Shown in pieces: positions 1-64,000 of a stretch of 64,000 nt of DNA (the first letter of the stretch is position 1; every line of letters starts with the position of its first letter). A program made the position numbers and the translations under genes. The notes beneath the pieces are model-generated. The model was not told where the DNA came from. It saw only the letters and a list, made by a program, of their open reading frames with translations, and did no database searches. Location of the stretch: contig NZ_ASZC01000020.1 of the NCBI RefSeq assembly GCF_000468095.1, forward strand, positions 1 through 64,000. The letters run 5' to 3'. This DNA is from Pantoea sp. AS-PWVM4. GTDB lineage: Bacteria > Pseudomonadota > Gammaproteobacteria > Enterobacterales > Enterobacteriaceae.

Positions 1-84
1 GCACAAGATCGAGGCTTAAGCGGCGCGACAAGCTGCCTCCGTTTCGTGTAACGGGTAGCTAACCAGTTACAACTTCAAGATACA

Positions 85-152
85 AGCGGCGCGATTTATC
101 GCGCGGATTTTTCACGCATCGCGCACGAAATTGCGCGATAAATCGCGCCGCT
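85..152. repeat. REP-like palindromic pair, convergent arms
   Basis: A 20-base arm at 85-104 (AGCGGCGCGATTTATCGCGC) is repeated in exact inverse at 133-152. Each arm is itself a near-palindrome (GCGCGAT/ATCGCGC). The same unit recurs near 20936, 27271, 39481 and, decayed, 57717, all in intergenic DNA. This looks like a REP/REPIN family. It lies just beyond the rne terminator. Confidence 0.8.
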
Positions 153-164
153 ACGAATAGATAC

Positions 165-194
165 AAATAAAAAACCCCGGACTGGCCGGGGTTT
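165..194 (-). terminator. rne rho-independent terminator
   Basis: The perfect inverted repeat AAACCCCGG / CCGGGGTTT (172-180 and 186-194) has a 5-nt loop. Read on the minus strand it is followed by a T-rich tract, and it lies 22 bases past the rne stop. Confidence 0.85.
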
Positions 195-215
195 GCTGTG
201 TGATGTAGCGCTAAC

Positions 216-3200
216 TTAGACGCTTTCTGGCTTGGTTGCCGGTGCGGTCGCCTGCTGTGTGGCGCTATGACCGCCAGCCGATCCACGGCCGGCAAAGGCA
301 AACGGTGGACGTACCCAATCGCTATGGCGAGCCGGTTCAGGTTCCCATGCCGGTGCCGGTGCTTTGGTCATCGGTGCCGAAGCATAATGCTTCCAGCGGG
401 TTTCTGCGTTGTTGGCCACGGTAGCGTGAGCGGCGACTGGCGCATCAGGTTCCGCAACTGGCGCTGGCTGCGCTTCTGCGGCAACCGGCGTGGACAGTAC
501 CTCTTCCACTGGCGCAGTCACTTCCGGTGCCACCTGAGCAGGTGTTTCGATGGCAGCGGTTACGGCTTCGTTGACCTCAGCAGCAACATCAACCACCGGT
601 TCGGCCTGCGCGGCGGTTACTTCGGCAACCGCTTCATCCGCCGCTGAAATCACGGTCGGTTCTTCATTGACCGGTGATTCAATCGGACGGGTGTCATCGG
701 AGTTCACTACCGGAACGTCGGTGTGTGCCTGCGGTTCCACTACTTCGACGACTGGCTCAGCAACTACTTCCTGTACTGGCTCAACGCTGGCAGGCAGAGC
801 AACGGCAGCGGCCGTCTCTTCGCGGCTGTAATCCGGCGTCTCGTTCAGTGCATCCGGTGTGACCAGTTCTTCATTGGTTTGTGCAACCGGATAACGTACC
901 CAAACTTTGCCAGAGGCCATTTCCGGTGAAGCCGAAGCCGCAGCCAGAGGCATTGCAGATTGGGTCGGATAGCGCTCATCACGGTAACGGCGACGACGCT
1001 GACCGCTGACACGCAGGTGGCGCGGTGAACGACGTGAACGGCGCGGCATATTGGCGCTGTCACGGTTATCAACGTCATCCTGATCATCATTGACCGCTTC
1101 CGGTTCTTCATTAGCGACTGCACGCGGCGCAGTTTCAACCGGAGCGATAACGTTCTCGGTTGTCGCTTCGCTTTCATCACCAAAACGCACTTTCTGGCTC
1201 AGCTGGCGTTGTTTACGACGCGGCATGACCTGAACATGTTCTTCTTCCTGCGCTGCCTCATCAACGATTTCAGCCTGCACCACCGGCTCAGCGGCTTTCT
1301 GTTCCTGCTGCTGGGCGCGTTTCTCTTCCTGACGACGACGCTGGCGCTCCGCACGTTGTTCGCGACGCTGTTGTTGCTGCTCTTCGCGTTGCTGGCGTGC
1401 TTCTTCGCTTTGTGCCGGGCTGCGTTCTTCACGCGGCTCGTTCTGGCGTTTATTGCGGCGGTTTTCGGTGGTTTCACGCGCTTCGCGTGGCTCACGCGGC
1501 TCGCGTGCTTCACGTACCGGCGCGTTTTCAGCGTTACGCGGAGTGCGTTCACGACGATTATTGCGGCGGTTGTTGCGACGATCGCCACGCTGTTGACCGT
1601 TTTCATCAGCGTTTGCTTTGCTTTCCTGTTTCTCGCTGGCTTCCGGCGTAGTCGCCGGTGCATCACCAACAAACAGTTTTTTCAATCCACCCAGCAGACG
1701 TGCCATAAAGCCGGTTGACGCAGCCGGTGCTGCGACGGTGTCGGTTGTCCTGGCCTTCTTCGGCTCAGCTTTCACCGCAGGCTTGCTCTCTTCTGCCACT
1801 TCAACTGGTGCAGGCGGTGCATCCGGCATCACAAAGGCGGCGAGGGCAGGTTGCTCAGGACGACGACGTTCTGACTGCTCTTCTTCGGAAGGCAGTGCCA
1901 TTTCCGCTTCATGCAGTTTCGGCAGGTGGTAGCTCAGCGTTTGCGTCTCTTCGCCTTTGCGCACGCGCAACACGGAGTAGTGTGGCGTTTCCATCTGATC
2001 GTTCGGTACGATGATGGCGCGCACGCCACCCTGACGCTTCTCAATGGCGCTGACCGCATCACGTTTCTCGTTCAGCAGATAGGAAGCGACCGGAACCGGC
2101 ACAATGGCGTGGACTTCTTTGGTGTTGTCTTTCAGCGCTTCTTCTTCAATCAGACGCAGAATAGACAGCGACAGCGATTCGTTATCACGGATGGTGCCGG
2201 TACCGCTACAACGTGGGCAGACGTGATGACTGGACTCGCCCAGTGATGGGCTGAGGCGCTGACGTGACATCTCCAGCAGACCAAAGCGTGAAATATGGCT
2301 GATTTGAATACGTGCACGATCCTGACGTACCGCTTCACGCAGACGGTTTTCCACGGCACGCTGGTGGCGTACCGGCGTCATATCGATGAAGTCGATAACA
2401 ATCAGACCACCGAGGTCACGCAGACGCAGCTGACGAGCGATTTCGTCTGCCGCTTCGAGGTTGGTATTGAACGCCGTCTCTTCGATATCACCACCGCGCG
2501 TCGCGCGTGCTGAGTTGATATCAATCGCAGTCAGTGCTTCGGTGCTGTCAATGACGATAGAGCCGCCAGATGGCAGACGCACTTCACGCTGGAAAGCAGA
2601 TTCAATCTGCGATTCGATTTGGTAGTGGCTGAACAGCGGGATTTCACCGGTGTACAACTTGATTTTGCTGCTGAAGTCCGGACGACCGAGCGCAGCGATA
2701 TGCTGACGCGCCAGTTCGAGGACTTTCGGGTTATCGATGAGGATTTCACCGATATCCTGACGCAGATAGTCGCGGAAGGCGCGCACGATCACATTACTTT
2801 CCTGATGGATCAGGAAAGGTGCCGGGCGGCTTTCTGCGGCTTTTTTGATCGCTTCCCAGTGTTTCAGACGGAAGCTAAGGTCCCACTGTAACGACTCGGC
2901 GGATTTGCCAACGCCAGCGGTGCGCACAATCAGGCCCATGCCTTCCGGCAGTTCCAGCGCTGACAGGGCTTCTTTCAGTTCGGTGCGATCATCGCCTTCA
3001 ATACGGCGCGAAATGCCACCCGCACGCGGGTTGTTCGGCATCAGCACCAGGTAGCTACCGGCCAGTGAAATAAAGGTGGTCAGTGCTGCTCCTTTATTAC
3101 CACGCTCCTCTTTATCAATTTGAACGATGACTTCCTGACCTTCACGCAGAACATCTTTAATATTGGGACGTCCGTGCGCGTTGTAACTGGCGGGGAAATA

Positions 3201-3428
3201 TTCGCGGGAAATTTCTTTCAGAGGGAGAAAACCGTGACGCTCAGCACCGTAATCAACAAACGCAGCTTCCAGGCTGGGTTCAATACGGGTGATTTTACCT
3301 TTGTAGATGTTGGCTTTTTTCTGTTCGTGTCCGGGGCTTTCGATATCCAGATCGTACAGACGTTGTCCATCAACCAGGGCAACGCGCAACTCCTCCTGCT
3401 GAGTTGCGTTAATTAACATTCTTTTCAT
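216..3428 (-). CDS. rne: Ribonuclease E
   Basis: Essential endoribonuclease and scaffold of the RNA degradosome, which processes rRNA, tRNA and mRNA at the inner membrane. The 1070-aa protein matches E. coli RNase E (1061 aa) almost residue for residue over the catalytic half. That half has an N-terminal RNase H-like/S1 region, the DNase I-like domain with the metal aspartates (Asp303 in [10 protein letters not shown], Asp346 in VIDFIDM) and the zinc-link CPRCSGTG around residue 404. After about residue 530 it becomes low-complexity. There is an amphipathic patch near 570-590 ([14 protein letters not shown], the membrane anchor), Arg-rich RNA-binding stretches, and an acidic Pro/Val/Glu-rich tail ending in the conserved PRHSDW segment next to the PNPase-binding site. 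The long leader upstream suggests the family's usual autoregulation. Confidence 0.98.
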
Positions 3429-3791
3429 CGTGACTTACTCGTTATTCTCTCATGAGTGACAAAGCTGCGGGCATCGTTACCCTGGACGAGAATCAACCGA
3501 TGGCCCCGTGTCTTTAATGCACAGACGTCAACCTCACGGTTGTCGGCGGCTAAAGGGGCGCAAATCTTGTCGGTGGCCTGTTTTTCATAAGGAAATCCAG
3601 CGCCTGAAGGTGGAAGTGCTACAGAGTATTCAAAAATCCACACATCCCAGTCTGTCGTCCTGGCTGCAACCCGCAGCCCGCTAAGTGCCTGATTTAACAT
3701 TACGTCTTACGCCATTGCTGCGTGTCCGTTTAATCCGGCAAAATGACTTATTTCGCTCTTTTTTCTGCCTGAATCTTTCCAGGACAGAAAC
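3429..3791 (-). promoter_or_regulatory. rne 5' untranslated leader
   Basis: The stretch between rne and rluC (3429-4001) contains no convincing gene; the open frames on the minus strand here lack Shine-Dalgarno sites and family resemblance. The predicted start site near 3791 gives a leader of about 363 nt. E. coli rne has a 361-nt leader whose hairpins mediate RNase E autoregulation. I infer the same function here and did not fold the RNA. Confidence 0.6.
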
Positions 3792-3797
3792 CCCTGC

Positions 3798-3827
3798 ATT
3801 ATTCCATTGCTCACCAACATATAGCAA
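3798..3827 (-). promoter_or_regulatory. Predicted sigma70 promoter of rne
   Basis: On the minus strand, TTGCTA (3827-3822), an 18-nt spacer and AATAAT (3803-3798) form a plausible sigma70 promoter. Its position gives the leader length known from E. coli, which is the main support. Confidence 0.5.
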
Positions 3828-4001
3828 GGCGACTTTTGCCGAGCTGTGAAGTTTATTCATCCTTAACCTGTTCATTTGCAGGGGTTATCATCGCATTGTT
3901 GAAAAAGTCAGCATTTCGACTCTTTAGCGCCGCGACAACCAGAGAGTTAAGCACAGAAAAAGGGGTGGCGCTATCCGGGGACACTATTTAGAATCGCCGC
4001 C

Positions 4002-4958
4002 ATGAAAACTGAGAATCCCGGCGTACAATTTGTCGCCATTACGGCTGAAAATGCCGGACAACGTATCGATAACTTTTTGCGCACCCAATTGAAGGGTGTG
4101 CCGAAAAGTATGATTTATCGCATCCTGCGTAAAGGGGAAGTGCGGGTAAATAAAAAACGCATCAAACCTGAATATAAGCTGGAAGAAGGCGATGAGATCC
4201 GTATTCCACCCGTACGGGTGGCGGAACGTGAAGAGCAGACTGTCTCGCCGAAGCTGGAGAAAGTGGCTTCACTGGCTGACGCCATCCTGTATGAGGATGA
4301 TTATCTGCTGGTCCTGAACAAGCCTTCCGGCACCGCCGTACATGGCGGCAGCGGTTTAAGTTTTGGCGTAATTGAAGGCTTGCGTGCGCTGCGCCCGGAA
4401 GCGCGTTTTCTCGAATTGGTGCATCGTCTCGATCGCGACACCTCGGGTATCTTGCTGGTTGCGAAGAAACGCTCGGCACTGCGTTCCCTGCACGAACAGC
4501 TACGCGATAAGGGCATGCAAAAAGATTACCTGGCGCTGGTGCGTGGCGACTGGCCATCCCACCTGAAAGTGGTACAGGCACCGTTGTTGAAGAATATCCT
4601 GCAAAGCGGTGAGCGCGTGGTGCGCGTCAGCGCGGAAGGTAAACCTTCGGAGACACGGTTTAAAGTGGAAGAGCGTTTTGGCTTTGCCACCCTGGTAAAA
4701 GCCAGTCCGGTCACTGGCCGCACCCACCAGATTCGTGTGCATACCTTACATGCGGGCCATCCCATCGCGTTTGACGATCGTTATGGCGATCGGGAATTTG
4801 AACGCCAGCTGGCACCGACCGGACTTTCCCGTCTGTTCCTGCATGCGGCGGCGTTGACGTTTACCCATCCCAACACCGGTGAGACGTTACGGATGGAAGC
4901 GCCGCTGGACGGCGCTTTGAAGCATTGCCTGTCGCAGTTACGCCAGAAAAAGGCGTAA
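4002..4958 (+). CDS. rluC: 23S rRNA pseudouridine(955/2504/2580) synthase RluC
   Basis: Isomerises three uridines of 23S rRNA near the peptidyl-transferase centre. The 318-aa protein (E. coli 319 aa) has an N-terminal S4 RNA-binding domain (about residues 18-75). The RluA-type catalytic domain carries the signature HRLDRDTSG with catalytic Asp144. It is transcribed divergently from rne, as in E. coli. There is no strong Shine-Dalgarno before the ATG at 4002, but the N-terminus [11 protein letters not shown] fits the family start. Confidence 0.97.
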
Positions 4959-4969
4959 CGTCACGGGCA

Positions 4970-5554
4970 TCAACACAAGGGGTTGATGCCCGCTTCTCGT
5001 AACATCCCATTCAACGCAATCAGCGGCAATCCAATCAAAGTATTGGGATCGCGTCCTTCCAGCCGTTCAAACAGACAAATACCAAGGCCTTCGCTTTTGA
5101 AGCTGCCTGCACATTGCAGTGGCTGTTCTTTGGCAACGTATCCGGCAATTTCGGCTGCACTCAGCGTGCGAAAATGGACGGTGAAGGGTTCACAGCAGAG
5201 AAATTGCTGCCCGCTTTGCGGTTGGATGAGCGCCAGGCCGGTATAGAAGGTGATGGCTTTGCCACTGGCGGCAGAGAGTTGCCTGCGCGCGTTTTCTTCC
5301 GTGTGCGGCTTACCGGTGATCTGTCCGTCCAGCACGCAGACTTGATCGGAACCGATGATCCAGCGATCCGGATAGTCGGCCGCCAACGCCCTGGCTTTCG
5401 CCAGCGCGAGGCGTTGTACCAACGCATCTGCCGCTTCGCCGGGCTGCGGCGTCTCATCGGTGTGCGGTGCCGCGCAGAGAAAAGGCAGGCCAAGCTTACT
5501 TAATAAAGCCTGGCGGAAGGGTGAGGTTGAAGCTAAAACCAGCGATGTCGTCAT
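4970..5554 (-). CDS. yceF: Maf-family nucleotide pyrophosphatase YceF (m7GTP pyrophosphatase)
   Basis: House-cleaning enzyme that hydrolyses non-canonical nucleotides; E. coli YceF prefers m7GTP. The 194-aa protein has the N-terminal Maf motif [12 protein letters not shown] (residues 7-18) and the conserved GSDQV at 68-72 containing the catalytic Asp. It converges on rluC with only 11 bp between stops and diverges from yceD. Subfamily assignment (YceF rather than YhdE) is by conserved position beside rluC and yceD. Confidence 0.93.
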
Positions 5555-5656
5555 TTTTTTGCAGAATAGATAGCGTAAAGGAGACAGTCATTTTAAACTG
5601 TGCGCCGCACTGGATGCGACTAACGGGTGAAAGATGCTGTAAAACGGCCTTTTTCT

Positions 5657-5685
5657 TTGACTCTATGACGTTACAAAGTTAATAT
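5657..5685 (+). promoter_or_regulatory. Strong sigma70 promoter of the yceD-rpmF operon
   Basis: TTGACT (5657-5662), a 17-nt spacer and TAATAT (5680-5685) is a near-consensus promoter. The predicted start site (about 5692) lies only about 3 nt before the yceD ATG at 5695. Confidence 0.75.
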
Positions 5686-5694
5686 TCGCGCCCT

Positions 5695-6401
<707 letters not shown>

Positions 6402-6403
6402 TT

Positions 6404-6420
6404 CTTGCGGTTACGCAAGG
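6404..6420 (+). promoter_or_regulatory. Hairpin masking the plsX Shine-Dalgarno
   Basis: CTTGCG (6404-6409) and CGCAAG (6414-6419) form a 6-bp stem with a 4-nt loop in the rpmF-plsX gap. Its 3' arm contains the only AAGG ribosome-binding sequence (6417-6420) for the plsX TTG start. There is no T-tract, so termination is unlikely. Confidence 0.45.
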
Positions 6421-6427
6421 CGATACT

Positions 6428-7468
6428 TTGACACGTTTGACCCTGGCGATAGATGCCATGGGCGGGGATTTCGGTCCCTGCGTGACAGTGCCTGCAGCCT
6501 TGCAGGCACTGGCCTCTCATTCGCACCTGGTTCTCCTTCTGGTCGGTAATCCCGACACAATCATGCCATTACTTGCCAAAGCGGATTCCTCTGTAGCGGG
6601 GCGTGTGCAGGTGATCCCTGCCGAATCGGTTATTGCAAGTGATGCCAGACCCTCACAGGCGATTCGTAACAGTCGCGGCAGTTCCATGCGTATCGCATTG
6701 GAGCTGGTGAAAGAGGGTAAGGCACAAGCCTGTGTCAGCGCGGGGAACACCGGCGCGCTGATGGGGTTAGCCAAATTGTTGCTCAAGCCGCTGGATGGCA
6801 TTGAGCGCCCGGCGCTGATGACCGTTCTGCCTCATCAGCAGCACGGCAAAACGGTGGTGCTCGATTTGGGCGCCAACGTAGAGTCCGACAGTGAAATGTT
6901 GGTGCAATTTGCGGTGATGGGTGCGGTGGTAGCCGAAGAAGTGCTTGCCATTAACCAGCCGCGCGTTGCGTTGCTCAATATCGGCCAGGAAGAGACCAAA
7001 GGTCTGGAAGCCATCCGCACAGCAGCGGCGGTGCTGCGGGAATCCCCGCAGATCAACTATATTGGTTACCTTGAGGGGAATGATCTCCTCACCGGCAAAA
7101 CGGATGTGCTGGTTTGCGATGGCTTTGTTGGCAACGTCACGCTGAAAACGATGGAAGGTGTGGTAAGAATGTTTCTTTCGCTGCTTAAATCGTCAGGGGA
7201 AGGAAAAAAACGGGCCTGGTGGCTGAAGTGGCTGGGGCGCTGGATCCAAAAGCGTCTGGCGAAGCGTTTCGGTCACCTCAACCCCGACCAGTATAATGGC
7301 GCTTGTCTGTTAGGATTGCGCGGAACGGTGATCAAGAGCCACGGCGCGGCGAATCAACGTGCGTTTGCCGTAGCGATAGAACAGGCAGAGCAGGCGGTGC
7401 GGCGGCAAGTCCCGGAACGGATTGCTGCGCGCCTGGATACTGTATTAGCCAGGAGTGACAAAGCGTAG
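6428..7468 (+). CDS. plsX: Phosphate acyltransferase PlsX
   Basis: Converts acyl-ACP plus phosphate to acyl-phosphate, feeding PlsY in phosphatidic acid synthesis; a peripheral membrane enzyme. The 346-aa protein begins (M)[16 protein letters not shown], the glycine-rich N-terminal motif of PlsX. It also has the conserved [25 protein letters not shown] and [15 protein letters not shown] segments. The start codon is TTG at 6428, chosen because the E. coli protein begins at the equivalent residue and the next in-frame ATG would remove the glycine motif. The stop abuts the fabH ATG, so translation is probably coupled. Confidence 0.96.
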
Positions 7469-8422
7469 ATGTTTACCAAAATTCTCGGTACGGGCAGTTA
7501 TTTGCCCAGCCAGGTACGTACCAACGCGGATCTGGAAAAAATGGTGGAAACTTCGGACGAGTGGATTGTCACCCGTACCGGCATCCGTGAACGCCGCATT
7601 GCTGCGCCGGATGAAACTGTCGCCACCATGGGCTTTTCGGCAGCACAGCGAGCGCTGGAAATGGCGGGCGTTGCGGCGAGTGACGTGGGTCTGATTATTG
7701 TGGCGACCACCTCTTCGAGCCACGCATTCCCAAGCTCAGCCTGCATGATCCAGCAAATGCTAGAGATCAACGACTGTGCGGCGTTTGACCTTGCAGCCGC
7801 GTGCGCAGGTTTTACCTATGCCCTGAGCGTAGCCGATCAGTACATCAAAAATGGCGCAGTGAAACATGCGCTGGTGATCGGTGCGGATGCACTGGCACGT
7901 ACGCTCGATCCCGCCGATCGTGGCACCATTATTCTGTTCGGTGATGGAGCAGGTGCGGTGGTTCTGGGCCAGAGCAGCGAACCGGGCATTCTTTCTACCC
8001 ATCTGCATGCGGATGGTCGTTACGGTAAACTGCTGACGCTGCCATATCAGGACCGCGAGCAGCAGGATCAACCTGCTTACCTGACGATGGCAGGCAACGA
8101 AGTCTTCAAAGTGGCGGTCACTGAACTGGCGCACATTGTGGATGAAACCTTGCAGGCCAACAATCTCGATCGCGAAATGCTCGACTGGCTGGTGCCGCAT
8201 CAGGCTAACCTGCGCATTATCAGCGCCACGGCGAAAAAACTCGGTATGGGCATGGACAAAGTGGTGGTGACGCTGGATCGTCACGGTAACACCTCTGCGG
8301 CTTCCGTACCCAGTGCGCTGGATGAAGCGGTACGTGATGGTCGCATCAAACCGGGACAACTGATTCTGCTGGAGGCCTTTGGTGGTGGTTTCACCTGGGG
8401 TTCCGCGCTGGTTCGCTTTTGA
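7469..8422 (+). CDS. fabH: 3-oxoacyl-ACP synthase III (KAS III)
   Basis: Starts fatty acid synthesis by condensing acetyl-CoA with malonyl-ACP. The 317-aa thiolase-fold protein carries the complete catalytic triad at the E. coli positions: Cys112 ([12 protein letters not shown]), His244 (VPHQANLRI) and Asn274 (RHGNTSAAS). The ATG immediately follows the plsX TAG. It is followed by fabD after 12 bp. Confidence 0.98.
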
Positions 8423-8434
8423 TTACAGGAACGA

Positions 8435-9370
8435 ATGATGACGCAATTTGCTTTTGTGTTCCCCGGACAGGGATCACAGACTGTGGGCATGCTGGCTGAC
8501 CTGGCCACTGAATACCCGCAGGTAGAGGCTACTTTCCGTGAAGCTTCAGACGCACTGGGTTATGACTTATGGCAGTTGGTTCAGCAGGGACCTGCTGAGG
8601 AACTGAACAAAACCTGGCAGACACAGCCCGCGTTGCTGGCGGCTTCAGTTGCGATTTATCGCGTCTGGCAGAGCAAAAATGCGCCTCAGCCTGCCATCAT
8701 GGCCGGTCACAGTCTGGGTGAATACTCGGCGCTGGTTTGTGCGGGCGTACTGAATTTTGTCGATGCCATTAAACTGGTTGAACTGCGTGGCAAACTGATG
8801 CAGGAAGCGGTGCCGGAAGGCACTGGCGCGATGCAGGCGATTATCGGTCTTGATGATGCCGCCATTCGTAAAGCCTGTGAAGAGAGTGCACAAGGCCAGG
8901 TGGTGTCGCCGGTTAACTTTAACTCGCCGGGCCAGGTGGTGATTGCGGGTAACAAAGAAGCCGTTGAGCGTGCAGGCGCAGCCTGTAAAGCCGCAGGGGC
9001 GAAACGTGCGCTGCCGTTACCGGTCAGCGTGCCATCTCACTGCGCGCTGATGAAGCCAGCGGCAGAGAAACTGGCGGTGGCACTGGAAGCGATCAACTTC
9101 AATACCCCGTCAGTCCCGGTGGTTAACAACGTTGATGTGCAGTGTGAAACCTCAGCCGAGGCGATTCGTAGCGCGCTGGTGCGTCAATTGTACAGTCCGG
9201 TACGCTGGACAGAAGCGGTTGAGTTTATGGCCGCGCAAGGCGTGACTCAGTTGCTGGAGATTGGTCCGGGTAAAGTGCTGACCGGTCTCACTAAACGTAT
9301 TGTGGATACCCTGACCGCAGCCGCAGTGAACGATCCTGCTTCATTGACTGCTGCGCTTAGCCAGGAATAA
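8435..9370 (+). CDS. fabD: Malonyl-CoA:ACP transacylase
   Basis: Transfers malonyl from CoA to ACP for chain elongation. The protein shows FPGQGSQ near the N-terminus and the nucleophile motif GHSLGEYSAL. Two ATG codons lie in tandem (8435 and 8438). Starting at 8438 puts the active serine at residue 92 as in E. coli, so the second ATG may be the real start. The AGGA ribosome-binding site at 8427-8430 serves either. It lies between fabH and fabG in the canonical fab order. Confidence 0.97.
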   Translation: MMTQFAFVFPGQGSQTVGMLADLATEYPQVEATFREASDALGYDLWQLVQQGPAEELNKTWQTQPALLAASVAIYRVWQSKNAPQPAIMAGHSLGEYSALVCAGVLNFVDAIKLVELRGKLMQEAVPEGTGAMQAIIGLDDAAIRKACEESAQGQVVSPVNFNSPGQVVIAGNKEAVERAGAACKAAGAKRALPLPVSVPSHCALMKPAAEKLAVALEAINFNTPSVPVVNNVDVQCETSAEAIRSALVRQLYSPVRWTEAVEFMAAQGVTQLLEIGPGKVLTGLTKRIVDTLTAAAVNDPASLTAALSQE

Positions 9371-9380
9371 GAGGAAAATC

Positions 9381-10115
9381 ATGGGCTTTGAAGGTAAAGT
9401 TGCGCTGGTTACCGGCGCGAGCCGCGGTATCGGTCGCGCCATTGCGGAAACGCTGGCGGCACGCGGTGCCAAAGTGGTGGGAACTGCCACCAGCGAGAGC
9501 GGCGCGGAGGCAATCAGTGCTTACCTCGGCGACAGCGGTAAAGGTCTGCTGTTGAACGTGACCGATCCTGCTTCCATTGAGAGTGTGCTCGAGAAAGTAC
9601 GCGCAGAATTTGGCGAAGTGGACATTTTAGTCAATAATGCAGGCATTACGCGTGATAATTTACTGATGCGCATGAAAGACGATGAATGGGCGGATATCCT
9701 TGATACCAACCTGACATCAGTTTTCCGTCTCTCGAAGGCGGTTATGCGTGCCATGATGAAGAAACGTGTGGGCCGTATCATTACCATCGGTTCTGTAGTT
9801 GGAACCATGGGTAACGCGGGCCAGGCAAACTATGCAGCAGCAAAAGCAGGTTTGATTGGCTTTAGCAAATCACTGGCGCGAGAAGTCGCGTCCCGTGGCA
9901 TTACCGTAAACGTCGTGGCTCCGGGCTTTATTGAAACGGACATGACGCGTGCACTGAACGAAGATCAGCGCTCGGGCATTCTGGCGGAAGTTCCAGCAGG
10001 TCGCTTAGGTGATCCGCAGGAAATCGCCAATGCTGTTGCATTCTTAGCCTCTGACGAAGCCGCCTATATCACAGGTGAGACGCTACACGTCAATGGCGGT
10101 ATGTACATGGTCTGA
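9381..10115 (+). CDS. fabG: 3-oxoacyl-ACP reductase FabG
   Basis: NADPH-dependent reduction of 3-ketoacyl-ACP in every elongation cycle. The 244-aa short-chain dehydrogenase has the cofactor motif TGASRGIG (residues 11-18), NNAG (85-88) and the catalytic Ser138, Tyr151 and Lys155 (YAAAK), all at E. coli numbering. The Shine-Dalgarno GAGGAAA precedes the ATG. It is 10 bp after fabD. Confidence 0.98.
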   Translation: MGFEGKVALVTGASRGIGRAIAETLAARGAKVVGTATSESGAEAISAYLGDSGKGLLLNVTDPASIESVLEKVRAEFGEVDILVNNAGITRDNLLMRMKDDEWADILDTNLTSVFRLSKAVMRAMMKKRVGRIITIGSVVGTMGNAGQANYAAAKAGLIGFSKSLAREVASRGITVNVVAPGFIETDMTRALNEDQRSGILAEVPAGRLGDPQEIANAVAFLASDEAAYITGETLHVNGGMYMV

Positions 10116-10192
10116 TAATCACGAAATAATTTGCATTATTCGCGGTAAAAACCGCAGAATAGCGTAAAATCGTGGTTCGACCAGCCGGGATT

Positions 10193-10221
10193 TTGTTGCA
10201 TCTTTTTCAACATTTTATACA
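10193..10221 (+). promoter_or_regulatory. Predicted acpP promoter
   Basis: TTGTTG (10193-10198), a 17-nt spacer and TATACA (10216-10221) lie in the 153-bp fabG-acpP gap. ACP is made in large excess over the other Fab proteins, so a separate promoter here is expected. The assignment is by pattern only. Confidence 0.45.
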
Positions 10222-10268
10222 CTACGAAAACCATCGCGAAAGCGAGTTTTGATAGGAAATTTAATAGC

Positions 10269-10505
10269 ATGAGCGACATTCAGGATAGAGTTAAGAAGAT
10301 CATCATCGAGCAGTTGGGCGCGAAACCGGAAGATGTGACTAATGAAAAGTCTTTCGTTGACGACCTGGGTGCTGATTCTCTTGACACCGTTGAACTGGTT
10401 ATGGCTCTGGAAGAAGAGTTCGATACCGAGATTCCAGACGAAGAAGCTGAGAAAATCACTACCGTTCAGGCAGCGATCGACTACATCACTAGCCACCAAG
10501 GCTAA
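10269..10505 (+). CDS. acpP: Acyl carrier protein
   Basis: Carries growing acyl chains on a 4'-phosphopantetheine arm. The 78-aa acidic protein has the DSL modification motif with Ser37 ([11 protein letters not shown]) and the family ending of helix IV. It is nearly identical to E. coli ACP over residues 28-70. It has its own upstream gap with a putative promoter and a strong terminator immediately downstream, which separate its expression from fabG and fabF. Confidence 0.99.
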
Positions 10506-10515
10506 TGAATATCCT

Positions 10516-10545
10516 TCAGGCGGTCGCTCGACCGCCTGAGTTTTA
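10516..10545 (+). terminator. Terminator between acpP and fabF
   Basis: TCAGGCGGTC (10516-10525) and GACCGCCTGA (10530-10539) form a perfect 10-bp stem with a 4-nt loop, followed by GTTTTAT. It begins 10 bases past the acpP stop. Confidence 0.85.
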
Positions 10546-10592
10546 TAGTTTGTCCCACATAGCTTTTTTTTATCCCTCCCTGGAGGACGAAC

Positions 10593-11834
10593 GTGTCTAA
10601 GCGTCGTGTAGTTGTGACCGGTCTTGGCATGTTGTCTCCTGTCGGCAATACCGTAGAGTCTACCTGGAGTGCTCTCCTTGCCGGTCAGAGCGGCATTACC
10701 CTGATCGACCATTTTGATACCAGTGCCTATGCAACACGTTTTGCAGGTTTGGTAAGAGATTTTGATTGTGATGAATTCATCTCGCGCAAAGATCAGCGCA
10801 AGATGGATGATTTCATCCAATATGGCATCGTTGCTGGCATACAGGCTATGCAGGACTCCGGTCTGGTCGTAACTGAAGAAAATGCTGGTCGTTTTGGTGC
10901 GGCGATTGGTTCCGGCATCGGCGGATTGGGTTTGATTGAAGAAAACCACTCCTCGCTGGTCAATGGCGGCCCACGCAAAATCAGCCCGTTCTTTGTGCCT
11001 TCTACCATTGTAAACATGGTCGCGGGTCATCTTACGATTATGTATGGCCTGAAAGGTCCGAGCATCTCTATCGCCACGGCCTGTACTTCGGGTGTACATA
11101 ACATTGGTCATGCGGCACGCATCATTGCTTACAACGATGCCGATGTCATGCTGGCCGGTGGTGCAGAAAAAGCCAGTACCCCTCTGGGTGTCGGTGGCTT
11201 TGGTGCGGCGCGTGCGCTCTCCACCCGTAACGATAATCCGCAGGCGGCAAGCCGTCCGTGGGACAAAGATCGTGATGGTTTTGTGCTGGGTGACGGTGCA
11301 GGCATTGTGGTGCTGGAAGAGTACGAGCACGCGAAGAAACGCGGTGCGAAGATTTATGCTGAAATTGTTGGTTTCGGCATGAGCAGCGATGCTTACCACA
11401 TGACCTCACCGCCGGAAAATGGCGCAGGCGCGGCGCTGGCTATGGTCAACGCTCTGCGTGATGCACAGTTGAATCCGGAACAGATCGGTTACGTCAACGC
11501 GCATGGCACCTCAACGCCAGCCGGTGATAAAGCGGAAGCGCAGGCGGTGAAATCGGTCTTTGGTGCGGCAGCCAACTCTGTGATGGTCAGCTCAACCAAA
11601 TCGATGACGGGTCACCTGTTGGGTGCTGCGGGCGCGGTAGAATCTATCTACTCAATCCTGGCATTGCGCGATCAGGCAATTCCACCGACCATCAACCTCG
11701 ATAACCCTGATGAAGGCTGTGATCTGGACTTTGTGCCACACACGGCGCGTCAGGTGAGTGGTCTGGAATACACGCTGTGTAACTCCTTCGGTTTCGGTGG
11801 AACCAACGGTTCACTGATTTTCCGCAAAGTGTAA
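10593..11834 (+). CDS. fabF: 3-oxoacyl-ACP synthase II (KAS II)
   Basis: Elongating condensing enzyme, important for cis-vaccenate formation and membrane temperature response. The 413-aa protein has the Cys-His-His triad: Cys164 in [13 protein letters not shown], His304 in [11 protein letters not shown] and His341 in [10 protein letters not shown], counting the initiator Met. The start is GTG at 10593 behind a strong TGGAGGA site; N-terminus (M)[17 protein letters not shown]. It is preceded by the acpP terminator and followed by its own terminator. Confidence 0.98.
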
Positions 11835-11853
11835 GTCACATCGTTCCAGACAG

Positions 11854-11878
11854 AGGCCCGCAATGCGGGCCTTTTTTA
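11854..11878 (+). terminator. fabF terminator
   Basis: AGGCCCGC (11854-11861) and GCGGGCCT (11865-11872) pair perfectly around a 3-nt loop and run into TTTTTT. It lies 20 bases beyond the fabF stop. Confidence 0.85.
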
Positions 11879-11954
11879 TATTTTGTCACGCAGTTGCATA
11901 GAATCTTACGGCCTTCAATGCTATTCAAAGCAAGGTCAATTGATTGGGGTCGTT

Positions 11955-12770
11955 ATGATGTGGATAAATGGCGCAGAACAGACGCAACTGACCGCGCGCG
12001 ATCGGGCGGTGCAATTCGGTGATGGCTGTTTTACCACGGCGGCGGTACAGCAGGGAGAGATCCAGCTGTTTGCGGCGCATTTGCAACGTCTGAAACAGGG
12101 TTGTGAGCGATTGCTGATGGCTGAACCTGACTGGCAGCAGCTCGAAGCGGAAATGCGCGTTGCCGCGCACAACCAACAACAGGCGGTGTTAAAAGTCATA
12201 TTGACCCCAGGCGCAGGTGGACGTGGTTATAGCCGTGCAGGATGCAGCGCCCCAACACGTATTCTCTCACTTTCCCCCTGGCCGCAGCATTATCAGTCGC
12301 TACAACAGCAGGGTGTACGTCTGGTAACCAGCCCGGTACGACTGGGGCGTAACCCGCTGTTGGCGGGGATCAAACACCTCAACCGACTGGAGCAAGTGCT
12401 GATTCGTCATCATCTTGACCAGACCGACGCCGACGAGGCGCTGGTGCTTGACACTGAGGGGACGGTGGTGGAATGCTGTGCGGCCAATTTATTCTGGCGT
12501 GAGGGCGACACCGTCTTCACGCCGCGACTTGAACAGGCTGGCGTTGCCGGGATTATGCGGCGTTATCTGATGGCGCAGATGGCAGCCGCAGGTCAGGATT
12601 GTCAGTTGATTGATGGCAGCCGGGAGAGGCTACTCGCCGCAGATGAAGTGGTGATATGCAATGCTCTGATGCCAGTTTTACCCGTGCGTAGCATTGACGA
12701 TATTACGTTTAGCGCACGTTCGCTGTACCAGCAACTGCTCGCCAGTTGCCAGAAAATGGAAGCATCATGA
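11955..12770 (+). CDS. pabC: Aminodeoxychorismate lyase
   Basis: PLP enzyme that releases pyruvate from 4-amino-4-deoxychorismate to give p-aminobenzoate for folate. From the tandem ATGs at 11955/11958 the protein aligns with E. coli PabC without gaps over the first 140 residues. It shows [13 protein letters not shown], the PLP lysine (Lys140 in [12 protein letters not shown]) and [11 protein letters not shown] longer in-frame reading to 11883 would start immediately after the fabF terminator and lacks family resemblance, so I reject it. The stop overlaps the mltG ATG (ATGA), indicating coupled translation. Confidence 0.94.
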
Positions 12771-13786
12771 CTCGAATGAAAAAAATTATCGCCGGCGCCA
12801 CGGTGATTATTGGCCTCGCTGCGGCCTTTAGCTATTGGCAGATTGAACGTTTCGCCGATACACCTTTGACGTTGCACCAGGAAACCATTTTCACCCTGCC
12901 TGCGGGCACTGGCCGGGTGGCGCTGGAAGCGCAACTGGAGGGCGAACATGTTATCGCGCCGAGCCTGTGGTTTGGTCCCTTATTAAAGCTGGAGCCGGAA
13001 CTGGCGCGCTTTAAGGCCGGGACTTATCGACTGGAAAGCAATATGACCGTCCGTCAATTGCTGGAATTGCTGGCGAGTGGTAAAGAAGCGCAGTTCCCGG
13101 TCCGTTTTGTGGAAGGTTCTCGCCTCAAGGAGTGGCTGGCGCAGTTGCGTGCCGCACCTTATCTCAAGCACACCCTGAAAGATGACCAGTTCGCGACGGT
13201 GGCTGCGGCACTGAAACTCGATGCTAACCAGCTTGAAGGCGGATTCTATCCCGATACTTATCTGTATACCGCCAACACCAGTGATGTCGCGTTGCTGGAT
13301 CGCGCCCATGCGCGGATGAACAAACTGGTGGATGAGATCTGGCAAGGTCGCATGGATAATCTGCCCTATAAAAAGGAGCAGGATCTGGTGACGATGGCGT
13401 CGATCATCGAGAAAGAAACCGGCGTCAGTGAAGAACGTGCACGCGTTGCCTCGGTGTTTATCAACCGTCTGCGGATTGGCATGAAGTTGCAGACCGATCC
13501 CACGGTGATATATGGCCTGGGTGATAACTACACCGGTACTATCACACGTAAAGATCTCGACACGCCAACCGATTACAATACCTATACCATCAGCGGTATG
13601 CCGCCGGGGCCGATTGCGATGCCGGGCCGGGCTTCACTGGAAGCGGCAGCACACCCGGAAAAAACCAATTACCTCTATTTTGTTGCGGATGGCAAAGGTG
13701 GTCACACCTTCACCACCAATCTGGTCAGCCATAATAAAGCCGTGCAGGCGTATCGGCTGGCAATGAAGGAAAAAAATGAAAAGTAA
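12767..13786 (+). CDS. mltG: Endolytic murein transglycosylase MltG
   Basis: Inner-membrane lytic transglycosylase thought to terminate nascent glycan strands (YceG family). With the ATG at 12767, which overlaps the pabC stop and has a GGAAGC site upstream, the protein has a short cytoplasmic N-terminus, one transmembrane helix (about residues 6-25) and a periplasmic LysM-like then YceG catalytic domain. The catalytic glutamate is in MASIIEKET. Further conserved blocks are QTDPTVIYG and [13 protein letters not shown]. The end overlaps tmk by 11 bp. Confidence 0.95.
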
Positions 13787-14411
13787 GTTTATCGTCATTG
13801 AAGGCCTTGAAGGGGCAGGCAAAACCACCGCGCGTGATGCGGTGGTCGAGGTACTGCGCGAGCAGGGCATTGATGATCTGGTGTTTACCCGTGAACCGGG
13901 CGGCACGCCGCTGGCGGAGCAGTTGCGCGTGCTGGTTAAGCAGGGCATTGATGGCGAGCAGGTGACGGACAAAGCCGAATTGTTGATGTTGTATGCGGCA
14001 CGCGTGCAACTGGTGGAAAACGTGATTAAGCCTGCTCTGGCACGGGGTGCCTGGGTGATCGGCGACCGTCATGATCTCTCGTCGCAGGCCTATCAGGGCG
14101 GAGGGCGTGGCCTCGACACGCAATTGATGACGACGCTGCGTGATGCGGTGCTGGGCGAGTTTCGCCCGGACTGCACGTTGTACCTCGACGTCACACCGGA
14201 AATTGGTTTGCAGCGGGCGCGTGCGCGCGGTGAACTAGACAGGATTGAACAGGAATCGCTGCGCTTTTTTGAGCGCACCCGCGAGCGTTATCTGGCTCTG
14301 GCGGCCGAGGATCCAACCATTATCACCATCGATGCCACTCAAACATTGCCGCAGGTGACCGCGTCAATCAAAGCGGCGGTGCAGCGCTGGCTGGTGGGTC
14401 AGACGGCATGA
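13776..14411 (+). CDS. tmk: Thymidylate kinase
   Basis: Phosphorylates dTMP to dTDP. The 211-aa P-loop kinase shows [10 protein letters not shown] (residues 9-18), the DR(H) motif in [17 protein letters not shown] and a lid region rich in Arg ([14 protein letters not shown]). It overlaps mltG upstream and shares ATGA with holB downstream (14408-14411), an operon arrangement conserved in E. coli. Confidence 0.97.
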
Positions 14412-15397
14412 ACTGGTATCCGTGGCTGAATCAACCCTATCGGCGCATCATTACCCGGCATCAGAGCGGCCAGGCGCACCATGCGCTGCTGATTCAGGCG
14501 ATTGAAGGGATGGGTGATGATGCTCTGGTATGGGGTGTCAGCCGCTGGCTGATGTGCCAGCAACCGGAAGGGTTGAAGAGTTGTGGACACTGCCACGGCT
14601 GTCAGTTGATGCAGGCGCAGACGCACCCGGATTGGTATCGACTCGAAGCCGAGAAAGGCAAATCCTCGTTGGGGATTGATGCAGTGCGTGATGTGACGGA
14701 AAAACTCTACCATTTTGCCCAGCAGGGTGGGGCCAAAGTGGTGTGGTTGCCGGATGCGGCGCAGTTGACCGAAGCGGCGGCCAATGCCTTGTTGAAGACC
14801 CTGGAGGAGCCACCCGCCAATACCTGGTTTTTCCTCAGTACCCGCGAACCCTCGCGCCTGCTTGCTACGCTGCGTAGCCGTTGTATGACCTGGCATCTGT
14901 CGCCACCCGATGAAATCCACAGCCTGCAATGGCTGCAAAAGCAGATTTCGCAGCCGGAAGAGACGTTGCGTGCGGCGTTGCGTTTAAGTAACGGTGCGCC
15001 TGCGGCGGCGTTGACCTTGTTGCAGCCTGAGCGCTGGCAGACCCGCGAGACGTTGTGTAATGCGCTGGCGGGTGCGTTGCAGCAAAACATCCTGCAACTG
15101 TTGCCATGCCTGAATAGCGATGACGTTGCTGACCGTCTCGCCTGGCTCCTCTCGTTGCTGGTCGATGCGATGAAGGTGCAACAAGGCGCGAGTCGCTGGC
15201 TGAGCAATGGCGATCGCCCAGATGTGGTGACGTTACTGGCGCAGCAATTAAACAGCAACGCCCTGAATGCCAGCGTGCAGTTGTGGATGCAGTGCCGCGA
15301 GCAACTGCAACAGGTGGCGGCGCTCAATCGTGAATTAATGTTGACCGATCGCCTGTTGAGCTGGAGTCGTCTGCTCAGCCCGGCCACCTTCGGATAA
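14408..15397 (+). CDS. holB: DNA polymerase III subunit delta'
   Basis: Stationary clamp-loader subunit that works with DnaX and HolA to load the beta clamp. The 329-aa protein has the zinc cysteines at 50, 59, 62 and 65 (CGHCHGC), as in E. coli. There is no functional Walker A (AIEGMGDD in place of GxxGxGKT), which is normal for delta'. A conserved [12 protein letters not shown] segment is present. It lies between tmk and tatD. Confidence 0.96.
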
Positions 15398-15415
15398 CGC
15401 TAAAAAGAGAGAAGT

Positions 15416-16207
15416 ATGTTTATTGTTGATTCCCACTGCCATCTCGATGGCCTGGATTATGAAAAGCAGCATCGTGACCTGGATGATGTGATCGCCAAAG
15501 CGGCGGCACGCGATGTGAAATTTATGCTGGCAATTGCCACCACCTTACCGGATTACCACACCCTGAAAGCGCTGGTGGGTGAGCGCGACAACATTGCGCT
15601 GGCCTGCGGGGTGCATCCGCTTAATCAGGAAACGCCGTACGATGTTGAAGAGTTTCGTCGTCTGGCGGCGGAAGATCAGGTGATCGCGTTGGGTGAAACC
15701 GGCCTCGATTATTTCTATCAGCAGGAAACCAAAGCGCAGCAGCAGGCTTCATTCCGTGAGCATATCCGTACCGGGATCGCGCTGAACAAGCCGATTATCG
15801 TGCATACCCGCGACGCGCGTGAAGACACGCTGGCAATCCTGCGCGAGGAACAGGTGGAGAAGTGCGGCGGCGTGTTGCACTGTTTCACCGAAGATCGGGA
15901 AACGGCAGAGAAACTGCTGGATATGGGCTTCTATATCTCCTTTTCCGGAATTTTGACGTTCCGTAACGCCGAGCAGATCCGCGATGCGGCGCGTTATGTG
16001 CCGCTCGACCGGATGCTGGTCGAAACCGATTCACCATATCTGGCACCGGTGCCGCATCGTGGCAAAGAGAACCAACCGGCGTTTACCCGCGATGTCGCTG
16101 ATTATATGGCGGTACTGAAGGGCGTCGATATTGAAACGCTGGCAGCCGCAACCACCGAGAATTTCTCCCGCCTGTTTCATGTCCCGATGAGCCGCTTGGG
16201 CGGTTAA
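15416..16207 (+). CDS. ycfH: TatD-family metal-dependent hydrolase YcfH
   Basis: Predicted 3'-5' deoxyribonuclease of the TatD amidohydrolase superfamily. The 263-aa protein has the N-terminal metal motif DSHCHLD (residues 5-11), GVHPLN, the metal glutamate in ALGETGLDYF, VIVHTRDA and the C-terminal ETDSPYLAPVPHRG. It is the last gene of the plus-strand run that begins at yceD. It has a 288-bp gap to ptsG holding a hairpin and the ptsG control region. Confidence 0.94.
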   Translation: MFIVDSHCHLDGLDYEKQHRDLDDVIAKAAARDVKFMLAIATTLPDYHTLKALVGERDNIALACGVHPLNQETPYDVEEFRRLAAEDQVIALGETGLDYFYQQETKAQQQASFREHIRTGIALNKPIIVHTRDAREDTLAILREEQVEKCGGVLHCFTEDRETAEKLLDMGFYISFSGILTFRNAEQIRDAARYVPLDRMLVETDSPYLAPVPHRGKENQPAFTRDVADYMAVLKGVDIETLAAATTENFSRLFHVPMSRLGG

Positions 16208-16250
16208 GACACTTTATTTCAAACTCTGTAATTAATCAGAAATTCATCAG

Positions 16251-16285
16251 ACTGGCTGTGCCTGAAAGGGCACAGCCAGTCATTT
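16251..16285 (+). terminator. Hairpin ending the holB-ycfH run
   Basis: ACTGGCTGTGCC (16251-16262) and GGCACAGCCAGT (16269-16280) form a perfect 12-bp stem. The following sequence (CATTTATTGT) is only moderately T-rich. Confidence 0.65.
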
Positions 16286-16349
16286 ATTGTCGTAAATAGC
16301 AGCAAGTCAGTCAGAATTACCTGAAAGCCGAACAGTGGCATGAGCGAAA

Positions 16350-16365
16350 CGTGATAGCCGTCAAA
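16350..16365 (+). promoter_or_regulatory. CRP site of ptsG
   Basis: CGTGATAGCCGTCAAA fits the CRP half-site pattern (GTGA-N6-TCA) and is, as I recall it, the same as the E. coli ptsG CRP core. It lies just upstream of the predicted promoter and the Mlc operator. Confidence 0.7.
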
Positions 16366-16380
16366 GTAAGAAAATTCTAT

Positions 16381-16403
16381 TTATTTTACTCTTCGTAATA
16401 AAT
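16381..16403 (+). promoter_or_regulatory. Mlc operator at the ptsG promoter
   Basis: TTATTTTACTC-TTCG-TAATAAAT differs by only a few central bases from the E. coli ptsG Mlc operator. It lies just downstream of the CRP site, as in E. coli, where Mlc represses until PtsG dephosphorylation sequesters it. Confidence 0.75.
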
Positions 16404-16474
16404 CAAAAGACGCTCAGCGTCATCCCGGTAGAGGGTCCTCCCCCCTCTGCCACGCGCACTGCGCGAAATGCACT

Positions 16475-16487
16475 CATACTCAGGAGC
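16475..16487 (+). promoter_or_regulatory. ptsG leader segment matching the SgrS target
   Basis: CATACTCAGGAGC, including the Shine-Dalgarno, reproduces the part of the E. coli ptsG leader paired by the small RNA SgrS. SgrS itself is not in this window, so post-transcriptional control is inferred. Confidence 0.55.
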
Positions 16488-16495
16488 TTCACGCT

Positions 16496-17929
16496 ATGTT
16501 CAAGAACGCATTTGCGAACCTGCAAAAGGTAGGTAAATCGCTGATGTTACCGGTGTCGGTATTGCCGATCGCCGGTATTTTATTAGGTGTTGGTTCTGCC
16601 AACTTCAGCTGGTTACCTGCGGTGGTATCGCATGTGATGGCCGAGGCTGGCGGTTCGGTGTTTGCCAACATGCCGCTGATTTTTGCCATCGGTGTGGCGC
16701 TCGGCTTTACCAACAACGACGGCGTCTCTGCGCTGGCGGCGGTGGTGGCCTACGGCATTATGGTGAAAACCATGGCAGTCGTGGCCCCGTTGGTGCTGCA
16801 TCTGCCTGCGGCTGAAATCGAGGCGAAACATCTGGCCGATACCGGCGTACTCGGCGGGATTATCGCCGGTGCGATCGCGGCGTATATGTTTAACCGCTTC
16901 TACCGTATCAAGCTGCCGGAATACCTTGGCTTCTTTGCCGGTAAACGCTTTGTGCCGATTATCTCTGGCCTGGCGGCTATCGTACTGGGTGTGCTGCTGT
17001 CCTTCATCTGGCCACCGGTGGGTACCGCGATTCAGGACTTCTCGCAATGGGCGGCTTATCAGAACCCGGTGGTCGCTTTCGGTATCTATGGTGTGGTTGA
17101 ACGTGCGCTGGTGCCGTTTGGTCTGCACCATATCTGGAACGTACCTTTCCAGATGCAGATTGGTGAATTCACCAACGCGGCAGGCCAGGTGTTCCACGGT
17201 GACATTCCGCGCTATATGGCCGGTGACCCGACTGCGGGCAAACTGTCTGGCGGCTTCCTGTTCAAAATGTATGGTCTGCCAGCCGCTGCTATCGCTATCT
17301 GGCATTCCGCTAAACCAGAAAACCGCGCCAAAGTGGGCGGTATCATGATCTCCGCTGCGCTGACCTCGTTCCTGACCGGTATCACCGAGCCGATCGAGTT
17401 CTCCTTTATGTTCGTGGCACCGATCCTGTATGTGATTCACGCCATTCTGGCTGGTCTGGCATTCCCGATCTGTATTCTGCTCGGTATGCGTGATGGCACC
17501 AGCTTCTCACACGGTCTGATCGACTTTATCGTGCTGAGTGGCAACAGCAGCAAAATCTGGCTGTTCCCGATTGTCGGTATCATCTACGGTCTGATCTACT
17601 ACACCGTATTCCGCGTGCTGATTGCCAAGCTGAACCTGAAAACGCCGGGTCGTGAAGATAACGCCGTTGAGCAGAGCAGCGCGACCGGTAGCGAAATGGC
17701 GGGTAAATTGGTTACTGCATTCGGTGGTAAAGAGAACATCACTAACCTCGATGCCTGTATTACCCGTCTGCGCGTCAGCGTGGCTGATGTGGGCAAAGTT
17801 GACCAGACTGAACTGAAAAGCCTCGGCGCGCGTGGCGTGGTGGTGGCAGGTTCCGGTGTTCAGGCGATTTTCGGCACCAAGTCCGATAACCTGAAAACTG
17901 AAATGGATGACTATATCCGTAATATGTAA
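16496..17929 (+). CDS. ptsG: PTS glucose-specific enzyme IICB
   Basis: Imports and phosphorylates glucose at the inner membrane, receiving phosphate from EIIA-Glc. The 477-aa protein (same length as E. coli) has the multi-helix IIC domain with the conserved [10 protein letters not shown] motif, a linker near residue 390 and a C-terminal IIB domain. The phosphorylated Cys421 lies in [10 protein letters not shown]. It is monocistronic, with CRP and Mlc sites upstream and a strong terminator downstream. In E. coli fhuE follows; here the rhamnogalacturonide pair does. Confidence 0.98.
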
Positions 17930-17951
17930 TCACTCCGACGAGTGATAAACA

Positions 17952-17980
17952 ACGGCCCCCAATTTGGGGGCCGTTTTGTT
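17952..17980. terminator. Bidirectional terminator, ptsG / rhiN
   Basis: CGGCCCCC and GGGGGCCG flank a short AT loop, with AACAAC on one side and TTTTGTT on the other. It ends ptsG and sits at the stop of the convergent rhiN gene. Confidence 0.8.
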
Positions 17981-19118
17981 ATAAATACACCCGTAAATAC
18001 TCTGTCAGGCACAGCAGCGCCATCGCCTGACCATAAGGCATCGACGTCAGGGGCACCTGACGGTAATAATCCAAATCGCTACCCATCGCCGTACCAAACG
18101 ACACCTGCTTCAGCTCGCCATCGTCATCAATATTGGCAATCACGCCACGTAACGCCTTTTCTGCGACAGGCAAATAGTCGCGTGACAGATAGCGTTTGCG
18201 CACCGCTTTCAGGATGCCATAGGCAAAACCGGCAGTGGCGGAGGCTTCGGGGTAACTGTGTGGATCGTCCAAGAGGGTATGCCACAGGCCGCTGCTGTGC
18301 TGGCAGTCGGCCAGCGCTTTGACCTGGCTTTCCAGCACCTGAAGCAGGAAACGACGCGTGGCGTGCTGCTCCGGCCAGTTCATCAGTTCGAGGAAATCCG
18401 GGATGACAATGGTGACCCAACTGTTGCCGCGCGCCCAGCGCGCGGCGGCAAAGTTGTGGCGACCGGCGAAATTCCAGCCGTGGAACCATAAACCGGTCTG
18501 ACGATCCATCAGGTATTGGGTATGGAGAAGAAACTGGAAACTCGCTTCTTCAACAAATTCCGGCCGTTCCAGCAACTGACCAATCTTCGCCAGCGCCATC
18601 ACGCTCATCATCAGGGTATCGTCCCATAACTGCTGGGTATTTTCGTTGTTATAAACGATGTGCTGCAATCCACCGTTTTCGGTACGTGGCATCTCATACA
18701 TCACCCATTCCGCCCAGCGCTCCAGTACCGGTCGCCAGGCTGCATTGCCCGTCTCTTCATAGCGGTATGCCAGCGTCAAAAACGGACAGACGGTGTTGAC
18801 GTTCTTGGTGGGGGTGCCTTCTGCCAGGCGGGTGCTGAACCAGTCATCGATGATCTGCAACGTGGCCTGGTCGCCTGTCTGCTGATAAAAATGCAGCATG
18901 CCATACAGCCCGATACCGTGCGTCCACTCCCAACCTGCCCAGCCTTTGGTATCAATTACGCGGCCATCATCGAGGCGCAGCAGAAATTCACCGCTTTCGT
19001 CGCGGATATTGACCAGATTCTGCGTTAACTGATGGATCAGCTGCACCAATTCCTTACGCGGCAGCAGATACTCGGGCTGACGTAACAGGTCGCTATGTTT
19101 TACCGGAAATACGGTCAT
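17979..19118 (-). CDS. rhiN: Unsaturated rhamnogalacturonyl hydrolase (GH105, RhiN/YteR type)
   Basis: Predicted cytoplasmic GH105 enzyme that removes the unsaturated galacturonate from the product of rhamnogalacturonan lyase. The 379-aa protein has no signal peptide and an (alpha/alpha)6-type pattern: KGWAGWEWTHGIGLYGM near residues 58-74, WDDTLMM with the catalytic-type Asp pair at 166-167, the RGNSW motif and HSYPEASATAGFAYGI. It is 9 bp downstream of a GPH-family transporter on the same strand. In Dickeya the equivalent rhiT-rhiN pair is induced by rhamnose and controlled by KdgR; a KdgR-like box precedes this operon. GH88 is a related alternative, but the length and motifs favour GH105. 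Confidence 0.8.
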   Translation of the reverse strand: MTVFPVKHSDLLRQPEYLLPRKELVQLIHQLTQNLVNIRDESGEFLLRLDDGRVIDTKGWAGWEWTHGIGLYGMLHFYQQTGDQATLQIIDDWFSTRLAEGTPTKNVNTVCPFLTLAYRYEETGNAAWRPVLERWAEWVMYEMPRTENGGLQHIVYNNENTQQLWDDTLMMSVMALAKIGQLLERPEFVEEASFQFLLHTQYLMDRQTGLWFHGWNFAGRHNFAAARWARGNSWVTIVIPDFLELMNWPEQHATRRFLLQVLESQVKALADCQHSSGLWHTLLDDPHSYPEASATAGFAYGILKAVRKRYLSRDYLPVAEKALRGVIANIDDDGELKQVSFGTAMGSDLDYYRQVPLTSMPYGQAMALLCLTEYLRVYL

Positions 19119-19127
19119 GATCTATTC

Positions 19128-20720
19128 CTATCGTTTTGAAGGGGCAGGGAGAGGATGTAGCGCGCTGGCTTTACGCGGTAAAGGCGGTGCCGCGGGCTTA
19201 AGGCGATTGAGGTAGCCAACGTTGTTGTTACCCCATAAATGTTCATAGGGCATCCCCGCCAGCGTTTCGACAATCTCGCGTGCTTCCGGGGTGATACGCT
19301 CCGGCACCGGACGCCCGGCATCACGCATCTTCAGCGTCTCTTCACGCAACACGGTGTGGGTATGCAGATTGAGTTTAAAGCGCAGCGACACCAGAAAACC
19401 GCAGGTCAGCACGCAGACGGTGCCGATACTGAGGATCGCCAGAATGGTGTGGCTCACCGCCGGTACCTGCGTGGTATGCCCGGAAACAAATCCCGCCAGT
19501 TGCAACACGATGCCGACCAGCATGACGGCTCCGGCCTGTGAGGCTTTGCGCGTCAGCGTCATAATGCCGGCAAAGATCCCTTCACGGCGCTGACCGGTGA
19601 CCACCTCATCCACATCGGCGATATAGGTGTAGGTATTCCAGGGCACATAGTTGATGCCACCCCGTCCCAGTCCGGCCAGGCCGGAAATCAGCACCAGCAG
19701 CGCCATGTTGTTATTCATGCCGGTGTACCACAGGCCCGCATAGGAGAGGGCGCTCAGGCCGAACAGTATCACCACCAGACGATACGCCGGTGCCGGTCCC
19801 AGGCGGATGCACAGTGGGATCATCGCCATCGCCGCGATAAATTGCAGCACCGCCATAGTGCCCATCAGGCTGGAAGCAATCTGCGCGCTTTGCATTAACA
19901 CGAATACCACATACCAGGTGAAGACCGCGTTAAACACGTCCTGCGCGATGTAGCCACCGAGATACATGCCGAGATGCTGGCGGAAGATACGAATGCGCAG
20001 CGTCGAACCGAGTTCGATGTAGAGGCGTTTCAGGCTTTGCCACAGCGACAGGCCGGATTTCTCCTGCTCGGCACGCAGGGATTCCGCTGAAAAATCATCC
20101 GGGTGGCGCTCCCAGGTAAAGCGCCACACCAGCGTCAGCACCAGGGCGCAAATCACCGCGAACACCAGGCTGGCATAGAAGAACGACAGCGGATTTTCTT
20201 TGCCGAACCAGCCAATCAGGATACCCGGCAGAAACGCCGCCAAAATCGCCGACAGCTGCGCCAGGGCGATGCGTGCACCCGAGAAGCGAGTTTTCTGTTT
20301 GAAATCATCGGTCATCTCCGGCACCAGCGTTTCGTAGGGCACCAGAATCATGGTGTAGACGATATCGAACAACAAATAGGTCAGCAGATACCACCAGAAA
20401 CTCATGTCGGCGATCCACATCAGGCTGTAGCTGAAGACGCAGGGGATACCGAGCATGATAAAGAACTTGCGGCGACCAAAGCGTTTACCCAGCCAGGTGG
20501 AGCCGAAATTATCGGTGAGAAAACCCATTAACGGACTGACCAGCGCATCCAGCACACGCGCGGCAGCAAAGATAAAGGTGGCTTCGATAGGGGTCAGTCC
20601 ACAAAACGTGGTGTAGAAATACAGCAGCCAGGCGGCAGTCAGCGCCGTGGTGCCTGCGCCGAGGAAATCCCCGGAGCCATATGCCAGATAGTGGCCCAAA
20701 CCAATCTTACGTGAGCGCAT
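19128..20720 (-). CDS. rhiT: GPH-family sugar symporter, probable rhamnogalacturonide transporter
   Basis: Twelve-helix major-facilitator-type permease of the glycoside-pentoside-hexuronide:cation symporter family. About 530 aa from the ATG at 20720 (MRSRKIGLGHYLAYGSGDF), which has AGGGAG upstream; the frame continues to 20855 without family resemblance. The GPH loop motif is visible (GFLTDNF...LGKRFGRRKFF). The C-terminus is a Pro/Ala-rich tail. Pairing with the GH105 hydrolase and the KdgR-like operator points to import of short unsaturated rhamnogalacturonan fragments, as for RhiT. Substrate is inferred from context. Confidence 0.75.
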   Translation of the reverse strand: MRSRKIGLGHYLAYGSGDFLGAGTTALTAAWLLYFYTTFCGLTPIEATFIFAAARVLDALVSPLMGFLTDNFGSTWLGKRFGRRKFFIMLGIPCVFSYSLMWIADMSFWWYLLTYLLFDIVYTMILVPYETLVPEMTDDFKQKTRFSGARIALAQLSAILAAFLPGILIGWFGKENPLSFFYASLVFAVICALVLTLVWRFTWERHPDDFSAESLRAEQEKSGLSLWQSLKRLYIELGSTLRIRIFRQHLGMYLGGYIAQDVFNAVFTWYVVFVLMQSAQIASSLMGTMAVLQFIAAMAMIPLCIRLGPAPAYRLVVILFGLSALSYAGLWYTGMNNNMALLVLISGLAGLGRGGINYVPWNTYTYIADVDEVVTGQRREGIFAGIMTLTRKASQAGAVMLVGIVLQLAGFVSGHTTQVPAVSHTILAILSIGTVCVLTCGFLVSLRFKLNLHTHTVLREETLKMRDAGRPVPERITPEAREIVETLAGMPYEHLWGNNNVGYLNRLKPAAPPLPRKASALHPLPAPSKR

Positions 20721-20887
20721 TGCAGGTACTCCCTGAGACAAATGTGGTGTACATCCCTCATCCTTCCGGACAGCTGGCTCGGATTGGTTAGAAAGTAGAG
20801 CGGGAAGCGGTGCTAAACCTTCGCGATTTGGCAAGCTTCCCTGCGCAAGTGGCAAAATCGCAAAGAAACGATGGTGATAAATCTAAT

Positions 20888-20908
20888 TTATAAAACAGCG
20901 TTTCATTT
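20888..20908 (-). promoter_or_regulatory. KdgR-like operator upstream of rhiT
   Basis: A 21-bp near-palindrome of the form (TTATA)AAAC-AGC-GTTTCATTT matches the pectin-regulon KdgR consensus (AATGAAACA-N-TGTTTCATT) at about 16 of 21 positions. It lies 168 bp upstream of the rhiT start. KdgR represses rhiTN in Dickeya. Confidence 0.6.
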
Positions 20909-20935
20909 TCGTGGTGGGAAAAATGTCAGAATTGT

Positions 20936-20960
20936 GTCGCGACGCGATTTATGGCGCGGA
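20936..20960. repeat. Single REP-like unit
   Basis: This 25-base stretch differs at only three positions from the unit GTAGCGGCGCGATTTATCGC (plus GCGGA) of the repeat family. It lies alone between the KdgR-like box and the hinT promoter. The rhiT-hinT gap (20721-21072) holds no gene. Confidence 0.6.
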
Positions 20961-21008
20961 AAAGTGATGTAAACGCAGCCATTTAATGTAAGAAAAGTGG
21001 TCCCGAGG

Positions 21009-21038
21009 TTGAAAGAACCAGAATTCCTCCCGCATACT
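21009..21038 (+). promoter_or_regulatory. Predicted hinT promoter
   Basis: TTGAAA (21009-21014), an 18-nt spacer and CATACT (21033-21038) lie 35 bp before the hinT start. Pattern evidence only. Confidence 0.45.
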
Positions 21039-21072
21039 GCCTGACTAAACTCCAGGTTTAAGGAAATGCACC

Positions 21073-21423
21073 ATGGCTGAAGAAACCATTTTCAGTAAAA
21101 TCATCCGTCGCGAAATCCCCGCTGACGTGGTTTATCAGGACGAACTGGTTACCGCCTTCCGTGATATCGCACCCAAAGCACCTACGCATATTCTGATCAT
21201 CCCTAACGTGCTGATTCCCACCGCGAATGATGTGCAGGCCGCACACGAGCAGGCATTGGGGCGCATGATTACCGTCGCAGCGAAAATCGCCCGTGATGAA
21301 GGGATCGCCGAAGATGGCTATCGTCTGATCATGAACTGCAACCGTCATGGCGGCCAGGAGGTTTACCACATTCATATGCATCTGGTCGGCGGCAAACCGC
21401 TTGGACCGATGTTGGTTGACTAA
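21073..21423 (+). CDS. hinT: Purine nucleoside phosphoramidase HinT
   Basis: Hydrolyses adenosine 5'-phosphoramidates and aminoacyl-adenylates; a ubiquitous HIT-family dimer. The 116-aa protein has [12 protein letters not shown] at the start, [16 protein letters not shown] and the active-site triad HIHMHLVGG near the end. It heads the plus-strand run hinT-ycfL-lpoB-thiK-nagZ-ycfP, the same order as E. coli. Confidence 0.97.
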
Positions 21424-21442
21424 ACCTCAGGCAGGACTTGCT

Positions 21443-21808
21443 ATGCGTCAATGGCTGAGCGGCCTGTTATTGCTGACCCTGGCGGGTTGCAGCAGTGATA
21501 AGCCGATGATCAATACTTCGCAATCGCTGGTGATGGAATCGTCAGTGCTGTCAGCCGGTATCATCACCGATGAGCCGAAGCTGGCGGGCAATGATGGGCA
21601 ACTGCGCGCTGCCAGCGTGCTTTACAATCAACGCGAAACGCCGGTCACTGTGCACTATCGTTATTATTGGTACGACGATAAGGGACTGGAAATCACGCCG
21701 CGCGAACCGGCGCAAACGCTAACGGTTCCTGCGCATGGCAGCGTGGAAGCCGCATCGCAAATCGGCAATCTGACCGCCAGCAAGGTGCGTCTCTATCTTT
21801 ATCTCTGA
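21443..21808 (+). CDS. ycfL: Lipoprotein YcfL (DUF1425)
   Basis: Outer-envelope lipoprotein of unknown function. From the ATG at 21443 (20 bp after hinT) the 121-aa protein has a short signal peptide ending in the lipobox LAGC. The conserved core runs QSLVMESSVLSAGI ... VTVHYRYYWYDDKGLE and ends RLYLYL like E. coli YcfL. An upstream extension in the same frame overlaps hinT and is not credible. It is always next to lpoB, suggesting a cell-wall or envelope context. Confidence 0.92.
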   Translation: MRQWLSGLLLLTLAGCSSDKPMINTSQSLVMESSVLSAGIITDEPKLAGNDGQLRAASVLYNQRETPVTVHYRYYWYDDKGLEITPREPAQTLTVPAHGSVEAASQIGNLTASKVRLYLYL

Positions 21809-21818
21809 GGAGTAATCC

Positions 21819-22415
21819 GTGATTCGCAGTTTACAACGTTCCGGCGCGCTGTTATTTGCGCTGATGCTGACCGGCTGTGTGATTAAACAGCAAACACCGG
21901 CTCCGGTAGAACCGACCCAACCGACGACACCGACTCAACCTGTTCCGCCGCCAACCCAGCCGCAACAGCCGCCGGAAACGGTGCCACAGCCGCCCAAGTT
22001 GAAGACCATCAACTGGAGCGCCAGCGTACAACCGCTGGTGGCCAACATGGTGCAATCAGCCGGGGTCAATCCGGGCAGCGTGCTGATGGTGGATCGCATC
22101 AAGAACAGCACCAATGGCGCGTTGCAGAGCGACAAAGCCACCGATGCTATCCAGAATGCGCTGGCGAACAACGGCAAGTTTACCCTGGTAACGCCGGAGC
22201 AACTGGCGCAAGCGAAACAGGCGCTGGGTTTATCGGCGGACGACAGCCTCAACTCGCGCAGCAAGGCGATTGGCCTGGCACGTAACGTGAACGCGCAATA
22301 TGTGTTGTACAGCAACGCCGCGGGTGATGTGAAATCCCCGACGTTACAAATGCAGCTGATGTTGGTGCAGACCGGCGAAATCATCTGGTCAGGAAACGGT
22401 GTTGCACAGCCCTGA
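21819..22415 (+). CDS. lpoB: Penicillin-binding protein activator LpoB
   Basis: Outer-membrane lipoprotein that reaches through peptidoglycan to activate the synthase PBP1B. The 198-aa protein starts at GTG 21819 behind TGAGGAG. It has a signal peptide with lipobox LTGC, a Pro/Gln/Thr-rich flexible linker (about residues 28-62), then the globular domain with VLMVDRIKNSTNGALQ and the end LQMQLMLVQTGEIIWSG. It is 15 aa shorter than E. coli LpoB, mostly in the linker. It overlaps thiK by 17 bp. Confidence 0.95.
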   Translation: MIRSLQRSGALLFALMLTGCVIKQQTPAPVEPTQPTTPTQPVPPPTQPQQPPETVPQPPKLKTINWSASVQPLVANMVQSAGVNPGSVLMVDRIKNSTNGALQSDKATDAIQNALANNGKFTLVTPEQLAQAKQALGLSADDSLNSRSKAIGLARNVNAQYVLYSNAAGDVKSPTLQMQLMLVQTGEIIWSGNGVAQP

Positions 22416-23217
22416 TATTCAGCTGAATTATCTGATTGAACAACAATGGCCGACGGCGCAAGCTGGCGGTCATTTTTTCACGTTGCCAGGACTGAGTGGA
22501 CAGAGTGTACGCATCGATAGTGGGCAGGGTTCATTGCTGGCGCGGCGCGCACCTGGCTCACCGATTCCCTTTGTCGACCGTCAGCGTGAATATCGTCTGC
22601 TGAACAAACTCCAGGCCTCCCAACTGGCACCTCGCCCCCTGGGCTGGCGCGAGCCCTGGCTGCTGTTGCCGTGGATAGCGGGAGAGGTGTTGTCAGAGGC
22701 CGAGTTCAGCCAACAGCGTGAGGCGGTGGTGGCGTTACTGCAACGTCTGCATCAACAGCCGCTGACCGGCTATCGGCTCTCCCTTACGCCGCTGTTGCAG
22801 CGTTACTGGCAGCTTTGTCAGCAGAAACACTGGCGCTGGCAGCGGCGATTGCAGCGGTTGGCGAAAGTGGGTGAGCCACGTCCATTACGTCTGGCTCCCA
22901 TCCATATGGATGTTCACGCCGGGAACCTGATCATGACCGATGCGGGACTGCGTCTGATTGACTGGGAGTATGCGGCCGACGGGGACGTCGCGCTGGAACT
23001 CGCGGCAATTTGCGCGGTCAATCCAGCACAGCAACAGGAATGGATCGCGACTTATGCCGAGGCGACGCAGCTGATTCCCGCCGTATTGCAGCGGCAAATT
23101 CAGCAATGGCAGCCGTGGCTACAGGTGTTGATGGCCAGTTGGTACCAACTCCGCGCCGAGCAGAGCCAGGATGACACGCTGGAGCAACTGGCGCGTGCCA
23201 GCTGGCAAGACCTTTGA
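22399..23217 (+). CDS. thiK: Thiamine kinase
   Basis: Phosphorylates salvaged thiamine to thiamine phosphate. The 272-aa protein has the aminoglycoside-phosphotransferase/choline-kinase fold with the catalytic loop HMDVHAGNL and the metal site LIDWEYA, both as in E. coli ThiK. The predicted start GTG at 22399 lies inside lpoB, indicating coupling. The N-terminal third is less conserved, so the exact start is uncertain. Confidence 0.92.
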   Translation: MLHSPDIQLNYLIEQQWPTAQAGGHFFTLPGLSGQSVRIDSGQGSLLARRAPGSPIPFVDRQREYRLLNKLQASQLAPRPLGWREPWLLLPWIAGEVLSEAEFSQQREAVVALLQRLHQQPLTGYRLSLTPLLQRYWQLCQQKHWRWQRRLQRLAKVGEPRPLRLAPIHMDVHAGNLIMTDAGLRLIDWEYAADGDVALELAAICAVNPAQQQEWIATYAEATQLIPAVLQRQIQQWQPWLQVLMASWYQLRAEQSQDDTLEQLARASWQDL

Positions 23218-23232
23218 TTTTACAGGATTGAT

Positions 23233-24279
23233 ATGATGACGATGAATACCCCCGGACCACTGATGCTCGACGTCGAAAGCTATGAGCTTGACGCCGAGGA
23301 GCGGGAAATATTGCAACATCCGTTGGTAGGTGGCCTGATTCTGTTTGCCCGCAACTATCATGACCCGGCGCAGCTGGCTGAACTGGTGCGGCAGATTCGT
23401 GCGGCATCGCATAGCCGCCTGGTGGTCGCGGTGGATCAGGAAGGTGGACGGGTACAACGTTTCCGTGAGGGATTCACCACGTTACCGGCGATGCAGTCGT
23501 TCGCGGCGTTGCATGATCTGCCGACCGCGGGAGACGTGGCGCAGCAGGCAGGCTGGCAAATGGCGGCGGAGATGATTGCGCTGGATATCGACATCAGCTT
23601 TGCTCCGGTGCTGGATATTGGTCATATCAGCGCGGCGATTGGCGATCGTTCGTTCCATGCCGATCCGCACATCGCTTTACAAGTGGCGCGTCGCTTTATC
23701 GCGGGCATGCATGAAGCGGGTATGAAAACCACCGGCAAACATTTTCCCGGACACGGTGCGGTGAGCGCCGATTCGCATAAAGAGACGCCTCGCGATCCGC
23801 GTGATGCCGCCACCCTGCGTCAGCATGATATGGCGATCTTCCAGCAACTGATTGACGAGCGTGCGTTAGATGCGGTGATGCCCGCCCACGTTATCTATAC
23901 TGAGGTGGACCCGTTACCTGCCAGCGGTTCGCCTTACTGGTTGAAAACCGTGTTGCGTGAGGAGCTGGGCTTCGACGGGGTGATTTTCTCCGATGATTTG
24001 TCGATGGAAGGCGCCGCCGTCATGGGTAGCTACGCTGAACGCGCGCAACAGTCGCTGAACGCCGGATGTGACATGATTCTGGTATGTAACCATCGTCAGG
24101 GGGCGATCAGCGTGCTGGATAATTTGATCCCGATCGGGGCGACGCGGGTGGCGCAGTTATACCATCAGGGACGATTCACGCGCGATACGCTACAGGCGAG
24201 CACGCGCTGGCAGCAGAATCAGCGCCAGCTCAGTGAGCTGCAACACCGCTGGCTGGCACATAAAGCGTCGGGCAGATAA
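23233..24279 (+). CDS. nagZ: Beta-N-acetylhexosaminidase NagZ
   Basis: Cytoplasmic GH3 enzyme of peptidoglycan recycling; it cleaves GlcNAc from anhydromuropeptides and so influences AmpC induction. The 348-aa protein shows [37 protein letters not shown], the His-containing loop KHFPGHGAV and the nucleophile Asp in [12 protein letters not shown]. It starts at ATG 23233 or 23236, with AGGA upstream. It is a few residues longer than E. coli NagZ at both ends. Confidence 0.96.
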
Positions 24280-24318
24280 CGGCCGCTGCCCGGAACGTTC
24301 ACCACGCTGAGGATAATC

Positions 24319-24861
24319 ATGATCATCTATTTGCACGGTTTCGATTCCAACAGTCCGGGCAACCATGAAAAGGTGCTGCAATTGCAGTTCATTGACCCGG
24401 ACGTCAGGCTGATCAGTTACAGCACCCGCCACCCAAAACACGATATGCAGTTTTTGCTGAAAGAGTGTGACAAGCTGCTGCATCAGGCTGCCGATGATCG
24501 GCCGCTGATTTGTGGTGTCGGCTTGGGGGGGTATTGGGCCGAACGTATCGGCTTTCTGTGTGGCATTCGCCAGGTGATCTTTAATCCTAACCTGTTCCCG
24601 GAAGAGAATATGGAGGGCAAGATCGATCGCCCGGAAGAGTACGCCGATATCGCCACCAAATGCGTCAACAATTTTCGCGAGAAGAACCGCGATCACTGCC
24701 TCGCCATTTTATCACGCCATGATGAAGCGCTGGATAATCAACGCAGTGCCGCACAGCTGCATCACTTCTATGAAATTGTCTGGGACGAAGAAGCCAGCCA
24801 TAAATTCAGGAACATCGCGCCGCATCTTCAACGCATCAAAGCCTTCAAAACCTTGGTTTAA
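24319..24861 (+). CDS. ycfP: YcfP, UPF0227 alpha/beta-hydrolase-like protein
   Basis: Function unknown; the family has an esterase-like fold. The 180-aa protein has the same length as E. coli YcfP and shares [37 protein letters not shown] (nucleophile-elbow position lacks the classical Ser) and the C-terminal [11 protein letters not shown]. The Shine-Dalgarno GAGGAT precedes the ATG. It is the last gene of the hinT run. Confidence 0.94.
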
Positions 24862-24925
24862 TCCTGCCTGCGCCGTGTGATGCGGCGCAATGTTTGTGTA
24901 ACATTCTGATAATGCCGCTGAAAGA

Positions 24926-24939
24926 TTGATGTACATCAA
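24926..24939. promoter_or_regulatory. FNR box upstream of ndh
   Basis: TTGATGTACATCAA is a perfect FNR palindrome (TTGAT-N4-ATCAA). It is about 135 bp before the ndh start. FNR represses ndh anaerobically in E. coli. Confidence 0.8.
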
Positions 24940-25073
24940 TTTTGTTGTGATATCCCGATCCCGCCATGATATTCTGCCCTCAGCTCGCGATTTAATTTCG
25001 CCAACCCTATGTTTATTAAGGTTTTTATTAACCATTAATTAACTTTTGGTTTACAACTTTGAGGGGGTCTTTG

Positions 25074-26378
25074 TTGACTACATCTATGAAAAAAATTGTG
25101 ATTGTCGGCGGTGGTGCCGGCGGCTTAGAGCTGGCCACCCAGCTCGGACACAAGCTGGGCCGGAAAAAGAAAGCTGAGGTGATTCTGGTTGATCGTAACC
25201 ACAGCCATCTGTGGAAACCGCTGCTGCATGAAGTCGCTACCGGTTCACTGGATGAAGGTATTGATGCGCTGAGCTATCTGGCCCACGCACGTAATCACGG
25301 TTTTCAGTTCCAGTTGGGGTCCCTGACGCAGATCAACCGTGAAAACAAAACCATCGAGCTGGCAGAGATTCTCGATGCGGAAGGTGAAGTGTTGGTGCCG
25401 CAGCGTGAGTTGGCCTATGACACGCTGGTGATGGCGCTGGGCAGTACCTCGAATGATTTCGGCACTCCGGGTGTGAAAGATCACTGCATTTTCCTCGACA
25501 ACCCGCATCAGGCGCGTCGTTTCCATAACGAAATGCTCAACCTGTTCCTGAAATTCTCGGCCAGCGAAGGCCGCCTGGATAAAGTGAACATCGCCATTGT
25601 CGGCGCCGGTGCGACCGGCGTTGAGCTGTCAGCCGAACTGCACAATGCGGTGAAACAGTTGCACAGCTACGGCTACAAAGGTCTGGATAGCTCCGCGCTG
25701 AATGTCACGCTGGTGGAAGCCGGCGAGCGTATTTTGCCTGCGTTGCCGCCACGTATTTCTGCCGCGGCGCATCAGGAGTTGACCAAACTCGGCGTGCGCG
25801 TGCTGACGCAAACTATGGTCACCAGCGCCGCAGCCAACGGCCTGAACACCAAAGGTGGCGAGTTTATCGAAGCCGACCTGATGGTGTGGGCGGCCGGTAT
25901 CAAGGCACCTGATTTCATGAAAGAGATCGGCGGGCTGGAAACCAACCGCATCAACCAACTGGTGGTGAAGGACACGTTGCAGACCACCCTGGATGATGAC
26001 ATCTATGCCATCGGCGACTGCGCCTCCTGTGCGCTGCCATCTGGTGGTTTTGTGCCGCCGCGTGCGCAGTCGGCTCATCAGATGGCCTCGCGCGCGCTGG
26101 AGAATATCCTGGCGCAGATGAAGGGCAAGCCGCTGAAAGCCTATGTCTATAAAGATCACGGCTCGCTGGTGTCGCTGTCGCGCTTCAGTACCGTCGGCAG
26201 CCTGATGGGCAACCTGATGCGTGGCTCGATGATGGTCGAAGGGCGTATCGCCCGTTTCGTCTACATTTCTCTGTATCGTATGCACCAGATCGCCCTGCAC
26301 GGTTACTTCAAAACGGGCCTGATGATGTTGGTCGGTAGCCTGAACCGCGTGCTGCGTCCTCGCCTCAAGCTGCACTAA
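25074..26378 (+). CDS. ndh: NADH dehydrogenase II
   Basis: Single-subunit, non-proton-pumping NADH:quinone oxidoreductase attached to the inner membrane. The protein shows the FAD motif [13 protein letters not shown], the NADH motif [15 protein letters not shown] and AIGDCASC. I choose TTG 25074 (434 aa), because GAGGGGG lies 6 nt upstream and the N-terminus (M)[12 protein letters not shown] matches E. coli [13 protein letters not shown]; an ATG at 25086 is too far from that site. Control by FNR is suggested by the upstream box. Confidence 0.97.
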
Positions 26379-26385
26379 GCCATTC

Positions 26386-26405
26386 CGGGCGGTTTCAGCC
26401 GCCCG
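26386..26405 (+). terminator. Possible ndh terminator hairpin
   Basis: CGGGCGG and CCGCCCG pair perfectly 7 bases past the ndh stop. No T-tract follows, so this may instead be an mRNA-stabilising hairpin. Confidence 0.35.
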
Positions 26406-26661
26406 AATCTGCTAACTGATTGAAAACGTTCAGACCGGCCCGCAGCGCCGTCTGGCGTTTTTCTGAACTAAGAACTCTCCGAAAAGCTGGCCCTGACGGC
26501 CCGGCGCTGCGTTTCCTCCATTAATCTGATGTTGCAAAATCGGGCCATCTGTAAAACTTATCTCACAGACACGGCGCGTCGCGCACGCCGGTTATGTCCC
26601 GGCTACACAGGATGCTGTGAGTTTCAGGATTGCGCGGTAACAACTTCAGGAGGACATTCCT

Positions 26662-27204
26662 GTGAACAAATCAATGTTAGCGGGTATCGGTATTGGCGTA
26701 GCGGCCGCATTAGGGGTTGCTGCAGTTGCCAGCATGGATGTCTTTGACCGTGGCCCGCAATACGCTCAGGTTCTCTCCGCAACACCGATTAAAGAGAGTA
26801 TCAAGCAACCGCGACAGGAGTGTCGCAATGTGACATCAACCCATCGCCGTCCGGTGCAGGATGAGAATCGTTTGACCGGTTCCGTATTGGGTGCGGTGGC
26901 TGGCGGTGTGCTGGGTCACCAGTTCGGTGGCGGACGCGGCAGGGATGTGGCGACAGTCGCAGGTGCACTGGCGGGTGGCTACGCCGGTAATCAGGTGCAG
27001 GCAGGTATGCAGGAACGTGATACCTACACCACTTCGGAACAACGTTGCAAAACGGTGTATGACAAACAGGAAAAAATGCTGGGTTATGACGTGACCTATA
27101 AAATAGGCGACCAGCAGGGCAAAATCCGTATGGAAAAAGACCCTGGCACCCGCATTCCGCTTGACCGTAATGGTCAGTTGATCCTGAATTCAAATCAGGC
27201 CTGA
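26662..27204 (+). CDS. ycfJ: Glycine-zipper envelope protein YcfJ
   Basis: Envelope protein of the 17-kDa surface-antigen/glycine-zipper 2TM family; function unknown. The 180-aa product starts at GTG 26662 behind AGGAGG. It has an N-terminal hydrophobic segment (residues 4-23), then TPIKESIKQPRQECRNV, the glycine zipper GSVLGAVAGGVLGHQFGGG with a second Gly-rich helix, and YDVTYKIGDQQGKIRM. It matches E. coli YcfJ closely. It ends the conserved block before the peptide-export island. Confidence 0.94.
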   Translation: MNKSMLAGIGIGVAAALGVAAVASMDVFDRGPQYAQVLSATPIKESIKQPRQECRNVTSTHRRPVQDENRLTGSVLGAVAGGVLGHQFGGGRGRDVATVAGALAGGYAGNQVQAGMQERDTYTTSEQRCKTVYDKQEKMLGYDVTYKIGDQQGKIRMEKDPGTRIPLDRNGQLILNSNQA

Positions 27205-27226
27205 TTGGGCAAAGACACATCACAGC

Positions 27227-27254
27227 AGGGGGCGATCCTCAGGGACCGCCCCCT
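27227..27254 (+). terminator. ycfJ terminator
   Basis: AGGGGGCG (27227-27234) and CGCCCCCT (27247-27254) form an 8-bp stem just past ycfJ, followed by a weakly T-rich tail. Confidence 0.6.
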
Positions 27255-27270
27255 AATCATTTCTGGCATA

Positions 27271-27319
27271 TATCGCGCGGATTTTTATAAAAAAATAGCG
27301 TGATAAATCGCGCTGCTAC
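27271..27319. repeat. Decayed REP-like pair
   Basis: The left arm keeps only TATCGCGCGGATTTTT. The right arm GCGTGATAAATCGCGCTGCT (27298-27317) differs at two positions from the full unit. The orientation is convergent, as at 85-152. It marks the ycfJ edge of the island. Confidence 0.65.
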
Positions 27320-27393
27320 AAATTAAAGTCATTTTTCATGGCTAATTATCGCCTCATCCCTGAGGCGCTACAGATATATGAAAACTACAACCA

Positions 27394-27609
27394 TCAAATA
27401 CCTGAGTTATTGGTTAACCCACTCAATGCTGAGCCCAGGCCACTCACCACGCCACCGACGGTCGATAGCACCGAACCGAGTAAACCCGTGACAGTTGAGG
27501 TGAGGTTACCCACGACTCCGCTCACATCCGCGACACCGGGAAGTGATACCGCGCCGCCGCTAACCTGTGAAATTTCCTGCTCAGAGAGTTCACGCATTGA
27601 TTCATTCAT
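27394..27609 (-). CDS. Double-glycine-leader glycine-zipper peptide (microcin / Cdz-like)
   Basis: Putative secreted toxin peptide. From the ATG at 27609, with GGAG 7 nt upstream, it is 71 aa: a 19-residue leader MNESMRELSEQEISQVSGG and a 52-residue mature part. The leader matches the class II microcin/colicin V pattern (MRxLxxxEIxxVSGG). The mature peptide has no Cys and one charged residue (Asp9). It is built of Gly, Val, Ser and Leu with GxxxG-like spacing (for example GGVVSGLGSALSGL), predicting membrane-inserting or self-assembling helices. The dedicated C39-peptidase ABC exporter and adaptor lie just upstream on the same strand. Activity and target are inferred; no immunity gene is obvious. 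Confidence 0.8.
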   Translation of the reverse strand: MNESMRELSEQEISQVSGGAVSLPGVADVSGVVGNLTSTVTGLLGSVLSTVGGVVSGLGSALSGLTNNSGI

Positions 27610-27869
27610 AGTTGGACTCCAGATTATCAAAAAATGGTTGACTGGATGATAACGATATTTGAATCGGGCCTTGTTTTTTGAAAGCCCATATTCAGGATAG
27701 ACGGCATTGGATGAATGAAAAGAATATTTTTGAAAAATAATTGGCCCTAAAAAGGAAAGTTATTTTTAATGGCGAAAATAAGTCTCCGGTATTTTTCCGG
27801 ATTATTTTATATAACCATCAATACGGAAAAGAATAATTCCGTAATAAACTCAGTTCTGTCCTAAATAGG

Positions 27870-29987
27870 TTATGACCACTCCGCCATATCGATCACCCGG
27901 TCTGCCGAGGCGATAGTTGAAGGGCGGTGGGCGATCAGGATACGGGTGATGTTCAGCCCGCGGATGGCTGCATTGATTCGACTCTCGTTATCGACATCAA
28001 GGTGGCTGGTTGCCTCATCCAGAAATAACACCTGGGGTCGACGATACAGTGCGCGGGCGATCAGCAGCCGCTGCTTTTGCCCGCCAGAGAGACTTCCCCC
28101 TAACTCACTGATCAACGTTTGATACCCCATCGGCATGGCCAGAATATCATCGTGAATTTGGCTTAGTCTGGCGCATTCCTGTATCCACGCATCATCTGGC
28201 TGGGTATCAAAGGAGCAAATGTTCTCCGCCACGGAACCGGCCAGTAGCGTGTCTTCCTGAAGTACGCAGGCGATACAGGCCTGCCAGTTGGCGATCCCGC
28301 TGGCACGAATGTCGATGCCATTGACATACACTTCTCCGCCAGTCGGCTTCAGCAATCCGGCCATAATCTTCAGCAGGGTGGTTTTTCCTCTACCGGAGGG
28401 GCCGGTGATCGCCACACATTCTCTGGCATGAATATCCAAATCCAGCTCATTGAACAGCAAGGGGCTGAACGGGTCGTGCCGGAAGGTCAATTTTCTGACG
28501 GATAATGCCGCTGGCTCCTCGTGGTGCAGAAGCGGATAGACAGGCGCGCCAGGTGTCGTTTCAGGTGTCGCAAGGACGACATCGGCCACGCGTTCCTTAT
28601 GCACAGACAGCATGCGGAGCTGGAGCACATTATCCAGCAGGGCCGCAGTGCGATCGGCAAAGAGTCCACGATAGGTGCTGAAGGCGACAAACATTCCCAG
28701 CGTCATATGCCCGGCAATCACCGCATTCGCCCCCAGCCACAACAGGGTAATTTGTTGCAGCGTGGCAATCAGGGTATTACCGCCTGAAAACAGCATCTCA
28801 AAGCGGGTCTTGCGGATGGTGGTATTGGCGCTTTCGACATTCAGGTTTAACCAATGCTGCGCCCGTAGTGCCGCTAATCCCAGCGCTTTGATGGTGTGGA
28901 TGCCATACAGGGTTTCCATAAAATGGGAACCGGAACGGGCATTTTTGACAATTTGTTCTTCTGAGCTTTGCCGCCATGCCTGGTAGGTACCCAGCCGAAA
29001 CAGGATCCACAACAGGGTAAACGCCAGCACCACCCATAATAAACTGCCGCCATACAACAGCATCATGATAATCAGGCCCACGGTCATAATGCTGTCGATA
29101 ATGCCGCTGACCACATTACTGGTCAGAGTGGTTTGTAGCGTCTCCAGCGAGGTAAAGCGCGACTGAATATCGCCAAGCTTGCGCTTTTCAAACCATTCGG
29201 TTGGCAACGCGAGCAGATGATCAAACAGCCGCGCTTTGCCTTGCACCGTAATCAGGGTGCTCATGACCAGAGAAGTCCAGCCTCTGAGCATGCTGGCACC
29301 GGTGCGAAACAGCACAAAAAACACTAATCCGAGACAAATCAACGTCAGTAGTCCGGCATCGCTGGCGGGGATGGCATGGTCCAGCACCATCTGCATCCCC
29401 ACGGGCAGCAGCAGACTGACGGATTCTATCAGCACCGAGTAACAGAATAATTTGGTGAGTGTAGTTCCCAGGCCAGCAATGCGTCCCGTCAGTGACCAGA
29501 GAGGTATGCGTGGGCGGGCAGGGGAATTTTTCGGTATTTCACCCGAGGGCCATAATTCCAGCGCCACGCCGGTAAAATGCAGCGAAACTTCCTGCATCCC
29601 CAGCACACGATGACCTGTAGCCGGATCATGAATAATGACGCGGTTACGCTTAACCGCCACCAGCACTACAAAATGGTTAAGATCCCAGTGCAGGATACAG
29701 GGCAACTTCAGCGCTCGCAGATTATCCATCTCCAGCCGGAGTGCGCGCGATTTCAGACCGGCCATCGCGGCGGTATCGATCACGGTACGCAGGGTCGCCC
29801 CCCGGGATGAGATGCCGGATTGTTGGCGCAGCAGTCTCAGATCTGCCGGTAACTGATACCAACTGGCGATCATCGCCAGACTAACCAGCCCACATTCAGC
29901 CGCTTCAGTTTGCAACAGCACCGGCATGCGACGTCGCAGGCGGATATGCAGGCGGGAGAAGAGTTCTTTCATTTCACCGTTCGTCAC
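27870..29987 (-). CDS. Peptidase-containing ABC exporter (CvaB/CdzA type)
   Basis: Inner-membrane exporter that removes double-glycine leaders and exports the peptide. The 705-aa protein has an N-terminal C39 peptidase with Cys32 (QTEAAECGLVSLAM), His105 (HWDLNHFVVL) and Asp121 (HDPATGH). A six-helix domain follows at about 165-440, then an ATPase with Walker A GPSGRGKTT, signature LSGGQKQR, Walker B VLFLDEATSHLD and switch His in LIAHRPS. All catalytic residues are present, so it should be active. Length is close to CvaB (698 aa). It overlaps the adaptor gene by 14 bp and lies 260 bp upstream of the leader peptide gene. Confidence 0.92.
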   Translation of the reverse strand: MTNGEMKELFSRLHIRLRRRMPVLLQTEAAECGLVSLAMIASWYQLPADLRLLRQQSGISSRGATLRTVIDTAAMAGLKSRALRLEMDNLRALKLPCILHWDLNHFVVLVAVKRNRVIIHDPATGHRVLGMQEVSLHFTGVALELWPSGEIPKNSPARPRIPLWSLTGRIAGLGTTLTKLFCYSVLIESVSLLLPVGMQMVLDHAIPASDAGLLTLICLGLVFFVLFRTGASMLRGWTSLVMSTLITVQGKARLFDHLLALPTEWFEKRKLGDIQSRFTSLETLQTTLTSNVVSGIIDSIMTVGLIIMMLLYGGSLLWVVLAFTLLWILFRLGTYQAWRQSSEEQIVKNARSGSHFMETLYGIHTIKALGLAALRAQHWLNLNVESANTTIRKTRFEMLFSGGNTLIATLQQITLLWLGANAVIAGHMTLGMFVAFSTYRGLFADRTAALLDNVLQLRMLSVHKERVADVVLATPETTPGAPVYPLLHHEEPAALSVRKLTFRHDPFSPLLFNELDLDIHARECVAITGPSGRGKTTLLKIMAGLLKPTGGEVYVNGIDIRASGIANWQACIACVLQEDTLLAGSVAENICSFDTQPDDAWIQECARLSQIHDDILAMPMGYQTLISELGGSLSGGQKQRLLIARALYRRPQVLFLDEATSHLDVDNESRINAAIRGLNITRILIAHRPSTIASADRVIDMAEWS

Positions 29988-31266
29988 TGACTGGCCCCGT
30001 GATGCTGTTTTTCAGGAAATAGTAAGGGGAGAGCATCCACTGCCACAGTGGGCGCTTTTCAAGAAACACCGTGGCCTGGAGCTGCATACCACTGGCTAAT
30101 GGCAGCGTTTTTCCCTGCCAGCGCAATCCCTGGTGATTCAGCGCCACATTGGCTTTAAACCAGGCTCCGGCGATCTGCCCATCCGCTAACCGTGGCGCGC
30201 TGCCGTAGTTGTTGAGTTCACGCGGTGAAACCGGCGCGGAGGAGATCGACAGCACCTTGCCCGGAAACTGACCATATTTCTCCGCCGGGTACGCGGCATA
30301 GCTGATATTAATCATGTCACCGGGTTTGACGTACGGGACGCTGTCGTTCGGTAGCCAGATCACCAGGCTGGGGGTGCTATCGCCGGTCGGCACCAATTGC
30401 GCCAGGCTATCGCCGTCGCTAACCATCTCACCTGCAGTGACGCTTAATGACGAGATACGTCCGGCTGAGGGGGCGGAAATCAGGCGCTCACTGCCTGCAT
30501 CAGCTTCCGCCAACTGCCGCTCAATATCGGCCTGACGGATGTGGTACTGCGCCTGCTGGGCGTCAAAATCGGCGGCACGGGTCACCTGCTGGCTGAGCAG
30601 CTCTGCAATCTGCATATCCTGTTGTACCCGCTGCGAGTTCAGGCTATGCCAGACACTAAGCTGTTGATAAAAAAGATAGCGTTGATTGTTTTGCTGGTCG
30701 GTGGTGATCAACCCCTTACGCATGAAACGGCTATAGTCGTTCATACTGCTGCGCATCACGTTCAACCCTTCAGTGGCAGAATCCACCATCTGTTGGGTTT
30801 TTTCGCGGGCGCTGCGTAACTGATCAAGTTGCTGCTGAATGCTGGTCAGGGTGGCGCGTCGATTTTGTTCCAACTGATGCTGCATTTCTCCCATCTGCTG
30901 CTGCTGTTTTTTCAGCAGGGCACGGGTGGTGGCGCTGAGGTTGCCGGAAGAGGACACGCGGCTGATATCCAGTGCATACAGCGGCGTACCGGCATTGACC
31001 TGTTGGCCGGGGGAGACTAATAAACGGGAAATCACCCCTTGTTCAGGTGCAAACAGATTGATGGTGTGGGGCCAGGTGATGACTTCGCCACTGACATTGG
31101 CCCGGCGTGTGTAGCTGCCCTGCCACAGAAAAAGCAACAGCGCGGCAAGAAACAGTAAGGTGATGCACAACGTTATCCATACGGGCCAGCCGGTGATAAG
31201 CAGAATCGGTCCGGCGTAACGTGACTGCAAATGTTCACTGACTTCCTTGCGAAACAGCATAAACAC
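29974..31266 (-). CDS. HlyD-family periplasmic adaptor (CvaA/MchE type)
   Basis: Membrane-fusion protein linking the ABC exporter to TolC. The 430-aa protein has a short cytoplasmic N-terminus, one transmembrane helix (about residues 24-48), a lipoyl-like half domain (VSGEVITWPHTINLFAPEQG), and a long Gln/Arg-rich coiled coil (about 110-270). The second lipoyl half (LISAPSAGRISSLSVTAGE) and a beta-barrel tail (ASGMQLQATVFLEKRPLWQW) follow. It is first gene of the cassette; the AT-rich 31267-31440 region upstream probably carries the promoter. No tolC is in the window, as is usual for such systems. Confidence 0.9.
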   Translation of the reverse strand: MFMLFRKEVSEHLQSRYAGPILLITGWPVWITLCITLLFLAALLLFLWQGSYTRRANVSGEVITWPHTINLFAPEQGVISRLLVSPGQQVNAGTPLYALDISRVSSSGNLSATTRALLKKQQQQMGEMQHQLEQNRRATLTSIQQQLDQLRSAREKTQQMVDSATEGLNVMRSSMNDYSRFMRKGLITTDQQNNQRYLFYQQLSVWHSLNSQRVQQDMQIAELLSQQVTRAADFDAQQAQYHIRQADIERQLAEADAGSERLISAPSAGRISSLSVTAGEMVSDGDSLAQLVPTGDSTPSLVIWLPNDSVPYVKPGDMINISYAAYPAEKYGQFPGKVLSISSAPVSPRELNNYGSAPRLADGQIAGAWFKANVALNHQGLRWQGKTLPLASGMQLQATVFLEKRPLWQWMLSPYYFLKNSITGPVSDER

Positions 31267-31444
31267 ACCAGCGCATAAAATGGACTGATGAGAAAGATAG
31301 TCAGCAACCCTGGGCTTATCCAGTATCAGGACTGATATTTTACGTGGGCGGGGTTAAAAAGGGTCTGGTTTAATTTTATGATATATAAAGACAATCAATT
31401 TATGGTGTTTTCAATGGAATGATAAAACCATTAATTTAATTTAA

Positions 31445-31470
31445 GCTGATGCGCATTGCTGCGCACCAGC
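31445..31470 (-). terminator. mfd terminator
   Basis: GCTGATGCGCA and TGCGCACCAGC pair with one G-T type mismatch around a 4-nt loop. On the minus strand it follows the mfd stop and leads into TTAAATTAAATT. Confidence 0.6.
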
Positions 31471-31478
31471 AATAAGCC

Positions 31479-34400
31479 TTACACCCGATTTTTCATCAGG
31501 TCACTGACGAAATTCTGCACCCACTCCATGCGCGTTTTGCGCTCGGCTAAATCGCGGGTGAATTTCAGGCGTGTCGGACCATCCAGCTTCCACTGGCGCG
31601 GGTCTTTTTGCAGCAGACCAATCAACCAGCCAGGATCGACGTGATTCTGCGGTGCGAACTCAAAGAAACCGCCTTTTTCACTGGCCTCGATGCGGCGCAC
31701 ACCCAGCTGACGCGCAACTAAACGCAACGCTGCAATATCCAGCAGATTACGTGCTGCATCAGGCAGGGAGCCAAAGCGGTCAATCATCTCCACCTTCAGC
31801 TCAGCCAGTTCGCCGTCATCGCTGGCGCTGGCGATGCGTTTGTACAATGACAGACGGGTGTTCACATCAGGGATAAAATCATCCGGCAGCAGCGCTGGCA
31901 TACGCAGCTCAATGTCCGTCTGGTTACTGGTGAGGTCTTCCAGCGAGGGTTCACGTCCGGCCTTCAGTGCATCGACCGCGCTTTCCAGCAGCTCCATATA
32001 CAAGGTAAACCCGATGGTTTCCATCTGGCCGCTCTGATCTTCACCCAGCAATTCACCGGCCCCGCGAATCTCCAGATCGTGGGTCGCCAGCGCAAAACCG
32101 GCACCCAAATCCTCCAGTGAGGCGATGGCTTCCAGTCGCTTTTGTGCGTCGGTGGTCATGGCTTTCGGATGTGGGGTCAGCAACCAGGCATACGCCTGGT
32201 GGTGCGAACGGCCGACACGACCACGCAACTGATGCAGCTGCGCCAGGCCAAAATGGTCGGCACGTTCGATGATGATGGTATTGGCGCTTGGCACGTCGAT
32301 ACCGGTTTCGATGATGGTGGTACACACCAGCACGTTGAAGCGCTGGTGGTGGAAATCGTTCATTACCCGTTCCAGATCGCGCTCACGCATCTGGCCGTGA
32401 CCAATGGCGATGCGGGCTTCCGGCACCAGTTCCGCCAGCCGTTGAGCCGCCTTTTCGATGTTTTCCACATCGTTGTACAGATAGTAAACCTGGCCGCCGC
32501 GCAGCACTTCACGCAGAATCGCTTCACGCACCACCAGGCTATCGTACTCGCGCACAAAGGTTTTCACCGCCAGACGGCGTGCCGGTGGCGTAGCGATAAT
32601 CGACAGATCGCGCATGCCGCTCATCGCCATATTCAGGGTACGCGGGATCGGGGTCGCGGTCAGCGTCAGAATATCGACATCGGCGCGCATCGCCTTGATG
32701 CGCTCCTTGTGACGCACACCAAAGCGGTGTTCTTCATCGACAATTAACAGCCCGAGATCGTGCCACTTCAGGTCACTCATCAGTAGCTTGTGCGTGCCGA
32801 TCAGGATATCAACTTTGCCCTCTGCCGCCTGCTCCAGCACCTGGTTTTGCTCTTTGGCACTGCGGAAGCGTGACAGCATCTCAATGCGGATGGGCCAGTT
32901 GGCAAAACGATCGCGGAAATTATCGTAGTGCTGCTGAGCCAGCAGGGTGGTGGGCACCAGTACCGCCACCTGTTTGCTGTTCTCCACCGCCAGGAAGGCG
33001 GCGCGCATCGCAACCTCGGTTTTACCGAAGCCCACGTCACCGCACACCAGACGATCCATGGCCAGCGGCTGACACATATCGCTCAGTACGGCGTTGATCG
33101 CCTGGGCCTGATCCGGCGTGGTTTCAAACGGGAAGCCTTCACAGAACAATTGGTATTGATCGCGGTCGTGCTTAAAGGCAAAACCGGCTTTGGCGGCACG
33201 CTGGGCATAGATATCCAGCAGTTCTGCTGCCACGTCGCGCACTTTTTCTGCCGCTTTCTGACGGGCGCGGGACCAGGCATCGCTTCCCAGCTTGTGCAGC
33301 GGCGCGTTTTCGTCAGCGCCCCCGGCGTAACGGCTGATCAGATGCAACGACGAGACCGGCACATACAGTTTGGCGTCGCCAGCGTAGGAGAGCATCAGAT
33401 ATTCGGCTTCAATCCCCCCGGCTTCCAATCGGGTCAGGCCAATATAACGTCCCACGCCGTGTTCCAGATGCACCACCGGCTGACCGGGATGCAACTCGGC
33501 GAGGTTGCGGATCAGCACATCCGGATTAATGGTGCGGCGGTTGTCCTGACGACGGCGGCTGACACGCTCGCCCAGCAGGTCGCTTTCGCAGATAAACGCC
33601 AGCTGGCGTGCGTTATCGATAAAACCGCGTTCGCTGGCACCAATCATCAGGCTGTGCGGTTGTGCGCTGGCATCCGCCAGGCGGCTGATGGGCTGTGGAC
33701 GCAATTTGATGCGCGCCAGCAGTTCCTGCAAGCTTTCGCGGCGGCCTTCGCTCTCGACTGAGAACACCACCGGACCGTTGAACTGTTCCAGGAACTGACG
33801 CAGCAGATCGAGTGGCGCTTTGGCCTGAGCCTGCACCGTCAGTTCCGGCAGCGGTTGATAGCCGAGGTTGCTATTGGCGGCCTTGTCAGCCAGCGTTTCG
33901 CTGCTTAACTGGACGCGTGGCCAGGCTTTCAGCTCACTGAATAACGCATCCGGACGCAGCCACAACGCCACCGGCTCCAGCAGTGGGCGCATCGGGTCGA
34001 TACGGCGGTTTTCAAAGCGCGCATTGACGTCTTGCCAGAAGCGCTGCGCGCTGCTTTCCAGGTCGCCGCTGTTAACAATCAAAGTGTTGGCAGGTAGGTA
34101 GCTGAATAACGTCGGCAGCGCCTGCTCGAAAAACAGCGGCTGCCAGTATTCAATCCCGGCGGGCAGGGTGCCTTTGCTCACCTGCTGATAAACGTGTTCC
34201 GCTTCGCGGCGCACATCAAAGGTTTCGCGCCAGCGGGTGCGAAACTGTTCAATGGCGGCTTTATCGGTCGGGAATTCATGGGCAGGCAGCAGATTGATGG
34301 CATCGACCGCTTCCAGCGTGCGTTGGCTGTCGACATCAAACAGGCGCAGGCTATCGATTTCATCATCAAAGAAGTCAATGCGGTACGGCTGATCGCTGCC

Positions 34401-34922
34401 CATCGGGAACAGGTCGAGCAGCGCGCCACGCGTGGCATATTCCCCGTGCTCCATCACCTGGTCGACATGGCGATAACCGGCTTGTTCCAGTTGGTCGCGC
34501 AGGGCATCGCGCGAAAGCTGTTGCCCTTTACGCATCACCAGCGCATGGCCGTGTAAAAAGCTGTGCGGGCAAACGCGCTGCATCAGCGTGTTCACCGGCA
34601 TGATCAGCATGCCCTGCGTCAGGGTCGGCAATTGATACAAGGTGGACAAACGGGAGGATATAATGTCCTGATGCGGGGAGAAGCTGTCGTAGGGCAGCGT
34701 TTCCCAGTCGGCGAGGTTACTGACCGGCAGATCGGTGAACTGGCGAATCTCTTCCTGTAGTCGCAGGGCAGATTGCATATCCGGGGTAATCATCAGCACC
34801 GGACCCTGATGATGTTCGGTGATGCTGGCACACTCAACCGCCTGGGCGGCTCCCACCAGTTGACCGAGTTGACGGTGGTCACCGGCTTTGACTGGCAGGG
34901 TATAACGACTCTGTTCGGACAT
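31479..34922 (-). CDS. mfd: Transcription-repair coupling factor Mfd
   Basis: DNA translocase that displaces stalled RNA polymerase and recruits UvrA. From ATG 34922 (MSEQSRYTLPVKAGD, matching E. coli MPEQYRYTLPVKAG) it is 1147 aa. In order: the UvrB-homology region, the RNAP-interaction domain with RTINPDVLIRNLAELHPGQPVVH, superfamily 2 helicase with Walker A GDVGFGKTE, LLIVDEEHRFG, TATPIPRTLNMA, QLRGRVGRSHHQAYA, and the C-terminal domain. The open frame extends to 34988 without homology. Confidence 0.97.
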   Translation of the reverse strand: MSEQSRYTLPVKAGDHRQLGQLVGAAQAVECASITEHHQGPVLMITPDMQSALRLQEEIRQFTDLPVSNLADWETLPYDSFSPHQDIISSRLSTLYQLPTLTQGMLIMPVNTLMQRVCPHSFLHGHALVMRKGQQLSRDALRDQLEQAGYRHVDQVMEHGEYATRGALLDLFPMGSDQPYRIDFFDDEIDSLRLFDVDSQRTLEAVDAINLLPAHEFPTDKAAIEQFRTRWRETFDVRREAEHVYQQVSKGTLPAGIEYWQPLFFEQALPTLFSYLPANTLIVNSGDLESSAQRFWQDVNARFENRRIDPMRPLLEPVALWLRPDALFSELKAWPRVQLSSETLADKAANSNLGYQPLPELTVQAQAKAPLDLLRQFLEQFNGPVVFSVESEGRRESLQELLARIKLRPQPISRLADASAQPHSLMIGASERGFIDNARQLAFICESDLLGERVSRRRQDNRRTINPDVLIRNLAELHPGQPVVHLEHGVGRYIGLTRLEAGGIEAEYLMLSYAGDAKLYVPVSSLHLISRYAGGADENAPLHKLGSDAWSRARQKAAEKVRDVAAELLDIYAQRAAKAGFAFKHDRDQYQLFCEGFPFETTPDQAQAINAVLSDMCQPLAMDRLVCGDVGFGKTEVAMRAAFLAVENSKQVAVLVPTTLLAQQHYDNFRDRFANWPIRIEMLSRFRSAKEQNQVLEQAAEGKVDILIGTHKLLMSDLKWHDLGLLIVDEEHRFGVRHKERIKAMRADVDILTLTATPIPRTLNMAMSGMRDLSIIATPPARRLAVKTFVREYDSLVVREAILREVLRGGQVYYLYNDVENIEKAAQRLAELVPEARIAIGHGQMRERDLERVMNDFHHQRFNVLVCTTIIETGIDVPSANTIIIERADHFGLAQLHQLRGRVGRSHHQAYAWLLTPHPKAMTTDAQKRLEAIASLEDLGAGFALATHDLEIRGAGELLGEDQSGQMETIGFTLYMELLESAVDALKAGREPSLEDLTSNQTDIELRMPALLPDDFIPDVNTRLSLYKRIASASDDGELAELKVEMIDRFGSLPDAARNLLDIAALRLVARQLGVRRIEASEKGGFFEFAPQNHVDPGWLIGLLQKDPRQWKLDGPTRLKFTRDLAERKTRMEWVQNFVSDLMKNRV

Positions 34923-35016
34923 GGGGTCTCGACATTCTCTCCTTTTATTCCAGGGCGTCATCATTCCACAATCCGCCCTGAGGATCACCTGTCGCGGTGC
35001 TTTTTTCCCGGTTCCG

Positions 35017-35226
35017 TTACTTAATTGATTGCTGCGTATAATGCATACGCGGTCGATCGACGTTGGCCCAGGAGAGTTCCTGTTCCAGATGATAACTGTG
35101 GTTACCGTCGTCCCACTTCACGTAATAACCGGTTGGCGCATCACCCTGCTCGAACACGTTGACGATCACGCCTTTAATTTCACCCGATTTGTGTTTAACG
35201 ATACTGCCTTTGGGAAACTTGAGCAT
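35017..35226 (-). CDS. Small protein of unknown function, SH3-like beta fold predicted
   Basis: I do not recognise this family. The 69-aa product (MLKFPKGSIVKHKSGEIKGV ... YYVKWDDGNHSYHLEQEL) alternates charged and aliphatic residues with Gly/Asp turns and a VKWDDG motif. This resembles small SH3/Tudor-like barrels that bind partners or RNA. The start at 35226 has GGGGG 8 nt upstream; a longer form to 35253 lacks a ribosome-binding site. It sits alone between mfd and lolC, a spot that differs between enterobacteria. Confidence 0.75.
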   Translation of the reverse strand: MLKFPKGSIVKHKSGEIKGVIVNVFEQGDAPTGYYVKWDDGNHSYHLEQELSWANVDRPRMHYTQQSIK

Positions 35227-35456
35227 ATGTTGTACCCCCACACTCAACATCACTACTTAGTGTAGTTTACCGCAGCGGCTGACCAATAAACGTACAATTA
35301 ACGTCATTATTTTGTCGCTTTTTTGTGCATGAGGTCGCTATGCGACGCATTTTGACGCAACTTTGCCGCAGACTCAGAGGGTTAGAGGTTTCATAAAGCA
35401 GGCGGCTCCTTTATCATCCCACTACTTATTTTCAGGCTACTGCCAAGACGGATCTC

Positions 35457-36656
35457 ATGTATCAACCAGTCGCGTTATTCATCGGCCTGCGCTACATGCG
35501 TGGCCGCGCTTCAGACCGCTTCGGTCGCTTCGTCTCCTGGCTCTCCACTATCGGCATCACGCTGGGAGTGCTGGCGCTGGTGACAGTGCTGTCGGTGATG
35601 AACGGCTTCGAGCGCGAGCTGGAGGGCAATATCCTCGGTCTGATGCCGCAGGCGCTGGTGACCAGCGATAAAGGCAGCATCAATCCGCAGCAACTCACGG
35701 CGCAAAGCCTTAATTTGCAGGGCGTCAGCCGTGTCGCGCCATTGACCACGGCCGATGTGGTGCTGCAAAGCGCCCATAATGTTTCAGTCGGGGTGATGCT
35801 TGGCATCAACCCGGACGAAAAAGACCCCTTAACCCCTTATCTGGTCAATACTCCGCAGAGCGTGCTGCAAGCCGGACAATACAACGTGATTCTCGGTGAG
35901 CAACTGGCCGGGCAGTTGGGCGTCAAACGTGGCGACCAGCTGCGTCTGATGGTGCCGTCAGTCAGCCAGTTTACGCCGGTGGGTCGCGTGCCGAGCCAGC
36001 GTATCTTTACCGTGGCGGGTACCTACGCCGCCAACAGCGAAGTGGACGGCTACCAGATCCTGGTGAATCAGCAGGATGCCTCACGCGTGATGCGCTATCC
36101 GCTCGGCAACATTACCGGCTGGCGTCTGTGGCTGGACAAACCGCTCGACGTCGATACCCTCAGCCAGCAAAAACTGGCCGATGGCCTGGTGTGGAAAGAC
36201 TGGCGCGAGCGCAAAGGCGATCTGTTCCAGGCGGTACGCATGGAGAAAAATATGATGGGGCTGCTGCTCAGTCTGATCATTGCTGTCGCCGCGTTTAACA
36301 TCATTACCTCGCTGGGCCTGCTGATTATGGAAAAGCAGGCCGAAGTGGCGATTCTGCAAACCCAGGGCTTAACCCGTCGACAGATTGTGGCGGTGTTTAT
36401 GGTGCAGGGCGCCAGCGCCGGTATTATCGGCGCGCTGCTCGGCACGCTGCTGGGGGTGTTACTCGCCAGCCAGCTCAACCATTTGCTGCCGGTGATTGGC
36501 CTGTTCCTCGATGGTGCCGCGTTGCCGGTAGACATCAATGTCTGGCAGGTGGTCACCATTGCGCTGGTGTCGATGGCCGTGGCGCTGCTTTCTACTTTTT
36601 ATCCGTCATGGCGCGCTGCCGCCGTTCAACCCGCTGAGGCTTTACGTTATGAGTAA
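35457..36656 (+). CDS. lolC: Lipoprotein-releasing complex permease LolC
   Basis: With LolD and LolE extracts outer-membrane lipoproteins from the inner membrane and hands them to LolA. The 399-aa protein (same length as E. coli) has one N-terminal helix (about 24-46), a large periplasmic domain and three C-terminal helices. Conserved parts are [33 protein letters not shown] and the FtsX-type segment ending PAEALRYE. It overlaps lolD by 8 bp. Confidence 0.96.
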
Positions 36657-37350
36657 CACCCCTTTGTTGCAGTGTCGTGACCTGTGCAAACGCTATCAGG
36701 AAGGCAGCGTGCAGACCGATGTGCTGCGCAACGTGGCTTTCAGCCTGCAACCCGGTGAACTGACGGCGATTGTCGGCAGCTCCGGTTCCGGTAAGAGTAC
36801 TTTGCTGCATCTGCTGGGCGGGTTGGATGCGCCAACCTCTGGCGATGTAATCTTTGATGGTAAATCGCTGAATGCGATGTCCTCTTCGGCCAAAGCGGAG
36901 CTGCGCAACCGCGAGTTGGGCTTTATTTATCAGTTCCACCACCTGCTGCCGGATTTCACCGCGCTGGAAAACGTGGCGATGCCGCTGCTGATTGGCAAAG
37001 CTGCCAAAGGTGAAGCGGAAGCGCGCGCCCGTGAGATGCTGGCGGCCGTTGGGCTGGAGAAACGCGCTGCGCACCGTCCTTCCGAGTTATCCGGTGGTGA
37101 GCGGCAGCGTGTGGCGATTGCCCGTGCGCTGGTGAATCGCCCGCGTCTGGTGATGGCGGATGAGCCAACCGGCAACCTCGATGCCCGGAATGCTGATGCG
37201 ATCTTTGAGTTGCTGGGTGAACTCAATACCCGCCAGGGCACCGCATTTCTGGTGGTGACACACGATTTACAGCTGGCGAAACGTCTCAGCCGTCAGATGG
37301 AGATGCGCGACGGTCAGTTGAGCGAACATTTAACGCTGGGAGCGCAGTAA
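36649..37350 (+). CDS. lolD: Lipoprotein-releasing complex ATPase LolD
   Basis: ATPase of LolCDE. From ATG 36649, inside the end of lolC, the 233-aa protein matches E. coli LolD in length. It shows Walker [10 protein letters not shown], the LolD motif [19 protein letters not shown], signature LSGGERQR, Walker [13 protein letters not shown] and VVTHDLQLA. The frame is open further upstream within lolC but that part is not homologous. Its stop shares one base with the lolE ATG. Confidence 0.97.
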
Positions 37351-38594
37351 TGACGCCTTCGTTATCCCTGCTGCTGGGGCTGCGCTTCAGCCGTGGCCGT
37401 CGGCGTGGCGGCATGGTGTCGCTGATTTCGATTATCTCCACCGTCGGTATCGCGCTGGGCGTGGCGGTGTTGATCATCGGCCTGAGTGCGATGAACGGCT
37501 TCGAACGGGAATTGAATAACCGCATTCTGGCGGTGGTGCCGCACGGTGAAATCGAGCCGGTAAACCAGCCGTTTCGCAACTGGCAGCCGATGATTGCGCC
37601 GATCGAGCAGGTGCCGGGTATTGCCGCCGCTGCCCCTTACGTCAACTTTACCGGCTTGATTGAGAGCGGCGCGAAGTTACAGGCGCTCCAGGTCAAAGGG
37701 GTGGATCCGCAACAGGAACCACGCCTCAGTGCGCTGCCGCGTTTTGTTGCCGGTGATGCCTGGTCACAATTTGCGGCCGGAAAACAGCAAATCATTTTGG
37801 GCGGTGGTATCGCTAAGTCGCTAAACGTGAAGCAGGGTGACTGGATCACCATCATGATCCCCAACAATGATGGCGAAAATAAGCTGCTTCAGCCGAAACG
37901 TATCCGTTTGCAGGTGAGCGGTATTCTGCAACTTAGCGGCATGTTGGATCACAGCCTGGCGCTGGTGCCGCTGGCTGATGCACAAACGTATCTGGATATG
38001 GGTGACAGCGTCAGCGGTATCGCGCTGAAGATGAGCGACCCCTTCAAGGCGCAGAAACTGGTGCGTGACGCCGGTGAAGTGACCCATTCGTACGTCTATA
38101 TCCGTAGCTGGATTGGGACTTACGGTTATATGTACCGTGATATTCAGATGATCCGCGCCATTATGTATCTGGCGATGGTGCTGGTGATTGGCGTCGCCTG
38201 CTTCAATATCGTCTCGACGCTGGTGATGGCGGTGAAGGATAAGAGTAGCGATATCGCGGTGCTGCGCACGCTCGGGGCGAAGGATGGCCTGATTCGCGCC
38301 ATCTTTATCTGGTACGGGCTGCTCGCTGGGTTGCTGGGCAGCGTCAGTGGCGTGGTGGTTGGCGTGCTGGTGGCACTGAATCTGACACCGATTATGCGCG
38401 GCCTGGAACATGTTACAGGCCATCAATTGCTGGCCGGAGATATCTACTTTATCGACTTCCTGCCGTCAGAGCTGCACTGGCTGGATGTGATTTCCGTCCT
38501 GGCCACGGCTATAATTCTGAGCCTGCTCGCCAGTTGGTATCCGGCCCGTCGCGCCAGCCGCATCGACCCGGCCCGCGTGTTGAGCGGGCAGTAA
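37350..38594 (+). CDS. lolE: Lipoprotein-releasing complex permease LolE
   Basis: Second membrane subunit of LolCDE, contacting lipoproteins. The 414-aa protein has [20 protein letters not shown], a helix near 25-48, a periplasmic domain and three C-terminal helices, ending [14 protein letters not shown]. It is translationally coupled to lolD. In E. coli nagK follows; here cobB follows directly after 52 bp. Confidence 0.96.
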
Positions 38595-38646
38595 CCGCAA
38601 ACAGGCGCAGCGGCGGTATCGCGGCTGCGCAGATTAAGGAGCCTTT

Positions 38647-39480
38647 ATGCGCACACCCCGTCGTCGCTTACGACTCGCCCGCTATAAAAAAACGCGTCGT
38701 AAAGTGCATCAGCGCTTTCGCCAGCGTATTTTTGAACGCGATCGTAAAGCCGAGCTGGCCGCGCATCCCTTACCGCGTGTGGTGGTGTTAACCGGGGCGG
38801 GAATATCAGCGGAATCGGGCATTCGCACCTTCCGCGCGGCGGATGGCCTGTGGGAAGAACATCAGGTAGAAGATGTTGCCACCCCGGAAGGATTTCACCG
38901 CGATCCGGCGCTGGTACAGGCGTTTTACAATGCGCGTCGGCGTCAACTGCAACAACCTGACATCCAACCCAATGCGGCGCATCTGGCCCTGGCGGAGCTG
39001 GAGCAGGTGTTGGGCGATAACTTCCTGCTGGTGACGCAAAATATCGATGATTTGCACGAACGCGCCGGTAGCCAACGCGTGCTGCATATGCACGGTGAAT
39101 TGCTGAAAGTGCGCTGTGTCAGCAGCGGCCAGGTGATTGACTGGACCGACGATCTCACCCCGGATGACCGCTGCACCTGCTGTCAGTTCCCTTCCGCATT
39201 GCGTCCGCATGTGGTGTGGTTTGGCGAAATGCCGCTGGGGATGGAAGAGATTTATCAGGCACTCGATAGCGCCAACCTCTTTATCGCGATTGGCACCTCT
39301 GGTCATGTCTATCCGGCGGCCGGTTTTGTCCATGAGGCGAAAATACAGGGCGCGCATACAGTGGAACTGAATCTGGAACCCAGCCATATCGGTAACGAAT
39401 TTGCTGAAGGTCAGTACGGCCTGGCGAGCGTTGTGGTGCCGGAGTTTGTGCACACCTTTCTGCGTGGGTTGTATAAATAG
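38647..39480 (+). CDS. cobB: NAD-dependent protein deacylase CobB
   Basis: Sirtuin that removes acetyl and succinyl groups from lysines, for example on acetyl-CoA synthetase. The 277-aa protein is the long isoform with an Arg/Lys-rich N-terminal extension (residues 4-35). It has [14 protein letters not shown] (50-63), Tyr94 and Arg97 of the desuccinylase pocket (FYNARRR), [12 protein letters not shown], catalytic His149 in HMHGELL and zinc cysteines around CVSSG and CTCC. AAGGAG precedes the ATG. Confidence 0.95.
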
Positions 39481-39558
39481 ACAAAAATCCGCGCGATAAA
39501 TCGCGCCGCTACAATACATGCAGGTCTCGTAGCGGCGCGATTTATCGCGCATTTTTGT
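39481..39558. repeat. REP-like pair, divergent arms, likely shared terminator
   Basis: The arm GCGCGATAAATCGCGCCGCT (39491-39510) and its exact inverse (39531-39550) are arranged opposite to the pair at 85-152. They are flanked by ACAAAAAT and ATTTTTGT. The element fills the whole gap between the convergent genes cobB and potD, so it can fold as a bidirectional terminator. Confidence 0.8.
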
Positions 39559-40601
39559 TAACGTCCCGCTTTGAGCTTCTGGAACAATGTCTCGTACTGC
39601 ACGCTGGCATCGCCGACATCATTCTGCCACTCGCCGTGATTAATCACGTCTGCGGAGGGATACAGCGACGGGTCTTCCGCTACCGCTTTCGGCAACAATT
39701 TCTTCGCCGCCAGATTTGGCGTCGGATAACCAATGGTTTCCGCCACTTTTGCGGCGACTTCCGGGCGTAGCAGGAAGTTTATCAACTTCAGCGCGCCGGC
39801 CTTGTTTTTGGCATTGGCCGGGATCGCCAGGTTATCCATCCAGAAAATACCGCCTTCTTTCGGCCAGATGACCTGCAACGGTGTGCCGGCCTGACGCGCA
39901 ACATAGGCGGAACCATTCCAGATCATGCCGAGATTCACTTCCCCTTCCATATAAGGGTTGCCTGGGTTATCGGAGTTGAAGGCCAGCACGTTCGGCATCA
40001 GCTTTTTCAACTCTTCATAAGCCGCGTCGATCTCCTTCGGGTCACGGGTGTTGCCCGAGTATCCCAACTTAAGCAGCGCCATCTGGAACACTTCGCGTGC
40101 ATCATCGGTCAGTAGCAGGCTTTGTTTATATTCCGGCTTCCACAAGTCGGCCCAGCCGCTGACGCTTTTCGGGTCAATGGCGTCGGTATTGATGCCAATC
40201 GCGGTTGCACCCCAGATATAGGGGATCGAGTAATCGTTATTGGGATCGAACGGTTTGTTGAGCAGATTCGGATCGAGGTTGTGAAAGTTGCTCAACTGAG
40301 ACTTATCAATTTTCTGCAACATCCCTTCATTGCGCATTTTGGCGATAAAGTAAGTGGAGGGCACCACCAGGTCATACGCGCCATCTTTCCAGGTTTTCAG
40401 CTTGGCATACATGCTCTCGTTAGACTCGTAGGTGGAGTAAATCACCTTGATGCCGGTTTCTTTGGTGAACTGCTCCAGCAGCCCCGGCGGCACATATTCG
40501 GTCCAGTTGTAGAAATAGAGCGTGTTGCTGTCGTCAGCCTGTGCGCTCTGCATGCCCAGTGCCAGCGCCCCAGCCGCCAGCCAGTGAGACCATTTATTCA
40601 T
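39558..40601 (-). CDS. potD: Spermidine/putrescine-binding periplasmic protein PotD
   Basis: Substrate-binding protein of the PotABCD polyamine importer. The 347-aa precursor has a signal peptide with cleavage predicted after MQSAQA. The mature protein starts DDSNTLYFYNWTEYVPPGLL, and it carries polyamine-binding acidic and Trp residues (for example the IPYIWGATAIGIN block and FWMDNLAIP). It is the last gene of the potABCD operon, 10 bp after potC. Confidence 0.96.
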   Translation of the reverse strand: MNKWSHWLAAGALALGMQSAQADDSNTLYFYNWTEYVPPGLLEQFTKETGIKVIYSTYESNESMYAKLKTWKDGAYDLVVPSTYFIAKMRNEGMLQKIDKSQLSNFHNLDPNLLNKPFDPNNDYSIPYIWGATAIGINTDAIDPKSVSGWADLWKPEYKQSLLLTDDAREVFQMALLKLGYSGNTRDPKEIDAAYEELKKLMPNVLAFNSDNPGNPYMEGEVNLGMIWNGSAYVARQAGTPLQVIWPKEGGIFWMDNLAIPANAKNKAGALKLINFLLRPEVAAKVAETIGYPTPNLAAKKLLPKAVAEDPSLYPSADVINHGEWQNDVGDASVQYETLFQKLKAGR

Positions 40602-40611
40602 GGGTTGTCCT

Positions 40612-41382
40612 CTATTTAGTTTTATCGCGCAATAACAGCTGACTGGCTGCCACCAACAGCAGCGACAGTAGCAGCAAAATTGTCGCCAGCGCGTTCACCT
40701 CGGGCGAGACGCCGACTTTCACCATCGAGTAAATTTTCAACGGCAGAATTTCAAACGTTGGGCCGGTGACGAAGGAGGAAACCACCACATCGTCCATCGA
40801 CAGGGTAAAGCTCAACAGCCACCCGGCAGCCACCGCGGGCAGCGCCAGCGGCAGCAAAATCTTGCGCAGGATGATGATTTCACTGGCACCGAGATCCCTG
40901 GCGGCCTCCAGCATACGCACATCAAACCCTTTCAGACGTGAATACACGGTAATGACGACAAACGGCAGGCAAAAGGTGATATGCGAAAACAACAGCGACC
41001 AGAAGCCGAGTGAGATGCCCAGCAACATAAACAGCACCAGCAGCGAAATCGCCATCACAATGTCGGGTGACATCATCACCACAAACAACATGCCGCTGAC
41101 GAAAGGTTTGCCGCGAAAACGATAACGATACAGCGCGACCGCCGTCAGGGAACCGATAATCGTGGCGCAGCTGGCGGAGAGCACCCCCATCAGCAGCGAA
41201 TGTTGTGCCGCCTGGAGCAAACTATCGTTGTTGATCAGCAACCCGTACCACTGGGTACTGAATCCCTGCCAGTTGATGCCAAAGCGCGACGCATTAAACG
41301 AATTGACGATCAGGATAATGATCGGAATATAAAACCAGGCGTAAATGACGGCCATAAAGCTGCCGCGTAACCAGCGTGCCAT
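40612..41382 (-). CDS. potC: Spermidine/putrescine ABC permease PotC
   Basis: One of two permease subunits of the polyamine importer. The 256-aa protein has about six helices and the EAA loop ([22 protein letters not shown], positions about 168-190) that contacts PotA. It matches E. coli PotC closely but is a few residues shorter at the C-terminus. Its start overlaps the potB stop by one base. Confidence 0.96.
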   Translation of the reverse strand: MARWLRGSFMAVIYAWFYIPIIILIVNSFNASRFGINWQGFSTQWYGLLINNDSLLQAAQHSLLMGVLSASCATIIGSLTAVALYRYRFRGKPFVSGMLFVVMMSPDIVMAISLLVLFMLLGISLGFWSLLFSHITFCLPFVVITVYSRLKGFDVRMLEAARDLGASEIIILRKILLPLALPAVAAGWLLSFTLSMDDVVVSSFVTGPTFEILPLKIYSMVKVGVSPEVNALATILLLLSLLLVAASQLLLRDKTK

Positions 41383-42242
41383 TATTGCAGCTCCACTTTG
41401 TTATTCAGCAGTCGCGCCGCGCGCCAGTAAAACAACAGCATCAGCCCCATCAGCAGCGTCATTACGATGCTGGTGGCGGCCCCAAACGGCCAGTCACGGA
41501 TGTTAAGAAACTGGCTTTTAATCACGTTACCAATCAGCAGATTTCTGGCGCCACCCATCAAATCGGAGACGTAGAACAGACCCATTGCCGGGATCAACAC
41601 CAGCAGGCAACCGGCAACAATCCCCGGCATGGTAAGCGGCAAAATGATGCGGATAAAGCGTTGCAGCGTATTCGCGCCGAGATCCCGCGCCGCCTCAAGA
41701 CAGGAACGGTCCAGTTTTTCCAGGCTGGAGTAGAGCGGTAGCACCATAAACGGCAGCAGGATATAAATCAGCCCAAGGATCACCGCTTGCGGCGTGTACA
41801 TAATGCGAAAAGGTTCATCGATCACCCCGAGCCACAACAAAAAATCATTCAGCCAGCCGCGGGTGCTGAGAAAAATTTTCAGGCCGTAGATGCGGATCAA
41901 CGAGTTGGTCCAGAACGGCACGATCAGCAGAAACAACATCAGCGGCCGCAGGCGGGGCGACAGCCTGGTCAGGCACCAGGCGAAGGGATAACCCAGCAGC
42001 AAGCAGCAGAGGGTGGCAATCACCGCCATATTCAGCGAATGCAGCAGCACCTCGGCATATAACGGGTCGACCAGACGGCTGTAGTTACTGAGGGTAAACA
42101 CCATGCTGACGAAATGCGCATCGTCACGCGTCAGAAAGCTGGTGACAAAGATCATCAGGTTTGGCAGCAATACGAACAGCGCCAGCCAGCCGACAATCAT
42201 TGCCACAATAAAATTTTGCAGGCGATTACGCATCAGTTTCAT
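41382..42242 (-). CDS. potB: Spermidine/putrescine ABC permease PotB
   Basis: Second permease subunit. The 286-aa protein has six predicted helices, the segment [14 protein letters not shown] and the EAA loop [19 protein letters not shown]. It overlaps potA by 17 bp upstream and potC by one base downstream, an unbroken operon. Confidence 0.96.
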
Positions 42243-43350
42243 ACGGCAGCACCACCTCCCAGCTTTGCACCCAGCTCACCGCCATTTTTTGGTTTAGCGA
42301 GTGGTCAAAATCGGGATCGTCCTCATTAAAGAACTCACTCACCGTCAGCAACTTACCGTTTTCCAGTTCGACGGTAGATTCCAGCGTCATGCCTTTGTAG
42401 TTGCGTTCGCGAACATAGCCGATCAGCTGGTCGCTGGGGCTGTCGTCGGCTATCTCTTCCACACGCAAATCTTCCGGGCGCAGCAGAACATGCAATTTAT
42501 CACCCGCGACGACCGGGAAAGGGCAGTGGATCTCACATTCCCGACCTTCCACACGCGCGCGAACACAGGGTGCGTTATCACTGTTCAACACCTCGGCATC
42601 AAACACGTTGATTTCACCGATAAATCGGGCGACAAACAGATTGGCGGGTTCTTCATAAATCTCGCGGGGCGTGCCATCCTGTTCAATCCGTCCATCACGC
42701 ATCACCACGATGCGATCCGACATGGTCAGGGCTTCTTCCTGATCATGGGTGACAAAGACAAAAGTGATACCCAGCTTACGCTGCAACGCTTTCAGTTCGT
42801 TTTGCATCTGCTTACGCAGTTTGTAATCCAGTGCCGACAACGACTCGTCAAGCAGCAAGACTTTTGGCCGATTCACCACCGCACGGGCGATTGCCACGCG
42901 CTGCTGTTGGCCGCCAGAGAGCTGCTGAGGGCGACGCTGCGCAAAACTTTCCAGCTGCACCATCGCCAGCGCCTCGTTGACGCGCCGGGTTATCTCATCC
43001 GTCGGGGTTTTCTGCATCCGCAGGCCAAAAGCGACGTTCTCAAATACTGACATATGCGGAAACAGCGCATAGCTCTGAAACACGGTGTTGATATGGCGGT
43101 GCTCGGCGGGCGTGTCGGTGATATCGTTGTCATCAAGGATGATGCGACCGTTATCGGCCTCTTCCAGTCCGGCAATCAGACGCAGGATCGTGGTTTTGCC
43201 ACAGCCGGAGGGACCCAGCAGGGTGATAAATTCGCCGTGGCGGATAGTCAGCTGAAAGTCGGAGATGATGGATTTACCATCGAAAGCTTTACTGATGCCA
43301 GAAAGCGTAACCAGCGCTTGTTGCGCGCGTGTTTGCGTCATTTTAGTCAC
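42226..43350 (-). CDS. potA: Spermidine/putrescine ABC ATPase PotA
   Basis: Energises polyamine uptake. The 374-aa protein has Walker [11 protein letters not shown]-loop [13 protein letters not shown], signature LSGGQQQR, Walker [13 protein letters not shown] and the C-terminal TOBE-type regulatory domain ([22 protein letters not shown]). It is first gene of potABCD, divergent from pepT. Two possible starts (43350 and 43341) exist; neither has a strong ribosome-binding site. Confidence 0.95.
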
Positions 43351-43534
43351 TCAGTCTGAAAATGATCTGATTACAGCATAGTCGTTGGTAACGGCCTGCC
43401 GTGATGAAGGGCGGGATAATACCTGAAAAAAGCACCAATGCCATGTTTCAGCGAGGAATTACCTTGAAAAGTCTGAAAAAAATCGGAGTATGCTGTACGG
43501 ACACTCGCTGGCAGGGAAGTCATCTTTCTTTATT

Positions 43535-43555
43535 TGATGATTAAGCAAATCATCA
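43535..43555. promoter_or_regulatory. Inverted repeat in the potA-pepT divergent region
   Basis: TGATGATT (43535-43542) and AATCATCA (43548-43555) are perfect inverse copies 5 bases apart. They lie midway in the 297-bp gap between the divergent genes potA and pepT, so this may be an operator for either. No other gene is visible in 43351-43647. Confidence 0.4.
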
Positions 43556-43647
43556 GGACAGGACTAACCTGATGGATAATGATTTGACGCAACATCGCGT
43601 CACCAGCGACCTATGATAATAATGCAGGTTCTTTAGAGGGATGACCG

Positions 43648-44874
43648 ATGGATCAATTACTTGAGCGCTTTCTCAGTTATGTGGCGGTAGAAACCCAATC
43701 AAAACCGCAGGCACGACAGGTGCCAAGCAGCGAAGGGCAGTGGACGCTGGCACGTCAGTTACAGGAAGAACTGCTGGCTCTGGGTTTTGTTGATGTGACT
43801 TTAAGCGACCATTGCTGCGTGATGGGCACCTTACCGGCGAATGTTGACTGGCCGACCCCGGTGATTGGCTTTATCTCGCATATGGACACCTCGCCGGATT
43901 TCACCGCGAAGAATGTCAATCCGCAGATTATTGAAAACTACCGTGGCGGGGATATTGCCCTCGGCAATGGGGACGAAATTCTTTCGCCGGTGATGTTCCC
44001 GATATTGCATAAATTGATTGGTCATACGCTGGTTACCACCGACGGTAAAACCCTGCTGGGTGCCGATGATAAGGCCGGGGTGGCGGAAATTATGACGGCG
44101 ATGGCGCGCCTTGCCAAAGGGGATATCCCGCACGGTGCGATTCGTGTCGCCTTTACGCCGGATGAAGAGATTGGTCGTGGTACGTCGTACTTCGACATCG
44201 AGAATTTTGCCGCCGACTGGGCTTATACCGTTGATGGTAGCGACCTCGGCGAATTCGAATTCGAGAACTTTAATGCCGCGTCAGCCGTGGTGAAAATCGT
44301 CGGTAACAATGTTCATCCCGGCACCGCGAAAGGCGTGATGGTGAATGCGCTGGAGCTGGCGATGCGTTTCCATGCTGAGGTTCCGGCGCAGGAGAAACCC
44401 CAGTTTACCGAAGGTTATGAAGGTTTCTATCATCTGCACAACATCAAAGGCACGGTAGAACATGCCGAGATGCAATACATCATCCGTGACTTTGACGCCG
44501 ACAACTACGCGAAACGTAAACAGCTGCTGGAAGAGATTGGCCGTCGGGTCAGCAAGGGATTACACGGCGAGTGTTCAGTAAAAGTCGAGATCAGCGACAG
44601 CTATCGCAATATGCGGGAGAAGGTCGAGCCACACCCGCATATTATCGAGCTGGCGTTGCAGGCGATGCGTGATTGCGGCATCGAGCCAAACGTGAAACCG
44701 ATTCGCGGCGGTACTGACGGTTCAGCGTTGTCGTGGAAAGGTTTACCGTGCCCGAATCTGTTTACCGGTGGCTACAACTATCACGGCAAACATGAGTTTG
44801 CTTCACTCAACGTGATGGCCCAGGCGGTGGATGTGATTGTGCGCCTTGCAGCGCTGGTGGCAGAGAAGAAATAA
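43648..44874 (+). CDS. pepT: Peptidase T (tripeptidase)
   Basis: Zinc aminopeptidase specific for tripeptides. The 408-aa M20 protein equals E. coli PepT in length and shows [10 protein letters not shown] (metal His78, Asp80), [13 protein letters not shown], the catalytic Glu in [10 protein letters not shown] and [21 protein letters not shown] precedes the ATG. A very stable hairpin follows. Confidence 0.97.
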
Positions 44875-44877
44875 CGT

Positions 44878-44908
44878 CCGTCACGGCGCGTTTATCGCGC
44901 CGTGACGG
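44878..44908. terminator. pepT / roxA convergent terminator
   Basis: CCGTCACGGCGCG (44878-44890) and its exact inverse (44896-44908) form a 13-bp stem around TTTAT. It sits between the convergent pepT and roxA genes. The flanking T-tract is weak. Confidence 0.7.
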
Positions 44909-44925
44909 TTCAGTGCATACTGTTG

Positions 44926-46047
44926 TTAGTCCGCGAAGAACCAGTAGCCACTGTTGACCAGTGCAGCGAGCTGCGCCAGCAGCGACGGGTCATCCAACGC
45001 AGTACCAAAATCTTCCAGCGTCAGCACCTGACGATTGGCCAGCGCCGCCAGCACTTCCGGGTGGCTACAACCCACGCTTTCACCATTAACGAACACCACA
45101 TCACCCAGCGTCAACACACGCAGACCGCCAAGACGGGTCAGGGCGTCCCCCTGTTGCAGGGCATCGTAGATCTCATCTGGCTGATATGGTGGCTCAGGTG
45201 GCGCGATATCCAGTTCGTGACGTGACTGGGAAATAAATTCGCCAAACCACTGGTTAAATTGTTCCGGCTGATTGATCACATCCAACATCGCCGCACGGAT
45301 GCCTTCCACTTCTGACGGCAGGATTTGCGACGGACAATCACGCGTTGGGACATCGGGATCGCTATAACGATAGCTGCCCAGCTCATGCGCCAGCACATAG
45401 TCGGCAAAACCGCTGATCAGTTCACGGCCACTGGGGGCACGGAAGCCTACCGAGTAGTTTAGCGCGTTTTCCAGCGAGTAACCTTCGTGCGGGAATCCCG
45501 GCGGAATATAGAGAATATCGCCCGGTTCCATCTCTTCATCAATGATGGCATCAAAGGGTTCCACCTGGAGCAGGTCCGGGTGCGGGCAATGCTGTTTCAT
45601 CGGCACTTTCTCGCCAACGCGCCAGCGACGACGTCCGGTGCCCTGAATAATAAACACATCATACTGGTCGAAATGGGGACCTACGCCGCCGCCCGGCACG
45701 GCAAAGGAGATCATCAGATCGTCAATGCGCCAGTCGGGCAAGAAGCGGAACGGACGCATCAGCGCCGCAGAAGGCTCGTGCCAGTGGTTCACCGCCTGCA
45801 CCAGCAGCGACCAGTTGTTTTCGCCGAGATGATCGTAACTTTCAAACGGACCGTGGCTTACCTGCCATTTGCCGTTGTTGTGGCTCACCAGGCGGCTATC
45901 CACCTCGTTTTCCATTGCCAGACCGGCCAGCTCATCAGGAGAAATAGGGTCAATAAAGTTTTTAAAACCACGTTTGAGCACCACCGGGCGTTTTTGCCAG
46001 TAGCGCTGAATAAAATCGGGCCAGTTAAGATCGAGCTGATAATCCAT
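44926..46047 (-). CDS. roxA: Ribosomal protein uL16 3-hydroxylase RoxA (YcfD)
   Basis: JmjC-type 2-oxoglutarate/Fe(II) oxygenase that hydroxylates an arginine of ribosomal protein L16. The 373-aa protein has the iron triad His125, Asp127 (VGPHFDQYDVF) and His187 (GFPHEGYSLENAL), all at E. coli positions, and an all-beta/winged C-terminal part. It lies 57 bp downstream of phoQ on the same strand, as in E. coli. Confidence 0.95.
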   Translation of the reverse strand: MDYQLDLNWPDFIQRYWQKRPVVLKRGFKNFIDPISPDELAGLAMENEVDSRLVSHNNGKWQVSHGPFESYDHLGENNWSLLVQAVNHWHEPSAALMRPFRFLPDWRIDDLMISFAVPGGGVGPHFDQYDVFIIQGTGRRRWRVGEKVPMKQHCPHPDLLQVEPFDAIIDEEMEPGDILYIPPGFPHEGYSLENALNYSVGFRAPSGRELISGFADYVLAHELGSYRYSDPDVPTRDCPSQILPSEVEGIRAAMLDVINQPEQFNQWFGEFISQSRHELDIAPPEPPYQPDEIYDALQQGDALTRLGGLRVLTLGDVVFVNGESVGCSHPEVLAALANRQVLTLEDFGTALDDPSLLAQLAALVNSGYWFFAD

Positions 46048-46104
46048 AGAAGGGTTCCGGTTAGGGCCATGAATGCCTGCAAGTATAACAGCCCGCGTGC
46101 CGTT

Positions 46105-47565
46105 CTACTCACGACGATGTTCAACTTCCTGACGTTGGAAGATGACTTCCATACGGGCACCGCCCAGCGGGCTGGTGGTGGCGATAACCTGACCGGCATA
46201 TTGTTCCAGAATGTCGCGCACCACCGCCAAACCCAGGCCCTGGCCGGGACGCAGCGTATCGGCGCGCTGCCCGCGTACAAAGATCAAATCCCGCTTGCTT
46301 TCGGGAATGCCGGGACCATCGTCGTCGATATACAGATGCAGGGCTTTGTCTGTCTGGCGCGCGGTGACCTCAATAAACTCCAGGCAATATTTGCAGGCGT
46401 TATCCAGTACGTTGCCCAGCACTTCCATGAAATCGTTTTGGTCACCGATAAAGGTCAGCTCAGGGGAGATATCGAGGGTGATTTCCACCCCTTTGCGTTG
46501 ATAAACCTTGTTTAACGCCGAGCACAGGCTGTCGAGCAACGCGGAGACGGAATGGAGGTCGCGCTGCAACGGGTTATGGTCGGCCTGCATGGTGGCACGA
46601 TGCAGGTAATAACCAATTTGCTGCGAGATACGGCTGATTTGTTCCAGCATCACCGGTTCGGCTTGTTCCACCGTCAGCTCTTTGCCGCTGCGTAGTGAAC
46701 GCAGCGTACTCTGCAACACCGCCAGCGGGGTTTTCAGGCTGTGGGTGAGATCGGACAGTGTAGTGCGATAGCGCGTATAACGCTGTCGTTCGTTGGAAAG
46801 CAGCAAATTCAGGTTGCGAACCAGGCTCTTCAGTTCCTGCGGAGGATTATCATCGAGGTTTTCACGCTGGCTGGTTTCCAGCTCGCGTACCTGAGAAGTG
46901 AGATCGCCAATGGGACGCAGGCTCCAGTGCGCGGCCAGCCATAGCAATGGGATCACCAACAGCAGATTCGCGGCCAGCACATAGCTAAACCATGACCACA
47001 CCACATCCGAATGTTGCAGTTCCTGCGGGATCGAATCGACTACCACAATCGTCAGCGCCGGTAAGTTGGTGGTGGCATCGTAGCGATTGACGGCAACCGA
47101 GTGGGTAAAGGTGTCGTTGCTGTCGGTATCCCAGGCGTGTAACTGCCTCTGCGCCACCGGGTTATTCCCCATCGCCGCCAGGCTGGTACGATTGCTGGTA
47201 TCAATTTCGTAAAAATCTGGTTTGAGTAACCACTCGCGCTGAATTTTCTTGCGAATCTCCGGGACATCGCGCTGTTGCCACAGCAATTTGCCGTGTTCAT
47301 CGTAGATAAAAACCAGCGTCGGGAAATTCAGCGTCATGCGCTCCGGCTGAGCAATGGTGAGTTTGTTGTCCTGCCATTGGGCGAGGGTAAAAAACAGGTT
47401 GCTCTCGCCTCGCATCACGCGGTAGGTGTTCTTATCAAAACTCACCACATAACCCACCACGGCAACCATGCCGTAGGAGAGCGACAGAAACAACACAATG
47501 GCTGCCGTCGCCAGCAAAAAGCGGGCGCGCAGTGAGAAGGGACGCAGACGACGCAACCAGTTCAT
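46105..47565 (-). CDS. phoQ: Sensor histidine kinase PhoQ
   Basis: Senses low Mg2+, acid and cationic antimicrobial peptides, and phosphorylates PhoP. The 486-aa protein has two transmembrane helices (about 15-40 and 190-212), a periplasmic sensor, HAMP, DHp with His275 in [14 protein letters not shown], and an ATPase domain with [10 protein letters not shown] and DDGPGIP. The periplasmic acidic patch that is EDDDDAE in E. coli reads WDTDSND here, so several acidic residues are missing. It is 3 bp after phoP. Confidence 0.96.
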
Positions 47566-47568
47566 TTA

Positions 47569-48237
47569 TCAGAGATCGAAGCGATAGCCCTGGCCGCGTA
47601 CGGTGTTAATCACTTCCGTCGGATAGAGCGCGAGAATTTTTTTACGCAGACGCCCCATCAGCACATCAATGGTATGACTTTCACGCAGTTCGGCGTCGGG
47701 ATAAAGCTGCAACATCAGCGAATCTTTGCTGACCACTTTACCGGCATTGCGGATCAGGGTTTCCACGATAGTGTATTCAAACGCCGTCAGTTTGACCTGT
47801 TCTTCATTGATGGTCAGCTCGCGACGCGAGAGGTCAACCTGAAACGGAGGCATCGAGATAATCTGGGAAGCATGGCCGCTGTTACGACGCATCAGCGCCT
47901 GCAAACGTGCTGCCACTTCTTCGATATGGAAAGGTTTGGTGACATAGTCGTCGGCACCGGCTTCCAGCGCCTCCACTTTTGCCTGCCAGCCTTCACGCGC
48001 GGTCAGCACCAGAATCGGTTGGCGAATGGCATCACCACGCCAGCGGCGGATCAGTGACATACCGTCTTCGCCCGGCAGGCCGAGATCGACCAGCGCAATA
48101 TCCGGCACATGCTCCTGGAGAAAATAATCGGCTTCTTTCGCATCTTCTGCGGCATCCACCTGATGGCCCATTTCGCGCAATTGCACGGCGAGATGATGAC
48201 GCAGCAGCGCATTATCTTCCACAACCAGAACACGCAT
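47569..48237 (-). CDS. phoP: Response regulator PhoP
   Basis: OmpR-type transcription factor of the Mg2+/antimicrobial-peptide response. The 222-aa protein has the receiver domain with phospho-acceptor Asp51 ([11 protein letters not shown]), Lys in [15 protein letters not shown], and a winged-helix domain with [15 protein letters not shown] and [11 protein letters not shown] PhoP-type box precedes its promoter, implying autoregulation. Confidence 0.97.
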
Positions 48238-48272
48238 AGCATTTCCTTACTTTCAACACATTGATGGAGAAA

Positions 48273-48307
48273 AGTATATGCCAGGTCAGCTAAACCGCAG
48301 ATTAACG
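48273..48307 (-). promoter_or_regulatory. PhoP-boxed promoter of phoPQ
   Basis: On the minus strand CGTTAA-TCTGC-GGTTTA is followed 12 nt later by the -10 hexamer TATACT. This is the spacing of PhoP-activated class I promoters ((T/G)GTTTA-N5-(T/G)GTTTA, 12 nt, -10). The first hexamer deviates at two positions. Confidence 0.65.
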
Positions 48308-48331
48308 CAGGCGAGCCGCGGCGCGCCTGCG
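48306..48331 (-). terminator. Possible purB terminator hairpin
   Basis: CGCAGGCG and CGCCTGCG pair perfectly 10 bases past the purB stop. The T-tract is poor, and its edge touches the PhoP box. Confidence 0.4.
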
Positions 48332-48341
48332 TGGGTGGCGA

Positions 48342-49760
<1,419 letters not shown>

Positions 49761-50402
49761 TTAATACGCCGTTCCCAGCCGGGATAAAATGGTTTTTGCC
49801 TCACTCAGCAAACGCTGACGCGAGAACATCAGTTGCAGGCGGCCACCACCGACCTGCTGCCATAATACGGCAGAACGGATACCCGCCAGCAGCGCGGCGC
49901 GCACGCGGCCCTGAATCTGTGAGCTTTGCAGCACCTGTGGGGAGCCGGTCACCTGAATACGTGGGCCAAGTGGGCTAATCACATCGACATAAATCGCTGC
50001 CATCGCGCTGGTGATGGTGTCGGATTCCAGTTCATAGTGCGCCAGTTGGCGATCCAACTGGCTGATGCGCTGGGCCAGGGTGTTCAATGCCTGTTTGTTC
50101 CCGTGCAGTTTGCGCTCCAGTACCATCAGGCTCAGGGTGTAACGCGTCAATTCTGCACCGGCACCCTGGCGGCTGCTGCTGTTCAGCACCGCCATTAGCG
50201 TCTCCAGCCCGAGCCGCAGGTTGGCCTCATCATTGCCATACACCGCCAGCGTTGAGCCGGGATTGAGATCAAGCAGGCTGCGCAGTGACACGCTCAGCGC
50301 GTCATTATTACAGGTACCCTGATGCGCCAGCTGCTGCACCAGATGCGCAGCCTGGCAGACGCCCGCCAGTGCCAGCGTTATCTCATAATAGTTCTTAGCC
50401 AC
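49761..50402 (-). CDS. hflD: High-frequency lysogenisation protein HflD
   Basis: Peripheral inner-membrane protein that in E. coli antagonises phage lambda CII; its cellular role is unclear. Starting at GTG 50402, with CAGGAG 6 nt upstream, the 213-aa protein begins (M)[28 protein letters not shown] and contains [23 protein letters not shown] and [18 protein letters not shown]. It has the same length as E. coli HflD. A longer open frame runs into mnmA and is rejected. It lies in the conserved mnmA-hflD-purB order. Confidence 0.94.
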
Positions 50403-50436
50403 GGTTACTCCTGTATACGCGTCGGCAGCGCCGACC

Positions 50437-51549
50437 TTAGGCCGCTGCCCAGGGCAGACGCTGTTCAATAATGCCGCCACCCAGGCAAACGTCACCGAGG
50501 TAAAACACGGCAGACTGGCCCGGCGTGACAGCCGCAACCGGCTCATCAAAACGCACTTCAATACGGTCATCGCTGTGCGGGATAATTTCGCACGGGATAT
50601 CGGTCTGGCGGTAACGGGTTTTCACCGTACAACGCAGCGGCGCGGTAATCGGCTGACGATCCACCCAATGCAACTGCTGGGCAATCAGCCCCACGGACAT
50701 TAAACGCGGATGATCACCACCCTGCGCCACAATCAGACGGTTACGGGCGACGTCTTTATCGACCACGTACCAGGGATCGTCATTGCTTTCTTTACGACCA
50801 CCAATGCCCAATCCTTTGCGCTGGCCCAGGGTGTGGTACATCAGGCCCTGATGCTCACCGACGATTTCGCCGTCAACGGTTTCAATCTCGCCCGGTTGAG
50901 CCGGGAGATAGCGACCAAGGAAATCGCGGAATTTGCGTTCGCCAATAAAGCAGATGCCGGTGGAATCTTTTTTCTTTGCGGTGATCAGATCAAGCTGCTC
51001 GGCAATGCGACGCACTTCCGGTTTTTCCAGCTCACCCACCGGGAACAGGCTTTGCGCAACCTGCTCATGGCTCAGGGTGTACAGGAAGTAACTCTGATCT
51101 TTGTTGCCGTCGAGGCCGCGCAGCAGGCGGCTTTGGCCGTCAACATCCTGACGACGCACGTAGTGGCCGGTCGCGATAAAGTCAGCACCGAGATCTTCAG
51201 CGGCGAATTCGAGAAACGCTTTAAATTTGATCTCTTTGTTACAGAGAATATCGGGGTTCGGCGTACGACCAGCTTTGTACTCTTCGAGGAAATGCTCAAA
51301 AACATTGTCCCAGTACTCGGCGGCAAAGTTAACTTTGTGCAATTTGATACCGAGTTTGTCACATACGGCCTGCGCATCAGCCAGGTCGTCAGCGGCAGTG
51401 CAATACTCCTCGCCGTCGTCTTCCTCCCAGTTCTTCATGAACAGGCCCTCGACCTGATAGCCCTGCTGTTGCAGTAACCAGGCGGAAACGGAAGAATCGA
51501 CGCCGCCGGACATACCGACGATCACTTTTTTCTGGCTGTTGTCAGACAT
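50437..51549 (-). CDS. mnmA: tRNA-specific 2-thiouridylase MnmA
   Basis: Thiolates U34 of tRNAs for Glu, Gln and Lys using sulfur relayed by the Tus system. From ATG 51549 ([20 protein letters not shown]) the 370-aa protein has the PP-loop SGGVDSS, catalytic-type cysteines in [12 protein letters not shown] and [13 protein letters not shown], and [13 protein letters not shown]. The open frame upstream to 51678 is not homologous. Confidence 0.97.
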
Positions 51550-51587
51550 GACGCACTCTTGATTACGATAAAAACAGGCGGCGTATT

Positions 51588-52064
51588 CTAGCACGCGGAA
51601 GCCGGGTGCGCACCCTCGTGAAACGGCCACTGGAACGGAGCAACCAGTTGCAGAGGGTAGCGTGCCCCCTGTTGCCACAGCCGCACACTTTCCGCCACCA
51701 GCGGCGAACGCAGCTTATCGGCGCTGATAATCTGCTCTGGCGTCAGCCACCAGCAGCAATCGATGTCATCGTCATGTGGCGTAGTGGCGACCATTTCTGC
51801 CAGATCCAGGCCAAACAGGAACCGCACAAAAGGCGTATTATCCGGGGCGATCCACTGCTGCACACCAAGAAAATAGTCCGGCGTGGCGGTGATGCCGGTC
51901 TCTTCAAACAGCTCGCGTTGTACCGCTTCCAACAGGGTTTCATCCGCTTCCAGATGACCGGCGGGCTGATTCCAGGTAGCGCGGCCATTGACCTGTTCTT
52001 CCACCACCAGCAACTGACCTTGCGCCTGCACCAGACACGCCACCGTGACATGAGGTTTAAACAT
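51588..52064 (-). CDS. nudJ: Nudix phosphatase NudJ
   Basis: Hydrolyses nucleoside di/triphosphates and HMP-PP, a thiamine precursor. The 158-aa protein has the complete Nudix box [22 protein letters not shown]. It sits between rluE (16 bp upstream) and mnmA (38 bp downstream), matching E. coli, and has Pro/His-rich C-terminal residues beyond the usual 153-aa length. Confidence 0.94.
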
Positions 52065-52080
52065 CGATCCTCCCGGATTG

Positions 52081-52734
52081 TTAACCTGAAGTTATTGAAA
52101 ATTGTGCGCTGATATCACGCCATTCGCCCGGTGCCAGATTATCCAGCTGATGTTCCCCCAAGGCATAGCGAATCAGGCGCAGGGTAGGGAAACCTATGTG
52201 TGCCGTCATGCGTCGCACCTGACGGTTACGCCCTTCATATAAGGTGATCTTCAGCCAACTGGTGGGGATAGCTTTGCGTTCGCGAATCGGCGGCTGGCGT
52301 GGCCACAGCCATTCCGGCTCGGCGACGCGCTCGACACCTGCAGGCAGGGTGGGGCCATCATTCAGCGTCACGCCAGTGCGCAGGAGGGATAAATCTGATT
52401 CCTGCGGTTCGCCTTCCACCTGCACAAAATAGATTTTCCCGGTCCGTTTACCGGGCTGTGTTAACTGCGCCTGGAGTGCGCCATCATTGGTTAACACCAT
52501 CAGCCCTTCGCTGTCGCGATCGAGGCGGCCTGCGGCGTAGACGTCGGTGACGGGCACGAAATCCTTGAGGGTGCGGCGTCCGGCCTCATCGCTAAATTGC
52601 GGTAAAACATCGAAAGGTTTGTTAAAGAGTATGACGCGTACCGGGCCTTTGGGCCGCGTATCACGGCGGACAGGCTTACGTGCCGGGCCGCTGAATCGTT
52701 TATCCTGGTGAATTCGTTGAGAAGTTTTTCGCAT
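52081..52734 (-). CDS. rluE: 23S rRNA pseudouridine(2457) synthase RluE
   Basis: RsuA-family pseudouridine synthase acting on 23S rRNA U2457. It has a basic, disordered N-terminus, [15 protein letters not shown], the catalytic motif [18 protein letters not shown] and the C-terminal [25 protein letters not shown] place the start at ATG 52734 (217 aa, the E. coli length); a TTG at 52755 would add seven residues. It diverges from icd. Confidence 0.94.
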
Positions 52735-52813
52735 GGGCTTTGCAGTCGGTGACAATCAGCGCATTATAACGCGAAACTGCGGTGATTGGCGCGGCGGAAA
52801 TATTCAAGTAGTA

Positions 52814-52842
52814 TTGACGCGCATCTTACAAATCATTAACAA
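52814..52842 (+). promoter_or_regulatory. Predicted icd promoter
   Basis: TTGACG (52814-52819), 17 nt and TAACAA (52837-52842) lie 24 bp before the icd start. The -10 is poor, so the true hexamer may differ. Confidence 0.35.
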
Positions 52843-52865
52843 AAAATCGCTCGAAGGAGAGGTTA

Positions 52866-54116
52866 ATGGAAAGCAAAGTAGTTGTTCCGGCGGAAGGTCA
52901 GAAAATCACCCTGGATCAGGGCAAACTGGTAGTACCTAATAACCCGATCATCCCCTACATTGAAGGTGACGGCATCGGTGTTGACGTTTCGCCTGTGATG
53001 CTGAAAGTGGTTGATGCCGCTGTGAAGAAAGCCTACAACGGCGAGCGAAAAATTTCCTGGATGGAAATTTACACCGGTGAGAAATCAGTAGAACTCTACG
53101 GCCAGGACGTCTGGCTGCCGCAGGAAACCCTCGATTTAATCAAAGAATATCGCGTTGCCATCAAAGGCCCGCTGACTACCCCGGTTGGTGGCGGTATTCG
53201 TTCTCTGAACGTTGCGCTGCGTCAGGAGCTGGACCTCTACGTATGTCTGCGTCCGGTACGCTACTACAAAGGCACCCCGAGCCCGGTAAAACGTCCTGAA
53301 GATACCGACATGGTGATCTTCCGTGAAAACTCCGAAGATATCTATGCCGGTATCGAGTGGAAAGCCGGTACGCCGGAAGCGGACAAAGTGATCAAGTTCC
53401 TGCGTGAAGAGATGGGCGTGAAGAAAATTCGCTTCCCGCAGCAGTGTGGCATCGGCGTGAAGCCGTGTTCAGAAGAAGGCACCAAACGTCTGGTGCGTGC
53501 CGCAGTGGAATACACCATCACTAACGATCGTGACTCCCTGACCCTGGTGCACAAAGGCAACATCATGAAGTTCACCGAAGGTTCTTTCAAAGACTGGGGC
53601 TACCAGCTGGTGAAAGAAGAGTTCGGCGGCGAACTGATCGATGGCGGTCCGTGGATGAAGTTCAAAAACCCGAACACCGGCAAAGAGATCATCGTGAAAG
53701 ACGTCATCGCTGACGCCTTCCTGCAACAGATCCTGCTGCGTCCGGCAGAGTACGACGTGATCGCCTGTATGAACCTGAACGGTGACTACATCTCTGACGC
53801 CCTGGCGGCGCAGGTTGGCGGTATCGGTATCGCACCGGGTGCCAACATCGGTGACGAATGTGCGCTGTTCGAAGCGACCCACGGTACTGCACCGAAATAT
53901 GCGGGTCAGGATAAAGTGAACCCAGGTTCCGTTATCCTCTCCGCTGAGATGATGCTGCGTCATCTGGAGTGGTTCGAAGCCGCAGACCTGATTGTTAAAG
54001 GCATGGAAGGCGCAATCGCCAACAAGACCGTGACCTATGACTTCGAACGTCTGATGGAAGGCGCTAAACTGCTGAAATGTTCAGAGTTTGGCGACGCGAT
54101 TATCGCGAATATGTAA
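52866..54116 (+). CDS. icd: NADP-dependent isocitrate dehydrogenase
   Basis: TCA-cycle oxidative decarboxylation of isocitrate, at the branch with the glyoxylate shunt. The 416-aa protein (E. coli length) has [10 protein letters not shown], the regulatory phosphoserine Ser113 in [12 protein letters not shown], the substrate Arg/Tyr block, and [17 protein letters not shown] with [10 protein letters not shown] for NADP. GGAGAGG precedes the ATG. The 3' end is the e14 prophage attachment site in E. coli; no duplicated icd end is visible downstream here. Confidence 0.98.
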
Positions 54117-54141
54117 TCTGCCTTAGCGGGTAGAGTGCAAA

Positions 54142-54168
54142 ACGGGAGCCAATGGCTCCCGTTTTTGT
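54142..54168 (+). terminator. icd terminator
   Basis: ACGGGAGCC (54142-54150) and GGCTCCCGT (54154-54162) form a perfect 9-bp stem with a 3-nt loop, followed by TTTTTGTT. Confidence 0.9.
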
Positions 54169-54317
54169 TGGTGCGGCATGCATTTGTGAAGAAACTAAAG
54201 GTCACTGAGGGAATGATCAGGATAAAACTCATGATGGCAGAAGGTATTGTGGAAGGCTGTCTGTTGATGTTTGATGTAAAACTGGAAATGGACCGCTCGC
54301 TTTAGAATTAGCATGTC

Positions 54318-54342
54318 ACAGCCCACTTAGTGGGCTGTTTGT
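54318..54342. terminator. Terminator hairpin between icd and the effector pair
   Basis: ACAGCCCAC and GTGGGCTGT pair perfectly with a 3-nt loop and then TTGTC. It lies 22 bp from the stop of the minus-strand gene that follows. Confidence 0.55.
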
Positions 54343-54363
54343 CCCGACGATAAAGCATACAGA

Positions 54364-54756
54364 CTATGGGAATAATCTGTCCTTTGCCTCCAGAAAAACC
54401 GCAAGAAGCATGAGGAAGGAATAGCAAACCGTGCAAATTATTAATAAACCTTTGAAGACCGGTAACCAGGACATTAATTTGATAGTGTCATTATCCGGAA
54501 AGGTGTATACATCACTGGCTTTCTCAACAAACAGTATGTTCTTTCTGTTCTTTAGTCGAAGGAAAAAGTAAGCCATAAGTGGTGCGCCAAAAAAGCCTAC
54601 CATGCAGCTAAATGAGTACGGAGCAGGAAACGTATATTTTCTTTGGAAGCGATTCAATAATTCGTAGTACTTGGGCCTGTTGATTGCATACCAGATGATT
54701 GAGGCGATAAAAGCCAGGCTGGCAACAATGATAACGGCGATTACAAAAATTTTCAT
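54364..54756 (-). CDS. Three-helix membrane protein, candidate immunity protein
   Basis: No family recognised. The 130-aa protein has three predicted transmembrane segments (about residues 1-24, 49-67 and 102-122) and a short polar loop with YTFPDNDTIK between the second and third. It starts 6 bp after the stop of the large glycine-zipper protein, so both are almost certainly co-transcribed. A small multi-pass inner-membrane protein directly after a predicted pore-forming toxin is the usual layout of an effector and its immunity protein. That role is inferred from position and topology only. Confidence 0.75.
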   Translation of the reverse strand: MKIFVIAVIIVASLAFIASIIWYAINRPKYYELLNRFQRKYTFPAPYSFSCMVGFFGAPLMAYFFLRLKNRKNILFVEKASDVYTFPDNDTIKLMSWLPVFKGLLIICTVCYSFLMLLAVFLEAKDRLFP

Positions 54757-54762
54757 TTGCTG

Positions 54763-55827
54763 TCAGATGTCCAGGTGTTTGTATATTGAATCCATAATCA
54801 AGTCAGCTGCGGAACTTCCAGCCAAACCTCCCGCAACAGAACCAACTGCGGCACAGGCGACACCACCGACACCGGCTGTTGCAATACCGATTCCGGTACA
54901 TATCCCAATACCAACAATAGAACCCAGGGCACCACCACCAACGCCACCGGCTGTTGAAGCAGTAAACGAAGTGTATTTTTTGAATGCCACTCTTTCGCAT
55001 TCATTCTCACGGCCTGTAGTGCAGCTCTTGACCACTTCATTTGTTGTGTTAGCAAAAGAAAAACCAATCCCAATGAATCCACCGTATTTGAGGAAACGTG
55101 CTGCTTTGGCTGCATTACCAACAAAATTCGAGTATCCCGGTATTCCACCGATACCAACAGTTGACCACTCATGAACGATCGAGCGGCTTGAAAGGTTTAA
55201 TGCTCTGCGCATATCTTCGTAAGGCCGAAGTTTAAGAGCATAACGGTTTAGAGACTTGAGAAGGGGTTTATTTACCAGTTCTTTCAGTTGGTTCAATAGC
55301 TGATTGCGCTCCACAAAGAATTGCTGACTTATAAGGGTGCCTTGTGTGCGGAATTGATTTTGGTAGCTGCCCTCGATTTTTTTCAGGGTCTGTTCTATAG
55401 AGGAATAGTATTTTTCGCCTGCATCTCCTACAGTACCGAAAATCTTGTCTCCGGCATTTGTCAGGCCCGCGATAACTCCGTAATACTTCTGCATGAAACT
55501 GGCTTCTTCTGTGCTGACTCCGTTCAAAGCCTGGTTTGTTTTTGTTTTGGCTTGCCTGAGTGCTGACAGCGCCTGCAAAGTCATTGGTGCTGGTGTATCA
55601 GGATCGGCAACAATCAATATCTGCCCGGGTTTTAACCAGGGTGTATCAGTATTCATTCTCATGAACATCTGAGCAGCTGGAGTGCGGGTATCTCTGAACA
55701 GTTCTCTGGCCTGATAATCAAGTGACCCAGGCCGCTCGACAATACAATAGCCCGGGGCCATATTACGTGCCATGCATCCATTCTCCGTCGGTTGTCGTAT
55801 GTATGGCGGTGCCACGTTCAATGCCAT
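54763..55827 (-). CDS. Putative pore-forming glycine-zipper effector
   Basis: Probable toxin, possibly delivered by a type VI secretion system; not a family I can name with certainty. Numbered from the furthest TTG (55833), residues 27-80 hold a LysM-like segment ending LKPGQILIVADPDTP. Residues 85-220 are polar and helical. There is a Gly-rich hydrophobic stretch at 226-262, and a long glycine zipper at 295-345 (GGVGGGALGS, GIGICTGIG, GSVAGGLAGS). There is no signal peptide. ATG 55827 has no ribosome-binding site, whereas an ATG at 55773 (MARNMAPGYC) has GGAG 9 nt upstream and may be the true start. Gly-zipper pore formers such as Tse4 of Pseudomonas are the nearest concept. Confidence 0.75.
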   Translation of the reverse strand: MALNVAPPYIRQPTENGCMARNMAPGYCIVERPGSLDYQARELFRDTRTPAAQMFMRMNTDTPWLKPGQILIVADPDTPAPMTLQALSALRQAKTKTNQALNGVSTEEASFMQKYYGVIAGLTNAGDKIFGTVGDAGEKYYSSIEQTLKKIEGSYQNQFRTQGTLISQQFFVERNQLLNQLKELVNKPLLKSLNRYALKLRPYEDMRRALNLSSRSIVHEWSTVGIGGIPGYSNFVGNAAKAARFLKYGGFIGIGFSFANTTNEVVKSCTTGRENECERVAFKKYTSFTASTAGGVGGGALGSIVGIGICTGIGIATAGVGGVACAAVGSVAGGLAGSSAADLIMDSIYKHLDI

Positions 55828-55833
55828 ACTCAA

Positions 55834-56144
55834 AAATTTCTAATTAATAGTAAATAATTCTCCAGCGTTACGCAAAAACTGTTGTAGCCAGTTACGAGTG
55901 GTCACTTAGTCATGCAGCTAAAACAGCGGAACCCTGCCAAATGGCGGGGTTATTTGCTATCGAGGGCGCGACATGTCACAGGTGTTGATACGTTGGACTG
56001 GATATGAATGTAGGAATCGAGCCAGAAAAGTTTTGAAAATCGCTATCGAGGTCCGCAATTTGATATATATGGTTCCAACACTCTTTAATGGCCGAAATAG
56101 TTCCTGAACGGGTGTTTTAGTTTTGAATTACATAATTTCGTGGC
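55834..56144. other. Gene-free gap upstream of the effector
   Basis: No credible gene is seen in these 311 bp. The only clear structure is a 10-bp hairpin AACCCTGCCA / TGGCGGGGTT (55930-55951, one G-T pair) followed by ATTTGC, perhaps a plus-strand terminator. Promoter for the effector pair must lie here or within the first codons. Confidence 0.5.
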
Positions 56145-56330
56145 TTAACTTTTTTTTGACCCATCATAGTTCATTATTGCATCGGCAATGATTGTCCCTT
56201 GGGAAACACCTTTCTCCCGGGCCAGTAACTCTATCTTCTCGATGGCAGTCAAAGAGAGTTTATAGGTTTTAGGTTTAAATCCACGCTTCTCATCGCTGCG
56301 TTTCTGAATGCTACTTGCTGATTGAATCAT
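56145..56330 (-). CDS. Small ribbon-helix-helix-like protein
   Basis: The 61-aa basic protein contains KTYKLSLTAIEKIELLAREKG (one strand and two helices, the ribbon-helix-helix/CopG pattern), then VSQGTIIADAIMNYDG. Such proteins are DNA-binding repressors or antitoxins. The expected toxin partner is not adjacent on either side. AAGGG precedes the ATG. Family membership is inferred from pattern. Confidence 0.65.
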   Translation of the reverse strand: MIQSASSIQKRSDEKRGFKPKTYKLSLTAIEKIELLAREKGVSQGTIIADAIMNYDGSKKS

Positions 56331-56980
56331 ATTATAACCCTTATGAGGTAGCGCGAAATCAGGCGGTAATCATTATCAGTTGGATTGGCTTAAATCATCA
56401 TGGCGATGCCTGTATAAACCATCCCAAGTGAGACCTAACTATAGCTTTCAAATTTAGAATTGGCTTGGCTTTAATGAGGTTTTGTTGATGAGATTTATTG
56501 CTGTTAAAAATCTATTTTTTCAATAATGTGCGTGATTGTTCTCTTAATCACAATTTCTAAAAACATCATTAATGTTGTAAGTGTTAAGGGCCAAAGGAAG
56601 AAGACTTAAGCTTTCTTCCGTAATTCATAAGCCCCTGTGGTTGACGAACCGAGAAATTAATTGCCGGTGCGCGTCGGGGTTTTCATTATCAGAGGGCGCA
56701 TAGGTGTGCTCTTGTTCATTTTTACCCTTTCAATAACTAAGCCAGTGTGAGTGACGTACATAAGCAACGCTGAGGTAACTATTCTTTGATACTACAGGCA
56801 GCACCGATCGTAACCACGGAGGTTAGAGGCCATGAAAATGTCAGCAACTGGCTGCTCCTGAGCCTGTCACTCAAACACACGATACTTTTGTTACAAAACG
56901 CCGTCACGGAATGCTGATCTTCAGGGTGCAGATGCGTTACCCTCTTGGCCCTCTTTGAGTTGTTGCGTAGGTATGCTGTT
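56331..56980. other. 650-bp AT-rich gene-poor region
   Basis: No gene with a convincing ribosome-binding site was found on either strand. The first half is AT-rich, unlike the flanking backbone. The second half carries a 42-bp element that recurs at 57743. A minus-strand frame across 56779-57090 is a shadow of the downstream lipoprotein gene. Confidence 0.5.
56724..56765. repeat. 42-bp repeated element, copy A
   Basis: Identical at 33 of 42 ungapped positions to 57743-57784; shared core CTAAGCCA-T-G-GAGTG-CG and AT/ATAAGC at the end. Copy A is about 215 bp upstream of a lipoprotein gene; copy B is about 155 bp upstream of a small membrane-protein gene. Confidence 0.6.
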
Positions 56981-57610
56981 TTGAAACGTTGGGTTTTACT
57001 GATTTTTGCTTTTGTTTTATCAAGTTGCACCGGACACGGTTCAACGGAGACGGTACTGAAATCTAAACAGCCGTCAGGTCCCTTACTCAAGAACGATGAT
57101 CCTTATGTGCCGCTGGAAAGCGCTGATTTGAGTAAGCTGCCGACCGAACTTGAGCCAGTTTCGCGAGAGATAATGACATTGAATCCCATGATCAAACTCT
57201 CAGCGAAAAGAAATCCGGCCGAGGCAAAAGTCATGACTCCCGCGGAGTTTCCGGTTTCACTCCTTTTCAGCTCAGTAGAAACAGACATTTCGAATTGCGA
57301 AAGGTACAGCCAGGGCAAAATACGTCTGCAATGCCGGAACCTTGCCTACACGGCTGTTCGTGATTTCGTGTCGATGATGCGCGACAGTCGAATAAACGCC
57401 TATCTCAAGCAGGCCGTGATAGATGACCTTAAAAGCGATCATTATCTGAACCTGTTTAACGCCTCCCGGTTAGCGTATGAAGTGGCGGAGAGCTGTAAGC
57501 AGAAGCACCAGGGCGGCTATGTGCGCCTTTACTGGCATGCCGTGCCGTGCAATGGTCAAGGCGAAAAACTGTCTTTCATGGATGCCCGTCGCAAAAAGTT
57601 GATTAATTAA
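56981..57610 (+). CDS. Lipoprotein of unknown function
   Basis: Predicted envelope lipoprotein; family not recognised. I choose TTG 56981 because it gives the textbook signal MKRWVLLIFAFVLSSC, with lipobox LSSC; an upstream TTG at 56945 would add 12 residues before it. The mature part (about 190 aa) has a Pro/Ser-rich stretch, then a helical domain with conserved-looking Cys pairs (ISNCERYSQGKIRLQCRNLA, and SCKQKHQGGYVRLYWHAVPC). This suggests disulfides in the periplasm. It is alone on its strand between two repeat copies. Confidence 0.75.
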   Translation: MKRWVLLIFAFVLSSCTGHGSTETVLKSKQPSGPLLKNDDPYVPLESADLSKLPTELEPVSREIMTLNPMIKLSAKRNPAEAKVMTPAEFPVSLLFSSVETDISNCERYSQGKIRLQCRNLAYTAVRDFVSMMRDSRINAYLKQAVIDDLKSDHYLNLFNASRLAYEVAESCKQKHQGGYVRLYWHAVPCNGQGEKLSFMDARRKKLIN

Positions 57611-57716
57611 TCCAGTCCCCATGTCATGGTGAGCCGCTGACAGAACGCGCGCACTTTTGATCAAAGTGATAATTATTTAGCTAATAATAAGCATGGCAAT
57701 AAAAGTTAAGTTTTTA

Positions 57717-57836
57717 GCGCGGATTTTTGAGATGATTCTTATGCCCCTTCAAGAGCTAAGCCATTGCGAGTGCCGGAGATAAGCGCCGGGTGGGGCATTA
57801 CCTCTTCTCTGGCGATGCGACAGATCGCGCCGCCAC
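57717..57836. repeat. Decayed REP-like arms enclosing copy B
   Basis: The left fragment GCGCGGATTTTT (57717-57728) and right arm GCGACAGATCGCGCCGCCAC (57817-57836) match the ends of the REP-like family in convergent orientation. The spacer is about 88 bp and includes the 42-bp element copy B. The surrounding gap 57611-57939 contains no gene. Confidence 0.5.
57743..57784. repeat. 42-bp repeated element, copy B
   Basis: Second copy of the element at 56724-56765 (33 of 42 identical), in the same orientation, lying inside decayed REP-like arms. Confidence 0.6.
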
Positions 57837-57939
57837 GATCCATCCGCAAAATTTTGAGCCAGTTAACATACACAGACAACATTTCGTGTCATCTCGCGTA
57901 CAAACCGCTATCGTCAGCGCTCATCTAAAGGAGGGTACG

Positions 57940-58137
57940 ATGCAGGGCGTGATGAAATTTGTTAAAGGCTGGCTGCTGTTTTCGCTGCTATGGGGCATTT
58001 TTATGTGGTTCGTCTCCTGGCAGAGTCAAGGCAAAGAACCTGGCATGGCGGTAGTCATGAGCCTGTATGCAGGCTTGATCTACCAGGCCTTGATAACCAT
58101 GGTGGCGCGCTATAAGGCACGTAAATCACAGGCATAA
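57940..58137 (+). CDS. Small two-helix membrane protein
   Basis: The 65-aa protein starts at ATG 57940 behind a near-perfect AAGGAGGGT. It has two predicted transmembrane helices (about residues 9-27 and 36-56) separated by SQGKEPG, and a basic C-terminus RYKARKSQA. Family not recognised. A longer in-frame reading from 57790 crosses repeat DNA and is rejected. Confidence 0.7.
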   Translation: MQGVMKFVKGWLLFSLLWGIFMWFVSWQSQGKEPGMAVVMSLYAGLIYQALITMVARYKARKSQA

Positions 58138-58247
58138 TTGTTCGCATCTGCTCAATGCTGCCCACGTAGCTTTGCGTGGCGCTGACATTAATTTGCATCG
58201 GTTCAGGCACGCTGGTCGCACTTTTGGATCATTGTGCAGGTGAGTTG

Positions 58248-58451
58248 ATGATGAGGAAGATGCCGCTGGCCGCCTGGTTTTTTCTGCTGTTGTCGTTTGG
58301 GTCATGCGCGCAACCGTTACCAGGGCCGCCACATATGCATGCATACAGTGGCCGCCACCTTGATGCCGGCAACAGTGGCATAGCGGATGTGGCGGAAACG
58401 CCGGATGAACACATCCAGGAACGGCGGGATGAGGTGGGGTACCACCAATAA
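58248..58451 (+). CDS. Small putative lipoprotein
   Basis: 67 aa from ATG 58248 (AGGTGAG upstream). The N-terminus MMRKMPLAAWFFLLLSFGSC has a lipoprotein signal with a Cys after FGS. The rest is a short polar His/Asp-rich tail (MHAYSGRHLDAGNSGIAD). No family recognised; small size keeps confidence modest. Confidence 0.5.
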   Translation: MMRKMPLAAWFFLLLSFGSCAQPLPGPPHMHAYSGRHLDAGNSGIADVAETPDEHIQERRDEVGYHQ

Positions 58452-58480
58452 AAAAGCTGCGGTAGACGCTACCGCAGCTT
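58451..58480 (-). terminator. Chitinase gene terminator
   Basis: AAGCTGCGGTAG (58454-58465) and its exact inverse (58469-58480) form a 12-bp stem. On the minus strand it is followed by TTTTT, 30 bases past the chitinase stop. Confidence 0.85.
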
Positions 58481-58509
58481 AGGTCATGATTAAGCGAGTT
58501 GCTGCTTAA

Positions 58510-61500
58510 TTATTTGTGGTATTTCCACGCCTGAGTCCAGCTGATACCGACTTCTGGCTCATAATGCAGCTGAGACCATTGTCCTGTCTGGCTACACCAG
58601 CCTGCTACCACGCACTCAAACACTTTACCTTTGTGGGTCACCACATCACCGGCTTTGTAGTTGTTGCCATAAGCCCAGGCTGGATAACCTGCGGAACCCG
58701 ATAACGCCGGAACCGTAAAGTTTTCCATCAACTGACGCGTCTCTTTACCTGCGGTGACGTCCACCTTCAGATTCATCAGCTGAGGACTGCTGGTTTTTTC
58801 CACTGAGAAGGTGAAATAAGACAGTCCGTTGGTGCTTTCCTGAGTACCACCCATTGGCGACCATGAGTAATTCGGTTTGCTGGTTGGTGTCTGAGAAGAT
58901 GCCACGGTACCTGTAATGAAGTATCTGTTGCCTTCGTCTTTGAATTGCAGACCTAACTTCATGCCATTGATAAATGCCTGATCGTTATTCTGCACTTCCT
59001 GAGTCACTTTCACCGCGTGTGTTTGAGTGGCAGAACGCGCACCTTTCACACTGCTGGCTGTCACTTCAGCAATATAATCTCCCGCAGCCAGACCCGCTTT
59101 GATCTGTCCGTTCTGATCGATACCATTGGCAACGACTTGTGCACCTTGCTTCAGCGTCCATGCATAAGTCACCTGATCAAAGTTAGCTTCGGCTTCCAGT
59201 TTAACCGGATTTGCTGAGGCCATATTATTCGAACCACTAATGGAAACGGCAGGTTTTACAACATTCACGGTGACGAAAGCTTCGCCAGATTTTTTGTCGC
59301 CATTGGTTGCGGTTACACGGAATTTCGCAGAGACATCAAACAGATTTTTCGGTACGACGATTTCAGCTGACGCTTTATCGTAAGACTTCAGATAAATATC
59401 GCTGTTGCCCTCAATACGTTCCCATTTCCAGGTCACAGAATCCTGGTTGCTGCCAGCAATTACCGGGTAGCCAAAGCCATAGTCACTGGTGCCCACCACA
59501 TTGATGCTGGTTTTATCCAGTGTAACGGTAGGTGCCTGGCTTTCCGGAGTTTCCGGTACTTCTGGGGTGCTTGAGTTGCAATAGTTCTGACCGTTGAAGT
59601 TGTACGCGACGGGACCGGACATGCTCTCGTCCACTTTGGTCGGTACGCCATTCTGTGAGTCAATGACTTTGGTATCCACAACGCCGTTATAATCTTCGCT
59701 GAAGTTGTAGTAGCTGCCATTAGCCTGCTTGTTACATACTGCGGCGTTCATACTGTTCAGAATCAAACCATTGTCATTACTTGCCGCCCAGGCAAACATG
59801 CCACCCAGTTTGTATTTCTTCACCAGGTCGCCTTTCGCAATCACGGAACGCTGGGAATCGAAGGTTTCAACCTGTGCGGTTGGGTTACCATTGACTTTAG
59901 CGATGGGTTTCCAGATATACGCGGCTTCAGCCTGTTTATCGTAGTAAACGTCCTGTTTCTTGCTGATGATGTTATCGTACAGCTCACGATAATCGGTCAC
60001 GCCATGCTCATAGGAACCGTTGCTGCCAAGCCCTTTACGACTCACTTCTTCACCGTTGGCGATACCATGCCAGAACAGTTTATCGTGTTCCTGTTTCACA
60101 CTGACGCTATGCCAGCCACGGCTGTAAGCCGCTGCACCCACCACCAGTTTCTCTGATGGGAAGTTCGGGTTGTTGTCCAGAATGGCTTTCACTGCGCCTT
60201 CGGTGCTGAATCCGCGCTGCGTTTGCTCGCCAGTCATATCGTTGCCCTGGCCATCAATGATGATGTTACCGGCTTCGTCTTTGACTTTATCCTGACCACC
60301 CTGCTGGTAATATGTCCCGGCGATCGGTTTGGCATAGACGGCAGCCTGGTGACCCGGGTTGCGTGCGAAGGCACCGTACATGTCGTAGGTCATGATATTG
60401 ATGAAATCAAAATCATCTTTCAGGCTGTTAAAGTCGATCGCGGCGAGTTTTGCCGGTGATGCACTGACGGCTGCACTCAACTGCTTACGCTGTGCACCGC
60501 TATATTTGGCATCCATCGCTTTACGCAGTTCTTTGACCAGCGCGGTATAGCGTTCTTTTTCTTTCTGATAACCATCGGTGGCCAGATTGCCCATCGCTGA
60601 CGGTCCGGTAGAACCGACAAATTCCCAGTCAAGGTCAATACCATCCACGAACGGGTTTTCGCTGAGGAAGTTCATCACTGAGTTAACGAAGATATCGCGA
60701 CCTTCTTTGGTTTCGACCATCGCATGGAACGGCGCACTCATCGACCAGCCGCCGATGGAGACCATCACGTTCAGCTGCGGATTCGCTTTCTTCATTCTTT
60801 CCAGCGCTTTCAGGCCATAATAAGACGCTTGCGGATCGTAGCGGGTGACATTGAAATCGCCCTGCTGTTTAGCCGGGGTATCGTTGCCTTGCCAGCTGGT
60901 ATCGCCGCTTTCTGTCGGCAGGTTGCCCTGGCCGCACATGCCTTTGAGGATTTTCTGTCCGCGTTCATTACCTTCTGCTACCAGGCCGGTGTTGCCGGTG
61001 CTGGGCAGGGTGACATTGCCGGGTCGTTGTGCACCAAAATCACACAGGCCAAGGAAGCTCCAGAAAATGTGTGTCAGGTTTTTGGCCGGAACTAAATCAG
61101 CCGAGAACGAGCGTTCCCAGTAGGCCCACTCGTCATAATACATCCCAACAATCTTGTTGCTGTTCAGTTGGAAAGGGACGTTCTTTTCCAGATTGGCGGC
61201 AAAACCATTCTCGTTCTCTTTGAGAATCATTTCATTGCTGTTACCCGATGACGGATAAATGTCACCTGGCTTCGCGTATTCAACTTTATAGACTTGATAG
61301 TTCTTCGGGCTATGCGGATGCAGCCCTTCCATATCATTACTCCAGGCTTTCCACTGGATTTTGGTTTTGAGTCGCTCACCACGATGGCGGCTGACTTCAC
61401 CTGCGGAGCCATGAAGATCGGCACTGATTTTTCCGCTTTCTTCTGGTGTTACTTCAACTGCAAATACATTGCTGCCATAAATTGCAGATAGCGTCGCTAT

Positions 61501-61524
61501 CGCAATAATTGATAACTTCTTCAC
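58510..61524 (-). CDS. Secreted GH18 chitinase with carbohydrate-binding module
   Basis: Predicted extracellular chitinase. The start is GTG 61524, with GGAG 7 nt upstream, giving a signal peptide (M)KKLSIIAIATLSAIYGSNVFA. The 1004-aa protein has an N-terminal module (about 25-120), then a GH18 barrel (about 125-640) with SIGGWSMS (256-263) and the catalytic motif DGIDLDWE ending at Glu301. Two or three Ig/PKD-like beta modules lie between about 690 and 940, and a C-terminal chitin-binding CBM5/12 (last 60 residues, YPAWAYGNNYKAGDVVTHKG, with several Trp). Larger than typical bacterial ChiA. Export beyond the periplasm would need a type II system not seen here. Likely substrates are fungal wall or insect chitin. 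Confidence 0.9.
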   Translation of the reverse strand: MKKLSIIAIATLSAIYGSNVFAVEVTPEESGKISADLHGSAGEVSRHRGERLKTKIQWKAWSNDMEGLHPHSPKNYQVYKVEYAKPGDIYPSSGNSNEMILKENENGFAANLEKNVPFQLNSNKIVGMYYDEWAYWERSFSADLVPAKNLTHIFWSFLGLCDFGAQRPGNVTLPSTGNTGLVAEGNERGQKILKGMCGQGNLPTESGDTSWQGNDTPAKQQGDFNVTRYDPQASYYGLKALERMKKANPQLNVMVSIGGWSMSAPFHAMVETKEGRDIFVNSVMNFLSENPFVDGIDLDWEFVGSTGPSAMGNLATDGYQKEKERYTALVKELRKAMDAKYSGAQRKQLSAAVSASPAKLAAIDFNSLKDDFDFINIMTYDMYGAFARNPGHQAAVYAKPIAGTYYQQGGQDKVKDEAGNIIIDGQGNDMTGEQTQRGFSTEGAVKAILDNNPNFPSEKLVVGAAAYSRGWHSVSVKQEHDKLFWHGIANGEEVSRKGLGSNGSYEHGVTDYRELYDNIISKKQDVYYDKQAEAAYIWKPIAKVNGNPTAQVETFDSQRSVIAKGDLVKKYKLGGMFAWAASNDNGLILNSMNAAVCNKQANGSYYNFSEDYNGVVDTKVIDSQNGVPTKVDESMSGPVAYNFNGQNYCNSSTPEVPETPESQAPTVTLDKTSINVVGTSDYGFGYPVIAGSNQDSVTWKWERIEGNSDIYLKSYDKASAEIVVPKNLFDVSAKFRVTATNGDKKSGEAFVTVNVVKPAVSISGSNNMASANPVKLEAEANFDQVTYAWTLKQGAQVVANGIDQNGQIKAGLAAGDYIAEVTASSVKGARSATQTHAVKVTQEVQNNDQAFINGMKLGLQFKDEGNRYFITGTVASSQTPTSKPNYSWSPMGGTQESTNGLSYFTFSVEKTSSPQLMNLKVDVTAGKETRQLMENFTVPALSGSAGYPAWAYGNNYKAGDVVTHKGKVFECVVAGWCSQTGQWSQLHYEPEVGISWTQAWKYHK

Positions 61525-61712
61525 TGAACATCTCCATTGTATAATTCGATGAAAATAATAAATAAAATGCTCAGGGAATAAGTTGAGAGGATTCTCTGTG
61601 AACAATAGAAATGAGGAGGGAATTAAAGAGAACTCAGGCAAAGCCGAATATTTTAAAACATAAACTTACATTCACTGAATTAAGTTTGCGCCTCCATGCG
61701 CAAATCAAACGC

Positions 61713-61961
61713 TTACTTGCGCCCCAGTAAGAAACCGATCACCACACCGACACTGGCGGCGATGGCTATTCCGGTCACCGGATTTTCGCGTACGCTTTTA
61801 ATCACACAATCGGCAGCATCCTGGGCGACATAGCTGGCCTGCGCCGGGTAGCGCCGTGCTGCACCTTTGAACCGATGTCGGCGTGATCCAGTGACTTCAC
61901 CCACTTTTTCTTCCACCGCACCCGCGGCTTCATTCAATTTTGCTTCCGCTTTTCCAGTCAT
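61713..61961 (-). CDS. CsbD/ElaB-like stress protein with C-terminal membrane helix
   Basis: The 82-aa protein starts at ATG 61961 (AGGGAG 7 nt upstream). It begins MTGKAEAKLNEAAGAVEEKVGEVTG, a CsbD-like helical segment. It ends with a DUF883 (ElaB/YqjD)-type tail helix GIAIAASVGVVIGFLLGRK that probably anchors it in the inner membrane. ElaB/YqjD relatives bind ribosomes in stationary phase. The combination is a short hybrid of both families. Confidence 0.8.
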   Translation of the reverse strand: MTGKAEAKLNEAAGAVEEKVGEVTGSRRHRFKGAARRYPAQASYVAQDAADCVIKSVRENPVTGIAIAASVGVVIGFLLGRK

Positions 61962-62090
61962 AAATGACTCCCTGATAATAGTGAATTGCCATTTCAGCGT
62001 AGTCAGGGAATACGTGAGCAGCAACCGGGGTTTGCAGGATAACGAAATCCTGACCAGGCTTGGTTTAGGTATTTGACGTCAGGAGGGGCG

Positions 62091-62300
62091 ATGAAACGTG
62101 ACGTATTAAGTGAAGACGATTACGACGAAGTTTGCCGGGTAATTGGTGATGCGGTGATTGTGCTGGCGGAGTGCGGGCACGAAACCAAAAGGGAAGAGAT
62201 CACCAGCCTGCTAAAGCGTACTCGTCAGCATCGCGCCCATGATGAACGCGATGAACAACGTATGCTGGAACATGCTATCCGGCTGGTAAAACCGTCCTGA
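62091..62300 (+). CDS. Small acidic helical protein, possibly AriR/YmgB-like
   Basis: 69 aa from ATG 62091, behind AGGAGGGG. All-helical: DYDEVCRVIGDAVIVLAECG then ETKREEITSLLKRTRQ and a Glu/Arg-rich last helix. The layout recalls the biofilm and acid-stress regulators YmgB/AriR (IGxAVxxLxxxG then NKxxIxxxL), but similarity is weak. It diverges from the CsbD-like gene and ends at a strong terminator. Confidence 0.6.
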   Translation: MKRDVLSEDDYDEVCRVIGDAVIVLAECGHETKREEITSLLKRTRQHRAHDERDEQRMLEHAIRLVKPS

Positions 62301-62304
62301 GAGC

Positions 62305-62335
62305 CCGGGCGTCAGACCGACGCCCGGCTGTCTTT
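62305..62335 (+). terminator. Terminator after the small helical protein
   Basis: CCGGGCGTC (62305-62313) and GACGCCCGG (62319-62327) pair perfectly and are followed by TGTCTTTTA. It may also serve the convergent Ppx-like gene. Confidence 0.75.
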
Positions 62336-63342
62336 TATTCCAGTACGACGCCCTGAATCAGGCTGGCTTTAACGACAGTGACATCCTTAATGCCAAGGGC
62401 GCGCATATAGCCTTCCACCAACAGCAAATTGCTGACATCGGTAGCGCGGTAATCGCCCGTGAGTTCGCTGTCACCTTTCCATACCTGCTGTTTTGCTACC
62501 TGTTCGAGAGTCGCCAGGTCATAGCGATTATCTTTGATTTTCAGTTGATTCTTAATCGAGAAACCGTGTACGCCGCCGATACCGATCACCCGGCGCGTAG
62601 CGAGATCTTGTTTAATCTGCGGCGGGACATCGTTGTGGGCGTAAAACTCGACAAAGCGCAGCACGGAAGGACGCCAGGAGCCAATTGGATTAGGAGAGGT
62701 GGCTGATGGCTGGTTCTTTAATACATCGACGATAAAGTTCTTCAGCGTGACCGAGGCGAGTTTACCTTGATAGACGTCCGAAACCGTCTTACCTGACTGG
62801 TCACGCCAGGCGGTCATCTGCATCGAGCCGCCGCCGATGTCCCAAACCAGCAGGTCGTTATCGCGTAATGTCGGGTCATGCAGTGCTGCTTTAGCGGAAC
62901 GGAACCCCAGTTCGGCTTCCTGCTGCTGGCTGATGATTTTGAGTTGTACACCCGCTTGCTGATTAAAACGGTCAATCACCGCCTGGCCGTTACTGGCAGA
63001 ACGGAACACCGCAGTGGCGACACCGCTGATACGCTGCGGGTGATAGCGCCGAGCCTGAGTGACTAACTGCTGCAAGGCAGTCAATCCCTGTTGTTGGATC
63101 GCCTCATCCAGTTGGTTGTTGCCGGAACGTGCCAGCGCATCGTTGTAACCCACCGGGCGCTGATCTTCAAACAGCACTTTGCCCAATTGATGTTGGCAGA
63201 TATTCACTTCAGTCACGGCAATTTTGGTGGTACCGGATCCCATATCGATTCCGGCGCGGGTTTGCCAGCAGTTATCAGCAAAGGCCAGTGAAGGCAGAAA
63301 TACGGCAAAAAACAGCACTACAACGCGTACCACAAGTCGCAT
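62335..63342 (-). CDS. Exported Ppx/GppA-family phosphatase-like protein
   Basis: Actin/ASKHA-fold protein related to exopolyphosphatase and pppGpp phosphatase. The 335-aa product shows the phosphate loops AGIDMGSGTTKIAVTEV and LLVWDIGGGSMQMTAW, FRSASNG and IGIGGVHG. It begins with a clear signal peptide (MRLVVRVVVLFFAVFLPSLAFA), so it is predicted periplasmic, whereas classical Ppx and GppA are cytoplasmic and about 500 aa with a C-terminal HD-like domain absent here. The loops look intact, so activity on phosphoanhydrides is possible. The substrate is unknown. It is 37 bp downstream of a gene of unknown function on the same strand. Confidence 0.85.
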   Translation of the reverse strand: MRLVVRVVVLFFAVFLPSLAFADNCWQTRAGIDMGSGTTKIAVTEVNICQHQLGKVLFEDQRPVGYNDALARSGNNQLDEAIQQQGLTALQQLVTQARRYHPQRISGVATAVFRSASNGQAVIDRFNQQAGVQLKIISQQQEAELGFRSAKAALHDPTLRDNDLLVWDIGGGSMQMTAWRDQSGKTVSDVYQGKLASVTLKNFIVDVLKNQPSATSPNPIGSWRPSVLRFVEFYAHNDVPPQIKQDLATRRVIGIGGVHGFSIKNQLKIKDNRYDLATLEQVAKQQVWKGDSELTGDYRATDVSNLLLVEGYMRALGIKDVTVVKASLIQGVVLE

Positions 63343-63379
63343 AGCGGCTCCTGTCAGAGGAAAATAATGAAAGGGAAAA

Positions 63380-63964
63380 TTAACGTGTACCGCGATAAGC
63401 CGGATACCAGCTCACGAGGAAATGACGCAGATGATCAAAACACCATTCGGCATCTTCCGCCTGCTGGCAGTAGTAGCGTAGGGTGACTTTTTCATAGTGC
63501 AGATGGCGTTGATGCAGGGGTGACCAGCTCCAGTCAAGCACTGCGCGCGCATAATTAACCAATGCGCCACCGGCCATATTGTGTTGCTTCTCCTGGCGGG
63601 AGAGATAGATTTCAAAGGCCTGGTCGAGAGCGAGTGCCTCGTCCTTGCTGCTGGCCGAGTAGAGGGGGCGGAAAGCCACATCAATAAAACCGCACACCCC
63701 ATCGTCACGCTGCTGCCAGTCACAGGCCAGCGTCATAAACAGGCCGTCCTGTAAATTCACTTCTTCCAGCAAACGCCGGAGATTGGCGGAGTGCTGACAC
63801 ACCGCAATCTCTTCAATGCGGTCAGTCTCCAGGGTGAGATCAATGCCGCAGGGGTTGACTGAACCATCCGCATTGGCGGTCGCGGGGAAGGGAAATTCGA
63901 TATAGCCGTTATTATCCAGACTCTTTTCCATGACCCAGTCTCTCAGCTTGACGATTTCTGACAA
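63380..63964 (-). CDS. Conserved-looking protein of unknown function
   Basis: 194 aa, cytoplasmic by sequence (no signal or membrane helix). Rich in Trp, Tyr, Cys and Leu (AVLDWSWSPLHQRHLHYEKV, EDAEWCFDHLRHFLVSWYPAYR), with several Asp/Glu clusters. I do not recognise it. It begins MSEIVKLRDWVMEKSLDNNG and sits 37 bp upstream of the exported Ppx/GppA-like gene, so the two may be co-transcribed. Confidence 0.8.
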   Translation of the reverse strand: MSEIVKLRDWVMEKSLDNNGYIEFPFPATANADGSVNPCGIDLTLETDRIEEIAVCQHSANLRRLLEEVNLQDGLFMTLACDWQQRDDGVCGFIDVAFRPLYSASSKDEALALDQAFEIYLSRQEKQHNMAGGALVNYARAVLDWSWSPLHQRHLHYEKVTLRYYCQQAEDAEWCFDHLRHFLVSWYPAYRGTR

Positions 63965-64000
63965 TAAACACGGCTTACGGGCATGTCCAGGTGATCATGG

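Follow-up and report, generated by a model that had tools for sequence, protein, structure and literature searches.

Peptides that carry a double-glycine leader and are encoded beside their own exporter raise the question of whether they are weapons. The question is posed here by a three-gene cassette comprising a precursor peptide, a C39 peptidase-ABC exporter and an HlyD-type adaptor, which is flanked by ycfJ and mfd, with all its genes on the same strand, in the genome of a plant-associated bacterium of the Pantoea group; "the window" refers to the whole stretch of 64,000 nucleotides that was analysed. An earlier note had called the dedicated microcin-type export machinery, the leader and the mature peptide correctly, and had read the peptide as a glycine-zipper weapon, either a microcin or one resembling the Cdz system of Caulobacter. 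On sequence grounds, the cassette seems built to produce a single small helical peptide, process it and send it out of the cell, and this peptide may not be a weapon. The favoured, tentative reading is that the peptide is secreted and either assembles with itself or is surface-active; close behind ranks a microcin that forms pores, its immunity gene lying elsewhere, and a Cdz-type glycine-zipper toxin is probably not what the locus encodes.

The Export Cassette and Its Genomic Setting

The exporter gene (27870..29987, minus strand) encodes a 705-aa protein of the CvaB/MchF kind with Peptidase_C39 (E 7.7e-31), ABC_membrane (E 1.9e-43) and ABC_tran (E 5e-30) domains. Counted on the translation, the catalytic residues Cys32, His105 and Asp121 are present, matching the numbering of the CvaB triad in the accessible text of PMC9746304. 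The exporter shares approximately 53% identity with proteins annotated as CvaB and MchF and is the sole C39 protein found in the genome. Its gene is overlapped by that of the 430-aa HlyD/CvaA-type membrane fusion adaptor (29974..31266, minus strand; HlyD_3, E 6e-17), which starts with GTG and has an ATG two codons in. The outer-membrane-factor domain PF02321 has 22 matches in the genome, candidates for the TolC component. PADLOC returned nothing for the peptide or the adaptor and only generic ATPase matches for the exporter, and Rfam gave no match at 26000-32000.

Carriage within the genus is patchy: of 61 genomes, six have the cassette with an intact peptide at the ycfJ-mfd site, and the other 55 yielded weak matches only (best E 0.04, identity at most 50%). 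The co-occurrence of the three genes in relatives, a comparison that the earlier note had proposed, was observed in all six carriers, at the ycfJ-mfd site every time. Loss of the peptide where the exporter is kept, which the note had named as refuting its reading, was not seen: the peptide is intact in all six genomes with an exporter at least 85% identical.

The Precursor Peptide and Its Leader

The precursor peptide gene (27394..27609, minus strand), delineated by translation, orthologues and alignment, encodes 71 aa, namely a 19-aa double-glycine leader, MNESMRELSEQEISQVSGG (27553..27609, minus strand), with cleavage expected after GG, and a 52-aa mature amphipathic peptide, AVSLPGVADV...NNSGI (27397..27552, minus strand). 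The first ATG of the gene is suitably placed for a Shine-Dalgarno-like CTGGAG at 27617-27622, and orthologues of the precursor in five other genus genomes are 79-100% identical. Upstream of the gene, a minus-10-like CTATCCT (27694..27700, minus strand), kept in the alignment of all six cassettes, may act as a promoter element and was not listed by the consensus promoter scan. A short hairpin obtained by folding (27666..27687, minus strand) lies in the presumed 5′ untranslated region; its stem forms in the four orthologues folded, and its bases differ between two subclades. Just 3′ of the gene, the perfect inverted repeat GCCTCA/TGAGGC (27351..27366, minus strand) is present in the cassette alignment; the terminator scan did not list it, and it is only a possible terminator because it has no T-run. 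A 103-aa ORF that overlaps the peptide gene in antisense (27338-27649, plus strand) was rejected, as it has no shared-stop counterpart in at least five of the six cassettes.

The leader is unchanged across the carriers, five of which were aligned as rows, with the leader of the sixth (G323) identical to them. Its dN is 0 in all seven species pairs shown, silent sites having changed, and at the sequence level its conservation is beyond chance. Furthermore, when a profile of 20 leaders was searched against the whole genome, the window leader was the sole match at E <= 10, with an E of 1.4e-5 that is flattering because the profile already includes the window leader among its 20 rows. A single double-glycine cargo was detected in four of the six carriers. 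Translation, domain matches and leader conservation together confirm the 71-aa precursor, the double-glycine leader, the C39-ABC exporter and the HlyD-type adaptor described previously.

Predicted Structure and Variation of the Mature Peptide

The mature peptide lacks Cys, has Asp9 as its only charged residue and ends in TNNSGI. It is predicted to form one long, nearly uncharged amphipathic helix. Briefly, AlphaFold2 places a 46-residue helix at residues 24-69 with block pLDDT up to 93, from five rows only and with a pTM of 0.38; the helical periodicity at 100 degrees was equalled by none of 3000 shuffles within 94-106 degrees and, at any angle, by 0.2% of shuffles, which were evaluated on a slightly coarser grid. 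A Val/Leu/Ile stripe lies opposite a Ser/Gly/Asn-rich face in the predicted helix, and the 20 variable positions among five orthologues include 8 swaps within L/V/I and 4 between S and T. The dN/dS of the mature peptide is 0.03-0.09 in six of seven pairs, five of those six having a dS above 1, and reaches 0.45 between G340 and G306, for which the exporter gives 0.036. A Foldseek fold search and a PDB sequence search with the peptide found nothing. Residues 33-70 match the Hrp pilin model HrpA below cut-off (E 0.036).

In a search of 295 family genomes, the strongest foreign match came from G162, a double-glycine peptide (44% over residues 3-54; E 6.1e-6, or 3.0e-5 by profile) for which the leader supplies part of the similarity; the other foreign matches are weaker and were not accepted as orthologues.

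Search for an Immunity Gene

The weapon implied by the earlier note is unsupported because no conserved immunity-like ORF was found in the six cassettes. Every shared-stop ORF (at least 20 aa, stop in the same alignment column in at least five of the six cassettes) proved to be one of the three genes or to lie inside them. A relaxed membrane-ORF scan of the six cassettes (at least 30 aa, Shine-Dalgarno not required) yielded only ycfJ, ORFs overlapping ycfJ and one 30-aa hydrophobic ORF in G340 alone; apart from these, no candidate for a cognate immunity protein stands beside the peptide in any of the six. A hidden immunity gene in the cassette was rejected on these two tests; an unlinked one is possible. 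In all five Erwiniaceae microcin candidates used for comparison, a membrane ORF of 61-71 aa lies at a distance of 6-228 bases; these controls were hand-chosen, two of them (L179 and L186) after an earlier scan had flagged them. Within the exporter clade described below, none of 27 cargo peptides has an immunity-like neighbour, housekeeping ycfJ or ycjF set aside. Outside the clade such a neighbour was found for only 6 of 45 cargo peptides (L117, L125, L133, L179, L186), and the test discriminates poorly because the remaining 39, clear glycine-zipper cargos included, are also without one.

Related Exporters and Their Cargos

The exporter falls in a 25-row clade (SH-aLRT 100) whose rows are not independent, since Rahnella contributes many near-identical rows, L073 and L175 represent the same genome, and the window and L173 belong to one species. 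The cargo scan gave 81 matches in 66 of 88 loci, from which nine were dropped by hand as not leader-like (L086, L098, L100, L104, L119, L117, L122, L130, L141); 72 peptides in 62 loci remained for the tree labels, the label thresholds being the author's own, and loci with no peptide found may carry one outside the leader pattern used. Inside the clade, the cargo is amphipathic in all 24 loci where a peptide was found, and one locus has a significant zipper (LSJC7); outside it, 21 of 38 loci have an amphipathic cargo and 18 of 38 a significant zipper. Amphipathic cargo is not special to the exporter clade.

The cassette of Rahnella, Ewingella, Rouxiella aceris and Hafnia psychrotolerans (L075-L077, L079-L087, L090, L132; peptide MKQLTE.DIEMVNGA) resembles that of the window in having an exporter of the same clade (approximately 66% identical), one double-glycine cargo, a predicted single 46-residue amphipathic helix and no immunity-like ORF except the housekeeping neighbour ycjF. 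The Rahnella-branch peptide is present in every one of the 14 Rahnella genomes, with identities of 95-100%, lies beside ycjF in all 14 loci reaching that far, and has a predicted helix at residues 17-62 with the same predicted fold as the window peptide. By contrast, the cargo of this group is charged (10 of 48 residues in Rahnella) and has no detectable sequence similarity to the window peptide, BLASTP between the two giving no alignment, and the cassette is core in the genus Rahnella, with a divergent gene order at another site. The Rahnella-branch peptide would thus appear to behave as a core function, its comparison with the window peptide being one of analogy. The exporters of Serratia sp. 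M24T3 and Rouxiella badensis (L089, L088) are 64% identical to that of the window, and one M24T3 peptide, with 35% identity over 63 residues (E 0.001 for the single comparison), is plausibly a distant homologue of the window peptide, although M24T3 has several tandem peptide genes.

Function of the Peptide

In the favoured reading, the cassette is a self-contained type I export unit with one dedicated cargo; the sequence shows an intact C39 peptidase in the exporter and a matching double-glycine leader on the cargo. As expected from the exporter family, the leader would be cut after GG and the 52-residue peptide would leave via the exporter, the adaptor and a TolC-type outer-membrane channel. 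The helix may then associate with itself through its hydrophobic stripe, and also with membranes or surfaces, its likeliest job outside the producing cell being in the producer's own community, in matrix, adhesion or wetting; such a job would explain why no immunity gene stands beside the peptide. Matrix function has a precedent among double-glycine peptides in EbfG of Synechococcus, as described in the accessible parts of PMC4997328 and PMC9981879. The EbfG1-4/PteB system of Synechococcus elongatus likewise combines small double-glycine peptides with a C39 transporter, and a biofilm role has been shown for EbfG, whereas EbfG1-3 form amyloid and the window peptide is predicted to be helical; no sequence relationship is claimed. 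Several observations were counted against the favoured reading: the exporter is of the CvaB/MchF kind, the weak matches lean towards bacteriocins, the immunity test discriminates poorly, the peptide changes faster in the G340-G306 pair, carriage is patchy (6/61), two of the five immunity controls had been flagged beforehand, amphipathic cargo also occurs in 21/38 outside-clade loci, the Rahnella link is by analogy, and the structure prediction had five rows only, with no Foldseek match.

A class II microcin-like pore former is the next possibility, somewhat less favoured: the helix, with hydroxyl residues and glycine on one face, would bundle into an inner-membrane channel of sensitive neighbours, immunity being unlinked or the producer having no uptake route. 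The window cassette shares with class II microcin systems a double-glycine precursor with a core peptide, a C39 ABC transporter with its triad and a membrane fusion protein (components as given in the accessible text of PMC9746304), and with microcin V and H47 export (CvaAB, MchEF) a microcin-type double-glycine leader, a C39 exporter approximately 53% identical, an HlyD-type adaptor and a small Gly-rich cargo. The Leu/Val versus Ser/Gly face pattern of the helix recalls designed Leu/Ser heptad peptides such as (LSSLLSL)3, which form channels in bilayers (PMC6824673, in its accessible part). Where the peptide matches profiles below their cut-offs, these are for the most part bacteriocin models: MccV at E 0.014 (16.3 bits, cut-off 27), Bacteriocin_IIc at E 0.04 and plantaricin C lantibiotics at E 0.004. 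The faster peptide change in one species pair and the patchy carriage would also fit a weapon. Furthermore, PMC13174018, in its accessible part, reports that of 23 candidate microcins screened from the genera Pantoea, Erwinia and Xanthomonas, 12 inhibited E. coli, weakly. Because the exporter and the chemistry are microcin-like, killing has to be kept in view as a possible function. Unlike microcin V, H47 and the class II microcins, however, the window cassette has no conserved linked immunity ORF, and its peptide is predicted to be a single helix with no evident receptor-binding tail in its 52 residues and has no microcin family match above cut-off. Moreover, a 19-base Fur-box pattern found no match in the window with up to three mismatches, and the peptide of the Rahnella branch is core and nearly invariant.

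In Gram-positives, pheromones are among the double-glycine peptides that leave through C39 transporters, and the window peptide could likewise be a pheromone or signal, released by the cassette and detected by a receptor encoded elsewhere. The single cargo detected in four of the six carriers and a weak match of residues 3-36 to a pheromone VP1 model (E 0.052, below cut-off) agree with this, but the cassette in the ycfJ-mfd interval includes neither a kinase nor a regulator gene, and a very hydrophobic, repetitive 52-residue helix whose substitutions mostly keep its physical pattern would be an odd signal, which makes a signalling role improbable.

Least probable of all is a Cdz-like contact-dependent killer, a glycine-zipper peptide kept as surface aggregates on the producer. 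In agreement with the Cdz of Caulobacter (CdzABCDI) and the predicted Cdz-like systems, as delimited in the accessible text of PMC5380434, the window has a type I exporter, a short hydrophobic peptide (71 aa, within 60-151 residues), a leader ending in G[G/A/S] and a polar C-terminus (TNNSGI). The glycine zipper claimed previously was nevertheless rejected, since strict and looser definitions are both at chance against shuffles: GxxxG occurs once versus 1.96 expected, GxxxGxxxG is absent from the window peptide and from all six carriers, and the looser definition gives one motif versus 1.28 expected. With the zipper unsupported, the structural part of the Cdz resemblance falls as well. The looser count rises to 4 for G340 and G305 (P 0.076), and three zipper cargos from loci with related exporters score above chance. 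The window cassette also differs from Cdz in having one peptide rather than two, a lower G+A+V+I content (48% in the mature peptide versus 75% reported for CdzC/D in PMC5380434) and no conserved CdzI-like small membrane-protein ORF. Nor would such a system be new in Erwiniaceae as a kind, Cdz-like candidates in Erwinia sp. having already been named in PMC5380434, as far as its accessible text goes, and microcin candidates from Pantoea and Erwinia having been screened in PMC13174018.

Perspective

A wider proposal, offered tentatively, is that a microcin-exporter branch in Enterobacterales, comprising this Pantoea lineage, Rahnella/Ewingella/Rouxiella and Serratia M24T3, may have turned from weapons to housekeeping and may export long amphipathic-helix peptides that lack a linked immunity gene, as structural or surface-active parts of the producer's own surface or biofilm. 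Microcin discovery now proceeds largely by leader-plus-exporter searches, and if the whole branch carries conserved, immunity-free helical peptides, a leader and an exporter would not amount to a weapon; genome-mining pipelines that label such peptides microcins would then be mislabelling a functional class. Rahnella itself has a core peptide with no known function, as far as the searches show. If the proposal is true, enterobacteria would have their own equivalent of the EbfG matrix peptides of cyanobacteria.

Cassette Genes and Genomic Site

The HlyD-type adaptor gene (29974–31266), the C39 peptidase-ABC exporter gene (27870–29987), both with strong Pfam domain scores, and the precursor peptide gene (27394–27609), read from its translation, all lie on the minus strand at the positions assigned in the earlier note. 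The exporter carries the C39 triad residues Cys32, His105, and Asp121, counted on the translation and named following the CvaB numbering (PMC9746304). The exporter stop is separated from the peptide gene start by 260 bases. Features conserved in the carriers 5′ of the peptide ATG are the element CTATCCT, a short hairpin, and the sequence CTGGAG, which is Shine-Dalgarno-like. CTATCCT presumably resembles sigma-S promoters. Within the presumed 5′ untranslated region (27595–27704), TCCAG can pair with CTGGA of the Shine-Dalgarno-like site, and codons 3–4 contain a GAATC that can pair with GATTC; these pairings, derived from single-sequence folds and absent in some orthologues, make translational control of the peptide gene possible.

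The cassette is located between ycfJ and mfd in 6 of 61 genomes of the genus, at the same site in all six: the window genome, a second genome of that species, and four more, whose peptides are 96, 87, 87, and 79% and whose exporters are 93, 86, 85, and 85% identical to those of the window. The six best ycfJ matches belong to these same genomes, which makes a single acquisition in one subclade likely. Among the 24 of 55 non-carriers whose site was examined (L149–L172), mfd begins no more than 450 bases after ycfJ in 16, a stretch of approximately 1.3 kb occupies the site in one, and mfd lies past the 1.5 kb examined, preceded by other ORFs, in seven.

Mature Peptide

With a GRAVY of 0.99, the mature peptide is highly hydrophobic; it is nearly uncharged, and its strongest hydrophobic periodicity is found at 100 degrees, a moment reached within 94–106 degrees by none of 3000 shuffles. 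AlphaFold2 with five orthologues predicts a single helix at residues 24–69 (block pLDDT up to 93, mean 80, pTM 0.38). Residues within 60 degrees of one face centre are all Val or Leu except one Thr and one Ser, and the opposite face comprises Gly, Ser, and Asn plus Pro, Asp, and one Ala. Of the 20 variable positions in these orthologues, eight show L/V/I and four S/T exchanges. Residues 33–70 of the precursor (27394–27498) also match the HrpA Hrp type III pilin model at 14.4 bits against a cut-off of 34 (E 0.036), which is probably a composition effect. HrpA is a self-assembling pilin.

The glycine zipper proposed in the earlier note did not hold: GxxxGxxxG is absent from all six carrier peptides, and looser motifs in the window peptide occur at chance level. 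Two carrier peptides (G340 and G305) contain four looser motifs each (P 0.076), and the zipper cargos of three related loci (L179, L128, and L101) exceed chance in the same test (P 0.0002–0.009).

The leader shows a dN of 0 in all seven pairs shown. Mature-peptide dN/dS is 0.03–0.09 in six of seven, five of which are rough, with dS above 1, and the sixth of which is based on very few changes; in the carrier pair G340–G306, it is 0.45 vs. 0.036 for the exporter. By these values, the peptide is kept, yet has changed faster than the exporter in at least one comparison.

Related Exporters and Their Cargos

Scanning 84,980 species genomes for the exporter pattern yielded 70 loci, and a tree of 83 exporter rows places the window exporter in a clade of 25 (SH-aLRT 100). 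The clade has three branches, whose order is not settled by the tree: the six Pantoea carriers with LSJC7; Rahnella, Ewingella, Rouxiella aceris, and Hafnia psychrotolerans (15 rows); and Serratia sp. M24T3 with Rouxiella badensis. With labels set by our own thresholds and related rows that are not independent, amphipathic cargo occurs at 24 of 24 clade loci with a found peptide, one of them also with a zipper, and outside the clade at 21 of 38 loci, with a zipper at 18. Since amphipathic cargo is also common outside, the distinguishing mark of the clade, judged by these labels, is its scarcity of zippers rather than amphipathicity.

The Rahnella-type peptide gives no BLASTP alignment with the window peptide; it is likewise predicted to form one long helix (residues 17–62). 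Its gene (e.g., L076:4100–4291) adjoins ycjX-ycjF in 14 of 14 group loci reaching that far, the fifteenth (L078) being a 6-kb contig without ycjX-ycjF, and hemB follows the exporter in the Rahnella loci. The peptide is present in all 14 Rahnella-genus genomes at 95–100% identity. In Serratia sp. M24T3 (L089:1986–4587), several related double-glycine peptide genes stand in tandem between two exporter genes, with no immunity-like ORF by scan; one of its peptides, 35% identical to the window peptide over 63 residues, may be a distant homologue.

Elsewhere in the exporter family, a double-glycine precursor (L126:4379–4552) has an unusual mature part of Cys-Pro repeats. In two Erwiniaceae microcin plasmid cassettes (L225:8093–8770 and L226:7116–7769), the gene directly after the exporter is annotated as the proteolytic subunit of an ATP-dependent Clp protease.

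Exporter Use and Search for Linked Immunity

A PF03412 search of the window genome found one C39 protein. With a profile of 20 leaders, the window leader among them, the window-type leader is the sole match at E ≤ 10 in four carriers (G000, G323, G340, and G306), and in G332 it is accompanied by one marginal match (E 0.36). Two more matches occur in G305: a marginal one (E 1.09) and a second strong one (E 2.0e-4) approximately 30 kb from the cassette. The strong one belongs to a precursor of 114 aa ending in ..GGQCHW, with an ORF for a membrane protein of 71 aa 13 bases beyond it (L221:973–1545). This pair looks like a microcin with its immunity protein, and the cassette exporter may thus serve a microcin as well in G305.

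Class II microcins are encoded beside an immunity protein, usually a membrane protein (as described in PMC9746304 and PMC13101503), and five of five comparison microcin candidates of Erwiniaceae have a membrane ORF of 61–71 aa at 6–228 bases. In the six cassettes, shared-stop ORFs comprise none beyond the three genes or ORFs inside them, and, apart from ycfJ and the ORFs that overlap it, a relaxed membrane-ORF scan gave a single 30-aa ORF, in G340 alone. In a stricter scan of all relatives, an immunity-like neighbour was found for 6 of the 45 cargo peptides from outside the clade (in L117, L125, L133, L179, and L186) and, ycfJ and ycjF apart, for 0 of 27 inside it. Because most outside cargos lack such a neighbour, clear zipper peptides included, and immunity genes of Cdz-like systems were reported to be harder to find (PMC5380434), the absence of a linked immunity gene is a suggestive pointer, not a decisive one.

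Possible Function

We tentatively favor a self-assembling or surface-active mature peptide. A double-glycine peptide is not necessarily a weapon: the EbfG peptides of Synechococcus leave the cell through a C39 transporter, and biofilm formation requires them (PMC4997328 and PMC9981879). A pore-forming microcin weapon is nearly as likely: Leu/Ser heptad helices form ion channels (PMC6824673), and the faster change of peptide than exporter in G340–G306 also fits. In a screen of 23 candidate microcins of Pantoea, Erwinia, and Xanthomonas, 12 were weakly active on E. coli (PMC13174018). A signal peptide is improbable, and a Cdz-type system, of which examples in Erwinia sp. were already predicted (PMC5380434), is least probable for a peptide with zipper motifs at chance level. 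A literature search over titles and abstract openings found nothing on the window or Rahnella peptide.

The window exporter is approximately 53% identical to CvaB and MchF, and by this measure its kinship is with microcin systems. The branch differs from these by its cargo, which has neither a zipper nor linked immunity and is a long, neutral or mildly charged predicted helix, conserved and, in one genus, core.
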